NCBI RefSeq assembly: GCF_030814225.1
Contig: NZ_JAUSUR010000005.1
Span: 124,001 to 188,000 of the forward strand
Direction of reading: 5' to 3'
Origin: Breznakia pachnodae
GTDB taxonomy: Bacteria; Bacillota_I; Bacilli_A; Erysipelotrichales; Erysipelotrichaceae
Length of the DNA stretch: 64,000 nucleotides
In this document: positions 1-64,000 of the stretch, piece by piece
Layout of the letters: each line of letters begins with the position of its first letter
Position numbering within the stretch: position 1 is the first letter of the stretch
The notes under the pieces: model-generated
Told to the model about the DNA's origin: nothing
Databases searched by the model: none
Seen by the model: only the letters and a program-made list of their open reading frames with translations
Position numbers and translations under genes: made by a program

Positions 1-712
1 TTGGTTCTGTAGCTAAATCTATCTGTGGTGATAGTGCAGTTGTAACTCCAATTGCTCGATATTCTTTTGATGCGATCTTACCAAACGTTCTAACTAGTTC
101 GCTATCAAACGTAGCAGCTAATCCCAGTGGCTGTGGCCATATCGAGATATCGCCTCCTGCTCCTGCATCATACTCGGTATTAGCACTTGCAGTATGTCTT
201 GGATCACTACTTATATTCGCTGGGATACCTAAGCGTTGTCGTTCACAAAATGATTGTATTCCATTTGACCACATCGCACTTATTTCAGCATAATCCACTT
301 GTGTAAGTAAAATATGTCGTCCATAATCTTTCACAATAAATTCTTTCTGTTGGTCTGTCAGTTCCCAGATATCCACATCACTGTCATCGTAACATTTCCC
401 CCCATAGGTGCCAGCAAAGAATGCACCCATTCCTGTATTCTCAACCGTCACACTCATATGTGAACTATACAGCATCAGTCCAGCAATATCTTTTATTTTC
501 ATTTTTTCAATTAAATTATCAATCCGTGTTTCATAATCTAAACGCCAATCCTCATAAGGATCTAATATACCATTCCCATCTAAGTCTTTAAACGCATATC
601 CATCATCTTCAATTATATCCACTTCACTATCTCGTGCAATTGCGATTGTTGCACCATTATTATTCCTATAAATTATATGATCATTATATGTTTCAATTGT
701 ATATTTCTTCAT
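1..712 (-). CDS. Glycoside hydrolase family 3 beta-glucosidase, N-terminal part (runs off the left edge)
   Basis: The reading frame opens with ATG at 712 behind a GGAAGGAG ribosome site and stays open to base 1, so only about 237 N-terminal residues are present. The start has the EF-hand-like 'FKDLDGNGILDPYEDW' segment that precedes the barrel of many GH3 beta-glucosidases. Further on come 'ISSDPRHT', 'LGLAATFD' and 'YRAIGVTTALSPQIDLATEP', typical of the GH3 N-terminal TIM barrel. GH3 enzymes release glucose or xylose from the non-reducing end of beta-glycosides; the catalytic Asp lies beyond the edge. No signal peptide is seen, so it is probably cytoplasmic. This is the only non-phospho glycosidase in the window. 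Family certain; substrate unknown. Confidence 0.9.
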   Translation of the reverse strand, partial: MKKYTIETYNDHIIYRNNNGATIAIARDSEVDIIEDDGYAFKDLDGNGILDPYEDWRLDYETRIDNLIEKMKIKDIAGLMLYSSHMSVTVENTGMGAFFAGTYGGKCYDDSDVDIWELTDQQKEFIVKDYGRHILLTQVDYAEISAMWSNGIQSFCERQRLGIPANISSDPRHTASANTEYDAGAGGDISIWPQPLGLAATFDSELVRTFGKIASKEYRAIGVTTALSPQIDLATEP

Positions 713-735
713 TATTGCTCCTTCCCACAATATAA

Positions 736-766
736 AATAGAGAGAAATATATTGTTTCTCTCTATT
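736..766. terminator. 12-bp hairpin between the permease-like gene and the GH3 gene
   Basis: Perfect 12-bp inverted repeat (736-747 with 755-766, 7-nt loop) followed on the minus strand by TTATAT. It lies 60 bp past the stop at 829 and could end the PadR operon. It is also only 24 bp before the GH3 start codon, so a GH3 promoter must lie upstream and the hairpin would then sit in the GH3 leader. Terminator, attenuator and operator cannot be separated by reading alone. Confidence 0.5.
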
Positions 767-828
767 ATTTTAACGTATATTATCGCATTTTGATATAGCA
801 GTTTTTTATACTATAACTGAATATTATT

Positions 829-2226
829 TCACTTCTTTAAAGAAAATATAAAAATCCCTGAAATCATTGTGGATATCAGACACAAAATAACAGTAATCCC
901 ATAAAATATAAGGACTGCTGAAATTTCGAATGAATCATCAAATAAATTTGTAAGTTCTTTAGTTGTATAGTTAGGCACATATTCTTGAATACTATAGCCA
1001 TAAGACGATTCATAATCATTTTCTTTTGGTATTTGCTGTGTAGTAACAGTATCATTTAACACCTTATTACCTAAAGTAGTTCCAACTGGTATTGCTAATG
1101 TAGCAACAGCTATAATGATTGCAATTACTTTCATTGTAACTTTAAATAAAGCACTACTGCTTATTTTATTATTTTTAACGATATCTTGTCGTTTTCTTTT
1201 GAGAATAAAAATCATTAACAAGCAAAGCATAATAAGGCTAAAGCCAATAGCAATATATAATCCTATGTTCAAATTACTATTTAGTTGATCGATAGATGTT
1301 GTGATTTCATTTAAAGCATTTGATGTATCCGATATCATATAATATTCAGGAATCAGTTCATTCACTTCCTCTTTAAATTCATTTAACATGGAATTATCTT
1401 TCAATACAAAGATCGGCTCAATATAAATATCCTGACTTCCTGGAAGTTCTCCATAATTTGCCATTACTCCTGTATAAGTATCTTCAATATTTGTAATCAA
1501 TTTATTGGAACAATAGATAACATTTTCTTTCATTCCAGTCTGCCATTCTTTATTGGTAGTTTGATCTGGATTCATCTGTTTCACAATCCCTGTCACTTTT
1601 AGTTCGCGCTCAATTACTGCAATTGTAGGTGCATCATCACTAACTCCAACTATCTTCCCCTCTTCATCCACATCTGGTTCATAGATTACTTCAGAGAATT
1701 TAAAAGTTGACCCAACTGATAACTTATTCAATTGCGCAAATTCTTGCGCGACTACAACTACATTATCTCCATTAGTTATTTCAACTTCACTAAAGGTTCT
1801 TCCATCAACCAACGTCATTATACCTTCTTCTACATCCATAATATTTGGATACTCAACACCAGTCAGTTCAAAAAAACCCTCATCCATCTCTTCTCCATAG
1901 TATGATTTCAACTCTTTCGTTGAAAAGGAATAGGTAGTATGATAGTCATAATAGTCGACAAATTCTAAATCAGCAATTTTATGAATGAATTCTTCATCCA
2001 AAGGATCTATTTTATCAATTCCATCCTTAACCTTATCACTAAGATTTGCATAATCTACAGAAACAGTAGAAACAGGTAGTAGTTCTTTTTTCATTGTATA
2101 CTTAGCATCATCAACTGACTGTCTGATTGTAAGAGCACCTATGATAAAAACAAGGAAAACAAATACTATCAGCAATATGATTATTTTTGATATATGTTTA
2201 GAACCTTTTTTCTTAAATAAATCCAT
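829..2226 (-). CDS. FtsX/MacB-like membrane protein without a partner ATPase
   Basis: 465 residues starting at the ATG at 2226, chosen because GGAGAG lies 8 nt upstream; an in-frame upstream extension to 2283 has no ribosome site. Topology: a lysine-rich N-terminus, one membrane helix (about 15-35), a large extracytoplasmic region (about 40-330), then three membrane helices (about 335-355, 375-400, 435-460). This is the architecture of FtsX/MacB ABC permeases (TM, MacB periplasmic-core-like domain, three TMs). It is the last gene of a PadR, HAAS-domain, DUF4097 operon. No ATP-binding subunit is encoded nearby, so it either borrows an ATPase or works as a membrane sensor. Topology certain; family likely; role unknown. 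Confidence 0.6.
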   Translation of the reverse strand: MDLFKKKGSKHISKIIILLIVFVFLVFIIGALTIRQSVDDAKYTMKKELLPVSTVSVDYANLSDKVKDGIDKIDPLDEEFIHKIADLEFVDYYDYHTTYSFSTKELKSYYGEEMDEGFFELTGVEYPNIMDVEEGIMTLVDGRTFSEVEITNGDNVVVVAQEFAQLNKLSVGSTFKFSEVIYEPDVDEEGKIVGVSDDAPTIAVIERELKVTGIVKQMNPDQTTNKEWQTGMKENVIYCSNKLITNIEDTYTGVMANYGELPGSQDIYIEPIFVLKDNSMLNEFKEEVNELIPEYYMISDTSNALNEITTSIDQLNSNLNIGLYIAIGFSLIMLCLLMIFILKRKRQDIVKNNKISSSALFKVTMKVIAIIIAVATLAIPVGTTLGNKVLNDTVTTQQIPKENDYESSYGYSIQEYVPNYTTKELTNLFDDSFEISAVLIFYGITVILCLISTMISGIFIFSLKK

Positions 2227-2306
2227 CTTATTCTCTCCGTTATCTTTAATATAACTAGTATAGCATAAGAAAAGAAGTAACATTCATTACTTCTTCTTAC
2301 ATCTAT

Positions 2307-3434
2307 TTAATTTCTAGATAAATCTATATCTCCACTTGTTGTTTCTAGTGTAATCTTAATTTTAGCATCTTCACCAACACTACCTTCAGCACTATCTCCA
2401 CCTTTTGAATAACTTAATCCATCATCAAAGTTAGTTTCAATATCTCCACTGTTGGTATCAGCTTTAAAAGTAAATGCTGTGTTTTCCGGACATCTGCATA
2501 CAATATATCCACTTGTAGCCTTTAGGCTTACATCTCCAGTAACTTCTACAAAATCTACATCAATATCGCCTGAAGAAGTTGTAATAGTAGCTGTTCCAAC
2601 AATATCAATGGCTTCCACATACCCACTTGAGGTATTAATATCCAAATTACCTTCACTATTATTAACATCTACATCTCCTGAATTCGTTTTAATTCGTTTA
2701 TCACCTTTTCCAGAATCAATCGATACATAACCACTTGAGGTATTAATGTCTAAATTACCTTCAGTACTTATCAAGTCAACATCTCCAGAACTTGTATTCA
2801 CATTCATATCACCAATACTAGTTTCCACATCAACATATCCACTTGTAGTATTGATATCAATTTTTCCTTCTAATGTTTTGGCATCTACATCACCACTGCT
2901 TGTTGAAAAAGTAATATTACTTGACTTTACACTCTTCACATCAATATAACCACTAGATGTATCAACTTTAAAGTTTGATAATTCCAAATTCATTCTTGAC
3001 GTAACATCACCACTGTCGCTATCAATATTCAATTCACCTTTGTATGACTCTGGTAAATATACTTCAAAATAACGTTGATTGCTTCCAAATACCATAAATG
3101 ATCTAAATGCCGATTCATCTACTTCAATATGTAGTTCTTCACCATTTTTATCGACTTCAACAAATGTATCCTTTTTCGCATTCGATGCATATTCCTTAAT
3201 TTCTATTTCTTCTCCCTTTCCTTGGATGAAGATTACTTCACTACTATATGCATCAATTGAAATATTGGTAACTCCTTCAATTGAAGCACTTTGGGTATTG
3301 ATTAACTCTGCTTTAAAGTTTCCATCTACAAAGCCAAAGTCACCTCGAAATCCTATTACATAAACTAACAAACCTGATAGAACTAGGATGATTCCACAAA
3401 GGATACCAATTAAAACTCTTCTTGTATTTCTCAT
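2307..3434 (-). CDS. Membrane-anchored DUF4097 beta-repeat protein with strict SGD/SGY alternation
   Basis: 375 residues; AGGAGG lies 5 nt before the ATG. One N-terminal membrane helix (about 7-28), then an extracytoplasmic domain made almost wholly of short beta-strand repeats. From about residue 135 the repeats carry SGD and SGY alternately through eleven coils, mostly 18 residues apart, ending with SGDIDLS. DUF4097 (adhesin-like, beta-helical) proteins commonly follow PadR and HAAS-domain genes in Firmicutes and are thought to act in envelope-stress sensing. It lies 10 bp after the HAAS-domain gene and 80 bp before the permease-like gene. The strict D/Y alternation would put two residue ladders on opposite coils of a solenoid. 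Family confident; ligand unknown. Confidence 0.8.
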   Translation of the reverse strand: MRNTRRVLIGILCGIILVLSGLLVYVIGFRGDFGFVDGNFKAELINTQSASIEGVTNISIDAYSSEVIFIQGKGEEIEIKEYASNAKKDTFVEVDKNGEELHIEVDESAFRSFMVFGSNQRYFEVYLPESYKGELNIDSDSGDVTSRMNLELSNFKVDTSSGYIDVKSVKSSNITFSTSSGDVDAKTLEGKIDINTTSGYVDVETSIGDMNVNTSSGDVDLISTEGNLDINTSSGYVSIDSGKGDKRIKTNSGDVDVNNSEGNLDINTSSGYVEAIDIVGTATITTSSGDIDVDFVEVTGDVSLKATSGYIVCRCPENTAFTFKADTNSGDIETNFDDGLSYSKGGDSAEGSVGEDAKIKITLETTSGDIDLSRN

Positions 3435-3443
3435 CGTATCCTC

Positions 3444-4100
3444 CTAATAGTCATTTCTGCTTGTTTGAAGCATAAGATCTGCAATTGCTCTGGCACAAAC
3501 ACCAATTAGGAATATCACCCACGTAATATACCAAGCCATTGTTAGAAAACTAACAACGAAGTAAATTACTAATGTACTCATCCATATAATAGTATGTACA
3601 GAACTTCTGATCTCACTATTCTTCCTTTTGTTGTGATTCCATTCTTTAAAATCTTCCACTACTGTATCATCCTGCTTCTTATAATTAGGATAAGCAGTTG
3701 CATCATATACTAATATACAAGTGGCAATTGCCGCCATTATTAGAAAAACGATAAACCCCAATGAATCCGTTCTGGTGAATTCTTCAATCGCCAGCAATAG
3801 AATAAAACCAAAGATATACAATCCAATTGCAACCGTTTTAAATAAAGCTTTCCTTTTTAAATCCTGTTCATTTACTTTTGGTTTTTCTTTTGGTTCTACA
3901 CTATCAAACAACTGATCAATATCACCAATTGATTCTATTACAATATGTAAAGCTTCATCTTCTGGCACTCCACTTTCTACCAAATCAAAATAACGATCAT
4001 TTGAGTTCGCAATCAATTCTTCTTTTAATTCATAAGTTGCACGTGTCTTTGGTGCATCTTTAAATAGTTCATTTAAATACTTTCTTAACTCTTCATTCAT
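3444..4100 (-). CDS. HAAS-domain (DUF1700-like) membrane protein
   Basis: 218 residues; AAGGAGG lies 8 nt before ATG 4100. The N-terminal part (about 1-70) is the three-helix HAAS/DUF1700 or permease-prefix domain, with 'YELKEELIANSNDRYFDLVE' and 'GVPEDEALHIVIESIGD'. Four membrane helices follow (two around 88-130, two around 165-210). HAAS-domain genes are usually cotranscribed with PadR regulators and transmit or modulate PadR-controlled envelope responses. The gene starts 13 bp after the PadR stop. The domain call is from recalled sequence patterns; the biochemical role is not established. Confidence 0.75.
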   Translation of the reverse strand: MNEELRKYLNELFKDAPKTRATYELKEELIANSNDRYFDLVESGVPEDEALHIVIESIGDIDQLFDSVEPKEKPKVNEQDLKRKALFKTVAIGLYIFGFILLLAIEEFTRTDSLGFIVFLIMAAIATCILVYDATAYPNYKKQDDTVVEDFKEWNHNKRKNSEIRSSVHTIIWMSTLVIYFVVSFLTMAWYITWVIFLIGVCARAIADLMLQTSRNDY

Positions 4101-4113
4101 ACCTCTGTCCTCC

Positions 4114-4437
4114 TTATTTAATTAACTTATCGATAATCGACTTTGTTAATTTCCACTCTTCTTTTTGTTTTTCATATGCTAACTTCCCTATCTCAGTAAT
4201 TGCATAGTAACGACGTCTTGCACTACTATCCTCATTACCCCAATAAGATTTTATTTTTCCTTCTTGTTCCAGTCTTCTAAATGCAGAATACAATGTTGCT
4301 TCCTTTAACTCATAAAGATTATTCGTTTTCGTTAAAATATCTTTATTAATCTGATATCCATAACTATCTTTCTCTAATAAATGAGCTAATATAATTGTTT
4401 CTGTATTTCCACGAAGCATATCTGATGTCATTGACAT
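4114..4437 (-). CDS. PadR-family transcriptional repressor
   Basis: 107 residues from ATG 4437, selected by AAAGGAGG 8 nt upstream; an upstream in-frame extension to 4482 would cover the promoter. It is a winged-helix PadR protein: 'MLRGNTETIILAHLLEKDSYGYQI' opening, the recognition region around 'TLYSAFRRLEQEGKI', and the wing with 'ARRRYYAITEIGK'. It is a short PadR (subfamily 2 size) with a single C-terminal dimerisation helix. First gene of a four-gene operon with HAAS, DUF4097 and permease-like genes. A perfect inverted repeat over its own promoter (4483-4511) indicates autoregulation. Inducer unknown; PadR repressors often respond to phenolics or antibiotics. Confidence 0.9.
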   Translation of the reverse strand: MSMTSDMLRGNTETIILAHLLEKDSYGYQINKDILTKTNNLYELKEATLYSAFRRLEQEGKIKSYWGNEDSSARRRYYAITEIGKLAYEKQKEEWKLTKSIIDKLIK

Positions 4438-4473
4438 TACAGATTCCTCCTTTCTCTTATCTTTGTCCACTAT

Positions 4474-4511
4474 AATATACATCGATATACCTCGCCTGTC
4501 AAGGTATATCG
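4474..4511 (-). promoter_or_regulatory. PadR operon promoter with overlapping 10+10 bp operator
   Basis: Minus-strand -35 TTGACA (4497-4502), 17-bp spacer, -10 TATATT (4474-4479). A perfect inverted repeat, CGATATACCT (4483-4492) and AGGTATATCG (4502-4511) with a 9-nt centre, covers the -35 and most of the spacer. Repressor binding there would block RNA polymerase. PadR is the first gene transcribed, so autorepression is the natural reading. Confidence 0.8.
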
Positions 4512-4570
4512 AAAATATAAGTATATTAACTTATGAAATATACAATTTATACAAAACCATTAGAAAAGAA

Positions 4571-4590
4571 AAAGATCATTTCTGATCTTT
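4571..4590 (-). terminator. Rho-independent terminator of the lipoprotein gene
   Basis: 8-bp perfect stem (4571-4578 with 4583-4590, 4-nt loop), followed on the minus strand by TTCTTTTCT. It sits 14 bp beyond the stop codon at 4604. Confidence 0.85.
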
Positions 4591-4603
4591 CTGGGATTAT
4601 AAA

Positions 4604-5563
4604 TTATTCACTTGCTTTAAAGGGTCCAATATACCCCTTATCATTTACCCATAATGAATGTTCACTATATAAGTAATCTATTATTTGTTGCCTACCTTCT
4701 GGTGTATCACTTTTTAATGGAAATACATCTTGCATTGTTCCATTGCTATTTTCTGTAACTTCTACTTTTATTACTTCTTGTGCAAGTTCAATATAATTAT
4801 AATCAAGCGTTTCTATATCCACCTCTTTATCTCTCAGATGTGTTAATACCAACTGATTTGTCAACTCAAACTTATCATTTTGAAATTTGTAAATATAAAA
4901 GGAATAGATTCCTCCTGAATTATTCTCACTACGAAGAATTCCATGTTCATTATCGATGGACATATTAACTATATCTGAAATATTTGCTTCTATAAACAAT
5001 CCCGTTTCTGGTTGGTAAATCCATCCAATACAAGAAAAGTTACCTTTATTACCACCTATTTCTTTTTTACTCAGAATATCTGGATAACCATCAAAATTAA
5101 AATCTACTATTTGTATGTCATCGATAACAGCAGTTCTGAAAATCGCTTCATCAGCATAGATATTAACTTCGTATGATATCGTTTGTATTCGTGTTCCCTG
5201 CCCATCGTAAACTTCAACATCTACTTCACTATATATACCATGTTCATAAGTATACAATTCATTATTTGCATTCAGTTTTGTTTCTACAGTCTTTTCAATC
5301 TGATAATTAAAATAAAACGTATATATAACATCAGGCTCTATTTCTTCAGATAACTCTAACGTTTCTTTTTCTAGCTTTATTATCTCTATTTTTTCTTTAC
5401 CAATAAGTTCACAGGTGTTTCCTCTATCTTCTACATCACTTATTTCAGTTTCTTTCTCAGTTGTTTTGATTTCAACATCAAAAATAGCACTACACCCACT
5501 CATGACTATCAATACAAGAAAACATAGTATAATATTTATCCTCTTCATCTTTTTCTTCATCAC
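4604..5563 (-). CDS. Secreted lipoprotein with FG-GAP-like Asp-rich loop
   Basis: About 319 residues. A lysine-rich N-terminus, hydrophobic helix and lipobox 'IVMSGC' mark a lipoprotein signal peptide. Mid-protein, 'VDFNFDGYPDILSKKE' is the calcium-binding type Asp loop found in FG-GAP/VCBS repeats and XAC2610-like proteins. The rest is beta-rich and not recognised. It stands alone with its own terminator. No strong ribosome site decides between the GTG at 5563, the ATG three bases later and an internal ATG; the signal peptide is intact with each. Role unknown. Confidence 0.7.
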   Translation of the reverse strand: MMKKKMKRINIILCFLVLIVMSGCSAIFDVEIKTTEKETEISDVEDRGNTCELIGKEKIEIIKLEKETLELSEEIEPDVIYTFYFNYQIEKTVETKLNANNELYTYEHGIYSEVDVEVYDGQGTRIQTISYEVNIYADEAIFRTAVIDDIQIVDFNFDGYPDILSKKEIGGNKGNFSCIGWIYQPETGLFIEANISDIVNMSIDNEHGILRSENNSGGIYSFYIYKFQNDKFELTNQLVLTHLRDKEVDIETLDYNYIELAQEVIKVEVTENSNGTMQDVFPLKSDTPEGRQQIIDYLYSEHSLWVNDKGYIGPFKASE

Positions 5564-5630
5564 TTTTTTATAATCAACTTTCTAATAGTCATACGAATAA
5601 CTAATACAGATAGTTTCATTTTATAGCAAC

Positions 5631-6023
5631 CTAATTCTTTTTATGGTATGTCAGTGCCATTTCGATACAAATTTTTAACTCTTCAACAGGTAACTCTTTC
5701 TTTGGTTCCAATACAATTGCACGATTTTTAGAAAATGTTAAATCATTAGTAAATAGTTTTCTGAATGTTTCGACTAATGTAGTCTGACAATGAAAGAACA
5801 TTGCTATCTTATCTTTTTCAAAACGATCAATGCGTATTGGACTAGCACCTTTACAAGTATATGATGGTTGTCCCCATTTCAAACTTTCTTCTATTTTATT
5901 TGTTTTATCAATTCTATCTCCTGTCTCGAAAATTAAATCTCTTAATTCTAATAATCTTTTGCGATATAGTGATGGATATTCCATAAACGTATTATCAACA
6001 TTAATATTATCAAATTTTCTCAT
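5631..6023 (-). CDS. DUF1801 (YdhG-like) small cytoplasmic protein
   Basis: 130 residues; GGAGAAACTTT precedes the ATG. The family signatures are 'LRDLIFETGDRIDKTNKIEE', 'SLKWGQPSYTCKG' and a C-terminal 'ALTYHKK'. DUF1801 proteins are small alpha/beta proteins of unknown biochemical role, common in Firmicutes. It is flanked by a terminator-bearing lipoprotein gene and the ABC-F terminator, so it is monocistronic. No membrane or export signal. Confidence 0.8.
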   Translation of the reverse strand: MRKFDNINVDNTFMEYPSLYRKRLLELRDLIFETGDRIDKTNKIEESLKWGQPSYTCKGASPIRIDRFEKDKIAMFFHCQTTLVETFRKLFTNDLTFSKNRAIVLEPKKELPVEELKICIEMALTYHKKN

Positions 6024-6120
6024 AAAGTTTCTCCTATCAATATATGTTATTTCTTACACTTTTATCCTAGCAAACATTAGTATTTGAATCAATTAAATAA
6101 CTTTTGACACTTCAAAGAAA

Positions 6121-6150
6121 AAGAATGATAATCGACTGACTATCATTCTT
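6121..6150 (-). terminator. Rho-independent terminator of the ABC-F gene
   Basis: 10-bp perfect stem (6121-6130 with 6141-6150), followed on the minus strand by TTTCTTTG, 8 bp beyond the ABC-F stop codon. Confidence 0.9.
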
Positions 6151-6157
6151 TCATTAC

Positions 6158-7696
6158 TTATAAGTACATCATTTTCGTTTGCAGTTTATTTAAAAACATT
6201 CGATCATGACTAATCACAATAATTGTTCCTTCAAACTTCGATAGTATATCTTCAATGATTTCACAACTGGCAATATCCAGATGATTGGTTGGTTCATCAA
6301 GAATGATACAATTGCATTCGCTCAGCATAATTTCCAAGAGTTTTAAGCGCACTTGTTCGCCACCACTAAGACTTGATACATATTTATACATATCTCCCTG
6401 ATAGAACCCAAAGCGTGCTAGTGAACGTCTGGCTGTTTCTTCATCTAGTTCACATACTCGACGAAGATAGGCTAAAATCCGCTCTTTGTGATCATCAAAT
6501 TTAACAACCTGTGGCAAATAACCAACATCTACAGTGGCACCAAACTGAATCGTTCCACTTAGAGGTTCTATTTCTTTCAATAAAGTTTTCAATAAGGTTG
6601 TTTTCCCTTTCCCATTTGGTGCAACAATTGCCAATCGGTCTCCTCTTTGAATTGTAAAATCCAAAGTATTTACTAATGGTACATCGTAACCTATCTCTAG
6701 ATTATTAGCGATAACAACATCCTTACTACCTAACTGTGAATTCTTTAATTTGAACTCTAACTGATTTCTTACTTCGATTGGTTTGGGAAGTTTATCAATA
6801 CGTTCCAATCGTTTTTCTACAGCCTTTGCTTTCTTAAACATATCTTCATTATCTGATTCATTCCCCCACTGTCGGAAACGTCGAATCATCAGTCTCAATT
6901 TCTTGATTTCTTTTTGTTGTTGTTCAAAGTCCATTACCATACGAAGATAGCGTTCATGACGTTCTTTACGATATTGCTCATAATTACAATGATAGGTTAC
7001 AACCTGACCATCCTCTATTTCATAAAACACAGAAACAGTATTTGAGAGAAACTGCCGATCATGAGATACAACAATTAGTGTCTTACTAGTATTCTGACAA
7101 TAACTTTCCAACCATTCAATTCCATTTACATCCAAATGATTGGTAGGTTCATCAAGACAGAGCACTTCATAATCCTGTAATAACAATTGAACTAAGGCAA
7201 TACGTGTCTTTTGTCCACCACTCAATGTATGAAATGGTTGATCTAGTATATCGTATACATTAAGACCTTTAGCATAAGATTCTAAACTATTTTCTAATTC
7301 ATATCCACCAACTTGTTCAAACTTTTCAAATGTTTTTGTATATGTTTCAAAAATATCATCATAGTTCTCTGCATCCATCATTTGTAGTTCTAATTCTTTT
7401 AGTTTTTTACTATAGTAACAATACTCTTTAAAAGCCGAAAGGATAAACTCCTTACTAGATTCTTTTACATTTGGAAAGACCTGCATCATATAACCAACAC
7501 TCATATCTTTAGGAATGATTACATTACCACCTTGATAATGTTCTTCTCCTGATAACACTTTTAATAATGTTGTTTTTCCTGCACCATTCTCACCAACAAT
7601 TGCTGATTTACTACCTTTCACTATTTCCAGTGAAAGATCATTTAAAATAACATCTCCAGCATAAGATTTTATTAAATTGTTTACTTGTATTTTCAT
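6158..7696 (-). CDS. ABC-F ATPase, probable antibiotic-resistance ribosomal protection protein
   Basis: 512 residues from ATG 7696, set by GGAGG 8 nt upstream (an ATG at 7711 overlaps that ribosome site). Two ABC domains in one chain with no membrane segment: Walker A 'GENGAGKTT' and 'APNGKGKTT', signatures 'LSGGQKTR' and 'LSGGEQVR', Walker B followed by 'DEPTNHLD' in both. The inter-domain P-site linker lies at about 230-310 ('RRFRQWGNESDNEDMF'). ABC-F proteins enter the ribosomal E site; the ARE subclass displaces macrolides, lincosamides, streptogramins or pleuromutilins. The leader peptide plus attenuator upstream strongly suggests drug-inducible expression, favouring the resistance subclass over a housekeeping EttA/Uup role. 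Subfamily not assigned. Confidence 0.9.
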   Translation of the reverse strand: MKIQVNNLIKSYAGDVILNDLSLEIVKGSKSAIVGENGAGKTTLLKVLSGEEHYQGGNVIIPKDMSVGYMMQVFPNVKESSKEFILSAFKEYCYYSKKLKELELQMMDAENYDDIFETYTKTFEKFEQVGGYELENSLESYAKGLNVYDILDQPFHTLSGGQKTRIALVQLLLQDYEVLCLDEPTNHLDVNGIEWLESYCQNTSKTLIVVSHDRQFLSNTVSVFYEIEDGQVVTYHCNYEQYRKERHERYLRMVMDFEQQQKEIKKLRLMIRRFRQWGNESDNEDMFKKAKAVEKRLERIDKLPKPIEVRNQLEFKLKNSQLGSKDVVIANNLEIGYDVPLVNTLDFTIQRGDRLAIVAPNGKGKTTLLKTLLKEIEPLSGTIQFGATVDVGYLPQVVKFDDHKERILAYLRRVCELDEETARRSLARFGFYQGDMYKYVSSLSGGEQVRLKLLEIMLSECNCIILDEPTNHLDIASCEIIEDILSKFEGTIIVISHDRMFLNKLQTKMMYL

Positions 7697-7734
7697 ATTA
7701 TTTTCCTCCATTAATTTAAGTAGAGGAATTGCAT

Positions 7735-7799
7735 ATAAAAAAGCCCGATTAAAAACCAGGCTTTACAGATTTGAAAGACAACGGTTTTTACAATTCCTC
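7735..7799 (-). promoter_or_regulatory. Terminator/antiterminator attenuator in the ABC-F leader RNA
   Basis: An intrinsic terminator (arms 7757-7764 and 7740-7747, one G-U pair, then a U-run at 7735-7742) lies between the leader peptide and the ABC-F gene. Two upstream leader segments are complementary to segments within and beyond it. 7783-7790 (TAAAAACC on the RNA) pairs with the terminator loop at 7750-7757. 7791-7799 (GAGGAATTG) pairs with 7723-7731. The pairs nest into one antiterminator of about 17 bp that excludes the terminator. Confidence 0.8.
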
Positions 7800-7916
7800 C
7801 TATTTTGGACGCACTCGTCCCATGATTAATGGAAGCTTTGTAAACGTTATTGTACGACAAAAAGCATCAAAGTAATTTATTTCATATTTTGTAAGCTCTC
7901 TCGTACAAGTTACCAT
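7800..7916 (-). CDS. 38-residue leader peptide of the ABC-F attenuator
   Basis: A short reading frame with the best ribosome site in the region, AAGGAGGTG 7 nt before ATG 7916. It starts MVTCTRELTKYEINYFDAFC and ends GRVRPK, with the stop TAG directly abutting the antiterminator segment at 7791-7799. Inferred role: a ribosome completing the peptide covers the antiterminator strand and lets the terminator form; a ribosome stalled earlier by an antibiotic leaves that strand free and allows read-through. This kind of control is established for several ABC-F and erm genes. Stall position and inducing drug cannot be read. Confidence 0.8.
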   Translation of the reverse strand: MVTCTRELTKYEINYFDAFCRTITFTKLPLIMGRVRPK

Positions 7917-7947
7917 TGTCTTTCACCTCCTTATGACAATATCCATA

Positions 7948-7956
7948 ATTATAACA
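7948..7956 (-). promoter_or_regulatory. Extended -10 promoter of the ABC-F leader
   Basis: Minus-strand TGTTATAAT, a perfect TATAAT with the TGn extension, about 20 bp before the leader-peptide ribosome site. No good -35 is seen at 17 bp, as is common for extended -10 promoters. Confidence 0.65.
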
Positions 7957-8015
7957 TATGATTATCAAAATAAGAAACTTTAGTATATTTTCAATGAAAT
8001 AAGCACTTCGAAAAG

Positions 8016-8055
8016 TTGCAACGTTTCGTTGCATATTGTATAGTTAAGATGCAAC
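8016..8055 (+). promoter_or_regulatory. Promoter with TGCAAC operator for the XRE regulator
   Basis: -35-like TTGCAA (8016-8021), 17-bp spacer, -10 TATAGT (8039-8044). A perfect palindrome TGCAACG-TTT-CGTTGCA (8017-8033) fills the -35 and spacer, and a third TGCAAC copy lies at 8050-8055 just after the -10. The layout suits autorepression by the downstream helix-turn-helix protein. Confidence 0.7.
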
Positions 8056-8103
8056 AAATAAGTTACATAGATTCACTTTACCAAGACAAAAGGAGATGAT
8101 ACA

Positions 8104-8640
8104 GTGATGTTAGATATAGGAGCCAATATCAAGATGTTTAGAACTGCCAACAACCTGTCACAAGAGGACTTGGCTGACAAACTTCATGTTTCCAGACAGA
8201 CAATTTCGAAATGGGAACTCAATAAAAGTACACCAAATTTGGAATACCTTTTACAACTAAAAGGAATATTTGCAATCACGTTTGATCAACTGCTTGCAGA
8301 TACCATAATTAAGGAGAATTCTATGAAAAAAGCAATCTTATTTGTACACAACTATAGGACACAGGAAATTCCAGGTCATAATTACAAACCAGTGCTTGAC
8401 TATGCAACTGGAGACCTAATAGAAAACATTACGAAAGTATATCCAGAATATGATTGGAGACCAGCAAAAAGAACAGAAATAAATGATATATTGCAAAATG
8501 AAGAAATTGATTTTGTTTTGATTACTCCAGTTATGAAATCATATCTTAGTGATGTGAAGGAAATCTATTCTGGTGAAGTCAGAGTAATGAGATCAGATGA
8601 ATATGGCAAAATTACGAAACCACCGTTTGGTAAAATTTAA
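8104..8640 (+). CDS. XRE-family regulator with a C-terminal alpha/beta domain
   Basis: 178 residues; AAAAGGAG lies 8 nt before a GTG at 8104 (an ATG follows at 8107). Residues about 5-65 are a classic XRE/Cro helix-turn-helix ('NNLSQEDLADKLHVSRQTIS', 'KWELNKSTPNLEYLLQL'). From about residue 74 a separate domain begins (MKKAILFVHNYRTQEIPG...) with alternating strands and helices, resembling a small Rossmann-like effector or phosphotransfer-type domain; I do not recognise the family. It is transcribed alone, with a tri-partite TGCAAC operator overlapping its promoter, and ends in a shared bidirectional terminator. Confidence 0.8.
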   Translation: MMLDIGANIKMFRTANNLSQEDLADKLHVSRQTISKWELNKSTPNLEYLLQLKGIFAITFDQLLADTIIKENSMKKAILFVHNYRTQEIPGHNYKPVLDYATGDLIENITKVYPEYDWRPAKRTEINDILQNEEIDFVLITPVMKSYLSDVKEIYSGEVRVMRSDEYGKITKPPFGKI

Positions 8641-8673
8641 TTCAATTAATTATATGTAAATATTTACACAGTA

Positions 8674-8697
8674 ATGCCCACTTTTTGAAGTGGGCAT
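8674..8697. terminator. Bidirectional terminator between convergent genes
   Basis: 10-bp perfect stem (8674-8683 with 8688-8697, loop TTTG) between the XRE gene stop and the convergent stop at 8698. Confidence 0.85.
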
Positions 8698-9237
8698 TTA
8701 TTTATTATAGGTTTCTTTTATCACCTTTCCTTTGATATCTAATAACACTTCAAGACCATCCCAACATCTAACCTCTACTTTATCATCTATGATTCTAAAA
8801 CACTCTGTTCCATCAGCTCTTACAAATATGTCACTTCCACTAAATGACCACTCTATTTTAAAATCGTTAGATAGCTTAATAATTTCTAATTCGCCATGGA
8901 TTATATAACCTTCATCATACTCATATATAGCAAAGAAACATCCATGATTTTTAAAATCATCAATCGCGGTCATCTCATATGTATTTAAATCCAGTATCAC
9001 TATATAACCATCTAAAAGTATGATTAATTCACTTTCATGCAATATACAACTGCATGGAGCACTCATATGAGCTACAAGAATCATATTTGATTTATTGATA
9101 AATATATTCCAAATTTTTGAGAATTCACTATCAATCAATTTCATATAATCAAATATCTTATCATATTTGAAAGTAGTTAATTCAAGTTTCGTAATCTCAG
9201 TAATTTCAACTTCGTAAACACTATTATATAATATCAT
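8698..9237 (-). CDS. Unknown cytoplasmic beta-rich protein
   Basis: 179 residues. The ribosome site is weak (GGTGAG 3 nt before the ATG). No signal or membrane segment. The chain is a run of short strands with WD/propeller-like pieces such as 'IIKLSNDFKIEWSFSGSDIF' and 'LEVLLDIKGKVIKE', seen in small hypothetical proteins of Bacilli, but no named domain is recognised. The gene lies 43 bp after the upstream membrane-protein gene and may be cotranscribed with it. It could be an immunity-like or accessory protein; no function is assigned. Confidence 0.65.
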   Translation of the reverse strand: MILYNSVYEVEITEITKLELTTFKYDKIFDYMKLIDSEFSKIWNIFINKSNMILVAHMSAPCSCILHESELIILLDGYIVILDLNTYEMTAIDDFKNHGCFFAIYEYDEGYIIHGELEIIKLSNDFKIEWSFSGSDIFVRADGTECFRIIDDKVEVRCWDGLEVLLDIKGKVIKETYNK

Positions 9238-9279
9238 TAACTCACCATTTATTTATCTTTCTTTTTTCACACATAGTAA

Positions 9280-10224
9280 TTAACTTCGAATTATTCTAGG
9301 GTATTTCTGTAACACTTCATTCAAGTCATTTTCAAATTCATCAACTACATTGCATATTTTTTTGTAATAGATACAAAATAACTCTAGATAGTCTATCTCT
9401 TTATCTCTCATAACAGAAATACTATATACCTCATTTTGTCTCACAATTACCCTGCTAAGAGTACTAATTTCATATTTACTATTATTTGAATAAAAATACT
9501 TTTCATTAAATATAAAATAATTAAACAAAACTTTATTCTCTAGAAATATGTATGTAAAAATTCTATAAACAAATAAATATAAAAATAATATTATATAGAG
9601 AGAAGCTGAAATAATGTTTCCGTATTCTATATATTTATGGAACATATCAAATGCTCCAAATAAAAATATAAATATGCATGCTTTTACCATCAACATTACA
9701 ATGCCACCACTACTAATCCCAATATGATTACTTTCGTAATCACAAAGACCTTTTCCCATCATATAAGGAGTTAAAAATATCAATATAAAACTTTCAATAT
9801 TCTTTTTAAAGGCATTAGGACATTTTAATGCAAAAAATTCACCATTATCGTCAACAATACATAAATAATTTACCAATCCTACTTTACGGTAAAAAAAGTA
9901 ACATTTTTCAATTTCAAATTTTATAGGTTTATTAAATCTACTATAATATAAATATTTGTTATCAGTTTGCAAACGGAAAAATTTAGTTTTCATTACGAAT
10001 GGAATAATTATAAATGTACTTACTACAATTGAACTTATAACAATAAAATCATTATCAGTATCTGATATTATATCTGGAAATAAATCATTTCCTTTTACCA
10101 AGAAAACACCTGCAACCAATACAGCAGTTAAAGATAATTTTATAATAACCAGAATAATATCACTATATCTTTCAGGACTATTTTCATCACCAATATTTAT
10201 TCCGCTAAAATCAAAAAAATCCAT
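9280..10224 (-). CDS. Unknown multi-pass membrane protein
   Basis: 314 residues from ATG 10224, set by GGAGGGAG 5 nt upstream; the longer frame to 10269 lacks a ribosome site. Membrane helices at about 25-45, 60-80, 175-200 and 205-230. Between the pairs is a soluble stretch ('FFRLQTDNKYLYYSRFNKPI') resembling a PH-like fold, and a second soluble stretch ends the protein. This two-halves layout (two TMs plus a PH-like domain, repeated) is seen in YcxB-like proteins, but identity is not certain. Codon use is even more AT-rich than in neighbouring genes. Function unknown. Confidence 0.65.
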   Translation of the reverse strand: MDFFDFSGINIGDENSPERYSDIILVIIKLSLTAVLVAGVFLVKGNDLFPDIISDTDNDFIVISSIVVSTFIIIPFVMKTKFFRLQTDNKYLYYSRFNKPIKFEIEKCYFFYRKVGLVNYLCIVDDNGEFFALKCPNAFKKNIESFILIFLTPYMMGKGLCDYESNHIGISSGGIVMLMVKACIFIFLFGAFDMFHKYIEYGNIISASLYIILFLYLFVYRIFTYIFLENKVLFNYFIFNEKYFYSNNSKYEISTLSRVIVRQNEVYSISVMRDKEIDYLELFCIYYKKICNVVDEFENDLNEVLQKYPRIIRS

Positions 10225-10294
10225 GTATTCTCCCTCCAAACAACTAACATTCAAATTATAACAAAACAAAAGAAATAATTATACATCTACAAAA

Positions 10295-10339
10295 AAGGCA
10301 TATAGATTTAGTCGTAAAACTACACATCTATATTGCCTT
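10295..10339 (-). terminator. Long hairpin terminator downstream of the surface-protein gene
   Basis: Long imperfect stem (10295-10307 with 10326-10339, one bulged base, plus an inner TAGT/ACTA pair), followed on the minus strand by TTTTTTG. It lies about 95 bp past the stop at 10434. Nothing else is seen in the 10340-10433 stretch. Confidence 0.75.
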
Positions 10340-10433
10340 ATCTCAGCATGCACAAAGGGTTATAATATTGTATATTGAAGGGCGGGTAATACACAACTAT
10401 ATAGGCGTTTTTTGACCTTTATGCATATTTATA

Positions 10434-12302
10434 TTATTCTTTAATTCTTCTAGTTCTACCAATTAATACTATCAAACCAGTTGAAAGTATTACTAATAAA
10501 CCATAAGGTATAGTCGTTGTAGTATCAAAGGTATTCACTCCATTTGATACATCAGTAACTTCTGTGTTTGGAACCACACTTGGCTTTACACTAGGAACTG
10601 AAGGAGTTCCAGGTTTTGAAGGACTAACTGGATTTACTGGGTCAATTGGATCTACTGGTTTTGTAGGATCTGTCGGTTTAACTGAATGATCCTTTTTTTT
10701 CTTTACTGTTATGGTAGCTACTGCTACTTTTGTAGGATCACTTATTGAAGTTGCTTTTATTGTTATTACTGAATTTACTATTTCATCTTTACCAACTACA
10801 AGTGTTGCTTGTGATGTTGACTTTGTTAGAGGAGTAATTGCTGTATCTTTTGATTTTGCATCCTCAATACTCCATATTACTCCAGCATTTGCTGTATCAT
10901 TTTCGAGTGTTGCTGTAAAACTTGCACTTGCTCCCTGAATAACTTCAGTTTGATTCGGATTTATAGATATAGTAATTTCAGGAACAGCAGTAACTATTAC
11001 ATCGATGTCATTTAGTTTTATCCCGTTGACTTTCGCATAATATTTATAGTCTCCTGCTTCATCCATAGTCTGTGTAAGTGATGTTCCTGTTTCTCCATCA
11101 ATTAATACATCATCCTTGTACCATTCAATTACAAGTGGAATACTAAAATCACAAGGTACTGTAGCTAAAGTTGAATCAGCGTCAACATATTCACTTGTCT
11201 CACCATTATACTGTTTGATCACTTTATATACAGTATCAAGATCTGTAAGTTTAAATTCTACTGTATCATTTTCATTAATATCATTAGTTAATAAAGTGTC
11301 TGTTGTATAATTTGCAACTATTTTTGCCGCATAAATATCAGTTACTGTATCTGTAGTCTGAGTTAATACATCAGGTGATGCTGGGTCTAGAAATAAGTCT
11401 ATAGCATTCTCATCATCTAAAAATATTGATTTTATTTCACTATATCGAAATGGATATTTTCCAATATGCTGAACATTTTTAGGTATCCTTATACTTTCTA
11501 TAGGATGACATGCAAATGCACTATCCCCGATATATTCCAAACTTTCTGGAAGAGTAACTTCTGTTATTGAGCCACCAAACATACCATTAAACGCACTGTT
11601 ATTAATATGAGTTACACCTTCTTCTATTGTAAGATTTTTTAAATATGCACTTCTAGCCATTAAACCAGCAGGTATCTCTTTCATATATGAAGGTATTACT
11701 AATGTTTCTACTGCACTGTAATCAAACACATTGCTTTTTGCATTTTGTGCAAACCCTTCACTGAACGTTATACTTGTTAACTCCTGATTTAATCCAAACG
11801 CTCCATTTCCAATTGAACCTATGTTTTCCGGAAATGTAATTTCTGTTAATTTATTACTTAGAAATGCATAATCTCCTATTGTTATTCCATTATTTGGAAG
11901 CACAAGAGAAGTAATTTCGTTTCCATTAAATGCATATTCACCAATATGTGTTACTGTATCTGGTATTACAACTTCTCCAATCATTCTACTTTGATAATAT
12001 CCATTCCAGCTTGGTGCAAATGCTTTATCCGCTATTGAAACTACTGTATATGTAACACCATTATAATCAACCGTTTCTGGAAGATTAAGCACATATTTTT
12101 GAACAGGTACATAAGCTTGTTCAAATTTCACAACTTCAACTGTACCTGTTGCACCTTCTTCACTCAGCACTCGATAAGAAACCAGATCACTTGCTACATA
12201 AAATGTTTGATTTACATATCCTTGAACTTTTGTACTGCTTATTTGAATAACACTAATAAAAATAAAGCTAACTATTATAAATATTTTTCCAATCTTTTTC
12301 AT
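10434..12302 (-). CDS. BspA-like leucine-rich-repeat surface protein
   Basis: 622 residues. Signal peptide (about 1-28), then BspA-type LRR_5 repeats (about 90-290; 'VVIPDTVTHIGEYAFNGNEI', 'TLPESLEYIGDSAFACHPI'). These are followed by an Ig-like module (about 340-425), a BIG2-like module (about 430-525), a proline/lysine linker ('TDPTKPVDPIDPVNPVSPSK') and a C-terminal helix ending in RTRRIKE. The tail looks like a sortase signal, but the pentapeptide is absent: 'GVNTFDTTTTIPYG' stands where LPXTG or V.TGD would be. Such proteins bind host or microbial surfaces. It lies 24 bp after a membrane-anchored sigma-factor gene in the same operon, suggesting control by that sigma. Confidence 0.9.
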   Translation of the reverse strand: MKKIGKIFIIVSFIFISVIQISSTKVQGYVNQTFYVASDLVSYRVLSEEGATGTVEVVKFEQAYVPVQKYVLNLPETVDYNGVTYTVVSIADKAFAPSWNGYYQSRMIGEVVIPDTVTHIGEYAFNGNEITSLVLPNNGITIGDYAFLSNKLTEITFPENIGSIGNGAFGLNQELTSITFSEGFAQNAKSNVFDYSAVETLVIPSYMKEIPAGLMARSAYLKNLTIEEGVTHINNSAFNGMFGGSITEVTLPESLEYIGDSAFACHPIESIRIPKNVQHIGKYPFRYSEIKSIFLDDENAIDLFLDPASPDVLTQTTDTVTDIYAAKIVANYTTDTLLTNDINENDTVEFKLTDLDTVYKVIKQYNGETSEYVDADSTLATVPCDFSIPLVIEWYKDDVLIDGETGTSLTQTMDEAGDYKYYAKVNGIKLNDIDVIVTAVPEITISINPNQTEVIQGASASFTATLENDTANAGVIWSIEDAKSKDTAITPLTKSTSQATLVVGKDEIVNSVITIKATSISDPTKVAVATITVKKKKDHSVKPTDPTKPVDPIDPVNPVSPSKPGTPSVPSVKPSVVPNTEVTDVSNGVNTFDTTTTIPYGLLVILSTGLIVLIGRTRRIKE

Positions 12303-12326
12303 TATCTTCTCCCTCTGCAGTAAATA

Positions 12327-13709
12327 CTACTGTTTATTTATTTCTTCAATTTCACTAAAATTCATCGTATATCTAACTGTTCTTGAATCCTTATCGGTCA
12401 ACACAATAAAACATTCTCCTGAAAATTTGCCATCAACTATAAAACTATCTTTGATTGGATATTCTTTTCCATTATGTTCTAAATAAGAATTCTCAAAATC
12501 TATTTTAGATTTTTCGTCCTTAATATCAAGTTGCAGGTATTTTTCATGATTGTAAACCTCAACTAATTCTGGTGCATAAGCATCAATATTATTGATATTA
12601 ACTTCTAGTTTTTCACTTTTCACATACACAATGTAGTTACCGTTTTCTATTACCTGAAATACAATTTGGTTGTTCTTTAGATCAAACATCACTTCATCAT
12701 CTTTACTCAATATTTTCACTTCATCCCTATCAATATCTTTTTTAAGCTCAATACGAACCTTGACACTGCCTCTTGTTAAGTTTGTATCACGTGTGACTGT
12801 TGATATCAGCTGATAACCTTTTGGTTTTGTATTTATACTCTTCGTATCTTCTCTTGGTGATTGAGTTTCGTTTAATCCACATACATTAAAATCATCTTCT
12901 ATCGTACCCGTACTATTTGTATCTGAAGTCAGAAATAACGTAGCAGCGCTTACACACACGACACCACTTAGTACTACAACTGTAAGTTTTGGTAATAATG
13001 TTGTGAATTTGCTGAACCATGAAAGTCTAAATAAACTTTTATGATAACTTAAGTCTACATATCTACATGTTGTCTCTCGTTGCTCATAAAGAATGAGTGC
13101 CAAAATTGATAATAAAGGAACACTGTATAGTTTGACCTTGTTGTTTTCCTGATATTCACTCAACTGCATTTCTAGATTTTTTCTTCCTTTATGCAAACGA
13201 CCTTTGATTGTTCCTGAAGAGCAATCTAAGATATCTGCTATTTCATCTATTTTCAACTCCTCAAGATAAAACAGAATAATCGTTTCTCTTTGCTTTCTTG
13301 GTAATTCATTAATAATATCTGAAATGATTTGCTTAGTTTCACTTAAGTCATATGCTTCTTTAGGAAGATACTCTCTTCTGGATTCTGTAAATCTTGATTC
13401 AAATCCATCATCAAAATCTTCATTAATCGAAAACTCTAAATCTTTCTTTTTATTTAGATATCCATAACAACAGTTGGTTACTAGTCGATACATCCAGGAA
13501 TTAAAGTATTCTGGACTTTTCAGTGTATGGATTTTCTTATAGATTAAAATCATTGATTCCTGCATTACATCCTCAGCCTCAGAACCATTTTTTAATATTG
13601 TAAAACACCAGTAATATACTTTTTTAACTATACGAGAATATAGTAATTCAAATTGTTTTGAGTCTTTTTGAACCTCTTCTACAATTTGGGTAAGCCCCTT
13701 GTCTTTCAT
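12327..13709 (-). CDS. ECF sigma factor fused to a membrane helix and an extracytoplasmic domain
   Basis: 460 residues; GAAGGAGG precedes ATG 13709. Region 2 of a sigma-70/ECF factor lies at about 20-90 ('EDVMQESMILIYKKI', 'SWMYRLVTNCCYGYL') and region 4 at about 130-185 ('LPRKQRETIILFYLEE', 'CSSGTIKGRLHKGRKNL'). A membrane helix follows at about 240-262, then about 195 residues outside the cell, beta-rich ('RGSVKVRIELKKD'). Normal ECF factors end near residue 190; here what could be a sensor or anti-sigma module is fused in cis. It is cotranscribed with the BspA-like protein. Domain boundaries are clear; whether the sigma is released by proteolysis is inference. Confidence 0.85.
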   Translation of the reverse strand: MKDKGLTQIVEEVQKDSKQFELLYSRIVKKVYYWCFTILKNGSEAEDVMQESMILIYKKIHTLKSPEYFNSWMYRLVTNCCYGYLNKKKDLEFSINEDFDDGFESRFTESRREYLPKEAYDLSETKQIISDIINELPRKQRETIILFYLEELKIDEIADILDCSSGTIKGRLHKGRKNLEMQLSEYQENNKVKLYSVPLLSILALILYEQRETTCRYVDLSYHKSLFRLSWFSKFTTLLPKLTVVVLSGVVCVSAATLFLTSDTNSTGTIEDDFNVCGLNETQSPREDTKSINTKPKGYQLISTVTRDTNLTRGSVKVRIELKKDIDRDEVKILSKDDEVMFDLKNNQIVFQVIENGNYIVYVKSEKLEVNINNIDAYAPELVEVYNHEKYLQLDIKDEKSKIDFENSYLEHNGKEYPIKDSFIVDGKFSGECFIVLTDKDSRTVRYTMNFSEIEEINKQ

Positions 13710-13791
13710 CTTATTCGCCCTCCTTCAGTTTACTAATCCACTTACCCTTATTAAGTAGATAAGTTATTGATCAAAAAAGTTATCTTTTTTA

Positions 13792-13815
13792 CAAAAGAAA
13801 AATCAGGTTCCCTGA
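13792..13815 (-). terminator. Small hairpin with U-tract between ileS and the sigma gene
   Basis: 5-bp stem (13803-13807 with 13811-13815, loop TTC) followed on the minus strand by TTTTTCTTTTG. It may back up the ileS terminator or sit in the sigma operon leader. Nothing else is evident in 13710-13910. Confidence 0.4.
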
Positions 13816-13914
13816 AACCCAAAATTTCTTTTCCTAAAATATATCGTTATTTACCAATCCCTATCTCTTTATTAGTCGTATTATATTTGAAAATCGTTCA
13901 CTATTCCAGAAGAA

Positions 13915-13933
13915 AAAGACCAAATTGGTCTTT
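13915..13933 (-). terminator. Rho-independent terminator of ileS
   Basis: Stem AAAGACC/GGTCTTT (extendable to 9 bp) followed on the minus strand by TTCTTCTGG, 13 bp past the ileS stop. Confidence 0.8.
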
Positions 13934-13945
13934 CCCTTCCTTGTT

Positions 13946-16900
13946 TTATTTATTTCGATACAAATTAACCAATAATTCAACTCCATTAATATTAAGTGAG
14001 ATAAAACTAGTTTCTTCTTTTACTTCTAAACTTGTTGCTAATACAGCACTCATAATTGTTTCTTTATTATTTAGAATTGTTGAAATCAAGTTATTATTTG
14101 CATTCACTGCTATTTGGATTGTATCCATAACTTCAAATCCATTCTCTTTTCTTAAATTCTGGATTTTACTAATCACTTCCCTAACTGTACCTTCTTCAAC
14201 AAGTTCATCACTTAGATATGTGTATAATGCAATTGTAATTCCATTGCTATCAGTTACAACAAAATCAGATTTTGCTACTGATTCGATAATCAGATCATCT
14301 TTTGTGAACTCATAACTAGTGTCTTCACTTTGAATTGTCACTTTTCCATTACTATCTAACCCTTCCATAAACTGATTACCATCAACACTTTGAAGTAGTT
14401 CCTTTACTTTGCCTATATCCTTTCCATATTTTGGACCTAATGTTTTTAGTAGTGGTTTAAACTGATACGTCATAAACTTACTTGTATTATTCGTAAATAC
14501 TACCTCTTTTACATTTAACTCATCTTTAATTATATTCAATTCATCATTTGTCAGTTGGTTTGCAGTTTTAATGTATAGTATTTGTAATGGCTGTCTATTC
14601 TTTAAATTTGAAGTATTTCGTAAACTTCTTCCCAGAACTACTACTTCTTGAACCAGTTTCATTCGCTCTTCTAAACTAGTATCAATCCATTTCGTATTTG
14701 CTATAGGATAGCCACATAAATGAATACTTTCATGCGTATCTTTATCAAAAGAAGCAACTAAGTTCTGATAGATTTCTTCACTCATATATGGAATCATTGG
14801 TGCTGCCAGTTTCGCAAAAGTTACCAATACTGTATATAACGTCATATAAGCATTTACTTTATCCTCTGACATATCTTTGCCCCAGTAACGCTCTCTACCT
14901 CTACGTACATACCAGTTACTTAATTCATCTACAAATGTTTCCATCAATCGTGCTGCTTCCATAATCTTGTATTCATTTAGATACGCATCTACATCTTTCA
15001 CAACAGAATTAAGTCTTGATAATACCCATTTATCCATAATTGACAGTTTGTCATAATCTAATTTATATTCTGTCGGATTGAATTTATCAATATCTGCATA
15101 TAATACAAAAAATGAATAAGTATTCCAAAGTGTTCCTAAGAACTTTCTTTGAATCTCTACTACAGTATTCTTATTAAAACGATTTGGTAACCAAGGTGCA
15201 CTATTAACATAAAAGTACCAACGTACTGCATCTGCACCATATTCTTCTAGTATCTCAAATGGATCAACTGAGTTCCCTTTTGATTTGCTCATCTTCTGGC
15301 CATTTTCATCTTGAATATGTCCAAGTACCAACACATTCTTATAAGCAGATTTGTCAAATAGGATTGTTGAAATCGCTAGCAGTGAATAAAACCAGCCTCG
15401 AGTCTGATCAATTGCTTCACTAATAAAATCAGCAGGAAAATTTTCATCAAATAACTCTTTATTCTCAAATGGATAATGCCACTGTGCAAACGGCATTGCA
15501 CCAGAATCAAACCAACAGTCAATCACTTCTTCTACTCGATGCATTATTGAATTACATTTCTCACAAGGTATAGTTACCTCATCAATAAATGGTCGATGTA
15601 GTTCAATATCTTTAGGACAATTATCTGATAGTTCCTTCAGTTCTTGGATTGAACCAATTACATGTTGATGACCGCAAGAACACTCCCATACATTTAATGG
15701 AGTTCCCCAATAACGGTTTCTACTCAATCCCCAATCTTGGACATTTGCTAACCAATCCGCAAATCGTTTTTCTCCAATACTCTCTGGTAACCAGTTAACT
15801 GTTTTATTATTCTTAATTAAATCATCACGTACTTTCGTCATTTCTATAAACCAGGTTTCATTTGCGTAATAAATAAGTGGAGTATCACAGCGCCAACAGT
15901 GAGGATAGCTATGTTCAAGTTCTACTGTTCCAAATAATAAATTACGCTTGTTTAAATCCTCTAATATAAGTTTATCTGCATCTTTACAGAACATATTTTC
16001 CCAAGGATAGTTCCCTGTCATTTCACCCTTCTCATTTACTAATTGAACAAATGGTAAGTCATAGATTCTTCCTACCTTAGAATCATCATCACCAAAAGCT
16101 GGTGCTATGTGGACAATTCCTGTACCAGCATCTAACGTTACATAATCTGCACATGTTACAAAGTATGCTTTCTTAGTTAAATTTTCTTGTTCATACAAAG
16201 GAATGTATTCTTTGTATTCCAGTTCTTTTCCTTCAAATCTATCATGTACTTTATATGGTACACCTAATACTTCGTCTAAGAGTGCTTCTGCCAGATAATA
16301 CATATTTCCATCAACTTCTACTTTCATGTATGTCTGGTGTGGATTTACAGCCAGAGCCACATTACTAGGTAGCGTCCAAGGTGTTGTTGTCCATGCCAGA
16401 AAGTATGCATCTTCACCTTTCACTTTGAATCTCACATATGCACTTGTATCTTTCACATCTTTATATCCCTGTGATACTTCATGAGTAGATAATGATGTTC
16501 CACATCTTGGGCAGTATGGCACTACCTTATGTCCTTTATATAACAACCCTTTCTTAGCAATTTCTTTTAATGCCCACCACTCGGATTCAATAAATTCATT
16601 ATGATAAGTAACATATGGATTATCCATATCTGCCCAGAATCCAACCAGCTGCGAGAAGTCTTCCCACATTTCCTTATATTTCCATACATTCTCTTTACAC
16701 TTTTCAACAAACGCTTCTACTCCATATTCTTCAATCTGTTCTTTACCTTCTAACCCAAGAAGTTTCTCGACTTCTAACTCTACTGGTAAACCATGAGTAT
16801 CCCAACCAGCCTTTCTTAACACCTTCTTTCCCTTCATTGTCTGATAACGCGGAACTAAATCCTTGATTACTCTTGTAAGAACATGGCCAATGTGTGGGGT

Positions 16901-17056
16901 TCCATTTGCTGTTGGTGGTCCATCATAAAAAGTAAAGATTGGTTTTCCATTACGATTATCAATACTCTTTTGAAAGATGTTCTCATTCTTCCATAACTTT
17001 CCTACTTCTCTTTCTCTCTCTACAAAATTCAAATTGTTTTCTACTTTCTTGTACAT
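13946..17056 (-). CDS. ileS: Isoleucyl-tRNA synthetase, long (type 2-like) form
   Basis: 1036 residues; a TAAGGAGG site precedes ATG 17056. Class I synthetase with the HIGH motif in 'GTPHIGHVL' and KMSKS in 'KMSKSKGNS'. CP1 editing-domain pieces are present ('GWDTHGLPVE', 'WTTTPWTLPSN'). Cysteine pairs 'CPRCG' and 'CEKC' suggest zinc sites. It attaches isoleucine to tRNA-Ile and edits valine. The length (typical bacterial IleS about 920-940) and the C-terminal extension resemble the eukaryote-like IleS2 class, which is often less sensitive to mupirocin; this class call is inference. Expression is governed by the T-box leader directly upstream. Confidence 0.95.
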   Translation of the reverse strand: MYKKVENNLNFVEREREVGKLWKNENIFQKSIDNRNGKPIFTFYDGPPTANGTPHIGHVLTRVIKDLVPRYQTMKGKKVLRKAGWDTHGLPVELEVEKLLGLEGKEQIEEYGVEAFVEKCKENVWKYKEMWEDFSQLVGFWADMDNPYVTYHNEFIESEWWALKEIAKKGLLYKGHKVVPYCPRCGTSLSTHEVSQGYKDVKDTSAYVRFKVKGEDAYFLAWTTTPWTLPSNVALAVNPHQTYMKVEVDGNMYYLAEALLDEVLGVPYKVHDRFEGKELEYKEYIPLYEQENLTKKAYFVTCADYVTLDAGTGIVHIAPAFGDDDSKVGRIYDLPFVQLVNEKGEMTGNYPWENMFCKDADKLILEDLNKRNLLFGTVELEHSYPHCWRCDTPLIYYANETWFIEMTKVRDDLIKNNKTVNWLPESIGEKRFADWLANVQDWGLSRNRYWGTPLNVWECSCGHQHVIGSIQELKELSDNCPKDIELHRPFIDEVTIPCEKCNSIMHRVEEVIDCWFDSGAMPFAQWHYPFENKELFDENFPADFISEAIDQTRGWFYSLLAISTILFDKSAYKNVLVLGHIQDENGQKMSKSKGNSVDPFEILEEYGADAVRWYFYVNSAPWLPNRFNKNTVVEIQRKFLGTLWNTYSFFVLYADIDKFNPTEYKLDYDKLSIMDKWVLSRLNSVVKDVDAYLNEYKIMEAARLMETFVDELSNWYVRRGRERYWGKDMSEDKVNAYMTLYTVLVTFAKLAAPMIPYMSEEIYQNLVASFDKDTHESIHLCGYPIANTKWIDTSLEERMKLVQEVVVLGRSLRNTSNLKNRQPLQILYIKTANQLTNDELNIIKDELNVKEVVFTNNTSKFMTYQFKPLLKTLGPKYGKDIGKVKELLQSVDGNQFMEGLDSNGKVTIQSEDTSYEFTKDDLIIESVAKSDFVVTDSNGITIALYTYLSDELVEEGTVREVISKIQNLRKENGFEVMDTIQIAVNANNNLISTILNNKETIMSAVLATSLEVKEETSFISLNINGVELLVNLYRNK

Positions 17057-17124
17057 TGTAATTCCTCCTTATTTGAATTTACCAAAACGCTTACTTGAGG
17101 CATTAGGTTATCAAATAAATAAAA

Positions 17125-17360
17125 GACTTTCACCTGAAATCAGGATGAAAGCCTTGAACTATCATTGTACCACCTATTTCACATACCATCATATGCTATC
17201 CTTGTAACGGAGGACACCGGCAAAACTTACTCATATCTTTTCAGTCTGCAACTCAAGAGGGATGTTCATATAGATCTTACTTTTATCAGACTCTCACTAT
17301 CTCTGACTCGCTTTGAATTTTAGATGTATATTACTGTCTCTATCAACGCTATTTGGTTAC
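17125..17360 (-). promoter_or_regulatory. T-box riboswitch upstream of ileS (isoleucine specifier)
   Basis: The leader between the promoter and ileS has T-box landmarks. A Stem I distal segment 'GAGTCAGAGATAGTGAGAG' is present. A specifier-loop region 'GAACATCCCTCTTGAGTTG' contains a candidate ATC (Ile) codon. The T-box element AGGTGGTACAATGATAG spans about 17158-17174. A long terminator hairpin (17125-17153) is followed by TTTTATTT. Uncharged tRNA-Ile would pair with specifier and T-box, favour the antiterminator and allow ileS transcription. It accounts for most of the gene-free 17057-17403 stretch. Confidence 0.9.
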
Positions 17361-17364
17361 TCAT

Positions 17365-17393
17365 ATACTAGTATATTGAAATTAGTTTGTCAA
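17365..17393 (-). promoter_or_regulatory. ileS promoter
   Basis: Minus-strand -35 TTGACA (17388-17393), 17-bp spacer, -10 TAGTAT (17365-17370), placed just upstream of the T-box leader. Confidence 0.7.
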
Positions 17394-17403
17394 TTCCTAG
17401 TTA

Positions 17404-19380
17404 CTATAATTCAATTTGCATTTCTAATAATGCAATATTATTCCGCATTGTGTTTGCACTCTTCCAGTCAATTGTTCCTTGTTCATACTCTTTTTGAATT
17501 CTATCTCTTTCCAGCTGCAAGCCTCGTTTTCGAATTTGCAACACAACATCATTATCCAGCTGAACTTTATCTCGTCCTTGTGCATATTGATTCCTACCTC
17601 TTTTCTCAGCAATTGAAACCTCAATTTTTGATTTTAAATATCTTACAAGTTCAGAATCTTCTTTTTCTAACATCTTGTCTAATTGCTCAATTACATATTC
17701 ATCATTTTGAATCATAATCCTAAACATTTCTTCCTGATCTGCAAATTTTCTACTTTTCAAAATTAGTCTCAGATTACGAATTTGTTCAAGAAACCCAATA
17801 ATATGATAAATCTTATGACTATTTGTTCGATTCAATCGATCATTTAAGATGTAGATATAATATTCACCCATATCTTTTGATACCTCATCATTATCTAGCA
17901 TCTTTTGTACGTTTTCAATTTCCCATTTAAACGTCTGATACATTAATTTATGAATCTCATCATCATTCTTTTTAGTTGTAGTTATTGAACTTTCAAGTTC
18001 ACGATACCGTTTCATGTAATCTCTAAGAACTACTTCACCTTCTGATTTATATGTGGAAAGAAATTCATTTTCTAGTGTTTTAATTACATTATTCAACATA
18101 CTTAAATAAATCTCCTTATTATCATCTTCTGCAGTTCCTTTTTTCTCCACTAATAAAGGTAATACAAAGTAAGTTAAAATCATTGAGCATAGAATGACTC
18201 CCATAGCTAATATAATCATTAAGTCTCTTTGTGGAAAGACACTCCCATCACTAAGTACAAGTGGAATAGAGTATACACTTGCCAATGTAACCGAACCTCT
18301 CGCACCAGCCAAACTAAAGATAAAACATGATTTTAATCTACTAATTTTTTCTTCTTTTTCACATACATCCTTAGGTAATGTAACCATCGCCCATAAAAAG
18401 CGAATAATAAATAAAAGTAGCATAATTAATACTACATAAACAAGAATTACCTGAATACTCATTGCATTGTTACCACTTAATAATGATGTCGTAATCTCAG
18501 GAATTTGTGTTCCCAGAATTAAGAATACTATTCCCTCTAAAACAAACGATAATACTTTCCATACATTATCAGAAGTAATTTTTTCATTTACTATATCTGG
18601 GTTATCTTGTTTGCTTTCAAAGGAGTAAATCATTCCTGCTACAAAGATTGCTAGAATACCACTTACATGCAATAACTCAGCAATGTAATATACTAAGAAT
18701 GGAGTAATAAGACCCAATAAAACATATATTGTTTCATCTTTAATTCCTTGATGACGAATCCATTTAATGATTCCCCTTTTTAGAAATGATAAACTGGTAC
18801 CAACAACTGCTCCACCAACTCCCACTAAAAGAAAACTAGTAGCTGAATCAACAAGAGAAAATGTTCCTGTAAGGATTGTTGTAATTCCTATTTGAAAGAG
18901 AATTAAAGAACTTACATCATTGAATACAGATTCACCTTTCAACAACTCCAACATTTTACCCGGAATTAAATATCTTTTACCAACAGAATCTACTGCAATA
19001 TCATCTGTTGGTCCTAAAGCAGATATTAAAATAACCGCTGCAGCAATTGAAATACTAGGAATCATCATATGAAGTAAATAGCCTACAAGAAGAACACTAG
19101 CTAATACTAACAAAACAGATGTATTAAGAATCGACTTCTTTAAACTCCACACAGTGCTCTTATTGATCGTTGTTCCACTTAGATAAACAAGTGGTGCAAC
19201 AAATAGAGTAAAAAACAACTCAGGGTGTATTTCTAAATGATAATTTAAAGGGAGCATCACAATAAATGCTCCCAACATAATTTGAACAAACGGAACAGGT
19301 ACAGATGGTAAAAACCGATTTATAATATTTGATAGCAAAATAGCTATCATCATCACAAGTATATATATAAATAATTCCAT
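17404..19380 (-). CDS. CPA1-family Na+/H+ (cation/proton) antiporter
   Basis: 658 residues; AGGAGG lies shortly before ATG 19380. About twelve membrane helices in the first 420 residues, with CPA1/NhaP signatures 'ISALGPTDDIAVDSV' and 'KGESVFNDVSSL' (the paired acidic residues of ion exchange) and 'SLAGARGSVTLASVYSIP'. The C-terminal 230 residues are a charged, helical cytoplasmic domain, as in YjcE/NhaP-type exchangers, with probable regulatory coiled-coil. It exchanges Na+ or K+ for protons at the membrane. It lies 24 bp downstream of a MarR-type regulator in one operon, suggesting induction by a stress sensed by that repressor. Ion specificity cannot be read. Confidence 0.9.
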   Translation of the reverse strand: MELFIYILVMMIAILLSNIINRFLPSVPVPFVQIMLGAFIVMLPLNYHLEIHPELFFTLFVAPLVYLSGTTINKSTVWSLKKSILNTSVLLVLASVLLVGYLLHMMIPSISIAAAVILISALGPTDDIAVDSVGKRYLIPGKMLELLKGESVFNDVSSLILFQIGITTILTGTFSLVDSATSFLLVGVGGAVVGTSLSFLKRGIIKWIRHQGIKDETIYVLLGLITPFLVYYIAELLHVSGILAIFVAGMIYSFESKQDNPDIVNEKITSDNVWKVLSFVLEGIVFLILGTQIPEITTSLLSGNNAMSIQVILVYVVLIMLLLFIIRFLWAMVTLPKDVCEKEEKISRLKSCFIFSLAGARGSVTLASVYSIPLVLSDGSVFPQRDLMIILAMGVILCSMILTYFVLPLLVEKKGTAEDDNKEIYLSMLNNVIKTLENEFLSTYKSEGEVVLRDYMKRYRELESSITTTKKNDDEIHKLMYQTFKWEIENVQKMLDNDEVSKDMGEYYIYILNDRLNRTNSHKIYHIIGFLEQIRNLRLILKSRKFADQEEMFRIMIQNDEYVIEQLDKMLEKEDSELVRYLKSKIEVSIAEKRGRNQYAQGRDKVQLDNDVVLQIRKRGLQLERDRIQKEYEQGTIDWKSANTMRNNIALLEMQIEL

Positions 19381-19404
19381 TGGTATACCCTCCTATACTA
19401 TTTA

Positions 19405-20010
19405 CTATTTATTTTCTTCACTATTTTTTGTTCTTTTATCGTTTCGTCTTCCATGAGGACGCCCACCTCTCATAGGACCACCACCAAAGAAATGACGATG
19501 AGGCCCACGATGTGGAAATTCTCCACCTTCCATAAAAGAATTGCGTAAATTCTCCCAGTTTTCAAGTTCTTCCTCATCAAATTCTATTTGACTACCTAGA
19601 GCTTCAATCATTCGATCTAAATATTCGCTGAATTTTTCTTTTTCATCTTCATCCAAACAATCAAAAATTGATTCATAGTCCATTTCATTCGATTGTTCTT
19701 CCTTACCCTTTTCAGTAAGTATAACCATCATTACTCGCTTATCATCTGCTGATGGCACCCTTTTCACAAATCCATTTTTCTCCAACTTATTTAAAAGTTC
19801 ATTTAAAGACTGCTGACGAATCCCTAACAGATACGTTAATTCTTTTGTACTTATTTCTGGTTTAATTCTAAGCATTGCCAATACTCTTCCTTGACCGCGA
19901 GTTGGATCGCCAGTTGGTCCATATTGAGCATAATGCTCCATTTGTTGACGACGTAGCAACCATTGTAACTGCATTAACTTATCGTAAAGTTCAATATATT
20001 TATTTTCCAT
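19405..20010 (-). CDS. MarR-family repressor with a His/Gly/Arg-rich tail
   Basis: 201 residues. The MarR winged helix occupies about 35-115 ('GQGRVLAMLRIKPEISTKEL', 'LGIRQQSLNELLNKLEKNGF', 'DKRVMMVILTEKGKEE'), followed by a dimerisation helix rich in Glu. The last 35 residues are unusual: 'FPHRGPHRHFFGGGPMRGGR' then 'PHGRRNDKRTKNSEENK'. That tail could bind metal or nucleic acid; this is inference. The gene heads an operon with the CPA1 antiporter. Three AGGTACCT sites in its promoter region indicate autoregulation. Ligand unknown. Confidence 0.9.
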   Translation of the reverse strand: MENKYIELYDKLMQLQWLLRRQQMEHYAQYGPTGDPTRGQGRVLAMLRIKPEISTKELTYLLGIRQQSLNELLNKLEKNGFVKRVPSADDKRVMMVILTEKGKEEQSNEMDYESIFDCLDEDEKEKFSEYLDRMIEALGSQIEFDEEELENWENLRNSFMEGGEFPHRGPHRHFFGGGPMRGGRPHGRRNDKRTKNSEENK

Positions 20011-20031
20011 AATTCATTACCTCTTACTTTC

Positions 20032-20104
20032 TACAGGTACCTTACGAATATATTATTACAGGTACCTTTAGAAAAGTCAAGGACTTTATTAAAGGTACCT
20101 GTAC
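20032..20104 (-). promoter_or_regulatory. MarR operon promoter with three AGGTACCT operators
   Basis: Minus-strand -35 TTGACT (20075-20080), 17-bp spacer, -10 AATAAT (20052-20057). Three copies of a palindromic-core site: 20032-20044, 20056-20070 and 20090-20104. The second lies in the spacer, the third upstream of the -35 in inverted orientation, the first downstream near the transcript start. The consensus reads TACAGGTACCTTTA. Confidence 0.8.
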
Positions 20105-20126
20105 ATCTTTTTTGTTTCAAACAAAA

Positions 20127-20148
20127 AAAGCAGTATTTCTACTGCTTT
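20127..20148 (-). terminator. Rho-independent terminator
   Basis: 9-bp perfect stem (20127-20135 with 20140-20148) followed on the minus strand by TTTTGTTTG. It ends the small-protein gene at 20172 and lies just upstream of the MarR promoter. Confidence 0.9.
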
Positions 20149-20171
20149 CAAGCATCATTTAAATTATTTAT

Positions 20172-20636
20172 TTATGAAAATTTAGTTTTAAAGAACTGAA
20201 GAAAAGCATTTGCTTCTTCTTCCTGTTTTACACAAATTGCAACTTCATCAGGGTCCTGATTCAACATTTCCTGAACAGTAAATGTTATATACTTTTTAGG
20301 AAATTTATTTGATTGAATTCTAATTTCCTTAGAAAACATACTAATCTTGGCTTTCTTTACTTCATCCTTCTTTACATAAATTGGATCTCCATAAGAACTG
20401 AAATCACGATTGATTGGTAAAATTACAATTTCATTAGCAGTTTCATCAAACCCAATTGCATAACTTGCATAAGTATATGTTGTCTTTCTTACTACTACAA
20501 AATTCATCATTCCAACATCTACTCCGCATCCATAAACTACACGAAAGCGATCCGCATCACCAATTACATCAGAAAACAATTCTTTCATCTTCTCAACATT
20601 TTCTAAACATATTTCATCACTTACTTTTTTTGCCAT
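20172..20636 (-). CDS. Unknown small cytoplasmic protein, possibly PH-like
   Basis: 154 residues from ATG 20636, chosen because AAGGAGATATAAAA precedes it; an ATG at 20657 has no ribosome site. No signal or membrane helix. The chain is mostly short beta strands ('YASYAIGFDETANEIVILPI') with a C-terminal helix 'EEEANAFLQFFKTKF', the order of a PH-like barrel. I do not recognise a named family. Monocistronic, with its own terminator. Function unknown. Confidence 0.7.
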   Translation of the reverse strand: MAKKVSDEICLENVEKMKELFSDVIGDADRFRVVYGCGVDVGMMNFVVVRKTTYTYASYAIGFDETANEIVILPINRDFSSYGDPIYVKKDEVKKAKISMFSKEIRIQSNKFPKKYITFTVQEMLNQDPDEVAICVKQEEEANAFLQFFKTKFS

Positions 20637-20696
20637 TTTTATATCTCCTTGTTTCATATTTATTAGACAATATCTATTTCTAGAATGTTCTCTACA

Positions 20697-20996
20697 CTAC
20701 AATAAGTAATTATTATCACTATTAGCTACTTGTAATGCCTTCAGTTTATAAGTTGCATACCCACCAATCACAAGTGGTTCTCTTTTACATAATGCTTCTG
20801 CTTCTTCATAACTGTCAGCCTTGATAATCACCATTCCTGCAACACCCGGATATCCTTTAAATACCCCACAGTAGTCCATGTGTCCTTCCTCATCTAATTT
20901 TCTTAGATTCTCCACATGACTTTCTACAATTGCCTTTGTGATTCGATTATACGTTTTTGTTTTCTCAATAAACATTACATATACCCATTTCTCCAT
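20697..20996 (-). CDS. YCII-related domain protein
   Basis: 99 residues; TTGGAGG lies 6 nt before the ATG. A single YCII-like ferredoxin-fold domain: 'HVENLRKLDEEGHMDYCGVF' and 'GVAGMVIIKADSYEEAEALC', then 'DPLVIGGYA'-like 'REPLVIGGYATYKLKAL'. YCII proteins are small dimeric enzymes or binding proteins related to muconolactone isomerase-type folds; the substrate is unknown for most. Standing alone, with no cotranscribed partner. Confidence 0.85.
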   Translation of the reverse strand: MEKWVYVMFIEKTKTYNRITKAIVESHVENLRKLDEEGHMDYCGVFKGYPGVAGMVIIKADSYEEAEALCKREPLVIGGYATYKLKALQVANSDNNYLL

Positions 20997-21070
20997 ATAT
21001 TACCTCCAAATTAATTAGAACTTAATTAATTTAATACTATCATTCACTATCTATAATAACAATAAGAAAA

Positions 21071-21111
21071 AAGTCTTAAAACATCACTATTTAATCAATG
21101 TTTTAAGACTT
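21071..21111 (-). terminator. 14-bp hairpin terminator
   Basis: 14-bp perfect stem (21071-21084 with 21098-21111) followed on the minus strand by TTTTCTTATTG, about 40 bp past the stop at 21149. Confidence 0.9.
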
Positions 21112-21148
21112 TTAATAAATCTTTACTGTTTTCTTTATAATGTTGTAT

Positions 21149-21655
21149 TTATTTATCACGAAACTTTAATGGTAAATAAATCTGCTGTTGAGCAATGCCA
21201 AGTGCTTTATCAAAATTACCATCAGGATTTGGCATATTACACATTCCACTTTTAGGGAAATCACCATATTCAAATACATCACTATTATTAATCCAAGTCA
21301 TCATGCAGTTAATCGTTTCTTCTAAATCTTCATTATCACTTTCATCACCAGTAGCAACTAAATACATCCCTCCAGGAAATTCAAATAGTTCATAAGGAGC
21401 AAGATCCTCTGCAGTTACTTCATCCTTGATTGCAATTATATAAATATTTCTACCTTTATCCCAACTTATATCAGCATCGAGATGCCATATAAAATCAGTT
21501 GGTTCATATGAATGATCCTTCAATAAGTGTTTATTTTGTTCAACCCAAGTGTCAAATCCATTATCACCAAATAATTCACTTAATGTTTTTTCTCCTGATG
21601 AAACTGCACGGAACTTTTTGATTTCTATTCCTCTCATATTGCTTAATTTACTCAT
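21149..21655 (-). CDS. Stand-alone GyrI-like/AraC-effector-type small-molecule-binding protein
   Basis: 168 residues; GAGGAG lies 9 nt before the ATG. The sequence matches the effector-binding half of AraC/MerR regulators (GyrI-like fold) without a DNA-binding part: 'DADISWDKGRNIYIIAIKDE', 'YELFEFPGGMYLVATGDESD', 'GMCNMPNPDGNFDKALG', 'QQQIYLPLKFR'. Such free domains bind or hydrolyse small amphiphilic or cationic compounds. Own terminator; no partner gene. Family likely, ligand unknown. Confidence 0.7.
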   Translation of the reverse strand: MSKLSNMRGIEIKKFRAVSSGEKTLSELFGDNGFDTWVEQNKHLLKDHSYEPTDFIWHLDADISWDKGRNIYIIAIKDEVTAEDLAPYELFEFPGGMYLVATGDESDNEDLEETINCMMTWINNSDVFEYGDFPKSGMCNMPNPDGNFDKALGIAQQQIYLPLKFRDK

Positions 21656-21741
21656 TTGTCATTTCTCCTCATTGATATTTACTATGGATTCCTTAATATT
21701 AACCAAATAATATCATTATAAATTTTTAATGTAAACAAAAA

Positions 21742-21761
21742 GAGATAGCACAAACTATCTC
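21742..21761 (-). terminator. Terminator of the LytTR/ABC operon
   Basis: 7-bp stem GAGATAG/CTATCTC (21742-21748 with 21755-21761) followed on the minus strand by TTTTTG, 8 bp past the stop of the permease gene. Confidence 0.85.
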
Positions 21762-21768
21762 AAATTTA

Positions 21769-22458
21769 TTATTTAAATTTATACTTTTTATAGACTATTA
21801 GATACAATACCAACACAATCACAAAATTTATTACTAATGTTATTATATTTGTCACATTAACTTCAAGTGTACTAATAATATCACTCACTTGTTGAGAATA
21901 AATGTATTTACTGAAATTGTGAATTGAAGAGTTAAACATTGATAACATTGGTAAAAACGAAAATATAAGCATTGCTGGTACAGATAATCCACTACTGGCA
22001 CTTTGATTAGGAGATAACAGTCCAATAATTGATCCAATAAGAATTGATATAATTAGACCTGCCATATTCGCCAGTAGGAATACTATCATTCCATTTGATG
22101 TATACCCTCCTACAATTGCCATAAATAATAATCCTATTGCACATAATACAAATACATATAAAGCAACGCCTACCAGATACTCAAATGGCTTTACATTGGA
22201 CATCCTTAACATCTGCAAGGCTCCTTTTTCTTTGTCTTCACTAACAATTGTAGATACTACAATAATTGGAGCCATGGTTACATACATCGCTGCAAACATA
22301 TTCACAAAGAAACTAGGTTCTAAACCAAAGTCTTTTGCTGAAAAGGTTAAGATTGAAGCCATTACAGGAAACATTACAAACTGTATTAGAATTGATTTAT
22401 TCTTTAATGTATCTTGTACTTGTTTATAAATTATTGCATTAATTCTAGTAGCACTCAT
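21769..22458 (-). CDS. ABC-2 type permease
   Basis: 229 residues with six membrane helices (about 22-42, 55-75, 98-120, 125-148, 160-180, 203-222). It has the ABC-2 motif region 'VSEDKEKGALQMLRMSNVKP' between helices 2 and 3, which couples to the ATPase. It begins directly after the ATP-binding subunit gene and forms the exporter with it, probably for a peptide, lipid or antimicrobial. Its transcription with LytTR and DUF3021 genes suggests LytTR control. Substrate unknown. Confidence 0.9.
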   Translation of the reverse strand: MSATRINAIIYKQVQDTLKNKSILIQFVMFPVMASILTFSAKDFGLEPSFFVNMFAAMYVTMAPIIVVSTIVSEDKEKGALQMLRMSNVKPFEYLVGVALYVFVLCAIGLLFMAIVGGYTSNGMIVFLLANMAGLIISILIGSIIGLLSPNQSASSGLSVPAMLIFSFLPMLSMFNSSIHNFSKYIYSQQVSDIISTLEVNVTNIITLVINFVIVLVLYLIVYKKYKFK

Positions 22459-23304
22459 TTAAATCAACTCCTTTCCTGTTAGTGATATAAATACTTCACC
22501 TAAATTTGGTTCACTTGAATGTATTGATTTAATTTCATCATCTTTCAATGCATTTAGAATTTCTGAATAGCTTTCTTTATTGTTAGGTACTTTAAATTCT
22601 TTATCATGGTTAGTCACAATACTTATTTGGTTTAATTCATTATGTTTATCACAAATTCTAGTTGGTGTATCATACTCAATGATTTTACCATCAAACAGAA
22701 ATGCAACTTTATCACATAAGTCAGTAGCTTCCTGCATATTATGTGTAACTAAGAGAATCGTAGTTCCCTTTTGTTTTAGTTCTAATAATAATTTATGAAT
22801 TAACTGACTAGTACTTGGATCAAGGCCAGACGTAGGTTCATCCAAAAATAACAGTTTTGGCTTATGCATAATTGCACGTCCAAGAACTAATCTCTGTTTC
22901 ATCCCTTTGGATAACTTATCAACAGCAACATTTGAACTTTCGTATAATCCAACTTTTTGTAAAACTGTATTCACTTCATCTTTATCAATAGAATAAATCT
23001 TTCTGAATATTTCAAGATTTTGTCTACATGTCAAACGGTCAAATAAACCTGCTTCATCCAATACAGTACCAATCTTTGAATAAGAATCATCTTTTAACTG
23101 CGTAGAACTAACATCAAATATTTTACTAATTCCTTTATCACTCTCTAAATGACCAATCATGATTTCAATTAGTGTTGTTTTGCCTGCACCAGATGGACCA
23201 AGTACACCTAGTATCTCTCCTTCATCCACTTTGAAATCAATTCCTTTCAGCACTTCTTTATCACCAAAACTTTTATATAAATTTGATATATTGATTACAC
23301 TCAT
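22459..23304 (-). CDS. ABC transporter ATP-binding protein
   Basis: 281 residues. Walker A 'GPSGAGKTT', Q-loop region, signature 'LSKGMKQRL', Walker B 'LLFLDEPTSGLDPST' and H-loop 'LLVTHNMQE'. The single ABC domain spans about 1-215, with a C-terminal extension typical of DrrA/CcmA-type exporter ATPases. Its start overlaps the DUF3021 stop (TAATG) and its stop abuts the permease start, so the subunits are translationally coupled. Powers the ABC-2 permease encoded next. Confidence 0.95.
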   Translation of the reverse strand: MSVINISNLYKSFGDKEVLKGIDFKVDEGEILGVLGPSGAGKTTLIEIMIGHLESDKGISKIFDVSSTQLKDDSYSKIGTVLDEAGLFDRLTCRQNLEIFRKIYSIDKDEVNTVLQKVGLYESSNVAVDKLSKGMKQRLVLGRAIMHKPKLLFLDEPTSGLDPSTSQLIHKLLLELKQKGTTILLVTHNMQEATDLCDKVAFLFDGKIIEYDTPTRICDKHNELNQISIVTNHDKEFKVPNNKESYSEILNALKDDEIKSIHSSEPNLGEVFISLTGKELI

Positions 23305-23777
23305 TACTTTTTTCCTGCTCTTTCTTTATACTTAGTAAGCATCTCTTCATACTCTTTATCTTTCTTTCTAGTAACAAGTACACTGGCAATGGTAGCAATT
23401 ATAAAGCATACTAAGAACATTGCAACAAAACTAATCCAAGCATAGACTTCATCCACTGGAAACCATTTGAATATAAAGATAAATGCAGTTGCGATTAATA
23501 GAATTAAGAATAGCTTTATAAGCGTTAAATACAATACTCTTACTTTAGCTACTAAGGATTCACTATCAAAAATAATATTGATAAGCGCAGTTATAACTGC
23601 TAATACTAAGATTTGCACAATGGCAGTAAGAGAAACTCCACCATTCACATAAAATGTCGAGTAGGAAATAATTTCATCACCAGCAAATACACCAATTAAT
23701 GTAATGACTGTTATTGCCGTAGTAAATGCCATAAAGGTTAAATACATAAATTTTTCTAAATTGTTTTTGCTAGTCAT
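23304..23777 (-). CDS. DUF3021 membrane protein
   Basis: 157 residues; GGAGG lies 7 nt before the ATG. Four membrane helices (about 12-32, 48-70, 82-104, 112-134) and a basic cytoplasmic tail ('RKKDKEYEEMLTKYKERAGK'). DUF3021 genes are almost always next to a LytTR DNA-binding gene and are thought to hold or inhibit it at the membrane (LytTR regulatory systems). That arrangement holds here: it starts 2 bp after the LytTR stop. Confidence 0.85.
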   Translation of the reverse strand: MTSKNNLEKFMYLTFMAFTTAITVITLIGVFAGDEIISYSTFYVNGGVSLTAIVQILVLAVITALINIIFDSESLVAKVRVLYLTLIKLFLILLIATAFIFIFKWFPVDEVYAWISFVAMFLVCFIIATIASVLVTRKKDKEYEEMLTKYKERAGKK

Positions 23778-23778
23778 T

Positions 23779-24204
23779 TTAATTTCCTCCTAACTTTCTT
23801 TTAAATGTTTTTACATATGCTCTAGTTACCATAAACTTATCTCCATTATTAAACTCTAAACGAATTCTAGAACCTATATCAGATTTCATACTTTTCAGAT
23901 ATGATAAATTTATAATTGTTGATTTATTAATACGAACGAAATCATCGCTCAACATTGCTTCAATCTGATATAGCCACATCATTGAAACATAACTGTCATT
24001 TTGAGTATAGATAATTGTTGTTTTCTCTAAGGATTCGATATAGTAGATATCTTCCATGGAAAGAATATATTCCCTTCCATTCTTTTGTACATATATTTTG
24101 GAATTGAAATGTTTCACAAAACTTAACAACTTATCTTGTTCTTCATGATTATCACACTGTACAGTGACTTTCAATTCTTTTTCATTATTGTCTATTGTTT
24201 TCAT
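23779..24204 (-). CDS. LytTR-domain DNA-binding regulator
   Basis: 141 residues from ATG 24204, set by GAGGAGGAG just upstream. A short N-terminal region is followed by a LytTR domain (about 42-140): 'GREYILSMEDIYYIESLEKT', 'LSDDFVRINKSTIINLSYLK', 'RLEFNNGDKFMVTRAYVKTF'. There is no receiver domain, so activity is probably controlled by the DUF3021 membrane partner. It heads the four-gene operon LytTR, DUF3021, ATPase, permease and likely controls it. Confidence 0.92.
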   Translation of the reverse strand: MKTIDNNEKELKVTVQCDNHEEQDKLLSFVKHFNSKIYVQKNGREYILSMEDIYYIESLEKTTIIYTQNDSYVSMMWLYQIEAMLSDDFVRINKSTIINLSYLKSMKSDIGSRIRLEFNNGDKFMVTRAYVKTFKRKLGGN

Positions 24205-24317
24205 AATCTCCTCCTCAATGTAAGTATTTACCATTCTGCTTTCTTTATCAAGATTTTTTTACCAAGATACACAAATCAAAAACTAACGTGCATAAACCAT
24301 AAATCATCATATCAAAA

Positions 24318-24345
24318 TTGATTTACTATCATAATGCGTTATACT
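24318..24345 (+). promoter_or_regulatory. Promoter of the response-regulator gene
   Basis: -35-like TTGATT (24318-24323), 16-bp spacer, -10 TATACT (24340-24345), about 50 bp before the start codon in the divergent LytTR/response-regulator gap. Confidence 0.5.
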
Positions 24346-24396
24346 ATAAAGAAACAACACTGAATTTTTATCGCAAAAGAAATGGAGATGGGCAAT

Positions 24397-25062
24397 ATGA
24401 AAAATATATTAATAATTGATGATGATATACATATTGGAAATGTACTTGAAGAAATCCTTACAAAAGAAGGATATACGATTTCTCGTGCATATTCTGGAAG
24501 TGAAGCAATACTATTTCTTAAGCACTCAATTCCAGATCTGATATTATTGGATTTAATGCTTCCTGGTATAAGTGGAGAGGATGTATTAACTCAGATTAAA
24601 GGAATTCCAGTTATTGTTGTCAGTGCTAAAGTTGATATTGATGACAAAGTTAATTTGTTACTTAGTGGTGCTGTTGACTATATAACGAAACCATTTAATA
24701 AAAAAGAGTTATTAGCCAGAATCGCTGTTCAATTTCGCACTTCAAATACCACAATAACAAAATCTATTTTGACCTATGATGAAATAAAACTTGATATAAC
24801 AACTCACTCGGCAACCATTGATGATGTTGAAGTAAAACTAACAAGAACTGAATATGCAATTTTAAAAATATTAATGCAAAATCCTACTCAAGTAGTTACA
24901 AAATCTAGTTTGCTGGATTTAATCAGTTTGGATACACCTGATTGTAATGAAAGTTCTTTGAAAATGCATATTAGTAATTTACGCAGAAAACTTCGTAATA
25001 TAAATAATAAAGATTATATTGATGCTGTTTGGGGAATTGGTTTTAAACTTACATCGGAATAA
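24397..25062 (+). CDS. OmpR-family response regulator
   Basis: 221 residues from ATG 24397, set by GGAGATGGG just upstream. Receiver domain with the acidic pocket 'IIDDD', phosphoacceptor Asp52 in 'LILLDLMLPG' and Lys in 'YITKPFNKKELLARI'. The winged-helix output domain lies at about 125-220 ('LTRTEYAILKILMQNPTQVV', 'LKMHISNLRRKLRN'). Followed by an ABC ATPase, permease and histidine kinase in the same direction, as in peptide-antibiotic sensing/immunity loci. Direct TTTCTTTAC repeats before the ABC genes are its probable binding sites. Confidence 0.93.
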   Translation: MKNILIIDDDIHIGNVLEEILTKEGYTISRAYSGSEAILFLKHSIPDLILLDLMLPGISGEDVLTQIKGIPVIVVSAKVDIDDKVNLLLSGAVDYITKPFNKKELLARIAVQFRTSNTTITKSILTYDEIKLDITTHSATIDDVEVKLTRTEYAILKILMQNPTQVVTKSSLLDLISLDTPDCNESSLKMHISNLRRKLRNINNKDYIDAVWGIGFKLTSE

Positions 25063-25065
25063 ATA

Positions 25066-25121
25066 TTTACTATTTCTTTACTGTTTTCTTTACCACTTTC
25101 TTTACATTTGATTGTTAGAAT
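25066..25121 (+). promoter_or_regulatory. Direct TTTCTTTAC repeats: probable response-regulator operator
   Basis: TTTAC recurs at 25066, 25077, 25089 and 25101, spaced 11, 12 and 12 bp, the last three as the longer TTTCTTTAC. A -10-like TAGAAT (25116-25121) follows with no good -35. About one repeat per helical turn next to a weak promoter is how OmpR-type regulators activate. Confidence 0.75.
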
Positions 25122-25156
25122 AATGGTGTCAAAGAAAATGAAGGAGGTTTTAACTT

Positions 25157-26071
25157 ATGGAATACATTCTTAAAACAAAGAACCTAAGTAAACGTTATGG
25201 ACATTTTAAAGCATTAGATGAATTAACAATGAATGTCCCCAAAGGTTCAATCTATGGATTTGTTGGAAAAAACGGATCAGGTAAAACAACATTAATTCGA
25301 ATGATTTGTGGTCTTCAATACCCATCATCTGGAGATTATATGTTATATGGTAAAAAGAGTGATGAGAAAGATATTGTAAAAGCCAGAAGAAGAATGGGTG
25401 CAGTAGTAGAAAATCCATCTATTTATCTAGAAATGACTGCAGAAGATAACTTAAAACAACAGTATAAAATACTGGGATTGCCATCTTATGATGGTTTAAA
25501 AGAAACATTAGAATTGGTTGGACTTGCAGATACAGGAAAGAAAAAAGCAAAAAACTTTTCTTTAGGTATGCGACAAAGATTAGGAATTGCTATAACACTT
25601 ATAGGCGATCCTGATTTTCTGATATTAGATGAGCCAGTGAATGGTCTTGATCCACAAGGAATTATAGAGATTCGTGAGTTAATCTTAAAACTTAATCGTG
25701 AACAACAAATAACTATTTTAATATCAAGTCATATTCTTAATGAATTATCAAAACTTGCAACCCATTATGGCTTTATTGATCAGGGCCACATTGTAAAAGA
25801 AATAAGTGCTGATGAATTACATACGCTTTACAAGAAATGTATTCATGTAGAAGTGAATGATACAAAACTGCTTACAAGAGTGCTTGATGAAATGAATGTT
25901 GAATACAAAATTTATTCTGATACTCATGCTGACATATATACAGAAATTAAAGTAACTCAATTTGTACTGGCATTAAAAAAGGTGAATTGTGAAGTAATAT
26001 CAATGCAGGAACGAAGTGAAAACTTAGAAAGCTTCTATATGAGTCTTATTGATGGTGATACTTATGTATAA
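25157..26071 (+). CDS. ABC transporter ATP-binding protein (lantibiotic/bacitracin immunity type)
   Basis: 304 residues; GAAGGAGG precedes the ATG. One ABC domain: Walker A 'GKNGSGKTT', signature 'FSLGMRQRL', Walker B 'FLILDEPVNGLDP', H-loop 'ISSHILNEL'. The N-terminus 'YILKTKNLSKRYGHFKALDEL' and the overall length match BcrA/NisF/SpaF-type immunity exporters. The gene follows an operator for the neighbouring response regulator and overlaps the permease gene by 8 bp. Export of a membrane-active peptide is the likely role; the peptide is unknown. Confidence 0.9.
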   Translation: MEYILKTKNLSKRYGHFKALDELTMNVPKGSIYGFVGKNGSGKTTLIRMICGLQYPSSGDYMLYGKKSDEKDIVKARRRMGAVVENPSIYLEMTAEDNLKQQYKILGLPSYDGLKETLELVGLADTGKKKAKNFSLGMRQRLGIAITLIGDPDFLILDEPVNGLDPQGIIEIRELILKLNREQQITILISSHILNELSKLATHYGFIDQGHIVKEISADELHTLYKKCIHVEVNDTKLLTRVLDEMNVEYKIYSDTHADIYTEIKVTQFVLALKKVNCEVISMQERSENLESFYMSLIDGDTYV

Positions 26072-26807
26072 ATTATTATCAGCTAATTTAAGCAGGCTTT
26101 GGATTACCAAAGCATTTTGGATAACAATATTTATAATGGTTTCAATTGTAAGTATGTTATGCTCATTACTAATAAGTCAAGGTTCCACGTATTTACATAT
26201 TGCACTATTCCTTTCACTTCAAGTAATAGGTATCCTTACCTCTATCTTCTTCAGTTCCTATCTTGGAACTGAATATAGTGATGGTACCATACGCAATAAA
26301 CTAATTGTAGGACATAAAAGAAATAGTATTTATCTGGCTAACTTCATTACAGGAGTAATTGCAATAACAGCTATATACCTTGCATGGGCATTAACTGGTG
26401 GTCTTTTTGGATTACTTACAAATATATCAATCAATAGTAATGTAACTGAAATTATTCTAATTGGAGTTACTGGATGGTTTTCCTGCATTACATATATAGC
26501 AATCTTTAGCTTTGTTGGTATGTTATCTTCAAGTAAATCAAGAACTTCAATTATAAGTATACTAACAGCCTTTATATTACTTTTTGTAGGCCTCTTATGT
26601 TATTCACTTTCTAGACCAGGTATGTTTACAGGTATCAGTAGAGAGGTATTTCTATTTCTGTTTGAATTCAACCCATTTGGTCAGACATTTCAAATTATTT
26701 CGCTTGGTACAAATGAACTGTGGCATTTAATTATATATTCTCTAATTCTTACAGTTATTCTTACAAGTTTAGGATTATATATTTTCAGGAAAAAAGATTT
26801 AAAATAA
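26064..26807 (+). CDS. ABC-2 permease partner of the immunity-type ATPase
   Basis: 247 residues from ATG 26064, which overlaps the ATPase stop; an upstream ATG at 26049 lies inside the ATPase gene and has no better ribosome site. Six membrane helices (about 16-38, 50-70, 98-122, 135-158, 165-188, 218-240) and the loop 'SYLGTEYSDGTIRNKLIVGH' match ABC-2 permeases of the BcrB/NisE/SpaE type. Forms the exporter with the preceding ATPase. Confidence 0.88.
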   Translation: MYKLLSANLSRLWITKAFWITIFIMVSIVSMLCSLLISQGSTYLHIALFLSLQVIGILTSIFFSSYLGTEYSDGTIRNKLIVGHKRNSIYLANFITGVIAITAIYLAWALTGGLFGLLTNISINSNVTEIILIGVTGWFSCITYIAIFSFVGMLSSSKSRTSIISILTAFILLFVGLLCYSLSRPGMFTGISREVFLFLFEFNPFGQTFQIISLGTNELWHLIIYSLILTVILTSLGLYIFRKKDLK

Positions 26808-26823
26808 AGGTTGGTGATGAACG

Positions 26824-27720
26824 ATGATGCTTCCTTGGGTTTTATGTATTTTATTATCATTAATAGTAATTGTTCTTATTATTAAAATTTTAGTTATGAA
26901 AAAAAGTATAAATGAAATCAATGTAGAACTCATGGATCATTTAGAAAATGAATCTAATGCCCTTATTTCAATATCATCAAATGATAAAACGATAAAGCAA
27001 TTCACAAACGAGTTAAATAAACAACTTCGTTTACTTCGTAAACAACGTCAGCAGTATCTAAATGGGAATATACAACTTAAAGATTCTGTTACCAATATTT
27101 CTCATGATTTGCGTACTCCCCTAACTGCAATCAGTGGTTATTTAGATTTGTTGGAGGAAGAAAACAAGTCAAGTGAAGTTGAGCGTTATATTGGTATCAT
27201 TAGCAATCGAGTTGAAATGATGAAGCAGTTAACCGAAGAACTTTTCCGCTATTCTGTAGTTATTAATTCTGAATCTCCGCAAGAAAGAGAAAGTGTTATA
27301 CTAAATAATGCATTGGAAGAAAGTATCGCTCAGTTTTATGTAGAATTGAAAGAACGAGATATTGACCCTGTTATTCGAATGGATAAAATAAAGATAACAC
27401 GATATTTAAATGCTTCTATGTTATCTCGAGTACTATCCAATCTTTTGAGCAATGCGATTAAATATAGTGATGGTGATTTAGAAATTAAATTAACTGAGAC
27501 AGGTGAAATTGTAATCACAAATACTGCTTCTACGTTAAATCAAATTCAGGTAGCACAATTGTTTGATCGTTATTATACGCTCAACACTGCTGAAAATTCT
27601 ACTGGCTTAGGATTAGGTATCACAAAAGAATTAGTTAGTAAAATGAATGGAACAATAATGGCAAGTTATGAACATAATAAATTATCTATCAGTGTATCAT
27701 TTCTAAATGAAGATGATTAG
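26824..27720 (+). CDS. Sensor histidine kinase with one membrane helix
   Basis: 298 residues; GGTTGGTGATGAACG precedes ATGATG. A single membrane helix at about 4-24 with almost nothing outside the cell, then a coiled linker. The HisKA domain carries 'NISHDLRTPLTAISGYLDLL' (His94). The HATPase has 'NLLSNAIKYS' and 'GLGLGITKELVSKMNG'. Lack of an extracytoplasmic domain suggests sensing within the membrane or through the ABC partner. It closes a regulator-ABC-kinase locus, with the kinase separated from its response regulator by the transporter genes. Confidence 0.93.
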   Translation: MMLPWVLCILLSLIVIVLIIKILVMKKSINEINVELMDHLENESNALISISSNDKTIKQFTNELNKQLRLLRKQRQQYLNGNIQLKDSVTNISHDLRTPLTAISGYLDLLEEENKSSEVERYIGIISNRVEMMKQLTEELFRYSVVINSESPQERESVILNNALEESIAQFYVELKERDIDPVIRMDKIKITRYLNASMLSRVLSNLLSNAIKYSDGDLEIKLTETGEIVITNTASTLNQIQVAQLFDRYYTLNTAENSTGLGLGITKELVSKMNGTIMASYEHNKLSISVSFLNEDD

Positions 27721-27770
27721 ATTAAACTATAATAGTTCCATTTGAAATTGTACAAATCGTATGTATAAGA

Positions 27771-27799
27771 AAGCTGAAGTCATTTATAGAACTTCAGCT
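27771..27799. terminator. Bidirectional terminator after the kinase gene
   Basis: 10-bp perfect stem (27771-27780 with 27790-27799) followed by TTATTA on the plus strand, between the kinase stop and the convergent HAD gene stop. Confidence 0.85.
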
Positions 27800-27817
27800 T
27801 TTATTATCCGTCCAATT

Positions 27818-28642
27818 TTAAATTAGTTTTAAATACTCAAACGCCTTTAATAATCCATCATTATCCACATCATCCGTAATATAGTCAGCAACCTGTTTTG
27901 TTTCTTCCCCAGCATTTCCCATCGCTACACTATAACCACAGGCTTTAAACATTGGTATATCAACTTTAGCATCACCAAATGCAATCGTTTTAGATTTATC
28001 AATTTTTAAATAGTCTAGTAACACTTCTATAGCATGCGCTTTATTGATGTTTTTTTGACTTGTATCCCCATACAAAGCATATTCTCCTTTTCCACCCCAA
28101 GTACCTACATTCAAATCATCAAACTCTTCTACTGCATCTAAATAATCTTGATAGGACTTTAGTACAAATCCAGTTTTATTTACATTACTCCGTAGTAATT
28201 CACCACCAGTAATCATTGAAGGATTCATTGGAACAATTTTATCTTTAGTTAATACTGCATCAATTCCCTCGATATATTTTAATCTTGCTTCTTTTGATTT
28301 CTCTTCATATCCTTCACTTATGTAAATACCTTCATTACATTCCAATCGGAATGCTAAGTCTCTTTGATTGCACCAATCAACAAATTGTTTGCATTGAGAA
28401 AGTGATAGCGTTTCATGCATGACAACCGTATTATTACTTTCCACATAACATCCATTCCCACCAATCATTCCATCCAATTCTAAATTCCAGTTTTTCACTT
28501 CTATTTCAAACTTTGAACATCCTGTACATATATATACTTTATGTCCATTTGTTCTCGCCTTATTAATCGCATATCTTGCTGATTCAGGGAGAACAGTTTC
28601 ATAGTTTATTAACGTTCCATCTACATCCAAAAAAATAACCAT
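27818..28642 (-). CDS. HAD-superfamily (Cof/YbiV-type) phosphatase
   Basis: 274 residues. HAD motif I 'FLDVDGTL' at the N-terminus, a C2B-type cap in the middle, and motif IV 'IAFGDAKVDIPMFKACG' near the C-terminus, as in Cof-type sugar-phosphate phosphatases. Motif II reads 'YICTGCSKF', with Cys where most family members have Arg (TGR), a small departure. It follows the beta-glucoside operon after a weak terminator and may serve phosphate recycling there. Substrate unknown. Confidence 0.9.
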   Translation of the reverse strand: MVIFLDVDGTLINYETVLPESARYAINKARTNGHKVYICTGCSKFEIEVKNWNLELDGMIGGNGCYVESNNTVVMHETLSLSQCKQFVDWCNQRDLAFRLECNEGIYISEGYEEKSKEARLKYIEGIDAVLTKDKIVPMNPSMITGGELLRSNVNKTGFVLKSYQDYLDAVEEFDDLNVGTWGGKGEYALYGDTSQKNINKAHAIEVLLDYLKIDKSKTIAFGDAKVDIPMFKACGYSVAMGNAGEETKQVADYITDDVDNDGLLKAFEYLKLI

Positions 28643-28666
28643 TTTATCTCCTTACTCTATAAAGTG

Positions 28667-28688
28667 AAAAGCCTGATAACAGGCTTTT
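28667..28688 (-). terminator. Hairpin at the end of the bgl operon
   Basis: 9-bp perfect stem (28667-28675 with 28680-28688) just after the GH1 stop; the minus-strand tail after the stem is CACTTT, so termination may be partial and allow read-through into the HAD gene. Confidence 0.7.
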
Positions 28689-28690
28689 GT

Positions 28691-30671
<1,981 letters not shown>

Positions 30672-30680
30672 TATAGTTCC

Positions 30681-32078
30681 TTACGATTGTACAACTTCAT
30701 CTTTGTATAGAATAAATGTAATCACAAATGATACAACAAATGAAATTACAACCCCAATAACTATTGCAAATATTGTCTGTTCAAAAATCACAACCCCTAG
30801 GATACTTGAATATCCCATTGAGAAAGCCTTCGCTCCTAAAATCCCTGCTGTTGCTCCTCCTACAAATCCACCAATTACCATTCCAATCATTGGCGTCTTA
30901 TAACGCAAGTTAATCCCATATAATGCTGGTTCAGATACTCCTGAAATAATTGCTCCAAATCCTGCCGCTAAAGCATTGGACTTAATTGCTGGATCTTTGG
31001 TACGCAACATTACCGCAAGACATGATCCACCTTCTGAAATATTATGCAATATCCAACCTGGTCGGAATACATTATCAAATCCAGTTGCTGTAAATAATTC
31101 GGTCATTGGTGCAACCATCAACATATTTACTCCCATCATTACTAAGAATGGGTGAACTGCTGCAATAATACCTGGAGCAAATCCTCCAACATTTCCTTGT
31201 AACCAAGTAATACCTGAAACAATCCAACCACCAACAATTACTCCTGCTGGCCCTAATATTAAGATTGTAATTGGATATCCAATTAAGAATACACATAGTG
31301 GTGCGAATACTGAACGTAAGAATCCAGGAATAATTCGATAGAATAATCGCTCCAGATGCGCACATAGGATTGCAGCAAAGATTGCAGGTAATAATGAACT
31401 AGAATAAGTTACTAATGTAACTGGTATTCCTAACATTGTTACTGGCTCTCCTGCACTTACCATCGCTGTGAAATCAGGATATAATAATGCAGCTGCAATT
31501 GTCATTGCAAATACTGGATTTGACTTTAATACTCTTGAAGCACCATACGCTACTAATATTGGCATAAAGTAGAATGGTGTCTGTGAAACAAAGTTAAATA
31601 ACTGATAAGTAGATGATGTAGCTAAATCAGCATTGAAATAAGAAATCAACGATAATACTACACGTAACATTCCTGCACCAAACAGCACAGTAACAAATGG
31701 TGTTAAGGATGCAGACATAAATTGAATTGCTTTATCAAAGTAATATTTTACACCTCTTTTTTCATCATCTTTCTTTAATGCATAATCTTCAGTATGAGTT
31801 TCGTCTACTGCATCTCCTTCTTCTAAATCATATTTCTTCATGATTGTGTCATAAACTGGAAATAAGTTTTCCCCTAATATAACTTGGAATTGTCCTGAAC
31901 CATAAACAACCCCTAAGACTCCAGGCAATTTTTTCAATTCATCTTCTTTTGCTTTTGATCTGTCTTTTAATACAAAACGTAAACGTGTTGCACAATGCGA
32001 AACAGTATGAATGTTTTCTGGTCCTCCAACTCTTTCCATTATGTCATCCGTTAATACTTCATAATCTATCTTAGCCAT
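30681..32078 (-). CDS. PTS EIIBC, beta-glucoside type (bgl operon)
   Basis: 465 residues from ATG 32078; an ATG three codons upstream lies only 2 nt from the AAAGGAGG site, too close. EIIB domain (1-80) with the phosphorylated Cys29 in 'SHCATRLRF'. EIIC domain (about 105-455) has about ten membrane helices with 'GISEPALYGINLRYK'. Imports and phosphorylates beta-glucosides such as salicin or cellobiose-like sugars. 26 bp after the antiterminator gene in a BglG-controlled operon. Confidence 0.93.
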   Translation of the reverse strand: MAKIDYEVLTDDIMERVGGPENIHTVSHCATRLRFVLKDRSKAKEDELKKLPGVLGVVYGSGQFQVILGENLFPVYDTIMKKYDLEEGDAVDETHTEDYALKKDDEKRGVKYYFDKAIQFMSASLTPFVTVLFGAGMLRVVLSLISYFNADLATSSTYQLFNFVSQTPFYFMPILVAYGASRVLKSNPVFAMTIAAALLYPDFTAMVSAGEPVTMLGIPVTLVTYSSSLLPAIFAAILCAHLERLFYRIIPGFLRSVFAPLCVFLIGYPITILILGPAGVIVGGWIVSGITWLQGNVGGFAPGIIAAVHPFLVMMGVNMLMVAPMTELFTATGFDNVFRPGWILHNISEGGSCLAVMLRTKDPAIKSNALAAGFGAIISGVSEPALYGINLRYKTPMIGMVIGGFVGGATAGILGAKAFSMGYSSILGVVIFEQTIFAIVIGVVISFVVSFVITFILYKDEVVQS

Positions 32079-32104
32079 GATAAACATAGCCTCCTTTCAT
32101 GATT

Positions 32105-32956
32105 TTACTCTTCTCTATCTAAAACACGAATGATATGAATCGTTAAATATAAACGATCTTTATTCAACATTTTATAATCATAATTCTTCAAAACATACTC
32201 AGATATCTTTTTCACACAACGAACTGCTTGTTCATTTTTCTCTTCTAATGGAGAAAGAATTTCAATATACGAATCATTGGTGATTTTGACTTGTTCAAAT
32301 AGGATGCTTCTCATAAAATATTTTAAATGAATAATAAATCTTGAATATGCTATTGATTCCTCATCTAAAGTAAACTGTAGATCTTCTTCGATAATATCAA
32401 TAATTTCAGTAACACCTTTCATGATCATTACAGAGTCATGATTACTTCTTTTTTCTGTTGCAACAATTAAGTGGAATGCAATGGAAACTGCTTCTTCATT
32501 ACCTAGTTGAATATCAAACGCTTCATTGATCATTTGAACCGCTTTCTTTCCAATTGTATGTTCCTCTTTATAGAATCTTTTGATTTCTTCATTCACAAGA
32601 ACTGGTACCGTTAGTCCTGCATGGTATTGATTAATACTAAAATTAATATGATCTGCCAAAGCAACTACTAAATTTACACTAAATGTATTCTGTAACTCCT
32701 CTTGCGCAACATCAATAATTCGTTGCGTTAATTCAATAATCTCAAACGGTATTTGTTCTAACGTCTGAAAAATATAATTTGAATTTTTTAATAATACATA
32801 TTCTTTCTGGACTTCGTTTGGAAATATAACATCATGCACGTGCTTATGAAATCCAAGTCCTTTACCAATCGCAACTACTTCTTGGCCTTTGCGATTTTCT
32901 GCAATTACAATATTGTTGTTAATTACTCGTTTTACTATTAATTTTTCTTTAAACAT
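32105..32956 (-). CDS. BglG/LicT-family transcriptional antiterminator
   Basis: 283 residues from ATG 32956 (MFKEKLIVKRV), the point where similarity to LicT/BglG N-termini begins; the frame runs upstream to 33031 but those residues are not family-like. The N-terminal CAT RNA-binding domain ('RVINNNIVIAE', 'GKGLGFHKHV') spans about 1-60, followed by two PRDs whose regulatory histidines appear in 'ADHINFSINQY' and 'SIAFHLIVATE'. It binds the RAT hairpin in its own leader when substrate is transported. There is no ribosome site at this ATG; translation appears coupled to an overlapping 11-codon frame. Confidence 0.92.
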   Translation of the reverse strand: MFKEKLIVKRVINNNIVIAENRKGQEVVAIGKGLGFHKHVHDVIFPNEVQKEYVLLKNSNYIFQTLEQIPFEIIELTQRIIDVAQEELQNTFSVNLVVALADHINFSINQYHAGLTVPVLVNEEIKRFYKEEHTIGKKAVQMINEAFDIQLGNEEAVSIAFHLIVATEKRSNHDSVMIMKGVTEIIDIIEEDLQFTLDEESIAYSRFIIHLKYFMRSILFEQVKITNDSYIEILSPLEEKNEQAVRCVKKISEYVLKNYDYKMLNKDRLYLTIHIIRVLDREE

Positions 32957-32984
32957 AATTACAGATAAAAATAGTGCATAGCAT
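32949..32984 (-). CDS. 11-codon coupling reading frame before bglG
   Basis: ATG 32984 lies 6 nt after a strong AAAGGAGGAGAG site and encodes MLCTIFICNYV. Its stop TAA overlaps the antiterminator start (ATGTTTAA). The downstream ATG has no ribosome site of its own, so ribosomes terminating here could restart on the antiterminator gene. The product is hydrophobic and probably unimportant in itself. It is equally possible that the AGGAGG site serves the later ATG weakly at long range. Confidence 0.5.
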   Translation of the reverse strand: MLCTIFICNYV

Positions 32985-33008
32985 CTATCTCTCCTCCTTT
33001 CATTCGAC

Positions 33009-33094
33009 AAAAAAGACAAACCCAAACCCACAATTACATCTCAGTAATTGTTCGTTGAATTTGCCTTAATAACTATGATTAAGTAACAAGTCTG
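33009..33094 (-). promoter_or_regulatory. RAT antiterminator and overlapping terminator of the bgl operon
   Basis: A LicT/BglG-type RAT is readable on the minus strand at about 33058-33094 ('TTGTTACT' ... 'AAGGCAAA'). Its 3' end, GGCAAATTC (33057-33065), pairs over 9 bp (with G-U pairs) with GGGTTTGTC (33015-33023), followed by a six-U run (33009-33014). An inner stem (33031-33037 with 33044-33050) fills the loop. Protein binding to RAT prevents this terminator and lets the operon be read. Confidence 0.82.
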
Positions 33095-33114
33095 TTTCTT
33101 TTCTGTTCTCCCAC

Positions 33115-33144
33115 ATTCTACTATAAGCGCTTACAATTTGTCAA
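33115..33144 (-). promoter_or_regulatory. bgl operon promoter with cre box in the spacer
   Basis: Minus-strand -35 TTGACA (33139-33144), 18-bp spacer, -10 TAGAAT (33115-33120). The spacer holds TGTAAGCGCTTATA (33122-33135), matching the CcpA cre consensus TGWAANCGNTNWCA at all but one position. CcpA binding would repress the operon when preferred sugars are present. Confidence 0.82.
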
Positions 33145-33207
33145 CACACTTTTAGAATCTTTGTGTTTATTGCATCAGTTTCACTTAAATATCCGCTAAT
33201 AATAAAC

Positions 33208-33456
33208 CTAATCAATAACCTCTCCATGAATCCAAACTCTATGTTGATCCTGACATTTTATATCAAATTGTTTAGATCGTGTAACACCATAATCTAAGTC
33301 ACCACCATTTTGTAAAACATACACTGAAGGATATATATCGTTCCACAATTCATGACAAATAGGAGGACATAAATCACCAACAACAAACTCATCTCCAGTT
33401 TTTAAATAACCACATCTGCATTTACTTTCAATAACAGTTAATTTTACTTTTGACAT
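33208..33456 (-). CDS. TIGR04076-like small Cys-rich protein
   Basis: 82 residues. Pattern 'KVKLTVIESKCRCGYLKTGD', 'EFVVGDLCPPICHELWNDIY', 'VLQNGGDL' agrees with the TIGR04076 family of short proteins with paired cysteines, many found beside acetyltransferases or metabolic genes. Five cysteines could bind a metal. The upstream acetyltransferase gene ends 75 bp away, so cotranscription is possible. Function unknown. Confidence 0.7.
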   Translation of the reverse strand: MSKVKLTVIESKCRCGYLKTGDEFVVGDLCPPICHELWNDIYPSVYVLQNGGDLDYGVTRSKQFDIKCQDQHRVWIHGEVID

Positions 33457-33531
33457 TCTCTACACCGTCCATTTCTTACTACATTATAATAAAATCTTTA
33501 TTTATTAATTTCATTTAATTCATTTCAATAT

Positions 33532-34068
33532 TTAGTAAATATGTTTGTAATAATAATGAATCAAATTGGTATCAACACAATACTCAACATATCCAAATGA
33601 TTTATGTGCCTTTCTTGAAACTTCCCTAAAATCATCCGTATCAGATAATATAAATGAATAACCATTATCCTTTACCCACTTCTCTGCTTGATTCATCAGC
33701 CTCATTCCAATATGGAATCCTCGTTTCTTTTCATCCACATACCATGATTCTACAACTGGGATTGGTCGATTATTAGAGAGAAGTAGTTGTATTTGATCAT
33801 AGTAGTTTGTCCTATTAAAATTGTCTAACAACTCTTTATAATCTTTTGCACATACAAATCCTACATCAATAAAACCAGCCAATGTTCCATCCTCGTTTTG
33901 ATATACATAACAGGTCCATTTGTCATAATTCCTGAAACGATTATTATCAGAATGATATAAGAATGCTGTGATTTCTTCACGCATTTCCTGTTTTGTATAA
34001 TCAGTGTACAAAAGACATCGTAGTCTTAATAGTTCATTAAAATCACTTTCTCTATATTGTCTTAACAT
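33532..34068 (-). CDS. GNAT acetyltransferase, AAC(6')-like
   Basis: 178 residues; GGAGG lies 6 nt before the ATG. GNAT fold: 'LRQYRESDFNELLRLRCLLY' start, strand 'TLAGFIDVGFV', acetyl-CoA loop 'YVDEKKRGFHIGMRLMNQAE' and C-terminal 'HKSFGYVEYCVD'. The 'DKWTCYVYQNEDG' and 'VESWYV' regions resemble aminoglycoside 6'-N-acetyltransferases, but members of this branch often lack resistance activity. It starts 18 bp after the XRE regulator of the MacB-like ABC operon and is probably its last gene. Substrate unknown. Confidence 0.8.
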   Translation of the reverse strand: MLRQYRESDFNELLRLRCLLYTDYTKQEMREEITAFLYHSDNNRFRNYDKWTCYVYQNEDGTLAGFIDVGFVCAKDYKELLDNFNRTNYYDQIQLLLSNNRPIPVVESWYVDEKKRGFHIGMRLMNQAEKWVKDNGYSFILSDTDDFREVSRKAHKSFGYVEYCVDTNLIHYYYKHIY

Positions 34069-34086
34069 AATGGACCTCCATTTCTT

Positions 34087-34962
34087 TTATTCAAATATAT
34101 CAATAATTGTTTCCGATTTGTAGCTACTAATTTGAACGGTATTATTACTCTCTATAGTAGGTGTTTCTATATATTCACCATTCCGTTTCCAGATGACACT
34201 ACTTTTTCTTCCTTTATCAATCAATTTAAACTCAGCTTCTTGATTTACATATACAACTGCCTTTGCTTTGAACTGACATAAGTTTATAGAACCATTCCAT
34301 TTACCCAACATCAGTTCGCAATCACTTTTGGAAGTGAATTCAAAACTACCATCCAGTTCATCTATTGAAATTTGATCTGCTTTTCCATCAAACTCTAATC
34401 TGTGTACTTGCAGATCTTCTAATGATAATTCTTTTGTTTTTGAATCCAACTCATATCGATTCAATCCAGACCTAGGTATTATAATCGAAATCGTAAGTTC
34501 TTCTTCCTCATCAAATACTATCTTATCAGTTTTTCGAATACACTTTATATCTAGTTGTTGATTATTATCTTCAATCTTAATCTTATAAATTGAGTCTAAA
34601 TGTTCGATTGTTTGTGAAGATAAAATGATTTTCAGTTTTTCTGATTCCCCACCTTTTACAATAATCTTCTTTGCATTTATCATCTTTATGTCTATCTTCT
34701 TATGTTGATCAATATCATAAATCATTTCACTTTGATAAGTAAATTCTTTTTGTATATCTTCTTTGCTCTCTTCATAAATTAGTTCATCCAAAGACATTTT
34801 AAACAATTCAGATATAATCTTTATATTTTCAATATCAGGCATACCTCTGCCCGTTTCCCATTTTGTAATAGCTTGTCTTGATACACCCATTTCATCTGCT
34901 AATTGTTCTTGTGAAAGATTTCTTTTCTTTCTGATTTGTTTTAATTTTTCTCCAAAATCCAT
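34087..34962 (-). CDS. XRE regulator with C-terminal DUF4097-like beta domain
   Basis: 291 residues; GGAG lies 6 nt before the ATG. Residues 1-65 are an XRE helix-turn-helix ('RNLSQEQLADEMGVSRQAIT', 'KWETGRGMPDIENIKIISEL'). The remaining 220 residues are repetitive beta strands ('KKIIVKGGESEKLKIILSSQ', 'LEFDGKADQISIDELDG') like the DUF4097 fold seen in the secreted protein at 2307-3434, but cytoplasmic here. It follows an ABC permease by 17 bp and is presumably a sensor-regulator of that operon. Ligand unknown. Confidence 0.85.
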   Translation of the reverse strand: MDFGEKLKQIRKKRNLSQEQLADEMGVSRQAITKWETGRGMPDIENIKIISELFKMSLDELIYEESKEDIQKEFTYQSEMIYDIDQHKKIDIKMINAKKIIVKGGESEKLKIILSSQTIEHLDSIYKIKIEDNNQQLDIKCIRKTDKIVFDEEEELTISIIIPRSGLNRYELDSKTKELSLEDLQVHRLEFDGKADQISIDELDGSFEFTSKSDCELMLGKWNGSINLCQFKAKAVVYVNQEAEFKLIDKGRKSSVIWKRNGEYIETPTIESNNTVQISSYKSETIIDIFE

Positions 34963-34979
34963 AAAGTTCTCCGTTTCTA

Positions 34980-37232
34980 TTATTCCTTAATTAATTCACA
35001 TACTGATATTTTCTTAATTGGCACTGTTAATAAAAAACTTATAATAAATGTCTGTACCACTATAATGAGTGCCGCTATTAATAATACTACAAATGATATC
35101 TCCAAATTGTTTTTCATTGCACCTAAACTTTGAAACAATACATTGCATATTATTTCCATATAGAATAGTCCTAATAAAGCAGTTATAACAATTGTTGGTA
35201 TTGCAACTGGCAAGAAACTACTTGCAAGTTTTAATCGAAGTTGCTTGTTTGTATACCCAATTGCTTTATATATACCAAGTTCTTTTCGCTGTTGAATAAT
35301 CAGTGAGCGTATCACCATAAATAATACTAACCAGATAATCAACATAATAATTAGTACAATGACAATCATTACTGCTTTGATTGCTGTGATATACATATCA
35401 TTTGTTGTTTGTGTTAATTTTTCATAGTTGATTACTTTTGTAAGTTCTCCTTTATGTTGAACTTCAATCTTATCTACAAGTTTCTCTGTATTTACACCAT
35501 CTTTTACATAGATGTATTGTGATGTAAAATTCGTATCATTTGAAAGTCGTGCATAACCTGTATTAGTTAGTTCACAAACATTCCCCTGATAATTCACACT
35601 TTGTATAAATCCAACAATTTTATATTCTTTTGTTTGGTCTTCTTGTTTTACTTGAATCATATCACCAATCTTATAGCCTCCACTTTCAACAAGACTATTT
35701 CCAATGGCAATTTCATTCTCGTTTTCAGGGCTTCTTCCTTCATAGCATAAGTCATTTGAAACTTTACTAAAGTCTTCACTCACAAATGCCTGAATAGTTG
35801 TATCTTCTACTTCTACTTTTTCGATTGAATAGAACATAACATCTTTTACTTCATCCATTGATAGTATATCATTTTTTATACTTTCTGCAGTAGTTTCATT
35901 GGTATGAATAATCACCGATGGCATTTCTTCAGATAAGGTAGATGTGAAGTTATTAGTTTCAATCACAATATTGTAGAATAAAGTTCCTGCAAATGACATT
36001 AATAGCGTCATAAAGAATAACACCAAGATTATAAGTACATTTCTTCTTTTACCATTTCCAGTACTACCTTCTCTAATGGCAGTAACTGGTTGTAATTTCT
36101 TTATCTTTGCAGCTCCAAAGTAAGTAAACAAAATGGTCATTAGTTCTATGCTTACAAAGGTTATAATCATAGAAAGCCAGTTTATACCTATCTCTAACGA
36201 CATACCTGCCTGAAAACCAATGAGACTTGCTGCTAAAGGCAGTAATAAATTTGAAAGTACAATTCCAATTAGTAGGGTAATACCACAAACAAGTACATAA
36301 GGTATTACCAGTGTAAGAATAATACTGTTACTTGTATATCCCAATGCTTTCAGTGCCCCCATGTTAGCTGTTTCCATTTCAATGGTATTACTAATTTTGA
36401 ACTTACTTAAAGAAAGACTGACAAACAGTACAATCAAAGCAAAGGCAAACAACACCATTACAAGAATATTCGTAAATAGGGTACGCACCTGTTTATTTGC
36501 ACTATCGTAGTTTACCTGCAACACAGATATATCATGTTCTGAAAAATAATCAGTTATCTCTTTAGTAACCTTTTCACTATCTGCACCCTGATTTGTCTGA
36601 ATAGAATATACTTGGACTAAACTACATTGGTTATCTTCACTTAATTTTTCATATTCATTTTCTGATAAAAACACTCCAATTGTTCCTGCACCATAGTTTC
36701 CATACTGCATTTCCTGAACTTTTCCATTTACTTTCCAAGTATATGAAGCATCATTTATTCTATATGAAATATGATCACCAACACTAAATTCTCCTAGTTC
36801 ACTCATATAAAGTGGTAAGTAAATACCATCCTGATTTTTCTTTTCACTCCCTTCAGTTATTTCTAGTTTGTTCATTTTATGATTATCATCAATATCGTAG
36901 AAAATAGTCTGCATTTCAAAATCAGTATCCTGAAAATCTTCAGCCACTGCCATACTAAGAAGTCCTTCTCTAGTTTCCACTTCTTTTGTGAAGTCCATAT
37001 TTTTAATATCACTAACATATACTTCATTATCCTGTTGCTTTGCGATTGCTACATGTATATTTGCTGTATTCATTTCTTTAAACATTTCATCATATACATT
37101 TCCTACATTCATAAAAAGGGTAAATGATAGATTTGTAATAATTGTCGTCAGTAATAAGATCACTCCTAACAATAAAAACTGTTTCTTATCCTTTCTTAAA
37201 CGATAGAAAGATAACTGTAATACTTTCTTCAT
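34980..37232 (-). CDS. MacB/FtsX-type ABC permease
   Basis: 750 residues. Two FtsX-like halves: a helix at about 17-37, an extracytoplasmic domain (about 40-245), three helices (about 255-385), a helix at about 405-425, a second extracytoplasmic domain (about 430-620), and three C-terminal helices (about 630-745). The 'YKAIGYTNKQLRLKLASS' coupling region is typical. With the ATPase encoded 3 bp upstream it forms a Bce/MacB-like mechanotransmission complex of the kind that exports or detoxifies peptides or lipids in Firmicutes. Substrate unknown. Confidence 0.9.
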   Translation of the reverse strand: MKKVLQLSFYRLRKDKKQFLLLGVILLLTTIITNLSFTLFMNVGNVYDEMFKEMNTANIHVAIAKQQDNEVYVSDIKNMDFTKEVETREGLLSMAVAEDFQDTDFEMQTIFYDIDDNHKMNKLEITEGSEKKNQDGIYLPLYMSELGEFSVGDHISYRINDASYTWKVNGKVQEMQYGNYGAGTIGVFLSENEYEKLSEDNQCSLVQVYSIQTNQGADSEKVTKEITDYFSEHDISVLQVNYDSANKQVRTLFTNILVMVLFAFALIVLFVSLSLSKFKISNTIEMETANMGALKALGYTSNSIILTLVIPYVLVCGITLLIGIVLSNLLLPLAASLIGFQAGMSLEIGINWLSMIITFVSIELMTILFTYFGAAKIKKLQPVTAIREGSTGNGKRRNVLIILVLFFMTLLMSFAGTLFYNIVIETNNFTSTLSEEMPSVIIHTNETTAESIKNDILSMDEVKDVMFYSIEKVEVEDTTIQAFVSEDFSKVSNDLCYEGRSPENENEIAIGNSLVESGGYKIGDMIQVKQEDQTKEYKIVGFIQSVNYQGNVCELTNTGYARLSNDTNFTSQYIYVKDGVNTEKLVDKIEVQHKGELTKVINYEKLTQTTNDMYITAIKAVMIVIVLIIMLIIWLVLFMVIRSLIIQQRKELGIYKAIGYTNKQLRLKLASSFLPVAIPTIVITALLGLFYMEIICNVLFQSLGAMKNNLEISFVVLLIAALIIVVQTFIISFLLTVPIKKISVCELIKE

Positions 37233-37235
37233 CTT

Positions 37236-38003
37236 CTACCACTCCATCTCTGCTAAAAAATTATTTAGCAATTCTTCTCTGTGATGATCATTAATGTTGT
37301 AATTTTCTAGTTTAAGTTCTCCAAAGATTTTTCCATCTTTTAAATAGATTATTCGATTTGCTCTTAATGCAGACTTTTTATCATGCGTAACCATAATTAC
37401 ACTTTGTCCTTCATTATTAATTTTTGAAAAGACATCCAATACCACATCGGAGTTACTGGAATTTAATGCTCCTGTTGGTTCATCCGCAAATACAACTGCT
37501 GGTGTGTTAATAAGTGATCTTACAATCCCTACTCGTTGTGCTTCTCCACCAGAAATCTGTGATGGAAATTTATGCCATAACGTCTCTTCTATGTTTACTT
37601 TTTTCAATAATTCTTTTGTGTGTTCTTTTACTAATGATTTATTCTTCTCAACTAGGCTACCTGCTGTTACCACATTATCAATTAAACTCATTTTCTCTAG
37701 CAGATACATCTGCTGGAATACAAACCCACAATTCTTTCTTCGAAATACTGCAAGCTTATCATCACTGTAAGAAACAATATCTTCACCTTTGTATACAATT
37801 GATCCACTTGTTGCTCGATCCATTCCAGATAGTACATACATCAAAGTAGATTTTCCAGCTCCTGATGAACCCATAATAACTGTAAAATCACCTTCATATA
37901 TAGTAATATTCATATCACTGATTACTTGTTGTTCTATGTCACCTGTTTTGAAGTTCTTATTTAATTTACTTGCTTCTATAATTACATTCTTATGCTTTTC
38001 CAC
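37236..38003 (-). CDS. ABC ATPase, MacB/LolD type
   Basis: About 255 residues from the GTG at 38003, because GGAGGT lies 5 nt upstream; an ATG at 38015 overlaps that site. Walker A 'GSSGAGKST', Q-loop 'GFVFQQMYLL', signature 'ISGGEAQRV', Walker B 'VVFADEPTGALNS', H-loop 'IMVTHDKKSA'. This is the LolD/MacB/BceA class that pairs with FtsX-type permeases, here the gene 3 bp downstream. First gene of an operon with the permease, an XRE regulator and a GNAT. Confidence 0.93.
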   Translation of the reverse strand: MEKHKNVIIEASKLNKNFKTGDIEQQVISDMNITIYEGDFTVIMGSSGAGKSTLMYVLSGMDRATSGSIVYKGEDIVSYSDDKLAVFRRKNCGFVFQQMYLLEKMSLIDNVVTAGSLVEKNKSLVKEHTKELLKKVNIEETLWHKFPSQISGGEAQRVGIVRSLINTPAVVFADEPTGALNSSNSDVVLDVFSKINNEGQSVIMVTHDKKSALRANRIIYLKDGKIFGELKLENYNINDHHREELLNNFLAEMEW

Positions 38004-38094
38004 TGTTACCTCCATATGGCATATCTGCCCTAATTCAAAGTATATTCATTTAAAAGCAAACAACTAGAAACATGTGTTTACATCAAACAAAAAA

Positions 38095-38117
38095 GAATGC
38101 TACTTATCGTAGCATTC
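38095..38117 (-). terminator. Terminator of the MerR/DUF6273 pair
   Basis: 9-bp perfect stem (38095-38103 with 38109-38117) followed on the minus strand by TTTTTTGTTTG, 10 bp past the stop at 38127. Confidence 0.9.
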
Positions 38118-38126
38118 CAATATATT

Positions 38127-38738
38127 CTATCGTTTTATCCATAAAGCAGGGCGTATTCCACCACTATTATCCTTAGTTATTGGATGGATGGTATTACTGC
38201 TGTACTTGTATGTTCCATTTCCCTGAATACCAATATTACCATCTCCCCAAATGTATACTGCCCTTTTGTTATCCCGTCCTGGTGAGCGAAGCCACCACCA
38301 CCAACCATATCCACCAAACTTCGATCTTCGATTACTATTATTTTCATCTTTTCTTTGAAACCAGTATTTTTGATTCTTGCCTGGATTATACAGTAGCGTA
38401 CTGCTGTCCCCAAAATACTTACATGCAACTTCTTCAATACTCAATAAGAATATTTTATCTTTGCTATCTTCTCCACCATTTGAATCATACCATTCATTGT
38501 TTGGATTCTTATTAATTACAGTAATTATACGTTTCCTATCTTCTTCACTAAAAGTTTTATAAAATTCAGTATTCAAGTAGGAACGAAGTTCACAATCTTT
38601 CCATGTAACATTACCTGCTTTATTATGATAGGGATGTTGACCAATCATATCCTCTGTGATAAGTAATACCCTATCGCTTTGTACATCTAACACACGCCAT
38701 TCATAATTACCAAATGTTATTAGTTCTCCTGCTTTCAT
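38127..38738 (-). CDS. DUF6273 protein (C-type-lectin/FGE-like fold)
   Basis: 203 residues from ATG 38738, set by GGAG 6 nt upstream; an ATG at 38750 has no ribosome site. Family pattern: 'ITFGNYEWRVLDVQSDRVLL', 'WKDCELRSYLNTEFYKTFSE', 'GYGWWWWLRSPG', then C-terminal 'NSGGIRPALWIKR'. DUF6273 modules have the formylglycine-generating-enzyme/C-lectin type architecture and are abundant in gut Firmicutes. No signal peptide, so cytoplasmic here. It begins 15 bp after the MerR gene and shares its terminator. Function unknown. Confidence 0.85.
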   Translation of the reverse strand: MKAGELITFGNYEWRVLDVQSDRVLLITEDMIGQHPYHNKAGNVTWKDCELRSYLNTEFYKTFSEEDRKRIITVINKNPNNEWYDSNGGEDSKDKIFLLSIEEVACKYFGDSSTLLYNPGKNQKYWFQRKDENNSNRRSKFGGYGWWWWLRSPGRDNKRAVYIWGDGNIGIQGNGTYKYSSNTIHPITKDNSGGIRPALWIKR

Positions 38739-38753
38739 ATTTGTCTCCATCTA

Positions 38754-39758
38754 TTATTTTTCTTTAATTGGAAATAGTAAATCCAATTGCATTTCCTGCA
38801 TTGGAAATCCTTTTCTCGCATAATTATAAAAATTCAATGTTTCTTCTAAACCTTGTCCAAATAAGGTTTCCTTTGACTGCCAGCGAGATGATCCCCAATC
38901 ATTATCATATTTATCACTTTCTTTGACCCAGTCACCTAATAATCGCCAGTCTTGAAAGTCCCATGAGCGCAATACATGGGCAGCATACAAACCACCTTTA
39001 AACTCTCTTCTTACAAATGGTTTAGGGATTTCCATATCATCAGGTACACTCACCCACATTTCATAGCGATGTGATTTTCTTCCAATCTCTGGCTCCTCGA
39101 TAGGACAGTCAAAACCAAAACTTCTTAAATCTGGTTTGATATCTAATAAGTTATTATCAACTACAAATTGATTAATCAAATCACCAGTTACTCCTTCGCA
39201 TCCTTCTCCAGAAGCATATACTGCTGCCATTGTCATCGGAGGTAAGTAAATGATACGAACATCTTTATCTGTTATCTTACTTAAACTCTGATCTGCTTTA
39301 TTTAATTCTTCCATTGATATTTCCTCTTTCACTTTCTTTATCTGATTATCTGAAAAAGAAAGAGATCCTATAACTGAAAGTAAAGTATCATCACTTAACA
39401 AATGCAAACTTACATCTGTCTTTTCTCTTATTTCCTCTACAAAACGTAACAATATAGATTTCACTGTAGATAATGCTGTAATCTCATCATCTAACTGATC
39501 AATGTTTTCCCTGAATATTTCCACCACCTGAACTGCATCTGAATTATTCAATATACGGATAATTTGTTTCACAGGAATTCTTAGCTTACGTAAGACGATT
39601 ATTTGCTGTAAACGAGTTAAGGCATCATTATCATAAACACGATAAGCATAGCCTTCCTTACGTAGGCTATGAAGCAATCCTACTTGTTCATAGTAACGAA
39701 GCATCCTTGTCGATACTCCATATTCTTTAGACACCTGACTTACTGTTTGTAATTCCAT
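38754..39758 (-). CDS. MerR-family regulator with large effector-binding domain
   Basis: 334 residues from ATG 39758 (a GTG precedes it by one codon); AGAGGTAA is the ribosome site. MerR helix-turn-helix at about 1-70 ('VSKEYGVSTRMLRYYEQVGL', 'AYRVYDNDALTRLQQI'), a coiled dimerisation helix (about 75-115), and a C-terminal GyrI/BmrR-like sensor domain of about 170 residues ('IIYLPPMTMAAVYASGEGCE'). Its promoter has the 19-bp spacer expected of MerR-regulated promoters. Followed by the DUF6273 gene. Ligand unknown. Confidence 0.9.
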   Translation of the reverse strand: MELQTVSQVSKEYGVSTRMLRYYEQVGLLHSLRKEGYAYRVYDNDALTRLQQIIVLRKLRIPVKQIIRILNNSDAVQVVEIFRENIDQLDDEITALSTVKSILLRFVEEIREKTDVSLHLLSDDTLLSVIGSLSFSDNQIKKVKEEISMEELNKADQSLSKITDKDVRIIYLPPMTMAAVYASGEGCEGVTGDLINQFVVDNNLLDIKPDLRSFGFDCPIEEPEIGRKSHRYEMWVSVPDDMEIPKPFVRREFKGGLYAAHVLRSWDFQDWRLLGDWVKESDKYDNDWGSSRWQSKETLFGQGLEETLNFYNYARKGFPMQEMQLDLLFPIKEK

Positions 39759-39786
39759 CACTTACCTCTTTCTTAATACTGTTTAT

Positions 39787-39817
39787 ATCGTAAAGTGCGA
39801 CACGGTGTTTGAGTCAA
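39787..39817 (-). promoter_or_regulatory. MerR-type promoter with 19-bp spacer
   Basis: Minus-strand -35 TTGACT (39812-39817) and -10 TACGAT (39787-39792) separated by 19 bp, the overlong spacing that MerR proteins correct by twisting the DNA. It precedes the MerR gene itself. Confidence 0.65.
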
Positions 39818-39851
39818 TACCTATTCAAGAACTAAACACAATTTACTATCA

Positions 39852-40604
39852 TTAATTATTATTTGCTTCCAACTTCTTTCTTTTTGTTCTTGAGCCATGC
39901 TTAATCACCCACTGACATTCTTTACTAACAGGTTCAACTGACCAAGTACGAACTATTTCTTCAAATTTATCTGGAACCTCTCTAAATAAATCATTTAAAT
40001 TATTAGCAACACTCTTTTGTGTTGTTTTATCTAAATCATCTTTAAGATTCGTTAGTAATTCAACATACATATCATAGTAATCAAGTGCAACATACATCTT
40101 TTTTGCCCAAGGTAATCGAATTCGAATACATTCACTAGCTAAACGCCGAACTCTTTTATTACCATCCTTACTCCATTCTAATAATAACTTCATTGATCTT
40201 TCTGGGTACTTTAAAATAATTGGTCGCATACAATACTCACTGGTAAATCGTTTGGTAAGTTCCTTACTGAACTGCGTACTAACTTCAAAATCAACATCAC
40301 CATATAGTTCAACATATCTTCCAAGTGGCCATAACCAATATCCTTGCGTAAACATTCCTAGACTACCTTCTAGTTCAGGTCCTAATATCTTTGTAAATAT
40401 AGCAATTACATCTGCATACTCTAATTGCAGTGTTTCATGTAAGGATTTTGCAAGCAACTCCTGTCGATCATTAAACTCAAGTTGTTCAAGATTTTCTTGA
40501 AGTAAAGAAATAAATAATTCAGTATTAAAATCAGGATAAACTGACTTCAACTTCTCAGCTAACATATAGCTATATTCAATATCATAGTAATCTTTAACTT
40601 TCAT
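39852..40604 (-). CDS. DNA alkylation repair (HEAT-repeat AlkC/AlkD-like) protein
   Basis: 250 residues from ATG 40604, with AAGGTG 7 nt upstream; an ATG at 40610 is too close to that site. All-helical HEAT-like repeats: 'GYWLWPLGRYVELYGDVDFE', 'RFTSEYCMRPIILKYPERSM', 'WSKDGNKRVRRLASECIRIR', 'CQWVIKHGSRTKRKK'. This matches DNA alkylation repair proteins of the AlkC/AlkD superfamily, which excise 3-methyl and bulky alkyl purines. It overlaps the upstream TetR gene by 11 bp and is translationally coupled to it, so the repressor probably controls it. Catalytic activity is not proven by sequence alone. Confidence 0.82.
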   Translation of the reverse strand: MKVKDYYDIEYSYMLAEKLKSVYPDFNTELFISLLQENLEQLEFNDRQELLAKSLHETLQLEYADVIAIFTKILGPELEGSLGMFTQGYWLWPLGRYVELYGDVDFEVSTQFSKELTKRFTSEYCMRPIILKYPERSMKLLLEWSKDGNKRVRRLASECIRIRLPWAKKMYVALDYYDMYVELLTNLKDDLDKTTQKSVANNLNDLFREVPDKFEEIVRTWSVEPVSKECQWVIKHGSRTKRKKLEANNN

Positions 40605-41199
40605 TTTCATTCACCTTAAGTCCTTTTAATAAATGATTGATATACTCATACATTTCTTTTTTTCTTATCATCTTAATTTCAGCAAGATGTAAAGATAAAT
40701 CATTTAGTGCACCAGAAATCATATGAGCAATCAAAGTAGTATCTAAATCAACTAATACTCCTGATTCTTTTACAACCTCTAATTGTTCCTTAAGCAAAGT
40801 TACTGAATTCTCATTATCCATTTTTCGCCAGTCTTCCCATTCAACAACATTCAGTGAATCTATTAACAATATTCGTTTGTTTGACTCAAGCGTCGCTGCT
40901 TCAACAAAACCAATACAACCTAAGATTAACTGCTCCCATACATCTTCTGATGTCATCGCTTCTTTCTCTACGTTTTCTCCAACTTCGTTTTGCACCTGAC
41001 TTAACACAGCAAGGAATAGTTCTTTCTTATTTTTAAAGTGATGGTAAAGTGCACCTCTTGTCATATTCACTTCTTTAACAATCGCCTCTAAAGAAGTCTT
41101 TTCAAAACCATAAGTTGAAAAATGTCTTCGTGCTATTTTAATTAAATTATTTGTAGTTGCTATAGAAGCAAGATTATTTTTATTCTCTTTTGTTTCCAT
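40594..41199 (-). CDS. TetR-family repressor
   Basis: 201 residues; AAAAGGAGG precedes the ATG. N-terminal TetR helix-turn-helix at about 18-65 ('ARRHFSTYGFEKTSLEAIVK', 'VNMTRGALYHHFKNKKELF'), then an all-helical ligand-binding domain ending 'MYEYINHLLKGLKVNENES'. A perfect 21-bp palindrome 32 bp upstream is its probable operator. Paired with the DNA alkylation repair gene, which it overlaps. Confidence 0.92.
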   Translation of the reverse strand: METKENKNNLASIATTNNLIKIARRHFSTYGFEKTSLEAIVKEVNMTRGALYHHFKNKKELFLAVLSQVQNEVGENVEKEAMTSEDVWEQLILGCIGFVEAATLESNKRILLIDSLNVVEWEDWRKMDNENSVTLLKEQLEVVKESGVLVDLDTTLIAHMISGALNDLSLHLAEIKMIRKKEMYEYINHLLKGLKVNENES

Positions 41200-41230
41200 T
41201 CTATAGTAACCTCCTTTTATCTAAACAATA

Positions 41231-41251
41231 ACATACATACAGTATGTATGT
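41231..41251 (-). promoter_or_regulatory. TetR operator: perfect 21-bp palindrome
   Basis: ACATACATAC (41231-41240), a central A, and GTATGTATGT (41242-41251) form a perfect inverted repeat between the GH1 terminator and the TetR ribosome site, overlapping the promoter area of the TetR gene. Confidence 0.8.
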
Positions 41252-41273
41252 AAATATAATTAGCAAATAAAAA

Positions 41274-41299
41274 GGTGTAATGTACGATACATTACAACC
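41274..41299 (-). terminator. Terminator of the 41-48 kb PTS operon
   Basis: 11-bp stem with one bulged base (41274-41284 with 41288-41299) followed on the minus strand by TTTTTATTTGC, just past the GH1 stop at 41311. Confidence 0.85.
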
Positions 41300-41310
41300 T
41301 GTTTAAACTA

Positions 41311-42795
<1,485 letters not shown>

Positions 42796-42804
42796 TTATT
42801 ATTT

Positions 42805-43290
42805 TTAAAATTCTTCTCTATATCCTAAAACCTGAAGTGACTCTTTTGTATACTGCATAATCTCAAACTTGTTTCCATCAGGATCTTGTAACCACATTTG
42901 ATAAGTCCCTGTTGGTCCCTTACTGATTTCAGTATCAAACTCAATTCCTTTTGCTTCCATCGCTTTTCTTGTCTTATATATATCATCAACAAGTAATGCA
43001 AAATGAGAATAATCCATTCGCTCATTCCACTTACTATGTTCAATCTGATTTTCCATTGCTGGGAAGAACTCCAAAAACTGACCTGGTGCTATTTCAATAT
43101 AGATAAACGCTGTATCATTTTCATCTTTTGTTTCTGCCATTTCAGCAAACGGCCCTCTTCCTGTTCCTTTATATAAACCAAATGGAATTACCATTTTTGC
43201 TTTTAACCCTAATTTATTTTCATAAAAATCGCGAATTGCATTTAAATCTTTCGTAAAGAATGATACATGCATAATTGATTTAAATTCCAT
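42805..43290 (-). CDS. VOC (glyoxalase/bleomycin-resistance) superfamily protein
   Basis: 161 residues. VOC fold with 'IMHVSFFTKDLNAIRDFYEN', 'KLGLKAKMVIPFG', 'FLEFFPAMENQ' and C-terminal 'WLQDPDGNKFEIMQYTKES'. The likely metal ligands are the His in 'MHVSFF', Glu in 'FLEFF', His in 'YSHFALLV' and Glu in 'KFEIMQ'. Lies 1 bp after the RpiB-type gene inside a sugar operon. Could be a metal-dependent isomerase or lyase acting on a sugar or on the released aglycone rather than a true glyoxalase. Confidence 0.85.
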   Translation of the reverse strand: MEFKSIMHVSFFTKDLNAIRDFYENKLGLKAKMVIPFGLYKGTGRGPFAEMAETKDENDTAFIYIEIAPGQFLEFFPAMENQIEHSKWNERMDYSHFALLVDDIYKTRKAMEAKGIEFDTEISKGPTGTYQMWLQDPDGNKFEIMQYTKESLQVLGYREEF

Positions 43291-43291
43291 T

Positions 43292-43741
43292 TTATCTCTG
43301 CCTTCTTTCTATTTCACTAATCATATCAATTCGGCTTTGATGGCGTTCACCTTCAAACTTACCTGATAACCATGAATCAACAATCATCTTTGCTAGTTCG
43401 CTACCAACAACTCTGGCACCAAACGCCAACATATTAGTGTTGTTGTGTTCTCTTGATAATTTAGCACTATATGGTTCTGAACAGACTACACATCTGATTC
43501 CATTTACCTTATTTGCGGCAAGACTAATTCCAACACCAGTTCCACAAATCAAGATTCCTTTATCTACTTCATTATTGACCACTGCATTGGCTACTGCTTC
43601 ACCACTCAGTGGATAATCAAATCGATCACTGCTGTTGGTACCGAAGTCAATCACTTCATAACCATAAGTCTCAGCAATATACGTTTTAATGATTTCTTTC
43701 ATCTCAACAGCAACATGGTCATTTCCAATTCCTATTTTCAT
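43292..43741 (-). CDS. RpiB/AlsI/LacAB-type sugar-phosphate isomerase
   Basis: 149 residues. RpiB fold: 'GIGNDHVAVEMKEIIKTYI', catalytic Cys66 in 'ILICGTGVGISLAANK', 'SREHNNTNMLAFGARVVG'. RpiB-type enzymes isomerise ribose-5-P to ribulose-5-P, and several also or mainly isomerise allose-6-P to allulose-6-P (AlsI). In an operon with an AlsE-like epimerase and phospho-glycosidases, the allose-6-P role is the better fit. The N-terminal motif has GNDH where most family members have GSDH. Lies 1 bp after EIIA. Confidence 0.9.
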   Translation of the reverse strand: MKIGIGNDHVAVEMKEIIKTYIAETYGYEVIDFGTNSSDRFDYPLSGEAVANAVVNNEVDKGILICGTGVGISLAANKVNGIRCVVCSEPYSAKLSREHNNTNMLAFGARVVGSELAKMIVDSWLSGKFEGERHQSRIDMISEIERRQR

Positions 43742-43742
43742 A

Positions 43743-44221
43743 TTAATTAACCTTCATTACTTTCTCACCCAAAACTTTTTCTCCTAGATTTTTTTCAATG
43801 TCTGGATAGTCATCTGAGTTGGTAATGACAACCATTAGGGTTGCATCATAACCTTTTTCTTCTATCTTTTTAAAATCGACATCAACTAATAGATCTCCTG
43901 CTTGTACCTTCTGGTTTTGTTTAACATGTACTTCAAATGGTTCCCCATCTAATTCAACCGTATTAATACCAATGTGCAGAAGGATATCGATGTTGTTACT
44001 GGTTTTAATTCCTAATGCATGTTTGGTTGGAAATATCATTGTTACTTCTCCATCAACTGGAGAATATAATTCAGAATCACTTGTAATAATTCCAATTCCA
44101 TCTCCTAACATTTTTGAACTAAACATCTCATCATTTGTATCTGTAATATCAATATAGTTACCATTACATGGTGCTGTTAATTCACTGGATGAAGTTTTCT
44201 TAAATTTATCAAACAGTCCCA

Positions 44222-44222
<1 letters not shown>
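43743..44222 (-). CDS. PTS EIIA, glucose family (alloside-type operon)
   Basis: 159 residues. Crr-like EIIA: 'TAPCNGNYIDITDTNDEMFS', 'SKMLGDGIGIIT', and histidines in 'FPTKHALGI' and 'ILLHIGINTVEL'. It donates phosphate to the EIIB of the EIIBC at 46427-47758, which has no EIIA domain of its own. Its ATG overlaps the GH1 stop (TAATG), so translation is coupled. Confidence 0.93.
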
Positions 44223-46385
<2,163 letters not shown>

Positions 46386-46426
46386 CATAATTCCTCCTCT
46401 TTTAAAGAAAGGCAATTTTCATTGCC

Positions 46427-47758
46427 TTACTCCATGCTATCGTTATACCCAAAGAAATAAACTAATACTGCTGCAAGTACAAATGCTACTGCTGTACCAA
46501 TTAATAAGAATTCAAATCCTTTGTCATTCATAAAAGCAGTAAATGTTAGGATTGAAGGAATAACAACTGCTGTTCCTTGCGCTCCACCTAAACATGTAAT
46601 GGATGCTCCTACAGCTCCTGCAATACCACCCAATACCATTGGACGTTTATATTTTAAGTTCGTACCATAGATACTTGGCTCTGTAATCCCAAATGCTGCT
46701 GTTAATGCTCCAGTACCTGCTGCTGCACGAACATTTGCTTTTTTCGTTTTTAAGAATACTCCAAATGCTGCTCCTGCCATACAGAAGTTAATTGGTCCAA
46801 CCATTGGAATAATCATGTCATATCCAAGAACAGCTAAGTTTGTTAAGATAACTGGCACAACTCCCCAGTGAACTCCAAAGATAACCATAAAGTTCCAACT
46901 GAACCCCAATACAACTCCTAATAAAATTGGACTAAAACTATATAAGTTAGAGAAAATTGTACTCATCCATGAAGATACTTCAGCGAAGATTGGTCCAATT
47001 ACAATAAATACAATAGGAACCAATACTAATAAACATATAAATGGCATAAGGAATGGATATACAAATTCTGGAATAATTCGATTCAATACTTTTTCTAGTT
47101 TTAATTGTAAATAAACAGTAAATATAATTGGTAATACTGAACTAGCGAAACTGCTTACTGTAAATGTAAGTCCAAAGAATGATAAGTCAGTATCTGTTAA
47201 TGCTGTAATTGATGGATAAAACATTGATCCAGCAATAATTAATGAAAGGAATTTATTTGCCTTAAATTTTTCAGCTGCTGTTACTGCCAATATAAATGGC
47301 AAGAAATTAAACACTGCATCAGATGCTGCATATAGCAATATATAAGCTCCACTTGTTACATCTAAAATTGCAAAATATTCTAGTAAAGATATAAAACCTT
47401 TTAATACCCCTGCACCACACATAACAAGTAACATTGGTGAGAATATAGAAGAAATTGTATCGATTGCCATATCCAATGGATTCATTTTCTTTGTCTCAAC
47501 GACTGTGTCAGATAAATCTAATAATTTTTTAACTTCTTCACACAAGATAGGAACTTTACTTCCAATAATGATTTGGAATTGTCCTGCTCCTGTTACTATT
47601 CCCTTTACTCCCTCAAGTTTTTCAAGTTCTTCTTTTTGCACAAGACTATCATCTTTTAATTTAAAACGTAAACGTGTAGCACAATTGAATACTGAAGCTA
47701 CGTTATCTTTTGATCCAATTAATTCAATAATCTCTGCTGCTAAAACTTTATACTCCAT
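46427..47758 (-). CDS. PTS EIIBC, glucose/beta-glucoside family (alloside-type operon)
   Basis: 443 residues; AAGGAGG lies 5 nt before the ATG. EIIB (1-80) with phospho-Cys26 in 'FNCATRLRFKL', EIIC (about 95-440) with about ten membrane helices and 'GITEPSIYGTNLKYKRPM'. The EIIA is encoded separately four genes... downstream at 43743-44222. First gene of the operon, preceded by a LacI-type operator pair flanking its promoter. Substrate: a beta-glycoside; the downstream isomerase and epimerase suggest the sugar part is allose. Confidence 0.92.
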   Translation of the reverse strand: MEYKVLAAEIIELIGSKDNVASVFNCATRLRFKLKDDSLVQKEELEKLEGVKGIVTGAGQFQIIIGSKVPILCEEVKKLLDLSDTVVETKKMNPLDMAIDTISSIFSPMLLVMCGAGVLKGFISLLEYFAILDVTSGAYILLYAASDAVFNFLPFILAVTAAEKFKANKFLSLIIAGSMFYPSITALTDTDLSFFGLTFTVSSFASSVLPIIFTVYLQLKLEKVLNRIIPEFVYPFLMPFICLLVLVPIVFIVIGPIFAEVSSWMSTIFSNLYSFSPILLGVVLGFSWNFMVIFGVHWGVVPVILTNLAVLGYDMIIPMVGPINFCMAGAAFGVFLKTKKANVRAAAGTGALTAAFGITEPSIYGTNLKYKRPMVLGGIAGAVGASITCLGGAQGTAVVIPSILTFTAFMNDKGFEFLLIGTAVAFVLAAVLVYFFGYNDSME

Positions 47759-47812
47759 AATGTCCTCCTTGGGTAATCGATTCCTTTGTGGAAATCGAAA
47801 TAAATAATTAAT

Positions 47813-47824
47813 GCAATCGATTGC
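47813..47824. promoter_or_regulatory. LacI operator O1
   Basis: GCAATCGATTGC, a perfect 12-bp palindrome, about 10 bp downstream of the EIIBC -10 in the initially transcribed region. A degenerate fourth copy (TAATCGATTCC, 47774-47784) lies nearer the EIIBC gene. Confidence 0.85.
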
Positions 47825-47832
47825 TCACCTAT

Positions 47833-47861
47833 AGAATAAACCTATTTATTTGTATTGTCAA
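47833..47861 (-). promoter_or_regulatory. Promoter of the alloside-type PTS operon
   Basis: Minus-strand -35 TTGACA (47856-47861), 17-bp spacer, -10 TATTCT (47833-47838). Operators lie on both sides: O2 just upstream of the -35 and O1 just downstream of the -10. Confidence 0.75.
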
Positions 47862-47862
47862 C

Positions 47863-47888
47863 ACAAAATGCAATCGATTGCATTTTGT
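47863..47888. promoter_or_regulatory. LacI operator O2 (26-bp perfect palindrome)
   Basis: The GCAATCGATTGC core (47870-47881) is extended by perfectly matching flanks (ACAAAAT on the left, ATTTTGT on the right) to a 26-bp palindrome. It abuts the -35 of the PTS operon promoter. Confidence 0.88.
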
Positions 47889-47982
47889 TGTCTAAAATGG
47901 ATAAAGTCTTTAAATAAGCAGTATATGTATAATTGTTATGTTATTTTATACTCTTTCTACTTCTATTATAACGCAAATAAAA

Positions 47983-48018
47983 CAATCGATTGCATTGATT
48001 GTTGGAATTTGTTATAAT
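47983..48018 (+). promoter_or_regulatory. lacI-type gene promoter overlapped by operator O3
   Basis: -35 TTGCAT (47990-47995), 17-bp spacer, -10 TATAAT (48013-48018). Operator O3 (CAATCGATTG, 47983-47992, reading ATTGCA to its right) covers the -35, so the repressor should control its own synthesis. Confidence 0.8.
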
Positions 48019-48039
48019 AATCACAGAAAGGGTGATATT

Positions 48040-49056
48040 ATGGCTGTTTCAATATATGATATTGCAAAAATTGCTGGCGTTTCTGCTGGTACTGTTTCAA
48101 AGATACTTAACAACAAAGGAAAGTATTCTCAGGAAACAATTGATAATATAAAGAAAATTGCTGAAGAACAGGGATATGTTGTAAATCAGACTGCAAAAAG
48201 TCTAAGAACGGCAAAAACGAATACTATAGGTATTCTGGTTCCTAATGTAAGCAATGATTTTTTCTCTACTATCTGTATGGATGTACAGGACTTTTTTCAT
48301 GAACATGGGTATACGAGTTACTTATGTAACACGCATGATGATCTTAATTTAGAAAAAGAGTATCTGCATGACTTGGTTCAAAAGAAAGTAGATGGAGTTA
48401 TTAATGTTGCTGGTATCCTAAGCCAACAGGAAAATATGTTAGGTAACATCCCTGTTGTCAGTATTGATCGGGAGCCATTTGATGAACAAAACCCTACCCT
48501 TATTACCAACGACTATTATAAAATCGTATATGATGTAAGTGAACATCTTATTAAACAAGGGTGTAAAAAAATAATCCTGATTACATTAGAAAGTTTTAAT
48601 GTATACAGAACCAGTGAAAATGGAATCTTAACTGGATTCCAAGATGCTTTGAAAGCTCATGATTTACCTTATTTCGAACCTACTAGTATCTTCAGATTAC
48701 CTGGACAAGATAAGAGTTATATTGAATCCGAAATTTTAATTAGCGAGTTAATTAATAATAAATTAGAATTTGATGGAATTGTTGCAACTGGAGATCGTTT
48801 GGCATTAGGTGCACTTACTGCACTAAAAAGAAATAACATTGATATTCCAGGCAAAGTAAAACTAGCAGGGATGGATAACTCTCTATATTCTCAGTTACCT
48901 ACTCCTTCCATTACTTCTGTTGCAAGAAATACAACACAACTTGCTAAAATTGCATCTGAGTGTTTATTAAAACTTATTAATAAAGAAGCGTTGGATGATA
49001 CTAAAATTATCGTCGAACATAATATAATCGAAAGAGATACAACAAGAAAATCGTAA
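48040..49056 (+). CDS. LacI-family repressor of the alloside-type PTS operon
   Basis: 338 residues from ATG 48040 (MAVSIYDIAKIAGVS), set by AAAGGGTGATATT upstream; the frame is open further upstream through the operator region but without a ribosome site. LacI helix-turn-helix 'YDIAKIAGVSAGTVSKILNN' and hinge 'VNQTAKSLRTAKT', then a periplasmic-binding-protein-like sensor domain (about 60-335) with 'TIGILVPNVSNDFFSTICMD'. Divergent from the PTS operon with three shared operators, so it controls both. The inducer is presumably a phosphorylated sugar of the pathway. Confidence 0.95.
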   Translation: MAVSIYDIAKIAGVSAGTVSKILNNKGKYSQETIDNIKKIAEEQGYVVNQTAKSLRTAKTNTIGILVPNVSNDFFSTICMDVQDFFHEHGYTSYLCNTHDDLNLEKEYLHDLVQKKVDGVINVAGILSQQENMLGNIPVVSIDREPFDEQNPTLITNDYYKIVYDVSEHLIKQGCKKIILITLESFNVYRTSENGILTGFQDALKAHDLPYFEPTSIFRLPGQDKSYIESEILISELINNKLEFDGIVATGDRLALGALTALKRNNIDIPGKVKLAGMDNSLYSQLPTPSITSVARNTTQLAKIASECLLKLINKEALDDTKIIVEHNIIERDTTRKS

Positions 49057-49059
49057 ACA

Positions 49060-49100
49060 AAAAGCAAATGATAGAAATCACGCTCTATTCATTTGCTTTT
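49060..49100. terminator. Bidirectional terminator between lacI-type and GNAT genes
   Basis: 12-bp stem (49060-49071 with 49089-49100), extended by TAGA/TCTA with one bulge, followed by ATTTTTTT on the plus strand; it overlaps the convergent stop at 49099. Confidence 0.88.
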
Positions 49101-49851
49101 ATTTTTTTAAAATCCTCTTAACATGAGAAATATCCAATAGATTTACTGTTTCAAACTTACCTTTATAGAAAATTCCCCAGTTGTTAAATACACATGGTAA
49201 TTCCTTTGCCATCTGTAAAGTATCAACTTTAATTAAAGATACTGGAATTTTATTTTCTTTACAATATGCTTCTATCTTTTCTACACACTGATAAATGTAT
49301 GGACACTGCATATCATAATAGATTGTAAGTTCTTGCCTATCAATTATTTGCTCTTTAGCATGTTCACTAAATCTTGGTGTTGTTCCATCAAATGATAAAG
49401 CCAGTAATTCATACCCATCAGCCGTTGTATCAACAACCTCAAACCCAAACTTCTTGGCAAACATCTGATCTGCAAGCCATGCTTTTTGCTTCTTCGCACC
49501 AAGCATACAAATACCTGACTTCCCTTTCTCCTTTGCATCATTAATGCAGTACTCCATTAACGCTTCTCCATAGCCTTTACCTCTGCATTCACTACCATAT
49601 ACCCATAAACAGTAAATGTAATAATAGTTATCACCTACAATTGGTACCCAGGCAGTCTCTAAAGGTGCATACTCAATGAACCCAGTTGCTTTCGCATCTA
49701 GTTTCCTAAATATATGACCTTCGCTTAATCGCCCTGACAACCATTGTCGTTTTGCTTCAACACCTGGATGTTTTTTCTTAGTTCGAATAATACAACACAA
49801 GTGTTCATCCGCAAGGTTTTCAGTTGTTAAATTAATAAAATCAGCACTCAT
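49099..49851 (-). CDS. GNAT acetyltransferase with C-terminal YoaP domain
   Basis: 250 residues. GNAT part (about 1-150): 'INLTTENLADEHLCCIIRTK', acetyl-CoA loop 'ECRGKGYGEALMEYCINDAK'. The C-terminal part (about 165-250) is the YoaP-like thioredoxin-fold domain with 'YYDMQCPYIYQCVEKI' (CxxxxxC) and 'VFNNWGIFYKGKFETVNLL'. Such fusions are widespread in Firmicutes, usually next to AraC regulators, as here (11 bp after the AraC gene). Target of acetylation unknown. Confidence 0.88.
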   Translation of the reverse strand: MSADFINLTTENLADEHLCCIIRTKKKHPGVEAKRQWLSGRLSEGHIFRKLDAKATGFIEYAPLETAWVPIVGDNYYYIYCLWVYGSECRGKGYGEALMEYCINDAKEKGKSGICMLGAKKQKAWLADQMFAKKFGFEVVDTTADGYELLALSFDGTTPRFSEHAKEQIIDRQELTIYYDMQCPYIYQCVEKIEAYCKENKIPVSLIKVDTLQMAKELPCVFNNWGIFYKGKFETVNLLDISHVKRILKK

Positions 49852-49861
49852 TTACCTACCA

Positions 49862-50836
49862 TCACTTTCTTCTTTTTACTGGTCTGATATATTTCCAATA
49901 TCGCTGTGGATCATGATAGAAATAAATGATTCTATCTGGTGTAGTAGTATCAAAACAATACTCACTATCGGAAGATTCAAAAGCTGTCATTTGTTTTTCT
50001 ATCTCTTCTTCAATCATTAGACTTTCTTTTTCATAATCAAATGGACCATGTTCAAACACAATGTATTCTGCTTCAGGTACATCCATTATCAAGAGTTGCT
50101 CAGGCACTTCACCATCATAGTCAATCGGTAGACGAATCCCATAGCTTTCGGTTCTAAGAAAGCCCCAATCACAAAGTCTGCCTTTTGGATCATTGATATA
50201 TGCTAGAAGTTGACCACTGCCTGCATTTGCTTCACTACCACCATCATCATCTAATTTTCCTTTGATGCTGTCAAGTAGTCCACAAATAGTTTCACAGTCC
50301 TGACCTGGAATTTCACTCTGTTTTTCCCAGAAATCCCAGTATCCATTACTTTCATAATTCTTAATATGCATATACTTATGCGCTGGAATTGTTACATAAT
50401 ATACTTTAATATCAGATACTGACTTTATCATACCCATTTCCTCAACTCCCAAAAAGTAACGATCAAATGTATTTATTTTTGTACGTAACACAACTGGTTT
50501 CGGATGTTTTCTATACTCTGTTGGTGAAACCCCATAAATTCTTTTAAATGCTCTACTGAATGCTTCATGAGATGAAAATCCATAGCTAAATGCAATATCT
50601 GAAATGTGCTTATTACTATCTCGAACTTCTTTTAGTGCAAAAGCTAATTTCCTGTTCTTAAGATAATCTCTAAATTGCATACCTGATATCTCTTTAAATT
50701 TTCTGGTTGTATGAAACTCAGAATACCCTAACTTATCTGAAAGATAATGTAGGGTTAGTTCTTCATCATTATAATTCTTGATGCACTTATCAATTTCATC
50801 AATGATTATCTGAATTTGTTTTCTCCATTCATTCAA
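49862..50836 (-). CDS. AraC-family regulator with GyrI-like effector domain
   Basis: 324 residues. The two AraC helix-turn-helices are N-terminal (about 10-110: 'LTLHYLSDKLGYSEFHTTRK', 'ISDIAFSYGFSSHEAFSRAF', 'KRIYGVSPTEYRKHPKP'). The C-terminal GyrI-like binding domain is at about 125-320 ('YVTIPAHKYMHIKNY', 'EAEYIVFEHGPFDYEKES'). This Rob/TipA-like order is common in regulators of small-molecule stress. First gene of a two-gene operon with the GNAT/YoaP protein. An imperfect inverted repeat at 50894-50932 is a candidate operator. Confidence 0.9.
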   Translation of the reverse strand: MNEWRKQIQIIIDEIDKCIKNYNDEELTLHYLSDKLGYSEFHTTRKFKEISGMQFRDYLKNRKLAFALKEVRDSNKHISDIAFSYGFSSHEAFSRAFKRIYGVSPTEYRKHPKPVVLRTKINTFDRYFLGVEEMGMIKSVSDIKVYYVTIPAHKYMHIKNYESNGYWDFWEKQSEIPGQDCETICGLLDSIKGKLDDDGGSEANAGSGQLLAYINDPKGRLCDWGFLRTESYGIRLPIDYDGEVPEQLLIMDVPEAEYIVFEHGPFDYEKESLMIEEEIEKQMTAFESSDSEYCFDTTTPDRIIYFYHDPQRYWKYIRPVKRRK

Positions 50837-50893
50837 TTGCTTTCACCTCTTTTACTTGCTTTATATATATATTATATAAAACTTCTAGAAATA

Positions 50894-50932
50894 TTGCTTG
50901 ATTTTACTTGCTATTATTAAAATATCAAGCAA
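50894..50932. repeat. Imperfect inverted repeat before the AraC gene
   Basis: TTGCTTGAT (50894-50902) and ATCAAGCAA (50924-50932), with an additional TTTTA/TAAAA pair inside offset by 2 nt. It lies 60 bp upstream of the AraC start and 86 bp before the divergent lipoprotein gene; candidate operator or RNA hairpin. Confidence 0.55.
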
Positions 50933-51017
50933 CTTTTATAAGTTAATAAATAATTCTCTGAAACCATTTGTATATAAATAAAGTGTTATTTATATAAGAA
51001 AGATTTTTGAAGGTGAT

Positions 51018-51614
51018 ATGATGAAAAAACTATTAATTATGTTTATAGTTATTTTTTTAACTGCATGTAATATACAACCCAAGAATTCCACAAGCGTATA
51101 TGAGACATTGACAGATGATGATTGGGATATTTATCTAGGTACGATGACAGATCAGCCATATGGTTATAAATTTTTAGGTATTGAAAAAGAAACAGATGAT
51201 GAAACAATTTATATTCATATTTTTTATGATATTGAAATCGAAAGTGATAATATTATGATTGAATCTTATACTATTACAACATCTTATCGTTCAAATTCTA
51301 ACAGTTCACAATTTAGAAATACCGAAAGTCACGTATATGAGGCATTAAGTACAGACACAATTAATCAGTCCTTTTACTATGTATCAGACACAACAAATAG
51401 TATAAGTTGCAACTATATACAATCGAAAACGGATGGTAACAGATATAGTAATGATTGCGATGAAGACATAAAAGAAAAGTATCTAAGTGATTATATAAAT
51501 AATCCAAATTCTAAAATTAGTAATATACTTGAATATTTAGATATTAGTAGTGATGAATTTGAAGTTTGGTTTAGAGAATATATTATAGAATATGAAAGCG
51601 ATCAAAATAAATAG
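51018..51614 (+). CDS. Unknown lipoprotein
   Basis: 198 residues; GAAGGTGAT precedes ATGATG. Short lysine-bearing signal with lipobox 'FLTACN', Cys at about residue 17. The mature part is acidic, Asn/Ser-rich and beta-rich ('ETIYIHIFYDIEIESDNIMI'), with no recognised domain. It stands alone on the plus strand between an AraC gene and the C-glycoside-type locus and ends in a shared terminator. Function unknown. Confidence 0.75.
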   Translation: MMKKLLIMFIVIFLTACNIQPKNSTSVYETLTDDDWDIYLGTMTDQPYGYKFLGIEKETDDETIYIHIFYDIEIESDNIMIESYTITTSYRSNSNSSQFRNTESHVYEALSTDTINQSFYYVSDTTNSISCNYIQSKTDGNRYSNDCDEDIKEKYLSDYINNPNSKISNILEYLDISSDEFEVWFREYIIEYESDQNK

Positions 51615-51622
51615 ATTATGTA

Positions 51623-51660
51623 AAAAAGTTATAGTTTAAAATCATTTACTATAACTTTTT
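51623..51660. terminator. Bidirectional terminator, also ending the C-glycoside-type operon
   Basis: 13-bp perfect stem AAAAAGTTATAGT (51623-51635) with ACTATAACTTTTT (51648-51660) between convergent stops at 51614 and 51666. Confidence 0.88.
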
Positions 51661-51665
51661 ATTGT

Positions 51666-52139
51666 TTAATATTCATTTGTTTTTAATAATAACTCTACCT
51701 TCTTATCATTGGCATATAAGTAAATTGGATTCCATGTTTTCTTATCTATTTCCATAGTATAATAATATTTTTTTGTTTGATTACATGTAATAATCGTAAT
51801 TATTTTACTTATGCCTAATAAGTGAGCTGCATCAATCATTTTATAAAGGTGCTGAATATATTCATCACAATTTTCTTCATTCACTTCAACAACACTGGGT
51901 TGATAAGATAGAGCTGATATTTCAATGTTCTTATCCTTACAATATTTTTTAATTTCCATGGACATTGCATAATTAATGTTTTCAACATCTATATGACAAG
52001 CATCTGTTGTTTTTCTATGAGACTTCCATCTAGGACAACAAGAAACTTCTAAAGAAGTAAACTTGTTTTCTGATGCAAAATCAACTACCTCTTCAAATGT
52101 CATATCACTACAAGTTGTAGTATCCAATACTAGCCTCAT
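51666..52139 (-). pseudogene. Truncated sugar isomerase/epimerase (TIM-barrel N-terminal half)
   Basis: 157 residues that align along their length with the first half of the intact paralog at 56854-57768. Examples: 'ACHIDVENINY' against 'VSHIDVDNLND', 'KNIEISALSYQPSVV' against 'KKVEISALAYYPNTM', 'KKTWNPIYLYANDKKVELLL' against 'VAAIWNPILEVAEECDVNIA'. The chain stops where the metal-binding second half of the barrel should begin, so catalysis is not expected. Many codons have diverged, so it is an old duplicate. Last gene of the locus. A shortened functional protein cannot be excluded. Confidence 0.75.
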
Positions 52140-52155
52140 AAAGTGCTCCTTTATA

Positions 52156-52650
52156 TTATTTATTAATTTTGATTACACCAACAGATGATTGGTTTTCAAC
52201 TGTTTCACTCTCACAGAGTTCAATTGTTGCATTATCTTTTAAATTTGTAATAACTACAATTACAGTTGGATCAATATTTAATTCTTCCAACATTGTTAAG
52301 TTCATTTTTACTAACTTTGTTGATTTTGTAATCTTTTGATTTTCTTTCACATAGATTTCAAATGGTTTTCCATTTAAATCAACTGTGTTAATACCAATGT
52401 GTAAGATTACTTCATCACCATTGTCTGACATAATTCCAATCGCATGTTTTGTTGGAAAGATACTAACAATCTTACCTGCTACTGGTGAAGTAATAAGTTC
52501 TTCATCTGGATACACTGCATATCCATCACCCATCATTTTTTGAGAAAACATTGGATCGTTTACTTCTTCAATTGTCATTAATCTACCAGATGCAGGAGAA
52601 AACAAAGTTGTTTTTTCGCTTACATTACTTTTTTTAAATAGTTTCATCAT
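52156..52650 (-). CDS. PTS EIIA, glucose family (C-glycoside-type locus)
   Basis: 164 residues; AAAGGAG lies 9 nt before the first ATG. Crr-like: 'TTLFSPASGRLMTIEEVNDP', 'FSQKMMGDGYAVYPDEE', histidines in 'FPTKHAIGI' and 'VILHIGINTVDL'. Overlaps the ROK gene stop by 17 bp. It supplies phosphate to the EIIBC at 61386-62768, which lacks EIIA. Its presence at the end of the catabolic operon ties that operon to PTS transport. Confidence 0.93.
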   Translation of the reverse strand: MMKLFKKSNVSEKTTLFSPASGRLMTIEEVNDPMFSQKMMGDGYAVYPDEELITSPVAGKIVSIFPTKHAIGIMSDNGDEVILHIGINTVDLNGKPFEIYVKENQKITKSTKLVKMNLTMLEELNIDPTVIVVITNLKDNATIELCESETVENQSSVGVIKINK

Positions 52651-53617
52651 GCTTTGTTTCTCCTTTAATTACCATATATGCTGCACCTGTTATCCCAGCA
52701 TCATTACCTAAGGTAGCTAATTTTATTTTAGTCGAAGTTTTTACAAGCGGAAATGCTACTGTATTAAATACGCTTACTATTTTATCTAATAGCATTGTTC
52801 CTGCATGTGATACTCCTCCACCAATAATGATGCTTTTAGGGTTTAATAAATTGGCAATATTACCACAAGATACACCTATGTCATATGTAATCAAATCTAC
52901 TACTTTGTTAGCTAACTTGTCATCTTGTTTTGCCAGATCAAATACTGTTTTCGCAGTAATGTCTTTATTCTCTTTTATCATCTTGTTTAGCTGTGAAGAT
53001 TCGTTGAAGTCTTCACTTTCTTTTTTTGCTACATTCACAATTCCAGTTGCACTGGCAACACTCTCTAGACAATTGTCGTTACCACAGGTACAAGTAAAAC
53101 CATAGTTTAAATAGCTTCTCATATGGCCTATTTCACCTGCACTGTTGACATTTCCCTGAAGAATTTTATTGTCTATGATAACTCCTCCACCAACACCTGT
53201 TCCCAGCGTGATAAAGACGACACTCTCATCATTAGAGATATTGCCTTCCCCATAAGCTGCACAGTTCGCATCGTTAGTAAGATAAAGTGGTATTGTTAAG
53301 CCTTGTTCATTAAATGTTGTTTTAACATCTTGTTTATCTGACCATCCTAGATTAAACGCATTACATACGGTACCATTCTCATTATCAACAACTCCTGGAG
53401 CACCAATGCCAACACCTAGTAAAGAGTCTACTGTTAACTCATTTTCTTTCAGAGTTTGTTTAATTGAGTCACACATATTCTTTAAAATATGACTCCCATT
53501 ACTTGTAGTATCAGTTGGAATCGCCCACTGATGAAGCAGTTTTGCCTGATCATTGTATAAACCAAATTTTGTAGTAGTTCCACCTAAATCAACCCCAATT
53601 ACTCTGTTTCTTTTCAT
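52634..53617 (-). CDS. ROK-family sugar kinase
   Basis: 327 residues. Phosphate-binding 'GVDLGGTTTKFGLY', catalytic Asp in 'LTNDANCAAYGEG', 'TLGTGVGGG', 'GEIGHM', and the zinc motif 'CTCGNDNCLES' that marks true ROK sugar kinases rather than ROK repressors. No helix-turn-helix. Glucokinase activity is the family default. In this operon it would trap free glucose or an oxo-sugar product released by the deglycosidase. Overlaps the preceding phosphatase-like gene by 4 bp. Confidence 0.92.
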   Translation of the reverse strand: MKRNRVIGVDLGGTTTKFGLYNDQAKLLHQWAIPTDTTSNGSHILKNMCDSIKQTLKENELTVDSLLGVGIGAPGVVDNENGTVCNAFNLGWSDKQDVKTTFNEQGLTIPLYLTNDANCAAYGEGNISNDESVVFITLGTGVGGGVIIDNKILQGNVNSAGEIGHMRSYLNYGFTCTCGNDNCLESVASATGIVNVAKKESEDFNESSQLNKMIKENKDITAKTVFDLAKQDDKLANKVVDLITYDIGVSCGNIANLLNPKSIIIGGGVSHAGTMLLDKIVSVFNTVAFPLVKTSTKIKLATLGNDAGITGAAYMVIKGETKHDETI

Positions 53618-54264
53618 TCGTTGAACCCCACTACTTTTCCTTTTCCATCAGTAAATTCAATCGTTGTCACTCCAGAATTTTTCAGTTCTTGTTTAACTGG
53701 AATACTTGAGTCTACCATATTCACAATGGTACGAATCACATTCCCATGGGTAACTATCATTACTTTACTATCTGAATTTTTATTATCTTTTAAAACTTCA
53801 GCAACACCTTTATTGATTCGCTGTTCAAATTCTTTTTGACTCTCTGCTTCTTTTGTTTTGTCTACTTCTTTTAAAGCATCAGCTATTTCTTCCAAACTTA
53901 AAGTCTTAAAAATATCACTTACTTCAATATTTAACTTCTCTGCAATCATTCCATAAACATAATCGGAGAAACTTCCATCAAGAGACCCAAAGAATGTTTC
54001 TCTGAATTCTTGCTTAGGGATGATGTTCGTCTCATTCCTATAAATATTTTCTTCTTTAATTAGTTTCGCTGTTGTTAGTGTTCTTCCAAGATCACTTGTA
54101 TAAATAACATCAAACTTCTGGTTTAATAATCGTTTACCAGTTGCAATTGCGTCCTGGATTCCTTGTTGCGTTAATGGTGCATCTGACCAACCTTGCATCT
54201 TTTTATACTTATTCAAATAGGTCTCCCCATGACGAATAAAATATAACGTTATTTTATTACTCAT
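53614..54264 (-). CDS. Histidine phosphatase (phosphoglycerate-mutase-like) family protein
   Basis: 216 residues. 'YFIRHGETYLNKYKKMQGWS' with catalytic His, 'DAPLTQQGIQDAIATGKRLL', 'VIYTSDLGRTLTTAKLI', second His in 'VMIVTHGNVIRTIVNM'. These are the phosphohistidine enzyme motifs. In a sugar locus this is more likely a sugar-phosphate phosphatase than a glycolytic mutase, and might remove the 6-phosphate added by the PTS; this is inference. Sits 24 bp after the TIM-barrel subunit gene and overlaps the kinase gene by 4 bp. Confidence 0.9.
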   Translation of the reverse strand: MSNKITLYFIRHGETYLNKYKKMQGWSDAPLTQQGIQDAIATGKRLLNQKFDVIYTSDLGRTLTTAKLIKEENIYRNETNIIPKQEFRETFFGSLDGSFSDYVYGMIAEKLNIEVSDIFKTLSLEEIADALKEVDKTKEAESQKEFEQRINKGVAEVLKDNKNSDSKVMIVTHGNVIRTIVNMVDSSIPVKQELKNSGVTTIEFTDGKGKVVGFNE

Positions 54265-54288
54265 TGTTTACACCATATCCTTTTATAC

Positions 54289-55275
54289 CTATTTACTTAG
54301 AAGCGTTTCTAATTGTTTGATTTGACGCTTGGTAAACTCTGTACCACCACAAAATAATTCATCTTCATATTCACAAATCAAATAACCACTAAACGCAGAG
54401 TTCTTAATTACATCCATAATTTCAGGATAAGGAATACTTGCTTCTACACAGTCTTCATCCAAGTAATGAAATTTACAATGCATTTCAAAACAGTATGGTA
54501 ATAAATCTTCCAGTCCTGCTAATAATTCAGGTAATTTATCTTTACTTTTGAATTGAACAAACCCATACATTCCTTGTAATGTTGCATTAATTGCAGGATG
54601 TGCTCCTGCCTCCATTAGTTTTGCTCTTGCTTCTTCAATATCTACTTCGTCATAGCGCATTTGAGCAGCCATTTGTAAGTGTTCCTCGCTTACACCCGCT
54701 TTTATTGCTTTCATCCAGTGTGGCTTGTTTGGAGCGATTGCAAAGCAACCAAAGTCTGGAATAAACCCTAAGTGTTTTGAACCTGTCTTTTTGATTACTT
54801 CTAAATACTTCATCATATTTGGTGACGTAGGTGTTTCAGGATTATGAATCTCAATTCCTACTTTCACATCATATAACTCTGCATATGGTGCCAGTCTTTC
54901 AAATGCTGCAGGTGACAACATATATTGTGCACGCATTACTTTACACCCTAATAGATTTGCTGTCTTTAAATCAATAATTGCATCTGCCAACATTTCATCA
55001 TCATTTAAGTCACGATCATGACGCATTCCACGATCATTGTTCGCTCCATAACCGACTGGACCAATTCCATATTTTTCTTTTAGTTTTGTTACCAAGCCTA
55101 AGAATTCATCACTAACATTTGGATAAGAAGGAATCATTTGGGTTCCTACAATTTCATACCCAGTTGCACCTGCCAATGCCGCTTGCTTTACACATTCTTC
55201 AAAATCATATTCATATTGTGCATATTCTGTTCCATAACAGAATAATGTAGCACCTATTTTAATATTGTTATTCAT
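54289..55275 (-). CDS. TIM-barrel sugar isomerase/epimerase; probable C-glycoside deglycosidase alpha subunit
   Basis: 328 residues, xylose-isomerase-like barrel. Probable metal ligands are Glu in 'VGIEIHNP', Asp in 'FIPDFGCF', His in 'EMHCKFHYL' and Glu in 'LICEYEDE'. It is encoded 9 bp after a DUF6379 protein, the beta subunit of known C-glycoside deglycosidases (CarBC, DfgAB, DgpBC), and its length fits their catalytic alpha subunits. Those alpha/beta complexes eliminate the aglycone from 3-oxo-C-glycosides. The partner's identity carries most of the assignment. O-glycoside 3-oxo lyase or plain sugar isomerase are alternatives. Confidence 0.78.
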   Translation of the reverse strand: MNNNIKIGATLFCYGTEYAQYEYDFEECVKQAALAGATGYEIVGTQMIPSYPNVSDEFLGLVTKLKEKYGIGPVGYGANNDRGMRHDRDLNDDEMLADAIIDLKTANLLGCKVMRAQYMLSPAAFERLAPYAELYDVKVGIEIHNPETPTSPNMMKYLEVIKKTGSKHLGFIPDFGCFAIAPNKPHWMKAIKAGVSEEHLQMAAQMRYDEVDIEEARAKLMEAGAHPAINATLQGMYGFVQFKSKDKLPELLAGLEDLLPYCFEMHCKFHYLDEDCVEASIPYPEIMDVIKNSAFSGYLICEYEDELFCGGTEFTKRQIKQLETLLSK

Positions 55276-55284
55276 CTTATCCTC

Positions 55285-55719
55285 CTATTCCTCGATACTT
55301 ACTTTCAATACATCTCCACTGTCCAGTGGCATATAACTATGTCCTGGACCAATATTCATATATGGAACACGTAGCATTAGTTTTAATTCAATTTCATGGT
55401 CACCTACAGGTAATCCATCTTTGCTTATAACATGAATTGTTGCTGGTTCTACCTGACTCCAAAATTCAGTAACAGCATCTTTCAGTTTGTAGATTGGCAG
55501 TTCTTTTCCACGATATTCAAACGTAACTGCTTCCTGATTCACTTTGTCTCCATCAATATATACTTCTAGTAAATCGATATCCGACAAATAATGTCCGCGA
55601 TAATATGCTAGTTGAACATCAAAACTAAATCCATTACGTTTCTTATTAATATACATATCCTTAAATGAATCCTTTTTTATAATTTCATCATTTATTTGCA
55701 TTCTCATTGCGAAAGCCAT
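55285..55719 (-). CDS. DUF6379 protein: C-glycoside deglycosidase beta-subunit-like
   Basis: 144 residues, beta-rich, no signal. The DUF6379 pattern is clear: 'FSFDVQLAYYRGHYLSDIDL', 'LEVYIDGDKVNQEAVTFEYR', 'GKELPIYKLKDAVTEFW', 'DGLPVGDHEIELKLMLRVPY'. In characterised enzymes this small subunit packs on the TIM-barrel alpha subunit and shapes the active site; alone it is inactive. Lies 12 bp after a Gfo/Idh/MocA gene and 9 bp before the alpha-like gene, the usual order. This gene is the strongest pointer to C-glycoside (or related 3-oxo-glycoside) cleavage. Confidence 0.85.
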   Translation of the reverse strand: MAFAMRMQINDEIIKKDSFKDMYINKKRNGFSFDVQLAYYRGHYLSDIDLLEVYIDGDKVNQEAVTFEYRGKELPIYKLKDAVTEFWSQVEPATIHVISKDGLPVGDHEIELKLMLRVPYMNIGPGHSYMPLDSGDVLKVSIEE

Positions 55720-55731
55720 ATTCTTTCCTCC

Positions 55732-56835
55732 TTAAAATCTTACTTCTTTGTTTTCTTTAGCTGATTTATAGATTGCATCTAAAATCTTAGTAACTGCTAA
55801 TGCTTCTTCTGGTTTTACTAAAGGTTCAGTTCCATTAGCAATCGCTTCAAACCATTGTTTTGCGTCGATGGAACCTTCTTCTCCACCTCCTCCACCAAAG
55901 TAAGCTACTCCTCCTACTGGTGATAATGTTTCTTCCATTAACTGGTTATTCTTTCCACGATTATAAATTAACTCATTCTTTGAATAACTCATTCCTGAAT
56001 GAATTTCTGCTCCTGCCTTTGTTCCACAAAGAGTTGTAGACGCTTCTCTAGATTCAAGAATATTTAATGCCCAACTTGCTTCTAAGTTAATTGTTGCTCC
56101 ATTTTTCATCTTTACAAATCCCATTGCTGAATCTTCAACTTCATATGTTTTTGGATCCCAAGGTCCAAATAGGTTTCCTTCTGTTGCTTGTTCTAATCCT
56201 CCAAGCTTATAGAATACAGAACCAGATACACTTTCAACGTCATAATTATTCATACACCATAAAGTAATATCTAATGCATGAGTTCCAATATCAATTAATG
56301 GTCCTCCACCTTGTGCATCTTTATCCATAAATACTCCCCATGTAGGAACTCCTCTACGACGGATTGCATGTGCTTTACCATAATAAACATCACCTAGTTC
56401 ACCATTTGAACAAGAAGCATGTAAATTTTGTACTTCTTCACGGAAACGGTTTTGGTATCCAACTGTAAATTTCATACCTGATTTTTTCCAAGCTTCTACC
56501 ATTTTTTCAGCTTCTTCGGTACTATGAGACATTGGTTTTTCACAATATACATGTTTTTTTGCTTCAAATGAGGCAACTGCAATTTCACTATGTGATACGT
56601 TTGGTGTACAAATATGTACAACATCTACATCACCATTCTTTAATACTTCATGATAGTCTGTTGTTACTTGAGCACCTGTAACACCAAATTCAGCTGCTGC
56701 TTTCTTTGCACGTTCTTCGACAACATCACAGAATGCTACCATTTCACATAACTCTGCATTGTTCTTTAATGCTGGGAAATGTTTTTGATTGGCAATTCCC
56801 CCACAACCAATAATTGCTACTCTTAACTTTTTCAT
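55732..56835 (-). CDS. Gfo/Idh/MocA oxidoreductase (second copy)
   Basis: 367 residues. NAD-binding Rossmann start 'VAIIGCGGIANQKHFPAL', catalytic Lys in 'HVYCEKPMSHS', active-site 'GGGPLIDIGTHALDITLW'. Gfo/Idh/MocA enzymes oxidise or reduce sugar hydroxyls with tightly or loosely bound NAD. In C-glycoside catabolism such an enzyme makes the 3-oxo glycoside before cleavage. It lies 18 bp after a TIM-barrel gene and 12 bp before DUF6379. Whether this copy or the one at 57778 is the glycoside 3-oxidase, with the other reducing 3-oxo-glucose, cannot be read. Confidence 0.9.
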   Translation of the reverse strand: MKKLRVAIIGCGGIANQKHFPALKNNAELCEMVAFCDVVEERAKKAAAEFGVTGAQVTTDYHEVLKNGDVDVVHICTPNVSHSEIAVASFEAKKHVYCEKPMSHSTEEAEKMVEAWKKSGMKFTVGYQNRFREEVQNLHASCSNGELGDVYYGKAHAIRRRGVPTWGVFMDKDAQGGGPLIDIGTHALDITLWCMNNYDVESVSGSVFYKLGGLEQATEGNLFGPWDPKTYEVEDSAMGFVKMKNGATINLEASWALNILESREASTTLCGTKAGAEIHSGMSYSKNELIYNRGKNNQLMEETLSPVGGVAYFGGGGGEEGSIDAKQWFEAIANGTEPLVKPEEALAVTKILDAIYKSAKENKEVRF

Positions 56836-56853
56836 ATGTTTTCCTCTTTCTTT

Positions 56854-57768
56854 CTATATAACAAAGTTTCTTAAATATTTTGTACTAATTGTTACTGCTT
56901 TCTTTGCATCTTCATATGTCTTTTCAAATGCTTTGTCTTCTACTTCAATACATGTGTATCCATCAAATCCAATATCTGTTAATGCCGATACATACTTACC
57001 CCAATTAACATCACCTAACCCTGGTACTTTTGGTGCCATATATTCAAGTGGTGTTGCCATCACTCCAACATCTTTTAGTTTTTCAGAGTATACTTTGATA
57101 TCTTTATAATGCACATGATAAATACGGTCTTTAAATTCGTATAATGGTGCAATGTAATCAATTTGCTGCCAAATAAAGTGTGAAGGGTCATAATTAATTC
57201 CTAAACGTTTAGTAGGAAGAATTTCAAATACCTTTCTCCAGTTTGCTGGAGAGGTCATAAGATTTTGTCCCCCTGGCCATTCATCACTTGTGAACAACAT
57301 TGGACAGTTTTCAATTGCGATATTCACATCACACTCTTCTGCCACTTCTAAAATTGGATTCCATATGGCTGCAACATCTTTTAGATTGTCATCTACTGAT
57401 TTCTTTGGATCACGCCCAATAAACGTTGTTACTGTTTTTACACCTAACTTGCTAGCTGCTCTAATTACTTGCTTTAAGTGGTTTACATAATACTCGCGTT
57501 TATCTACATCTGGATCCATAGTATTCGGATAATATGCTAGAGCAGATATTTCCACTTTCTTTTCCTTGCAATAATTTAATATTTCTTTTGCTGTTTGATC
57601 ATTTAAGTTATCTACATCAATATGTGATACTCCTGCGTATCTTCTTTCTGCTTTTCCTTTTGGCCAACATGCTACTTCTACACATTCCAGACCATTCTCT
57701 GCAACAATATCAATCATTTCTTTAAAATCACTCTGATCTAATATTGCACTCACTAATCCCAGTTTCAT
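56854..57768 (-). CDS. TIM-barrel sugar phosphate isomerase/epimerase (intact paralog)
   Basis: 304 residues, xylose-isomerase-like AP-endonuclease-2 superfamily. Probable metal ligands: Glu in 'NIAIENCPM', Asp in 'GINYDPSHF', His in 'IYHVHYKDI', Glu in 'YTCIEVEDK'. Between the two Gfo/Idh/MocA genes (9 bp after one, 18 bp before the other). Such barrels accompany 3-oxo-glycoside pathways as isomerases or lyases. The truncated gene at 51666 is a diverged copy of its first half. Exact reaction unknown. Confidence 0.85.
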   Translation of the reverse strand: MKLGLVSAILDQSDFKEMIDIVAENGLECVEVACWPKGKAERRYAGVSHIDVDNLNDQTAKEILNYCKEKKVEISALAYYPNTMDPDVDKREYYVNHLKQVIRAASKLGVKTVTTFIGRDPKKSVDDNLKDVAAIWNPILEVAEECDVNIAIENCPMLFTSDEWPGGQNLMTSPANWRKVFEILPTKRLGINYDPSHFIWQQIDYIAPLYEFKDRIYHVHYKDIKVYSEKLKDVGVMATPLEYMAPKVPGLGDVNWGKYVSALTDIGFDGYTCIEVEDKAFEKTYEDAKKAVTISTKYLRNFVI

Positions 57769-57777
57769 AATTGCCTC

Positions 57778-58830
57778 CTATTTCTCAAATAATATTGCTT
57801 CATTAGTGTCACTTGATTTCCATACTGCTTCCATAATTGAAAGCACACGACGTACTTCATCAAGTTTTACGATTTGTTCTTCTTTACCATTCAATACATT
57901 TACAAAGTTCTGATAAAAATCCGTCCAGTCCGTTTCTACTTCTGGTAACTCTTCTGAATATAGAGCACCTGCTGGTTGTGGAGCAAACTGTCTGGTAGGT
58001 CCTGCAACTGTTTCTGCAATCTGTGCAGGAAGTTTATCAAGTAACTCGCTTGTTCTCCAAATTTCTCCATCACAAGCAAACGTATTAATTTTTAATGTAC
58101 CTCGATTACCTGCTACTAACCAACGTGGTTGATAGTTTAATACATAAGTTCCTAACTCAATGTGATATGTAATACCATTATCAAACTTCAAAAGAATCTT
58201 AAAGTAATCATCTACTTCATCATTAATAATGCTTTTCAAATCACCAAATACACTCAATACTTTGGCACCTTTCATCATCTGTAATGCCTGATCAATTAAG
58301 TGAACTCCCCAGTCATACAACATTCCACCACCATACTTTTTATACAAATGCCATTCATGAATTCTTCCATTTGCTGTATGTAGTTTTGATTCAATCGTGA
58401 AGATATCACCAATCATATGTTCTTCATATACTTTCTTTGCAATTCTAAAATCACGATCCCACCGACGGTTTTGATGCACTGTCATAATGACATCATTTGC
58501 TTTTGCAGCAGCAACCATTTCATCAAACTCCTTGGTATTTAATGCCGCTGGTTTTTCATCAATAATATGTTTACCAGCATTCGCTGCTTTGATTGCGATC
58601 TCCTTATGTAAATGGTTTGGTACTGTTAACAACACTGTATTTACTTCTTCATTCGCCAGTAAATCATCTACATTTTTGTACACTGGATAACCTAAGTCTT
58701 CTGCTTCTTTTCGCTTAGTGTCATCAATTTCACATACTGCACAAATTTCAACACCTTCTACACGGGTTGCATTTTGTTCATGCCATTTTCCCATGCCTCC
58801 AAATCCAATGATTCCTAGTTTAACGTTCAT
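57778..58830 (-). CDS. Gfo/Idh/MocA oxidoreductase (first copy)
   Basis: 350 residues. 'LGIIGFGGMGKWHEQN' Rossmann motif, catalytic Lys in 'HIIDEKPAALN', 'GGGMLYDWGVHLIDQALQMM' in the substrate domain. First gene of the catabolic operon that reads through to 51666. An oxidoreductase as the lead enzyme agrees with initial oxidation of the glycoside at C3. The promoter stretch before it (58831-58940) has no consensus -35, which fits dependence on the AraC-type activator encoded upstream. Confidence 0.9.
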   Translation of the reverse strand: MNVKLGIIGFGGMGKWHEQNATRVEGVEICAVCEIDDTKRKEAEDLGYPVYKNVDDLLANEEVNTVLLTVPNHLHKEIAIKAANAGKHIIDEKPAALNTKEFDEMVAAAKANDVIMTVHQNRRWDRDFRIAKKVYEEHMIGDIFTIESKLHTANGRIHEWHLYKKYGGGMLYDWGVHLIDQALQMMKGAKVLSVFGDLKSIINDEVDDYFKILLKFDNGITYHIELGTYVLNYQPRWLVAGNRGTLKINTFACDGEIWRTSELLDKLPAQIAETVAGPTRQFAPQPAGALYSEELPEVETDWTDFYQNFVNVLNGKEEQIVKLDEVRRVLSIMEAVWKSSDTNEAILFEK

Positions 58831-58944
58831 AATATTAACCTCATCTTTTCTGTCTTCATTTTATAAATTTTAAGGTTTTTATTCTTCTCATTTTTTATCA
58901 TTCGCATATCGATTTTAATCCCAAAAATATTGTCTAAAATAAAA

Positions 58945-58977
58945 AAAGACAAAATTCATATCACGAATTTTGTCTTT
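58945..58977 (-). terminator. Terminator of the AraC/GH39 regulator gene
   Basis: 13-bp perfect stem (58945-58957 with 58965-58977) followed on the minus strand by TTTTATTTT; it overlaps the last base region of the regulator gene and separates it from the catabolic operon. Confidence 0.92.
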
Positions 58978-61295
58978 TACTTTTTAATTAAATCACAATA
59001 GATAGTTGTAATTTGATTTGATAACAAATCCACATCCAGGGTTAATACCTGATTGGTAACACTTACCTGTTTAATTGCCAAATCAGGACTTGCTTTCCTA
59101 GCCAGGTGGTCAATATCTTTACTAGTCACAAAGTTAAGATAATTCCATTTCTTCCACTCATCAATCAGACTTCCACACTCACTGCTGATTGTGAATGCAC
59201 GTACTTCATACTCACCATTTTTGACTCCACTAAGATGAAAACGCATAGACTTTGATTCGTTGTGAAACAACTGATTCACATCATTCACATGAATCTTATC
59301 TTTCTTAAGATACATTGATGGTTCAACCTGACAATAATTGTTGCATAAAATTGACATATTACAGTCATCATCGATTGTTGCTATATAACTATGTTCTTTC
59401 TTAACAATATTATCTTTTAAATGGTGGTAGAATTTATAACCATAGAATGCTGGTTTGTATAATCCCTGTCTGGTTAGTAATCCATAAGATCCATTTAGTA
59501 ACTGATTTGTATTCTTGGAATCTATTACTAAGTCACTTAATCCATCATAGGCAATAACGTCTACTTCATCTGATACACTTTGCAGACTTTTAACTACATA
59601 AGAACCCTTGAAACATGTATCATTCACATAGTCAGGATATTGCTTTGAGTAATTCCATGATGTTACGTATAGAGGTAAATCTTCATATTTGGTATCCACT
59701 AAACGTTCTTTTACTAACATAACATCATCATAAAGTTTATCGTTATTACCTAAATCTTTTAACTGTGAAAGCTGTGGTATTGTATAACTGACCATGGATA
59801 CAAAATCCAGTTGCACATTTGATGCTTCTAAATCTCTGAAGAAGTTTGGTTTATCAGTATCATTATTGTAGCCTACTCCTCCAATTGTGAAGTTTGTACT
59901 ATAGCTCTTCAACAACATAAACACTGCCTTATATAACTTAATATATCGAGTACTATTTAACCCACTATGATTACTTAACTCAAACATGTACTTTCCTACA
60001 TTTAATAACATAAACTGGTTAATAATATAAGCAAGGAACTTTCTAAACACTTCTTTAAATACCATAATATATTCTTCAAATTGTTCATCACTTAGACTTG
60101 TTAATTCATAGCCTTCAAATGAAGGTGTCTCTAACTCAATTAATACTTGTATATTATTTTTAATAAGAAATTCAAAAATATTTTGTATCTTATCATAATC
60201 TAAATATACTTCATCATTTTCAATAGACACAATATCCTTACTAAAGATATCACTGATTCGAATGTACTCAATTCTCAATGATTTACGTGTACGAAGCACC
60301 TGTTCTTGAACACTGGAAACTAACAATTTGTTTGCAGGTCCAAAGTTCATCATCTTGGTTACTTGTAATCGCTGAGGATAAGAAGTTGTTACATCAAGTG
60401 TGATTTCTTCATTGATACGTTCTTCAACATATTCGTAATTAAACTCTTTCAGTTTTTCAACAACCTCTAAGGTCTTATCATCCTTTTGTTCGATTTGATG
60501 GGTTTCTTGATACTCTTGACGATAAGTAGAAGGTGTCACTTTATACTCTTCCTTAAATAATTTGTTAAATGCAGTTGTACTGGCAAATCCATGATCAATT
60601 GCAATCTGCGTTATATTCTTATCTGTATTCTCAACATCTTCAACAGCCTTCATTAAACGTATATGATTTATGAAATCTACAAAGTTCTTACCTGTTTCAC
60701 TTTTAAAATATCTGGAGAAATAAGAGGATGACATAAAGAAATGTGATGCAATATCATCAAGACTTAAGCGAACATTATAGTTTGTATAAATATACTTTAG
60801 AATACTTTCTAAACGATTGTCATAATCATCTTCTTCAACTTCCAGATGATAGTTACTTACAAGTACATCCAGAAACTTAAATCCTAATTCATAATATTTA
60901 TATGGATTCTTTTTATTATCACTTGCGATTGCAGATATAAGTGTATTGATGGTCTGCTTAATCATCGTATGATTAAGTGCAGCATTTTTAACTGAATTAC
61001 AATCAAAACGAATTGCATTGTTCTGCAGAGAATCTCTAAGAATATACAATGGAATTTCAATCTCACAAAGCATTAATTCTTTACTGTTTTGTTTCAGGGT
61101 AAACTTTTCACCATAGTTAACTAAAATGAAATCATCTTTCATTAACTTAAACGGTTCTCCATCCACCTCTACAATTACTGATCCAAATACAACATAAAAA
61201 AATACAATATTAAGATCATAATGTCGGTAATCTTTAATATCACTTATTATCTGAAATCCACTCTTTGAATCAAAACTATTGAATATGTTGTACAT
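58977..61295 (-). CDS. AraC-family regulator with an inactivated GH39-like sensor domain
   Basis: 772 residues; GAGAGG precedes the ATG. N-terminal cupin-like region (about 1-90), AraC helix-turn-helices (about 165-265: 'LSLDDIASHFFMSSSYFSRY', 'ITQIAIDHGFASTTAFNKLF', 'KEEYKVTPSTYRQEY'), then about 480 residues resembling a GH39 barrel plus beta domain. The GH39 acid/base motif (F-E-I-W-N-E-P) reads 'FELSNHSG', and the nucleophile motif (V-T-E-W-N) reads 'YVTSWNYS', so both catalytic Glu are gone. It probably binds a glycoside without cutting it and activates the operon downstream. Lies between the EIIBC and catabolic genes with its own terminator. Confidence 0.88.
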   Translation of the reverse strand: MYNIFNSFDSKSGFQIISDIKDYRHYDLNIVFFYVVFGSVIVEVDGEPFKLMKDDFILVNYGEKFTLKQNSKELMLCEIEIPLYILRDSLQNNAIRFDCNSVKNAALNHTMIKQTINTLISAIASDNKKNPYKYYELGFKFLDVLVSNYHLEVEEDDYDNRLESILKYIYTNYNVRLSLDDIASHFFMSSSYFSRYFKSETGKNFVDFINHIRLMKAVEDVENTDKNITQIAIDHGFASTTAFNKLFKEEYKVTPSTYRQEYQETHQIEQKDDKTLEVVEKLKEFNYEYVEERINEEITLDVTTSYPQRLQVTKMMNFGPANKLLVSSVQEQVLRTRKSLRIEYIRISDIFSKDIVSIENDEVYLDYDKIQNIFEFLIKNNIQVLIELETPSFEGYELTSLSDEQFEEYIMVFKEVFRKFLAYIINQFMLLNVGKYMFELSNHSGLNSTRYIKLYKAVFMLLKSYSTNFTIGGVGYNNDTDKPNFFRDLEASNVQLDFVSMVSYTIPQLSQLKDLGNNDKLYDDVMLVKERLVDTKYEDLPLYVTSWNYSKQYPDYVNDTCFKGSYVVKSLQSVSDEVDVIAYDGLSDLVIDSKNTNQLLNGSYGLLTRQGLYKPAFYGYKFYHHLKDNIVKKEHSYIATIDDDCNMSILCNNYCQVEPSMYLKKDKIHVNDVNQLFHNESKSMRFHLSGVKNGEYEVRAFTISSECGSLIDEWKKWNYLNFVTSKDIDHLARKASPDLAIKQVSVTNQVLTLDVDLLSNQITTIYCDLIKK

Positions 61296-61334
61296 AATAA
61301 AACCTCTCTTTTATAATATCAAATCTATATGCAA

Positions 61335-61362
61335 AAAGGTAAAAGTATTTGCTTTTACCTTT
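61335..61362 (-). terminator. Terminator between EIIBC and the AraC gene
   Basis: 11-bp perfect stem (61335-61345 with 61352-61362) followed on the minus strand by TTGCATATAG after the stem's own T-run, 24 bp past the EIIBC stop. Confidence 0.85.
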
Positions 61363-61385
61363 CACATGTCTACAAATTATTTCGT

Positions 61386-62768
61386 TTATACTTTTAATTT
61401 CTTTTCAATATCTTCACTCCATCCAAAGAAGTAAGTTAAGGCAAATGATAATGCTAATGCAGCAACTGAACCTAATATTGCACCATAGAATCCCATATCG
61501 ATTCCACTTGGTCCAATTAATGCAGGAATACCTAGGATACCAGATCCAAATGTATATCCTTTTGCGCCCATTAACGAAGCAATCAATCCACCTAATGCTC
61601 CTCCAGCTAAACCAAATAAGAATGGTTTTCTCGCAGGTACATTAATTCCAAACAATGCTGGTTCAGTAATTCCAAAGAATCCTGAAACTCCTGAAGCAAC
61701 ACATACCTGATTAATTTTCTTATTCTTTGAACGCATTCCAAATCCTAACACTGCTCCTGTTTGTCCCATCGCTGATGAGAAGAATACAATTGCAATTAAT
61801 GGACAGTATCCCATTGTTGCTAGATTTGCGATAAAGATTGAAGCAAATGCTTTACTTACTCCAAACAATACAAGGAATTGCCAGATACCACCTACAAGAA
61901 CTCCTGTTACTAATGGGCTCATGTTATATAGTGATGTAATTCCATCTGTAATAAATGACATTACAGTTGTTAGTACTGGACCAACGATTAATAGAGCTAA
62001 TGGAACTACAATTAATAGAACTACTAGCGGGACAAAAATCATTTTAAGAATATCCGGAATTAATTTTCTTGCGATTTTTTCAATTTTTGCAGCTAAATAT
62101 GTCGAAAGTATTATTGGAAACACTGACTTTGAATAATTAACTAATGTAAGTGGAAGTGCAAATAATGTTAGTTTCTCTCCTGCATCCACTGCTGCAATTA
62201 CTTCAGGTGATAACAATACACATGCAATGATCATTGCATAAAATGGTCTTCCGCCAAATTTCTTTGCTGCTGTATAAGCTAAGAATATTGGGAAGTAATA
62301 AAATATTGCATTACTGATTGCATACAACACCATATATGTTCCACTTGTTGGATCTAACCATTCCAATGTAACAAACAATGATATAAGTCCTTGCAAAGTT
62401 CCACTCGCTGCTAGAACCCCAACAACTGGTACAAAGATTGCAGATGCGATATCAGTAATCTTATCAAGAAATGACATATCTTCTTTATTGTCATTTTCAA
62501 CTTCTACTTCTCCACCAGCTTTTGATGGATACATTTCAATTGCAGCTTCGTAATACTTTGATACTGAATTCCCTATAACAACCTGAAGTTGTCCTCCAAC
62601 ATCAATAACTCCCATTACTCCGTCTGCTTTTGCTAATTCTTCATCATTTACTTTTTTACGGTCTACTAATATAAATCTTAATCTAGTAAAGCAGTGACTG
62701 ATTGTATTTATATTATCAACACCACCAACTAAATCTATTATTGTTTTTACGTTTTCTTTAACACTCAT
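61386..62768 (-). CDS. PTS EIIBC, beta-glucoside family (C-glycoside-type locus)
   Basis: 460 residues; AAAAAGGAG precedes the ATG. EIIB (1-85) with phospho-Cys26 in 'SHCFTRLRFIL', EIIC (about 105-450) with about ten membrane helices and 'GITEPALFGINVPARKPF'. No EIIA domain; the matching EIIA is at the far end of the locus. It imports and phosphorylates a glycoside. A cre box lies about 105 bp upstream (62873-62886). This PTS entry route differs from described C-glycoside systems and is the puzzling part of the locus. Confidence 0.92.
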   Translation of the reverse strand: MSVKENVKTIIDLVGGVDNINTISHCFTRLRFILVDRKKVNDEELAKADGVMGVIDVGGQLQVVIGNSVSKYYEAAIEMYPSKAGGEVEVENDNKEDMSFLDKITDIASAIFVPVVGVLAASGTLQGLISLFVTLEWLDPTSGTYMVLYAISNAIFYYFPIFLAYTAAKKFGGRPFYAMIIACVLLSPEVIAAVDAGEKLTLFALPLTLVNYSKSVFPIILSTYLAAKIEKIARKLIPDILKMIFVPLVVLLIVVPLALLIVGPVLTTVMSFITDGITSLYNMSPLVTGVLVGGIWQFLVLFGVSKAFASIFIANLATMGYCPLIAIVFFSSAMGQTGAVLGFGMRSKNKKINQVCVASGVSGFFGITEPALFGINVPARKPFLFGLAGGALGGLIASLMGAKGYTFGSGILGIPALIGPSGIDMGFYGAILGSVAALALSFALTYFFGWSEDIEKKLKV

Positions 62769-62871
62769 AATGATTCTCCTTTTTAGTGAAATTACGTTTT
62801 ATACATACTTTTGATTTACTAACACACAAAATAATACTAATGAAGTATGCTGCCCCCTTTCGTGTAAGCGC

Positions 62872-62887
62872 ATACACATCATATCTC
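62872..62887. promoter_or_regulatory. CcpA cre box upstream of EIIBC
   Basis: TGTAAGCGCATACA (62873-62886) matches the cre consensus at 13 of 14 positions and extends to GTGTA...TACAC. It lies upstream of the EIIBC gene and suggests carbon catabolite control. No clear -10/-35 pair was found in 62769-62960. Confidence 0.75.
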
Positions 62888-63044
62888 AACTTCCTAACCT
62901 TATCTCTCTCTTTTTTTACATGTACTTCACTAAAAAATAACTTTATTTTTAAACTATTCACACGAAATGTAAAAAAATCGTATATCTTTTTTTACTCTCC
63001 CTTGCTTTGAAATTGCATAGAAATAAAATTATTAAATATTCAAA

Positions 63045-63081
63045 AAGGTTTATTGCATTCAAAATAAACGCAATAAACCTT
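63045..63081 (-). terminator. Strong hairpin terminator in the 62.8-63.35 kb gap
   Basis: 12-bp perfect stem (63045-63056 with 63070-63081) followed on the minus strand by TTTGAATATT after the stem's T-run. It lies downstream of the gene remnant at 63149-63324. The rest of 62890-63040 is AT-rich with no feature I can support. Confidence 0.8.
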
Positions 63082-63148
63082 ATCTTCTAATATATTATAT
63101 CATTATTTAAATACGATACTATGTAATTATAGAATGTTTAAGACTAAT

Positions 63149-63324
63149 CTAAATCTTTCCCATTACTTTCATCTGTAACGAATTAATCAAACTACCAAAA
63201 ATTCCTTATCATCCAAAGCTTCAACTACACCAGATATCATATCCAATCCATTCCATCTAGTACAAAAAATTCTAGACTGTTTAATTGGTGAATTATCTGC
63301 TAATAACTCTTTAGTTATACATTT
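63149..63324 (-). pseudogene. Decayed fragment of an AlbA_2/ATP-binding (COG2865-like) protein gene
   Basis: One frame reads 'ITKELLADNSPIKQSRIFCT', then 'RWNGLDMISGVVEALDDKEF' before a stop. The adjacent frame continues as 'GSLINSLQMKVMGKI'. From memory this matches the internal '...QSRVFCTRWNGL...ALDDKEY.GNLI.LLQ' stretch of AlbA_2/Schlafen-type ATP-binding regulators (COG2865), with a frameshift and both ends missing. No start codon or ribosome site fits, and a 12-bp inverted repeat (63302-63313 with 63326-63337) overlaps its 5' end. A remnant, not a gene. Confidence 0.6.
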
Positions 63325-63354
63325 TTAAAGAGTTATTGTAGAATGATATAAAAA

Positions 63355-64000
63355 TTACTTTTTTATGAAATTACTTGTATTATAATATGATATCTCATTA
63401 TCAATCCAAATTTTAATATAATCTTTTATATCAAGAATGGAATCATCTAAAGAAAAACTAAATCCATGGCATCCTTTTTGACATGGTTCATTAAACAGTT
63501 TCTTATTACATCCATATCCTCTGGCAATTAAATCTTGTAGGGATTTGGTAAAGCTTTTTATAACATCACTATACTGATCTGTATTATTTGCTTTAATTAA
63601 TATTCGATATCCTGTATCAATAGATGAAGAAATTGTCCATACTTCTTTATTCTTATAGAAATAGATAAATCGAACACCTAGATAGAATACATCTACAATA
63701 CACCTTAATCCTTCATCAAGACAGTATTGATGTAATTCTAAAGTGAATTCTTGTACTTTAATAGATAATGGTTCAATAAAATCTTTTAACACTGCTAATA
63801 CATTTGTATCCTCTTCTTTTAATATTCTATAATCACATCGTAAAAATATATCATGTTTTCCTTTTTCATATAACTCTTTTTGAGCAATCGCCATAACCTT
63901 TAAACCAGTCAGTGTATCCTGATTGTTTGGATATGAAATTTTTAATTTTTTAATAACTGTAATATTAATTTTCTTTGCATCTAAGTCAACACCTATAAAG
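63355..64000 (-). CDS. Unknown protein, 5' end beyond the right edge
   Basis: The frame is open from 63999 to the stop at 63355 (about 214 residues seen), starting inside the protein at 'FIGVDLDAKKINITVIKKLK' and 'ISYPNNQDTLTGLKVMAIAQ'. An internal ATG at 63894 has no ribosome site, so the true start lies outside the window. Other parts: 'FYKNKEVWTISSSIDTGYRI' and a Cys-rich 'GYGCNKKLFNEPCQKGCHGF'. No membrane helix. No family recognised. Its neighbour is a gene remnant, suggesting a variable region. Confidence 0.65.
   Translation of the reverse strand, partial: FIGVDLDAKKINITVIKKLKISYPNNQDTLTGLKVMAIAQKELYEKGKHDIFLRCDYRILKEEDTNVLAVLKDFIEPLSIKVQEFTLELHQYCLDEGLRCIVDVFYLGVRFIYFYKNKEVWTISSSIDTGYRILIKANNTDQYSDVIKSFTKSLQDLIARGYGCNKKLFNEPCQKGCHGFSFSLDDSILDIKDYIKIWIDNEISYYNTSNFIKK

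Follow-up and report, generated by a model that had tools for sequence, protein, structure and literature searches.

A probable ribosome-mediated dual attenuator with a long conserved leader peptide upstream of an ABC-F gene

Expression of an ABC-F gene in a 4.3 Mb low-GC bacterial genome (G000) is very probably controlled by a ribosome-mediated dual attenuator. In the uninduced state the leader RNA would adopt a fold (P0/P1/P3) that leads to termination; a ribosome stalled in the leader would permit an antiterminator (AT) to give read-through and then a second alternative helix (AS) to free the Shine-Dalgarno (SD) sequence of the ABC-F gene. The window, i.e. the whole stretch of 64,000 nucleotides that was analyzed, is part of this genome, and the RNA switch occupies ~200 bases of its minus strand, 5' of the gene for a ribosome-protection-like ABC-F protein and between it and a divergent XRE-type regulator gene. 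Read 5' to 3' on the minus strand, the components are an extended -10 element, the leader SD, a 38-codon open reading frame, a folded core, a terminator, an anti-SD and the ABC-F SD (Table 1). At the position equivalent to that of the window promoter, homologous loci such as L016 have a consensus promoter (TTGACA-17-TAAAAT). A start of the ABC-F gene at ATG 7711, the listed ORF start, was rejected because it overlaps the SD and because orthologues begin at the later ATG 7696.

Table 1. Components of the attenuator and the gene behind it, in window coordinates
Feature	Position	Strand	Basis
Weak -35, TTCTTA	7976-7971	-	sequence
Extended -10 promoter element, TGTTATAAT	7948..7956	-	sequence, by eye
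Leader Shine-Dalgarno, AAGGAGG	7926..7932	-	sequence; in homologues an SD shortly 5' of the leader start
P0 5' strand, GAAAGACAATGGT, leader start region	7912..7924	-	cognate vs swapped test
Leader ORF, 38 codons + TAG (7802-7800), MVTCTRELTKYEINYFDAFCRTITFTKLPLIMGRVRPK	7800..7916	-	homologous leaders at 14 further loci
P1 5' strand, TTGTACGAGAGAGC, codons 3-8	7895..7908	-	folds; cognate vs swapped test
Putative arrest motif DAFCRTITFT, conserved codons 17-26	7839..7868	-	alignments; codon table
P1 3' strand, GCTTTTTGTCGTACAA, AFCRT codons	7850..7865	-	folds; cognate vs swapped test
P3 (anti-antiterminator) 5' strand, codons 24-29	7831..7847	-	cognate vs swapped test; E. gilvus helix
Hairpin P2, pause-like element, GGGACGAGTGCGTCC	7807..7821	-	conserved in three reading frames
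Shared post-stop strand, GGAGGAATTGTAAAAACC; 3' strand of P3, 5' strand of AT and AS	7783..7800	-	strand tests
P0 3' strand, ACCGTTGTCTTTC	7773..7785	-	individual folds; cognate vs swapped test
Antiterminator (AT) 3' strand, GGTTTTTA, within terminator	7750..7757	-	post:T rank 6/45
Intrinsic terminator hairpin, 11 pairs, U-tract to about 7737	7740..7764	-	terminator search vs shuffles
AS 3' strand, doubles as anti-SD, GCAATTCCTCT	7722..7732	-	post:down rank 2/45; down:mainSD rank 5/45
ABC-F Shine-Dalgarno, GGAGGAA, sequestered by anti-SD	7703..7709	-	sequence, complementarity
ABC-F gene, ATG 7696-7694, 512 aa	6158..7696	-	NF000355 match; orthologues start at same M

The post-stop strand GGAGGAATTGTAAAAACC (7800-7783) is complementary both to GGTTTTTA (7757-7750) and to CAATTCCTC (7731-7723). 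A first-pass annotation of this DNA had recognized the 38-codon leader with its strong ribosome site and the intrinsic terminator, both of which stand, and had taken the two nested complementary segments together as the antiterminator. Both segments are indeed complementary and the inner one is AT; however, and this is the main correction, the outer one (AS) is an SD-release helix that closes beyond the U-tract. With its strand at 7732-7722 situated 3' of the U-tract, AS can have no part in deciding termination; it would act after read-through, by drawing the anti-SD away from the ABC-F SD. The leader stop codon, described as abutting the antiterminator strand, does so in the window, but four homologous leaders (L015, L017, L018 and L048) stop 14-24 nt further on; in all 15 loci the stop falls at or within the shared strand region. 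Helices P0, P1 and P3 had been overlooked, as had the anti-SD and with it the translational layer at the ABC-F SD (7709-7703).

The surroundings of the switch show several further features. A perfect palindrome, TGCAACGTTTCGTTGCA, at window 8017-8033 lies between the attenuator promoter and the divergent gene, and could be an operator for the adjoining XRE-type regulator. The divergent gene (8104-8640, plus strand) encodes an N-terminal HTH_3 domain and about 110 further residues, a tail that by eye resembles a small PTS IIB-like domain. On the 3' side of the ABC-F gene, at about 6123-6150, an inverted repeat found by eye (GAATGATA...TATCATTC, with T-runs) looks like a bidirectional terminator, so that the ABC-F transcript is probably monocistronic. 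Elsewhere in the window a T-box leader (17138-17355, minus strand) scores 93.8 bits, just above the Rfam gathering score of 93.

The region 7945-7720 has a folding energy of -71.8 kcal/mol as compared to -43.9 in shuffled sequences (z -5.9), the 81 nt after the leader stop (7800-7720) give a z of -5.0 against shuffles, and the stretch contains two terminator-like sites vs. a mean of 0.0 in shuffles. The decisive evidence for the attenuator is comparative. A first homologous leader came from a DNA search of relatives (G025), and others from searches with the leader and with the ABC-F protein. Close ABC-F orthologues (E below 1e-118) are found in 12 of 273 genomes of the family, with the leader directly upstream in 12/12; occurrence in so few genomes, and in 7 of 60 genera, marks ABC-F as an accessory gene. 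Upstream of a megaplasmid ABC-F gene of Enterococcus gilvus, whose product is 42% identical, is a diverged version of the leader (FCHAIAF). When 392 genomes of the phylum were searched with the leader alignment, the same leader turned up in a sister-family genome (G046), and a search of that family gave a second, weaker case (G779). In these two loci (L054 and L081) the leader precedes an MFS transporter gene, not ABC-F; the MFS gene resembles efflux proteins and passes no curated NCBIfam subfamily cutoff. The leader ORF is open and has its own SD in all 15 loci. In L047 (G617) the leader is intact, but the ABC-F match behind it covers only query residues 2-320 and carries two TAG stops; this copy may be decaying while its attenuator persists. 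Outside these loci a scan of genome contigs with the ABC-F protein returned only a distant Tissierella ABC-F that lacks such a leader, a strict DNA pattern run on 395 genomes of the class matched three loci, all already known, and the same pattern had no match in viral contigs. Plasmids gave no close DNA match, a leader-peptide search of them returned only E. gilvus itself, and no Rfam family matched the element at its gathering score.

Pairing was assessed on 12 non-redundant loci, which remained after removal of three near-duplicates. In each the leader-to-gene region was divided by landmarks into ten segments, and each of the 45 segment pairs was scored for duplex energy with its cognate strands and with strands swapped between loci; the segments were cut after individual folds had been seen, while the all-against-all comparison itself is not selective. 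The six helices of the model occupy ranks 1-6 of 45, each at the permutation floor of p 0.0002, and the best pair outside them has p 0.016. In order these are P0 (leader start with pre-terminator, -15.2 vs. -8.8 kcal/mol, rank 1), AS (post-stop with downstream, -14.4 vs. -8.0, rank 2), P3 (codons 24-29 with post-stop, -13.4 vs. -7.4), P1 (early codons with DAFCRT, -15.4 vs. -12.6), the anti-SD helix (downstream with ABC-F SD, -11.0 vs. -8.6, rank 5) and AT (post-stop with terminator, -8.0 vs. -5.9, z -3.7, rank 6), the weakest of the six. The other 39 pairs constitute an empirical null with z from -2.3 to +2.7, and since this null is somewhat overdispersed the support for AT is good, not overwhelming. 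P3 and AT, which both prefer their cognate strands, are mutually exclusive, the post-stop strand being common to both; P3 is also kept in E. gilvus with the unrelated sequence UCAGUG:CACUGA. The downstream:ABC-F SD pair forms an SD-sequestering hairpin, which the alternative post-stop:downstream fold would relieve. Folded individually to minimum energy, the 13 ABC-F leaders all adopt a three-way architecture in which P0 encloses P1 and a P3 tipped by P2, followed by the terminator. The two MFS leaders (L054 and L081) have no P0, and there it is P1 that engages the SD and the start region of the leader. Covariation in homologous leaders, which the first-pass annotation proposed to look for, and conservation of the complementary segments, whose absence it held would refute the switch, are thus both found; with the ORF, complementary segments, terminator and anti-SD all conserved with covariation, its ribosome-controlled attenuator is strongly supported.

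These elements suggest the following sequence of events, in which P3, AT and AS would compete for the one post-stop strand. In an uninduced or untranslated leader P0 would enclose P1 and P3, with P3 holding the post-stop strand so that the terminator forms; once RNA polymerase has passed, P0 would also close the start site of the leader itself and so enforce termination without leader translation. A ribosome that finishes the leader would cover the post-stop strand at the stop codon, likely favoring termination as well. A ribosome stalled inside the leader, most likely with DAFCRT[IV]TFT in or near the active site or tunnel, would cover codons 24-29, with loss of P3. Such a stall would leave the post-stop strand free, since at least about 56 nt separate it from the F codon and a ribosome footprint does not reach that far. 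The first partner of the freed strand would be the arm and loop of the terminator (AT), giving read-through, and the second the downstream CAATTCCTC (AS), releasing the ABC-F SD. The AT helix is no more stable than the terminator, and the antiterminator must therefore win kinetically. The inducer may be an antibiotic, a reading favored by analogy to vmlR, cplR and msrD and by the fact that an MFS efflux-type gene has the leader too.

The GGGACRAGUGCG element (hairpin P2) is conserved ~40 nt 3' of DAFCRT. Its reading frame differs among homologues, with all three (0, 1 and 2) represented, and selection thus acts on it as nucleic acid. In 14 of the 15 loci GGGAC follows the F codon of DAFCRT at 39-41 nt in spite of the differing frame; in E. 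gilvus the spacing is 35 nt. The element forms a short hairpin whose pairing is kept in E. gilvus, as read from the sequences, by a partner exchange of GAC/GUC to GAG/CUC. Reviews describe G-10 Y-1 G+1 as the signature of elemental pausing (PMC7797061, PMC12288461), and by inspection the element agrees with it in 14 of 15 loci. On this basis it may be an RNA polymerase pause site, with a candidate pause at GGGACGAGTGCG and a predicted RNA 3' end at C7811; a structural hinge is the other role that it might have. The string GGGACRAGTGCGYC has 14 matches in 268 genomes, ten of them in these leaders and four in unrelated contexts, the latter no more than a reversed-pattern control and hence at chance level.

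The N-termini of the leaders do not align among homologues, and what they have in common is the motif D-A-F-C-R-T-[IV]-x-F-T, with variations, in frame at about codons 15-28. That a leader of such length could hold a new arrest motif, as had been suggested for the window sequence, gains support from this in-frame conservation in leaders of 35-45 codons. The strings DAFCRT, CRTITF and CRTVTF were not found in a relevant context in the literature searched. It is a real though somewhat less than even possibility that DAFCRT[IV]xFT represents a drug-dependent arrest peptide not described before, part of a portable ~200 nt attenuator in which the fixed ~40 nt spacing would set the ribosome against a paused RNA polymerase, and that resistance genes of both the ABC-F and the MFS type have acquired this module. 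A conserved internal motif in a family of long leaders points to sequence-specific arrest, and hence possibly to a new peptide-drug-ribosome combination, and the presence of such a leader would predict inducible resistance genes among unassigned ABC-F and MFS genes.

The same attenuator might also need no specific arrest peptide and be induced by any ribosome that is slow or stalled on the leader, with the DAFCRT codons being kept only for RNA pairing with the 5' strand of P1 and with GGGACRAGUGCG. These codons are nearly invariant at synonymous sites too (codon table), which shows that the RNA is under selection as well; P1 covaries, and RNAalifold pairs UUUGUC with GACRAG, i.e. the DAFCRT codons with GGGACRAGUGCG. 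However, this last pairing has no cognate preference (p 0.17-0.21) and no covariation support, and the partner strand of P1 varies freely whereas the DAFCRT strand does not. Moreover, in the MFS leader L054 the nucleotides differ (GCA TGG TGT CAC ACT) but the residues are similar (AWCHT), which favors selection on the peptide as well; the other MFS leader, L081, is more diverged (AWRRT). Induction by non-specific stalling thus appears rather unlikely. Still far less probable is a leader that senses charged-tRNA shortage with no drug involved, as in trp-type attenuation, to which its layout is similar and to which there is a weak, non-significant resemblance in the Rfam Trp_leader model (16 bits vs. 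41, E 0.87); this was rejected since there is no run of one codon, the invariant residues being only single ones, since the motif Cys is replaced by Ser (L045/L046) or Arg (L081), and since the genes controlled are ABC-F and MFS rather than biosynthetic. That the ORF, long for a leader and conserved in its middle, is a small functional protein whose transcript the terminator merely ends is most improbable and was rejected, because the N-termini are unalignable, the C-terminal codons are read in three frames (GRVRP, GTSAS, RDECV) and the ORF is linked by covarying helices both to the terminator and to the SD downstream.

The ABC-F protein behind the proposed drug-sensing attenuator scores 425 bits against the NF000355 ribo_prot_ABC_F model (cutoff 380), the sole ABC-F NCBIfam model that it passes; it lies far below the curated NCBIfam cutoffs of the OptrA, PoxtA, Msr, Lsa, Vga, Sal and CplR subfamily models. 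In a tree in which OptrA, PoxtA, MsrE and LsaE are the only resistance references, and in which some branches are long and their placement unsure, it clades with the E. gilvus protein apart from these four. Its interdomain linker is short (125 residues). By sequence it is outside the known resistance subfamilies, and its context makes it likely that it confers resistance.

The logic of the switch matches that of Bacillus subtilis vmlR, whose leader consists of a uORF, an anti-antiterminator, an antiterminator and a terminator; an SD-sequestering stem there is undone by the same switch, and a pause hairpin separates the uORF stem from the terminator (PMC9226507). The two share this four-part logic, a pause-like hairpin and control of an ABC-F gene; by eye, the NusG motif TTNTTT is not conserved in the present leaders. 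However, the vmlR uORF has three codons (MIN) and stalls at initiation (PMC9226507), as compared to 38 codons with a conserved internal motif here, and P0 and P1 are additional. The uORFs of cplR, vmlR2 and lsaA, which likewise precede ABC-F genes, are MR[I/M], MK[L/Q] and MAGN, respectively (PMC10201436); with vmlR these make up a group of 3-4 codon uORFs thought to stall at or near initiation, and leaders of 35-45 codons fall outside it. In cplR transcriptional and translational attenuation are also combined, but there the terminator stem itself sequesters the SD (PMC10201436), whereas here a separate anti-SD does so. In msrD/mefA an antibiotic-stalled leader peptide relieves an intrinsic terminator, and one region serves both an ABC-F gene and an MFS pump by way of leaders of 6-8 codons (MsrDL, MYLIFM; MefAL, MTASMRLR; PMC10314930). 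These peptides are unrelated to DAFCRT[IV]xFT, and here homologous leaders precede ABC-F or MFS genes in different genomes. The RVR of the window leader resembles the +x+ macrolide motif but is lost in leaders where the frame differs. New in comparison to the known systems are the long leader, the DAFCRT[IV]xFT motif, the GGGACRAGUGCG element read in three frames at a fixed distance from it, and the use of one leader family by two gene families.
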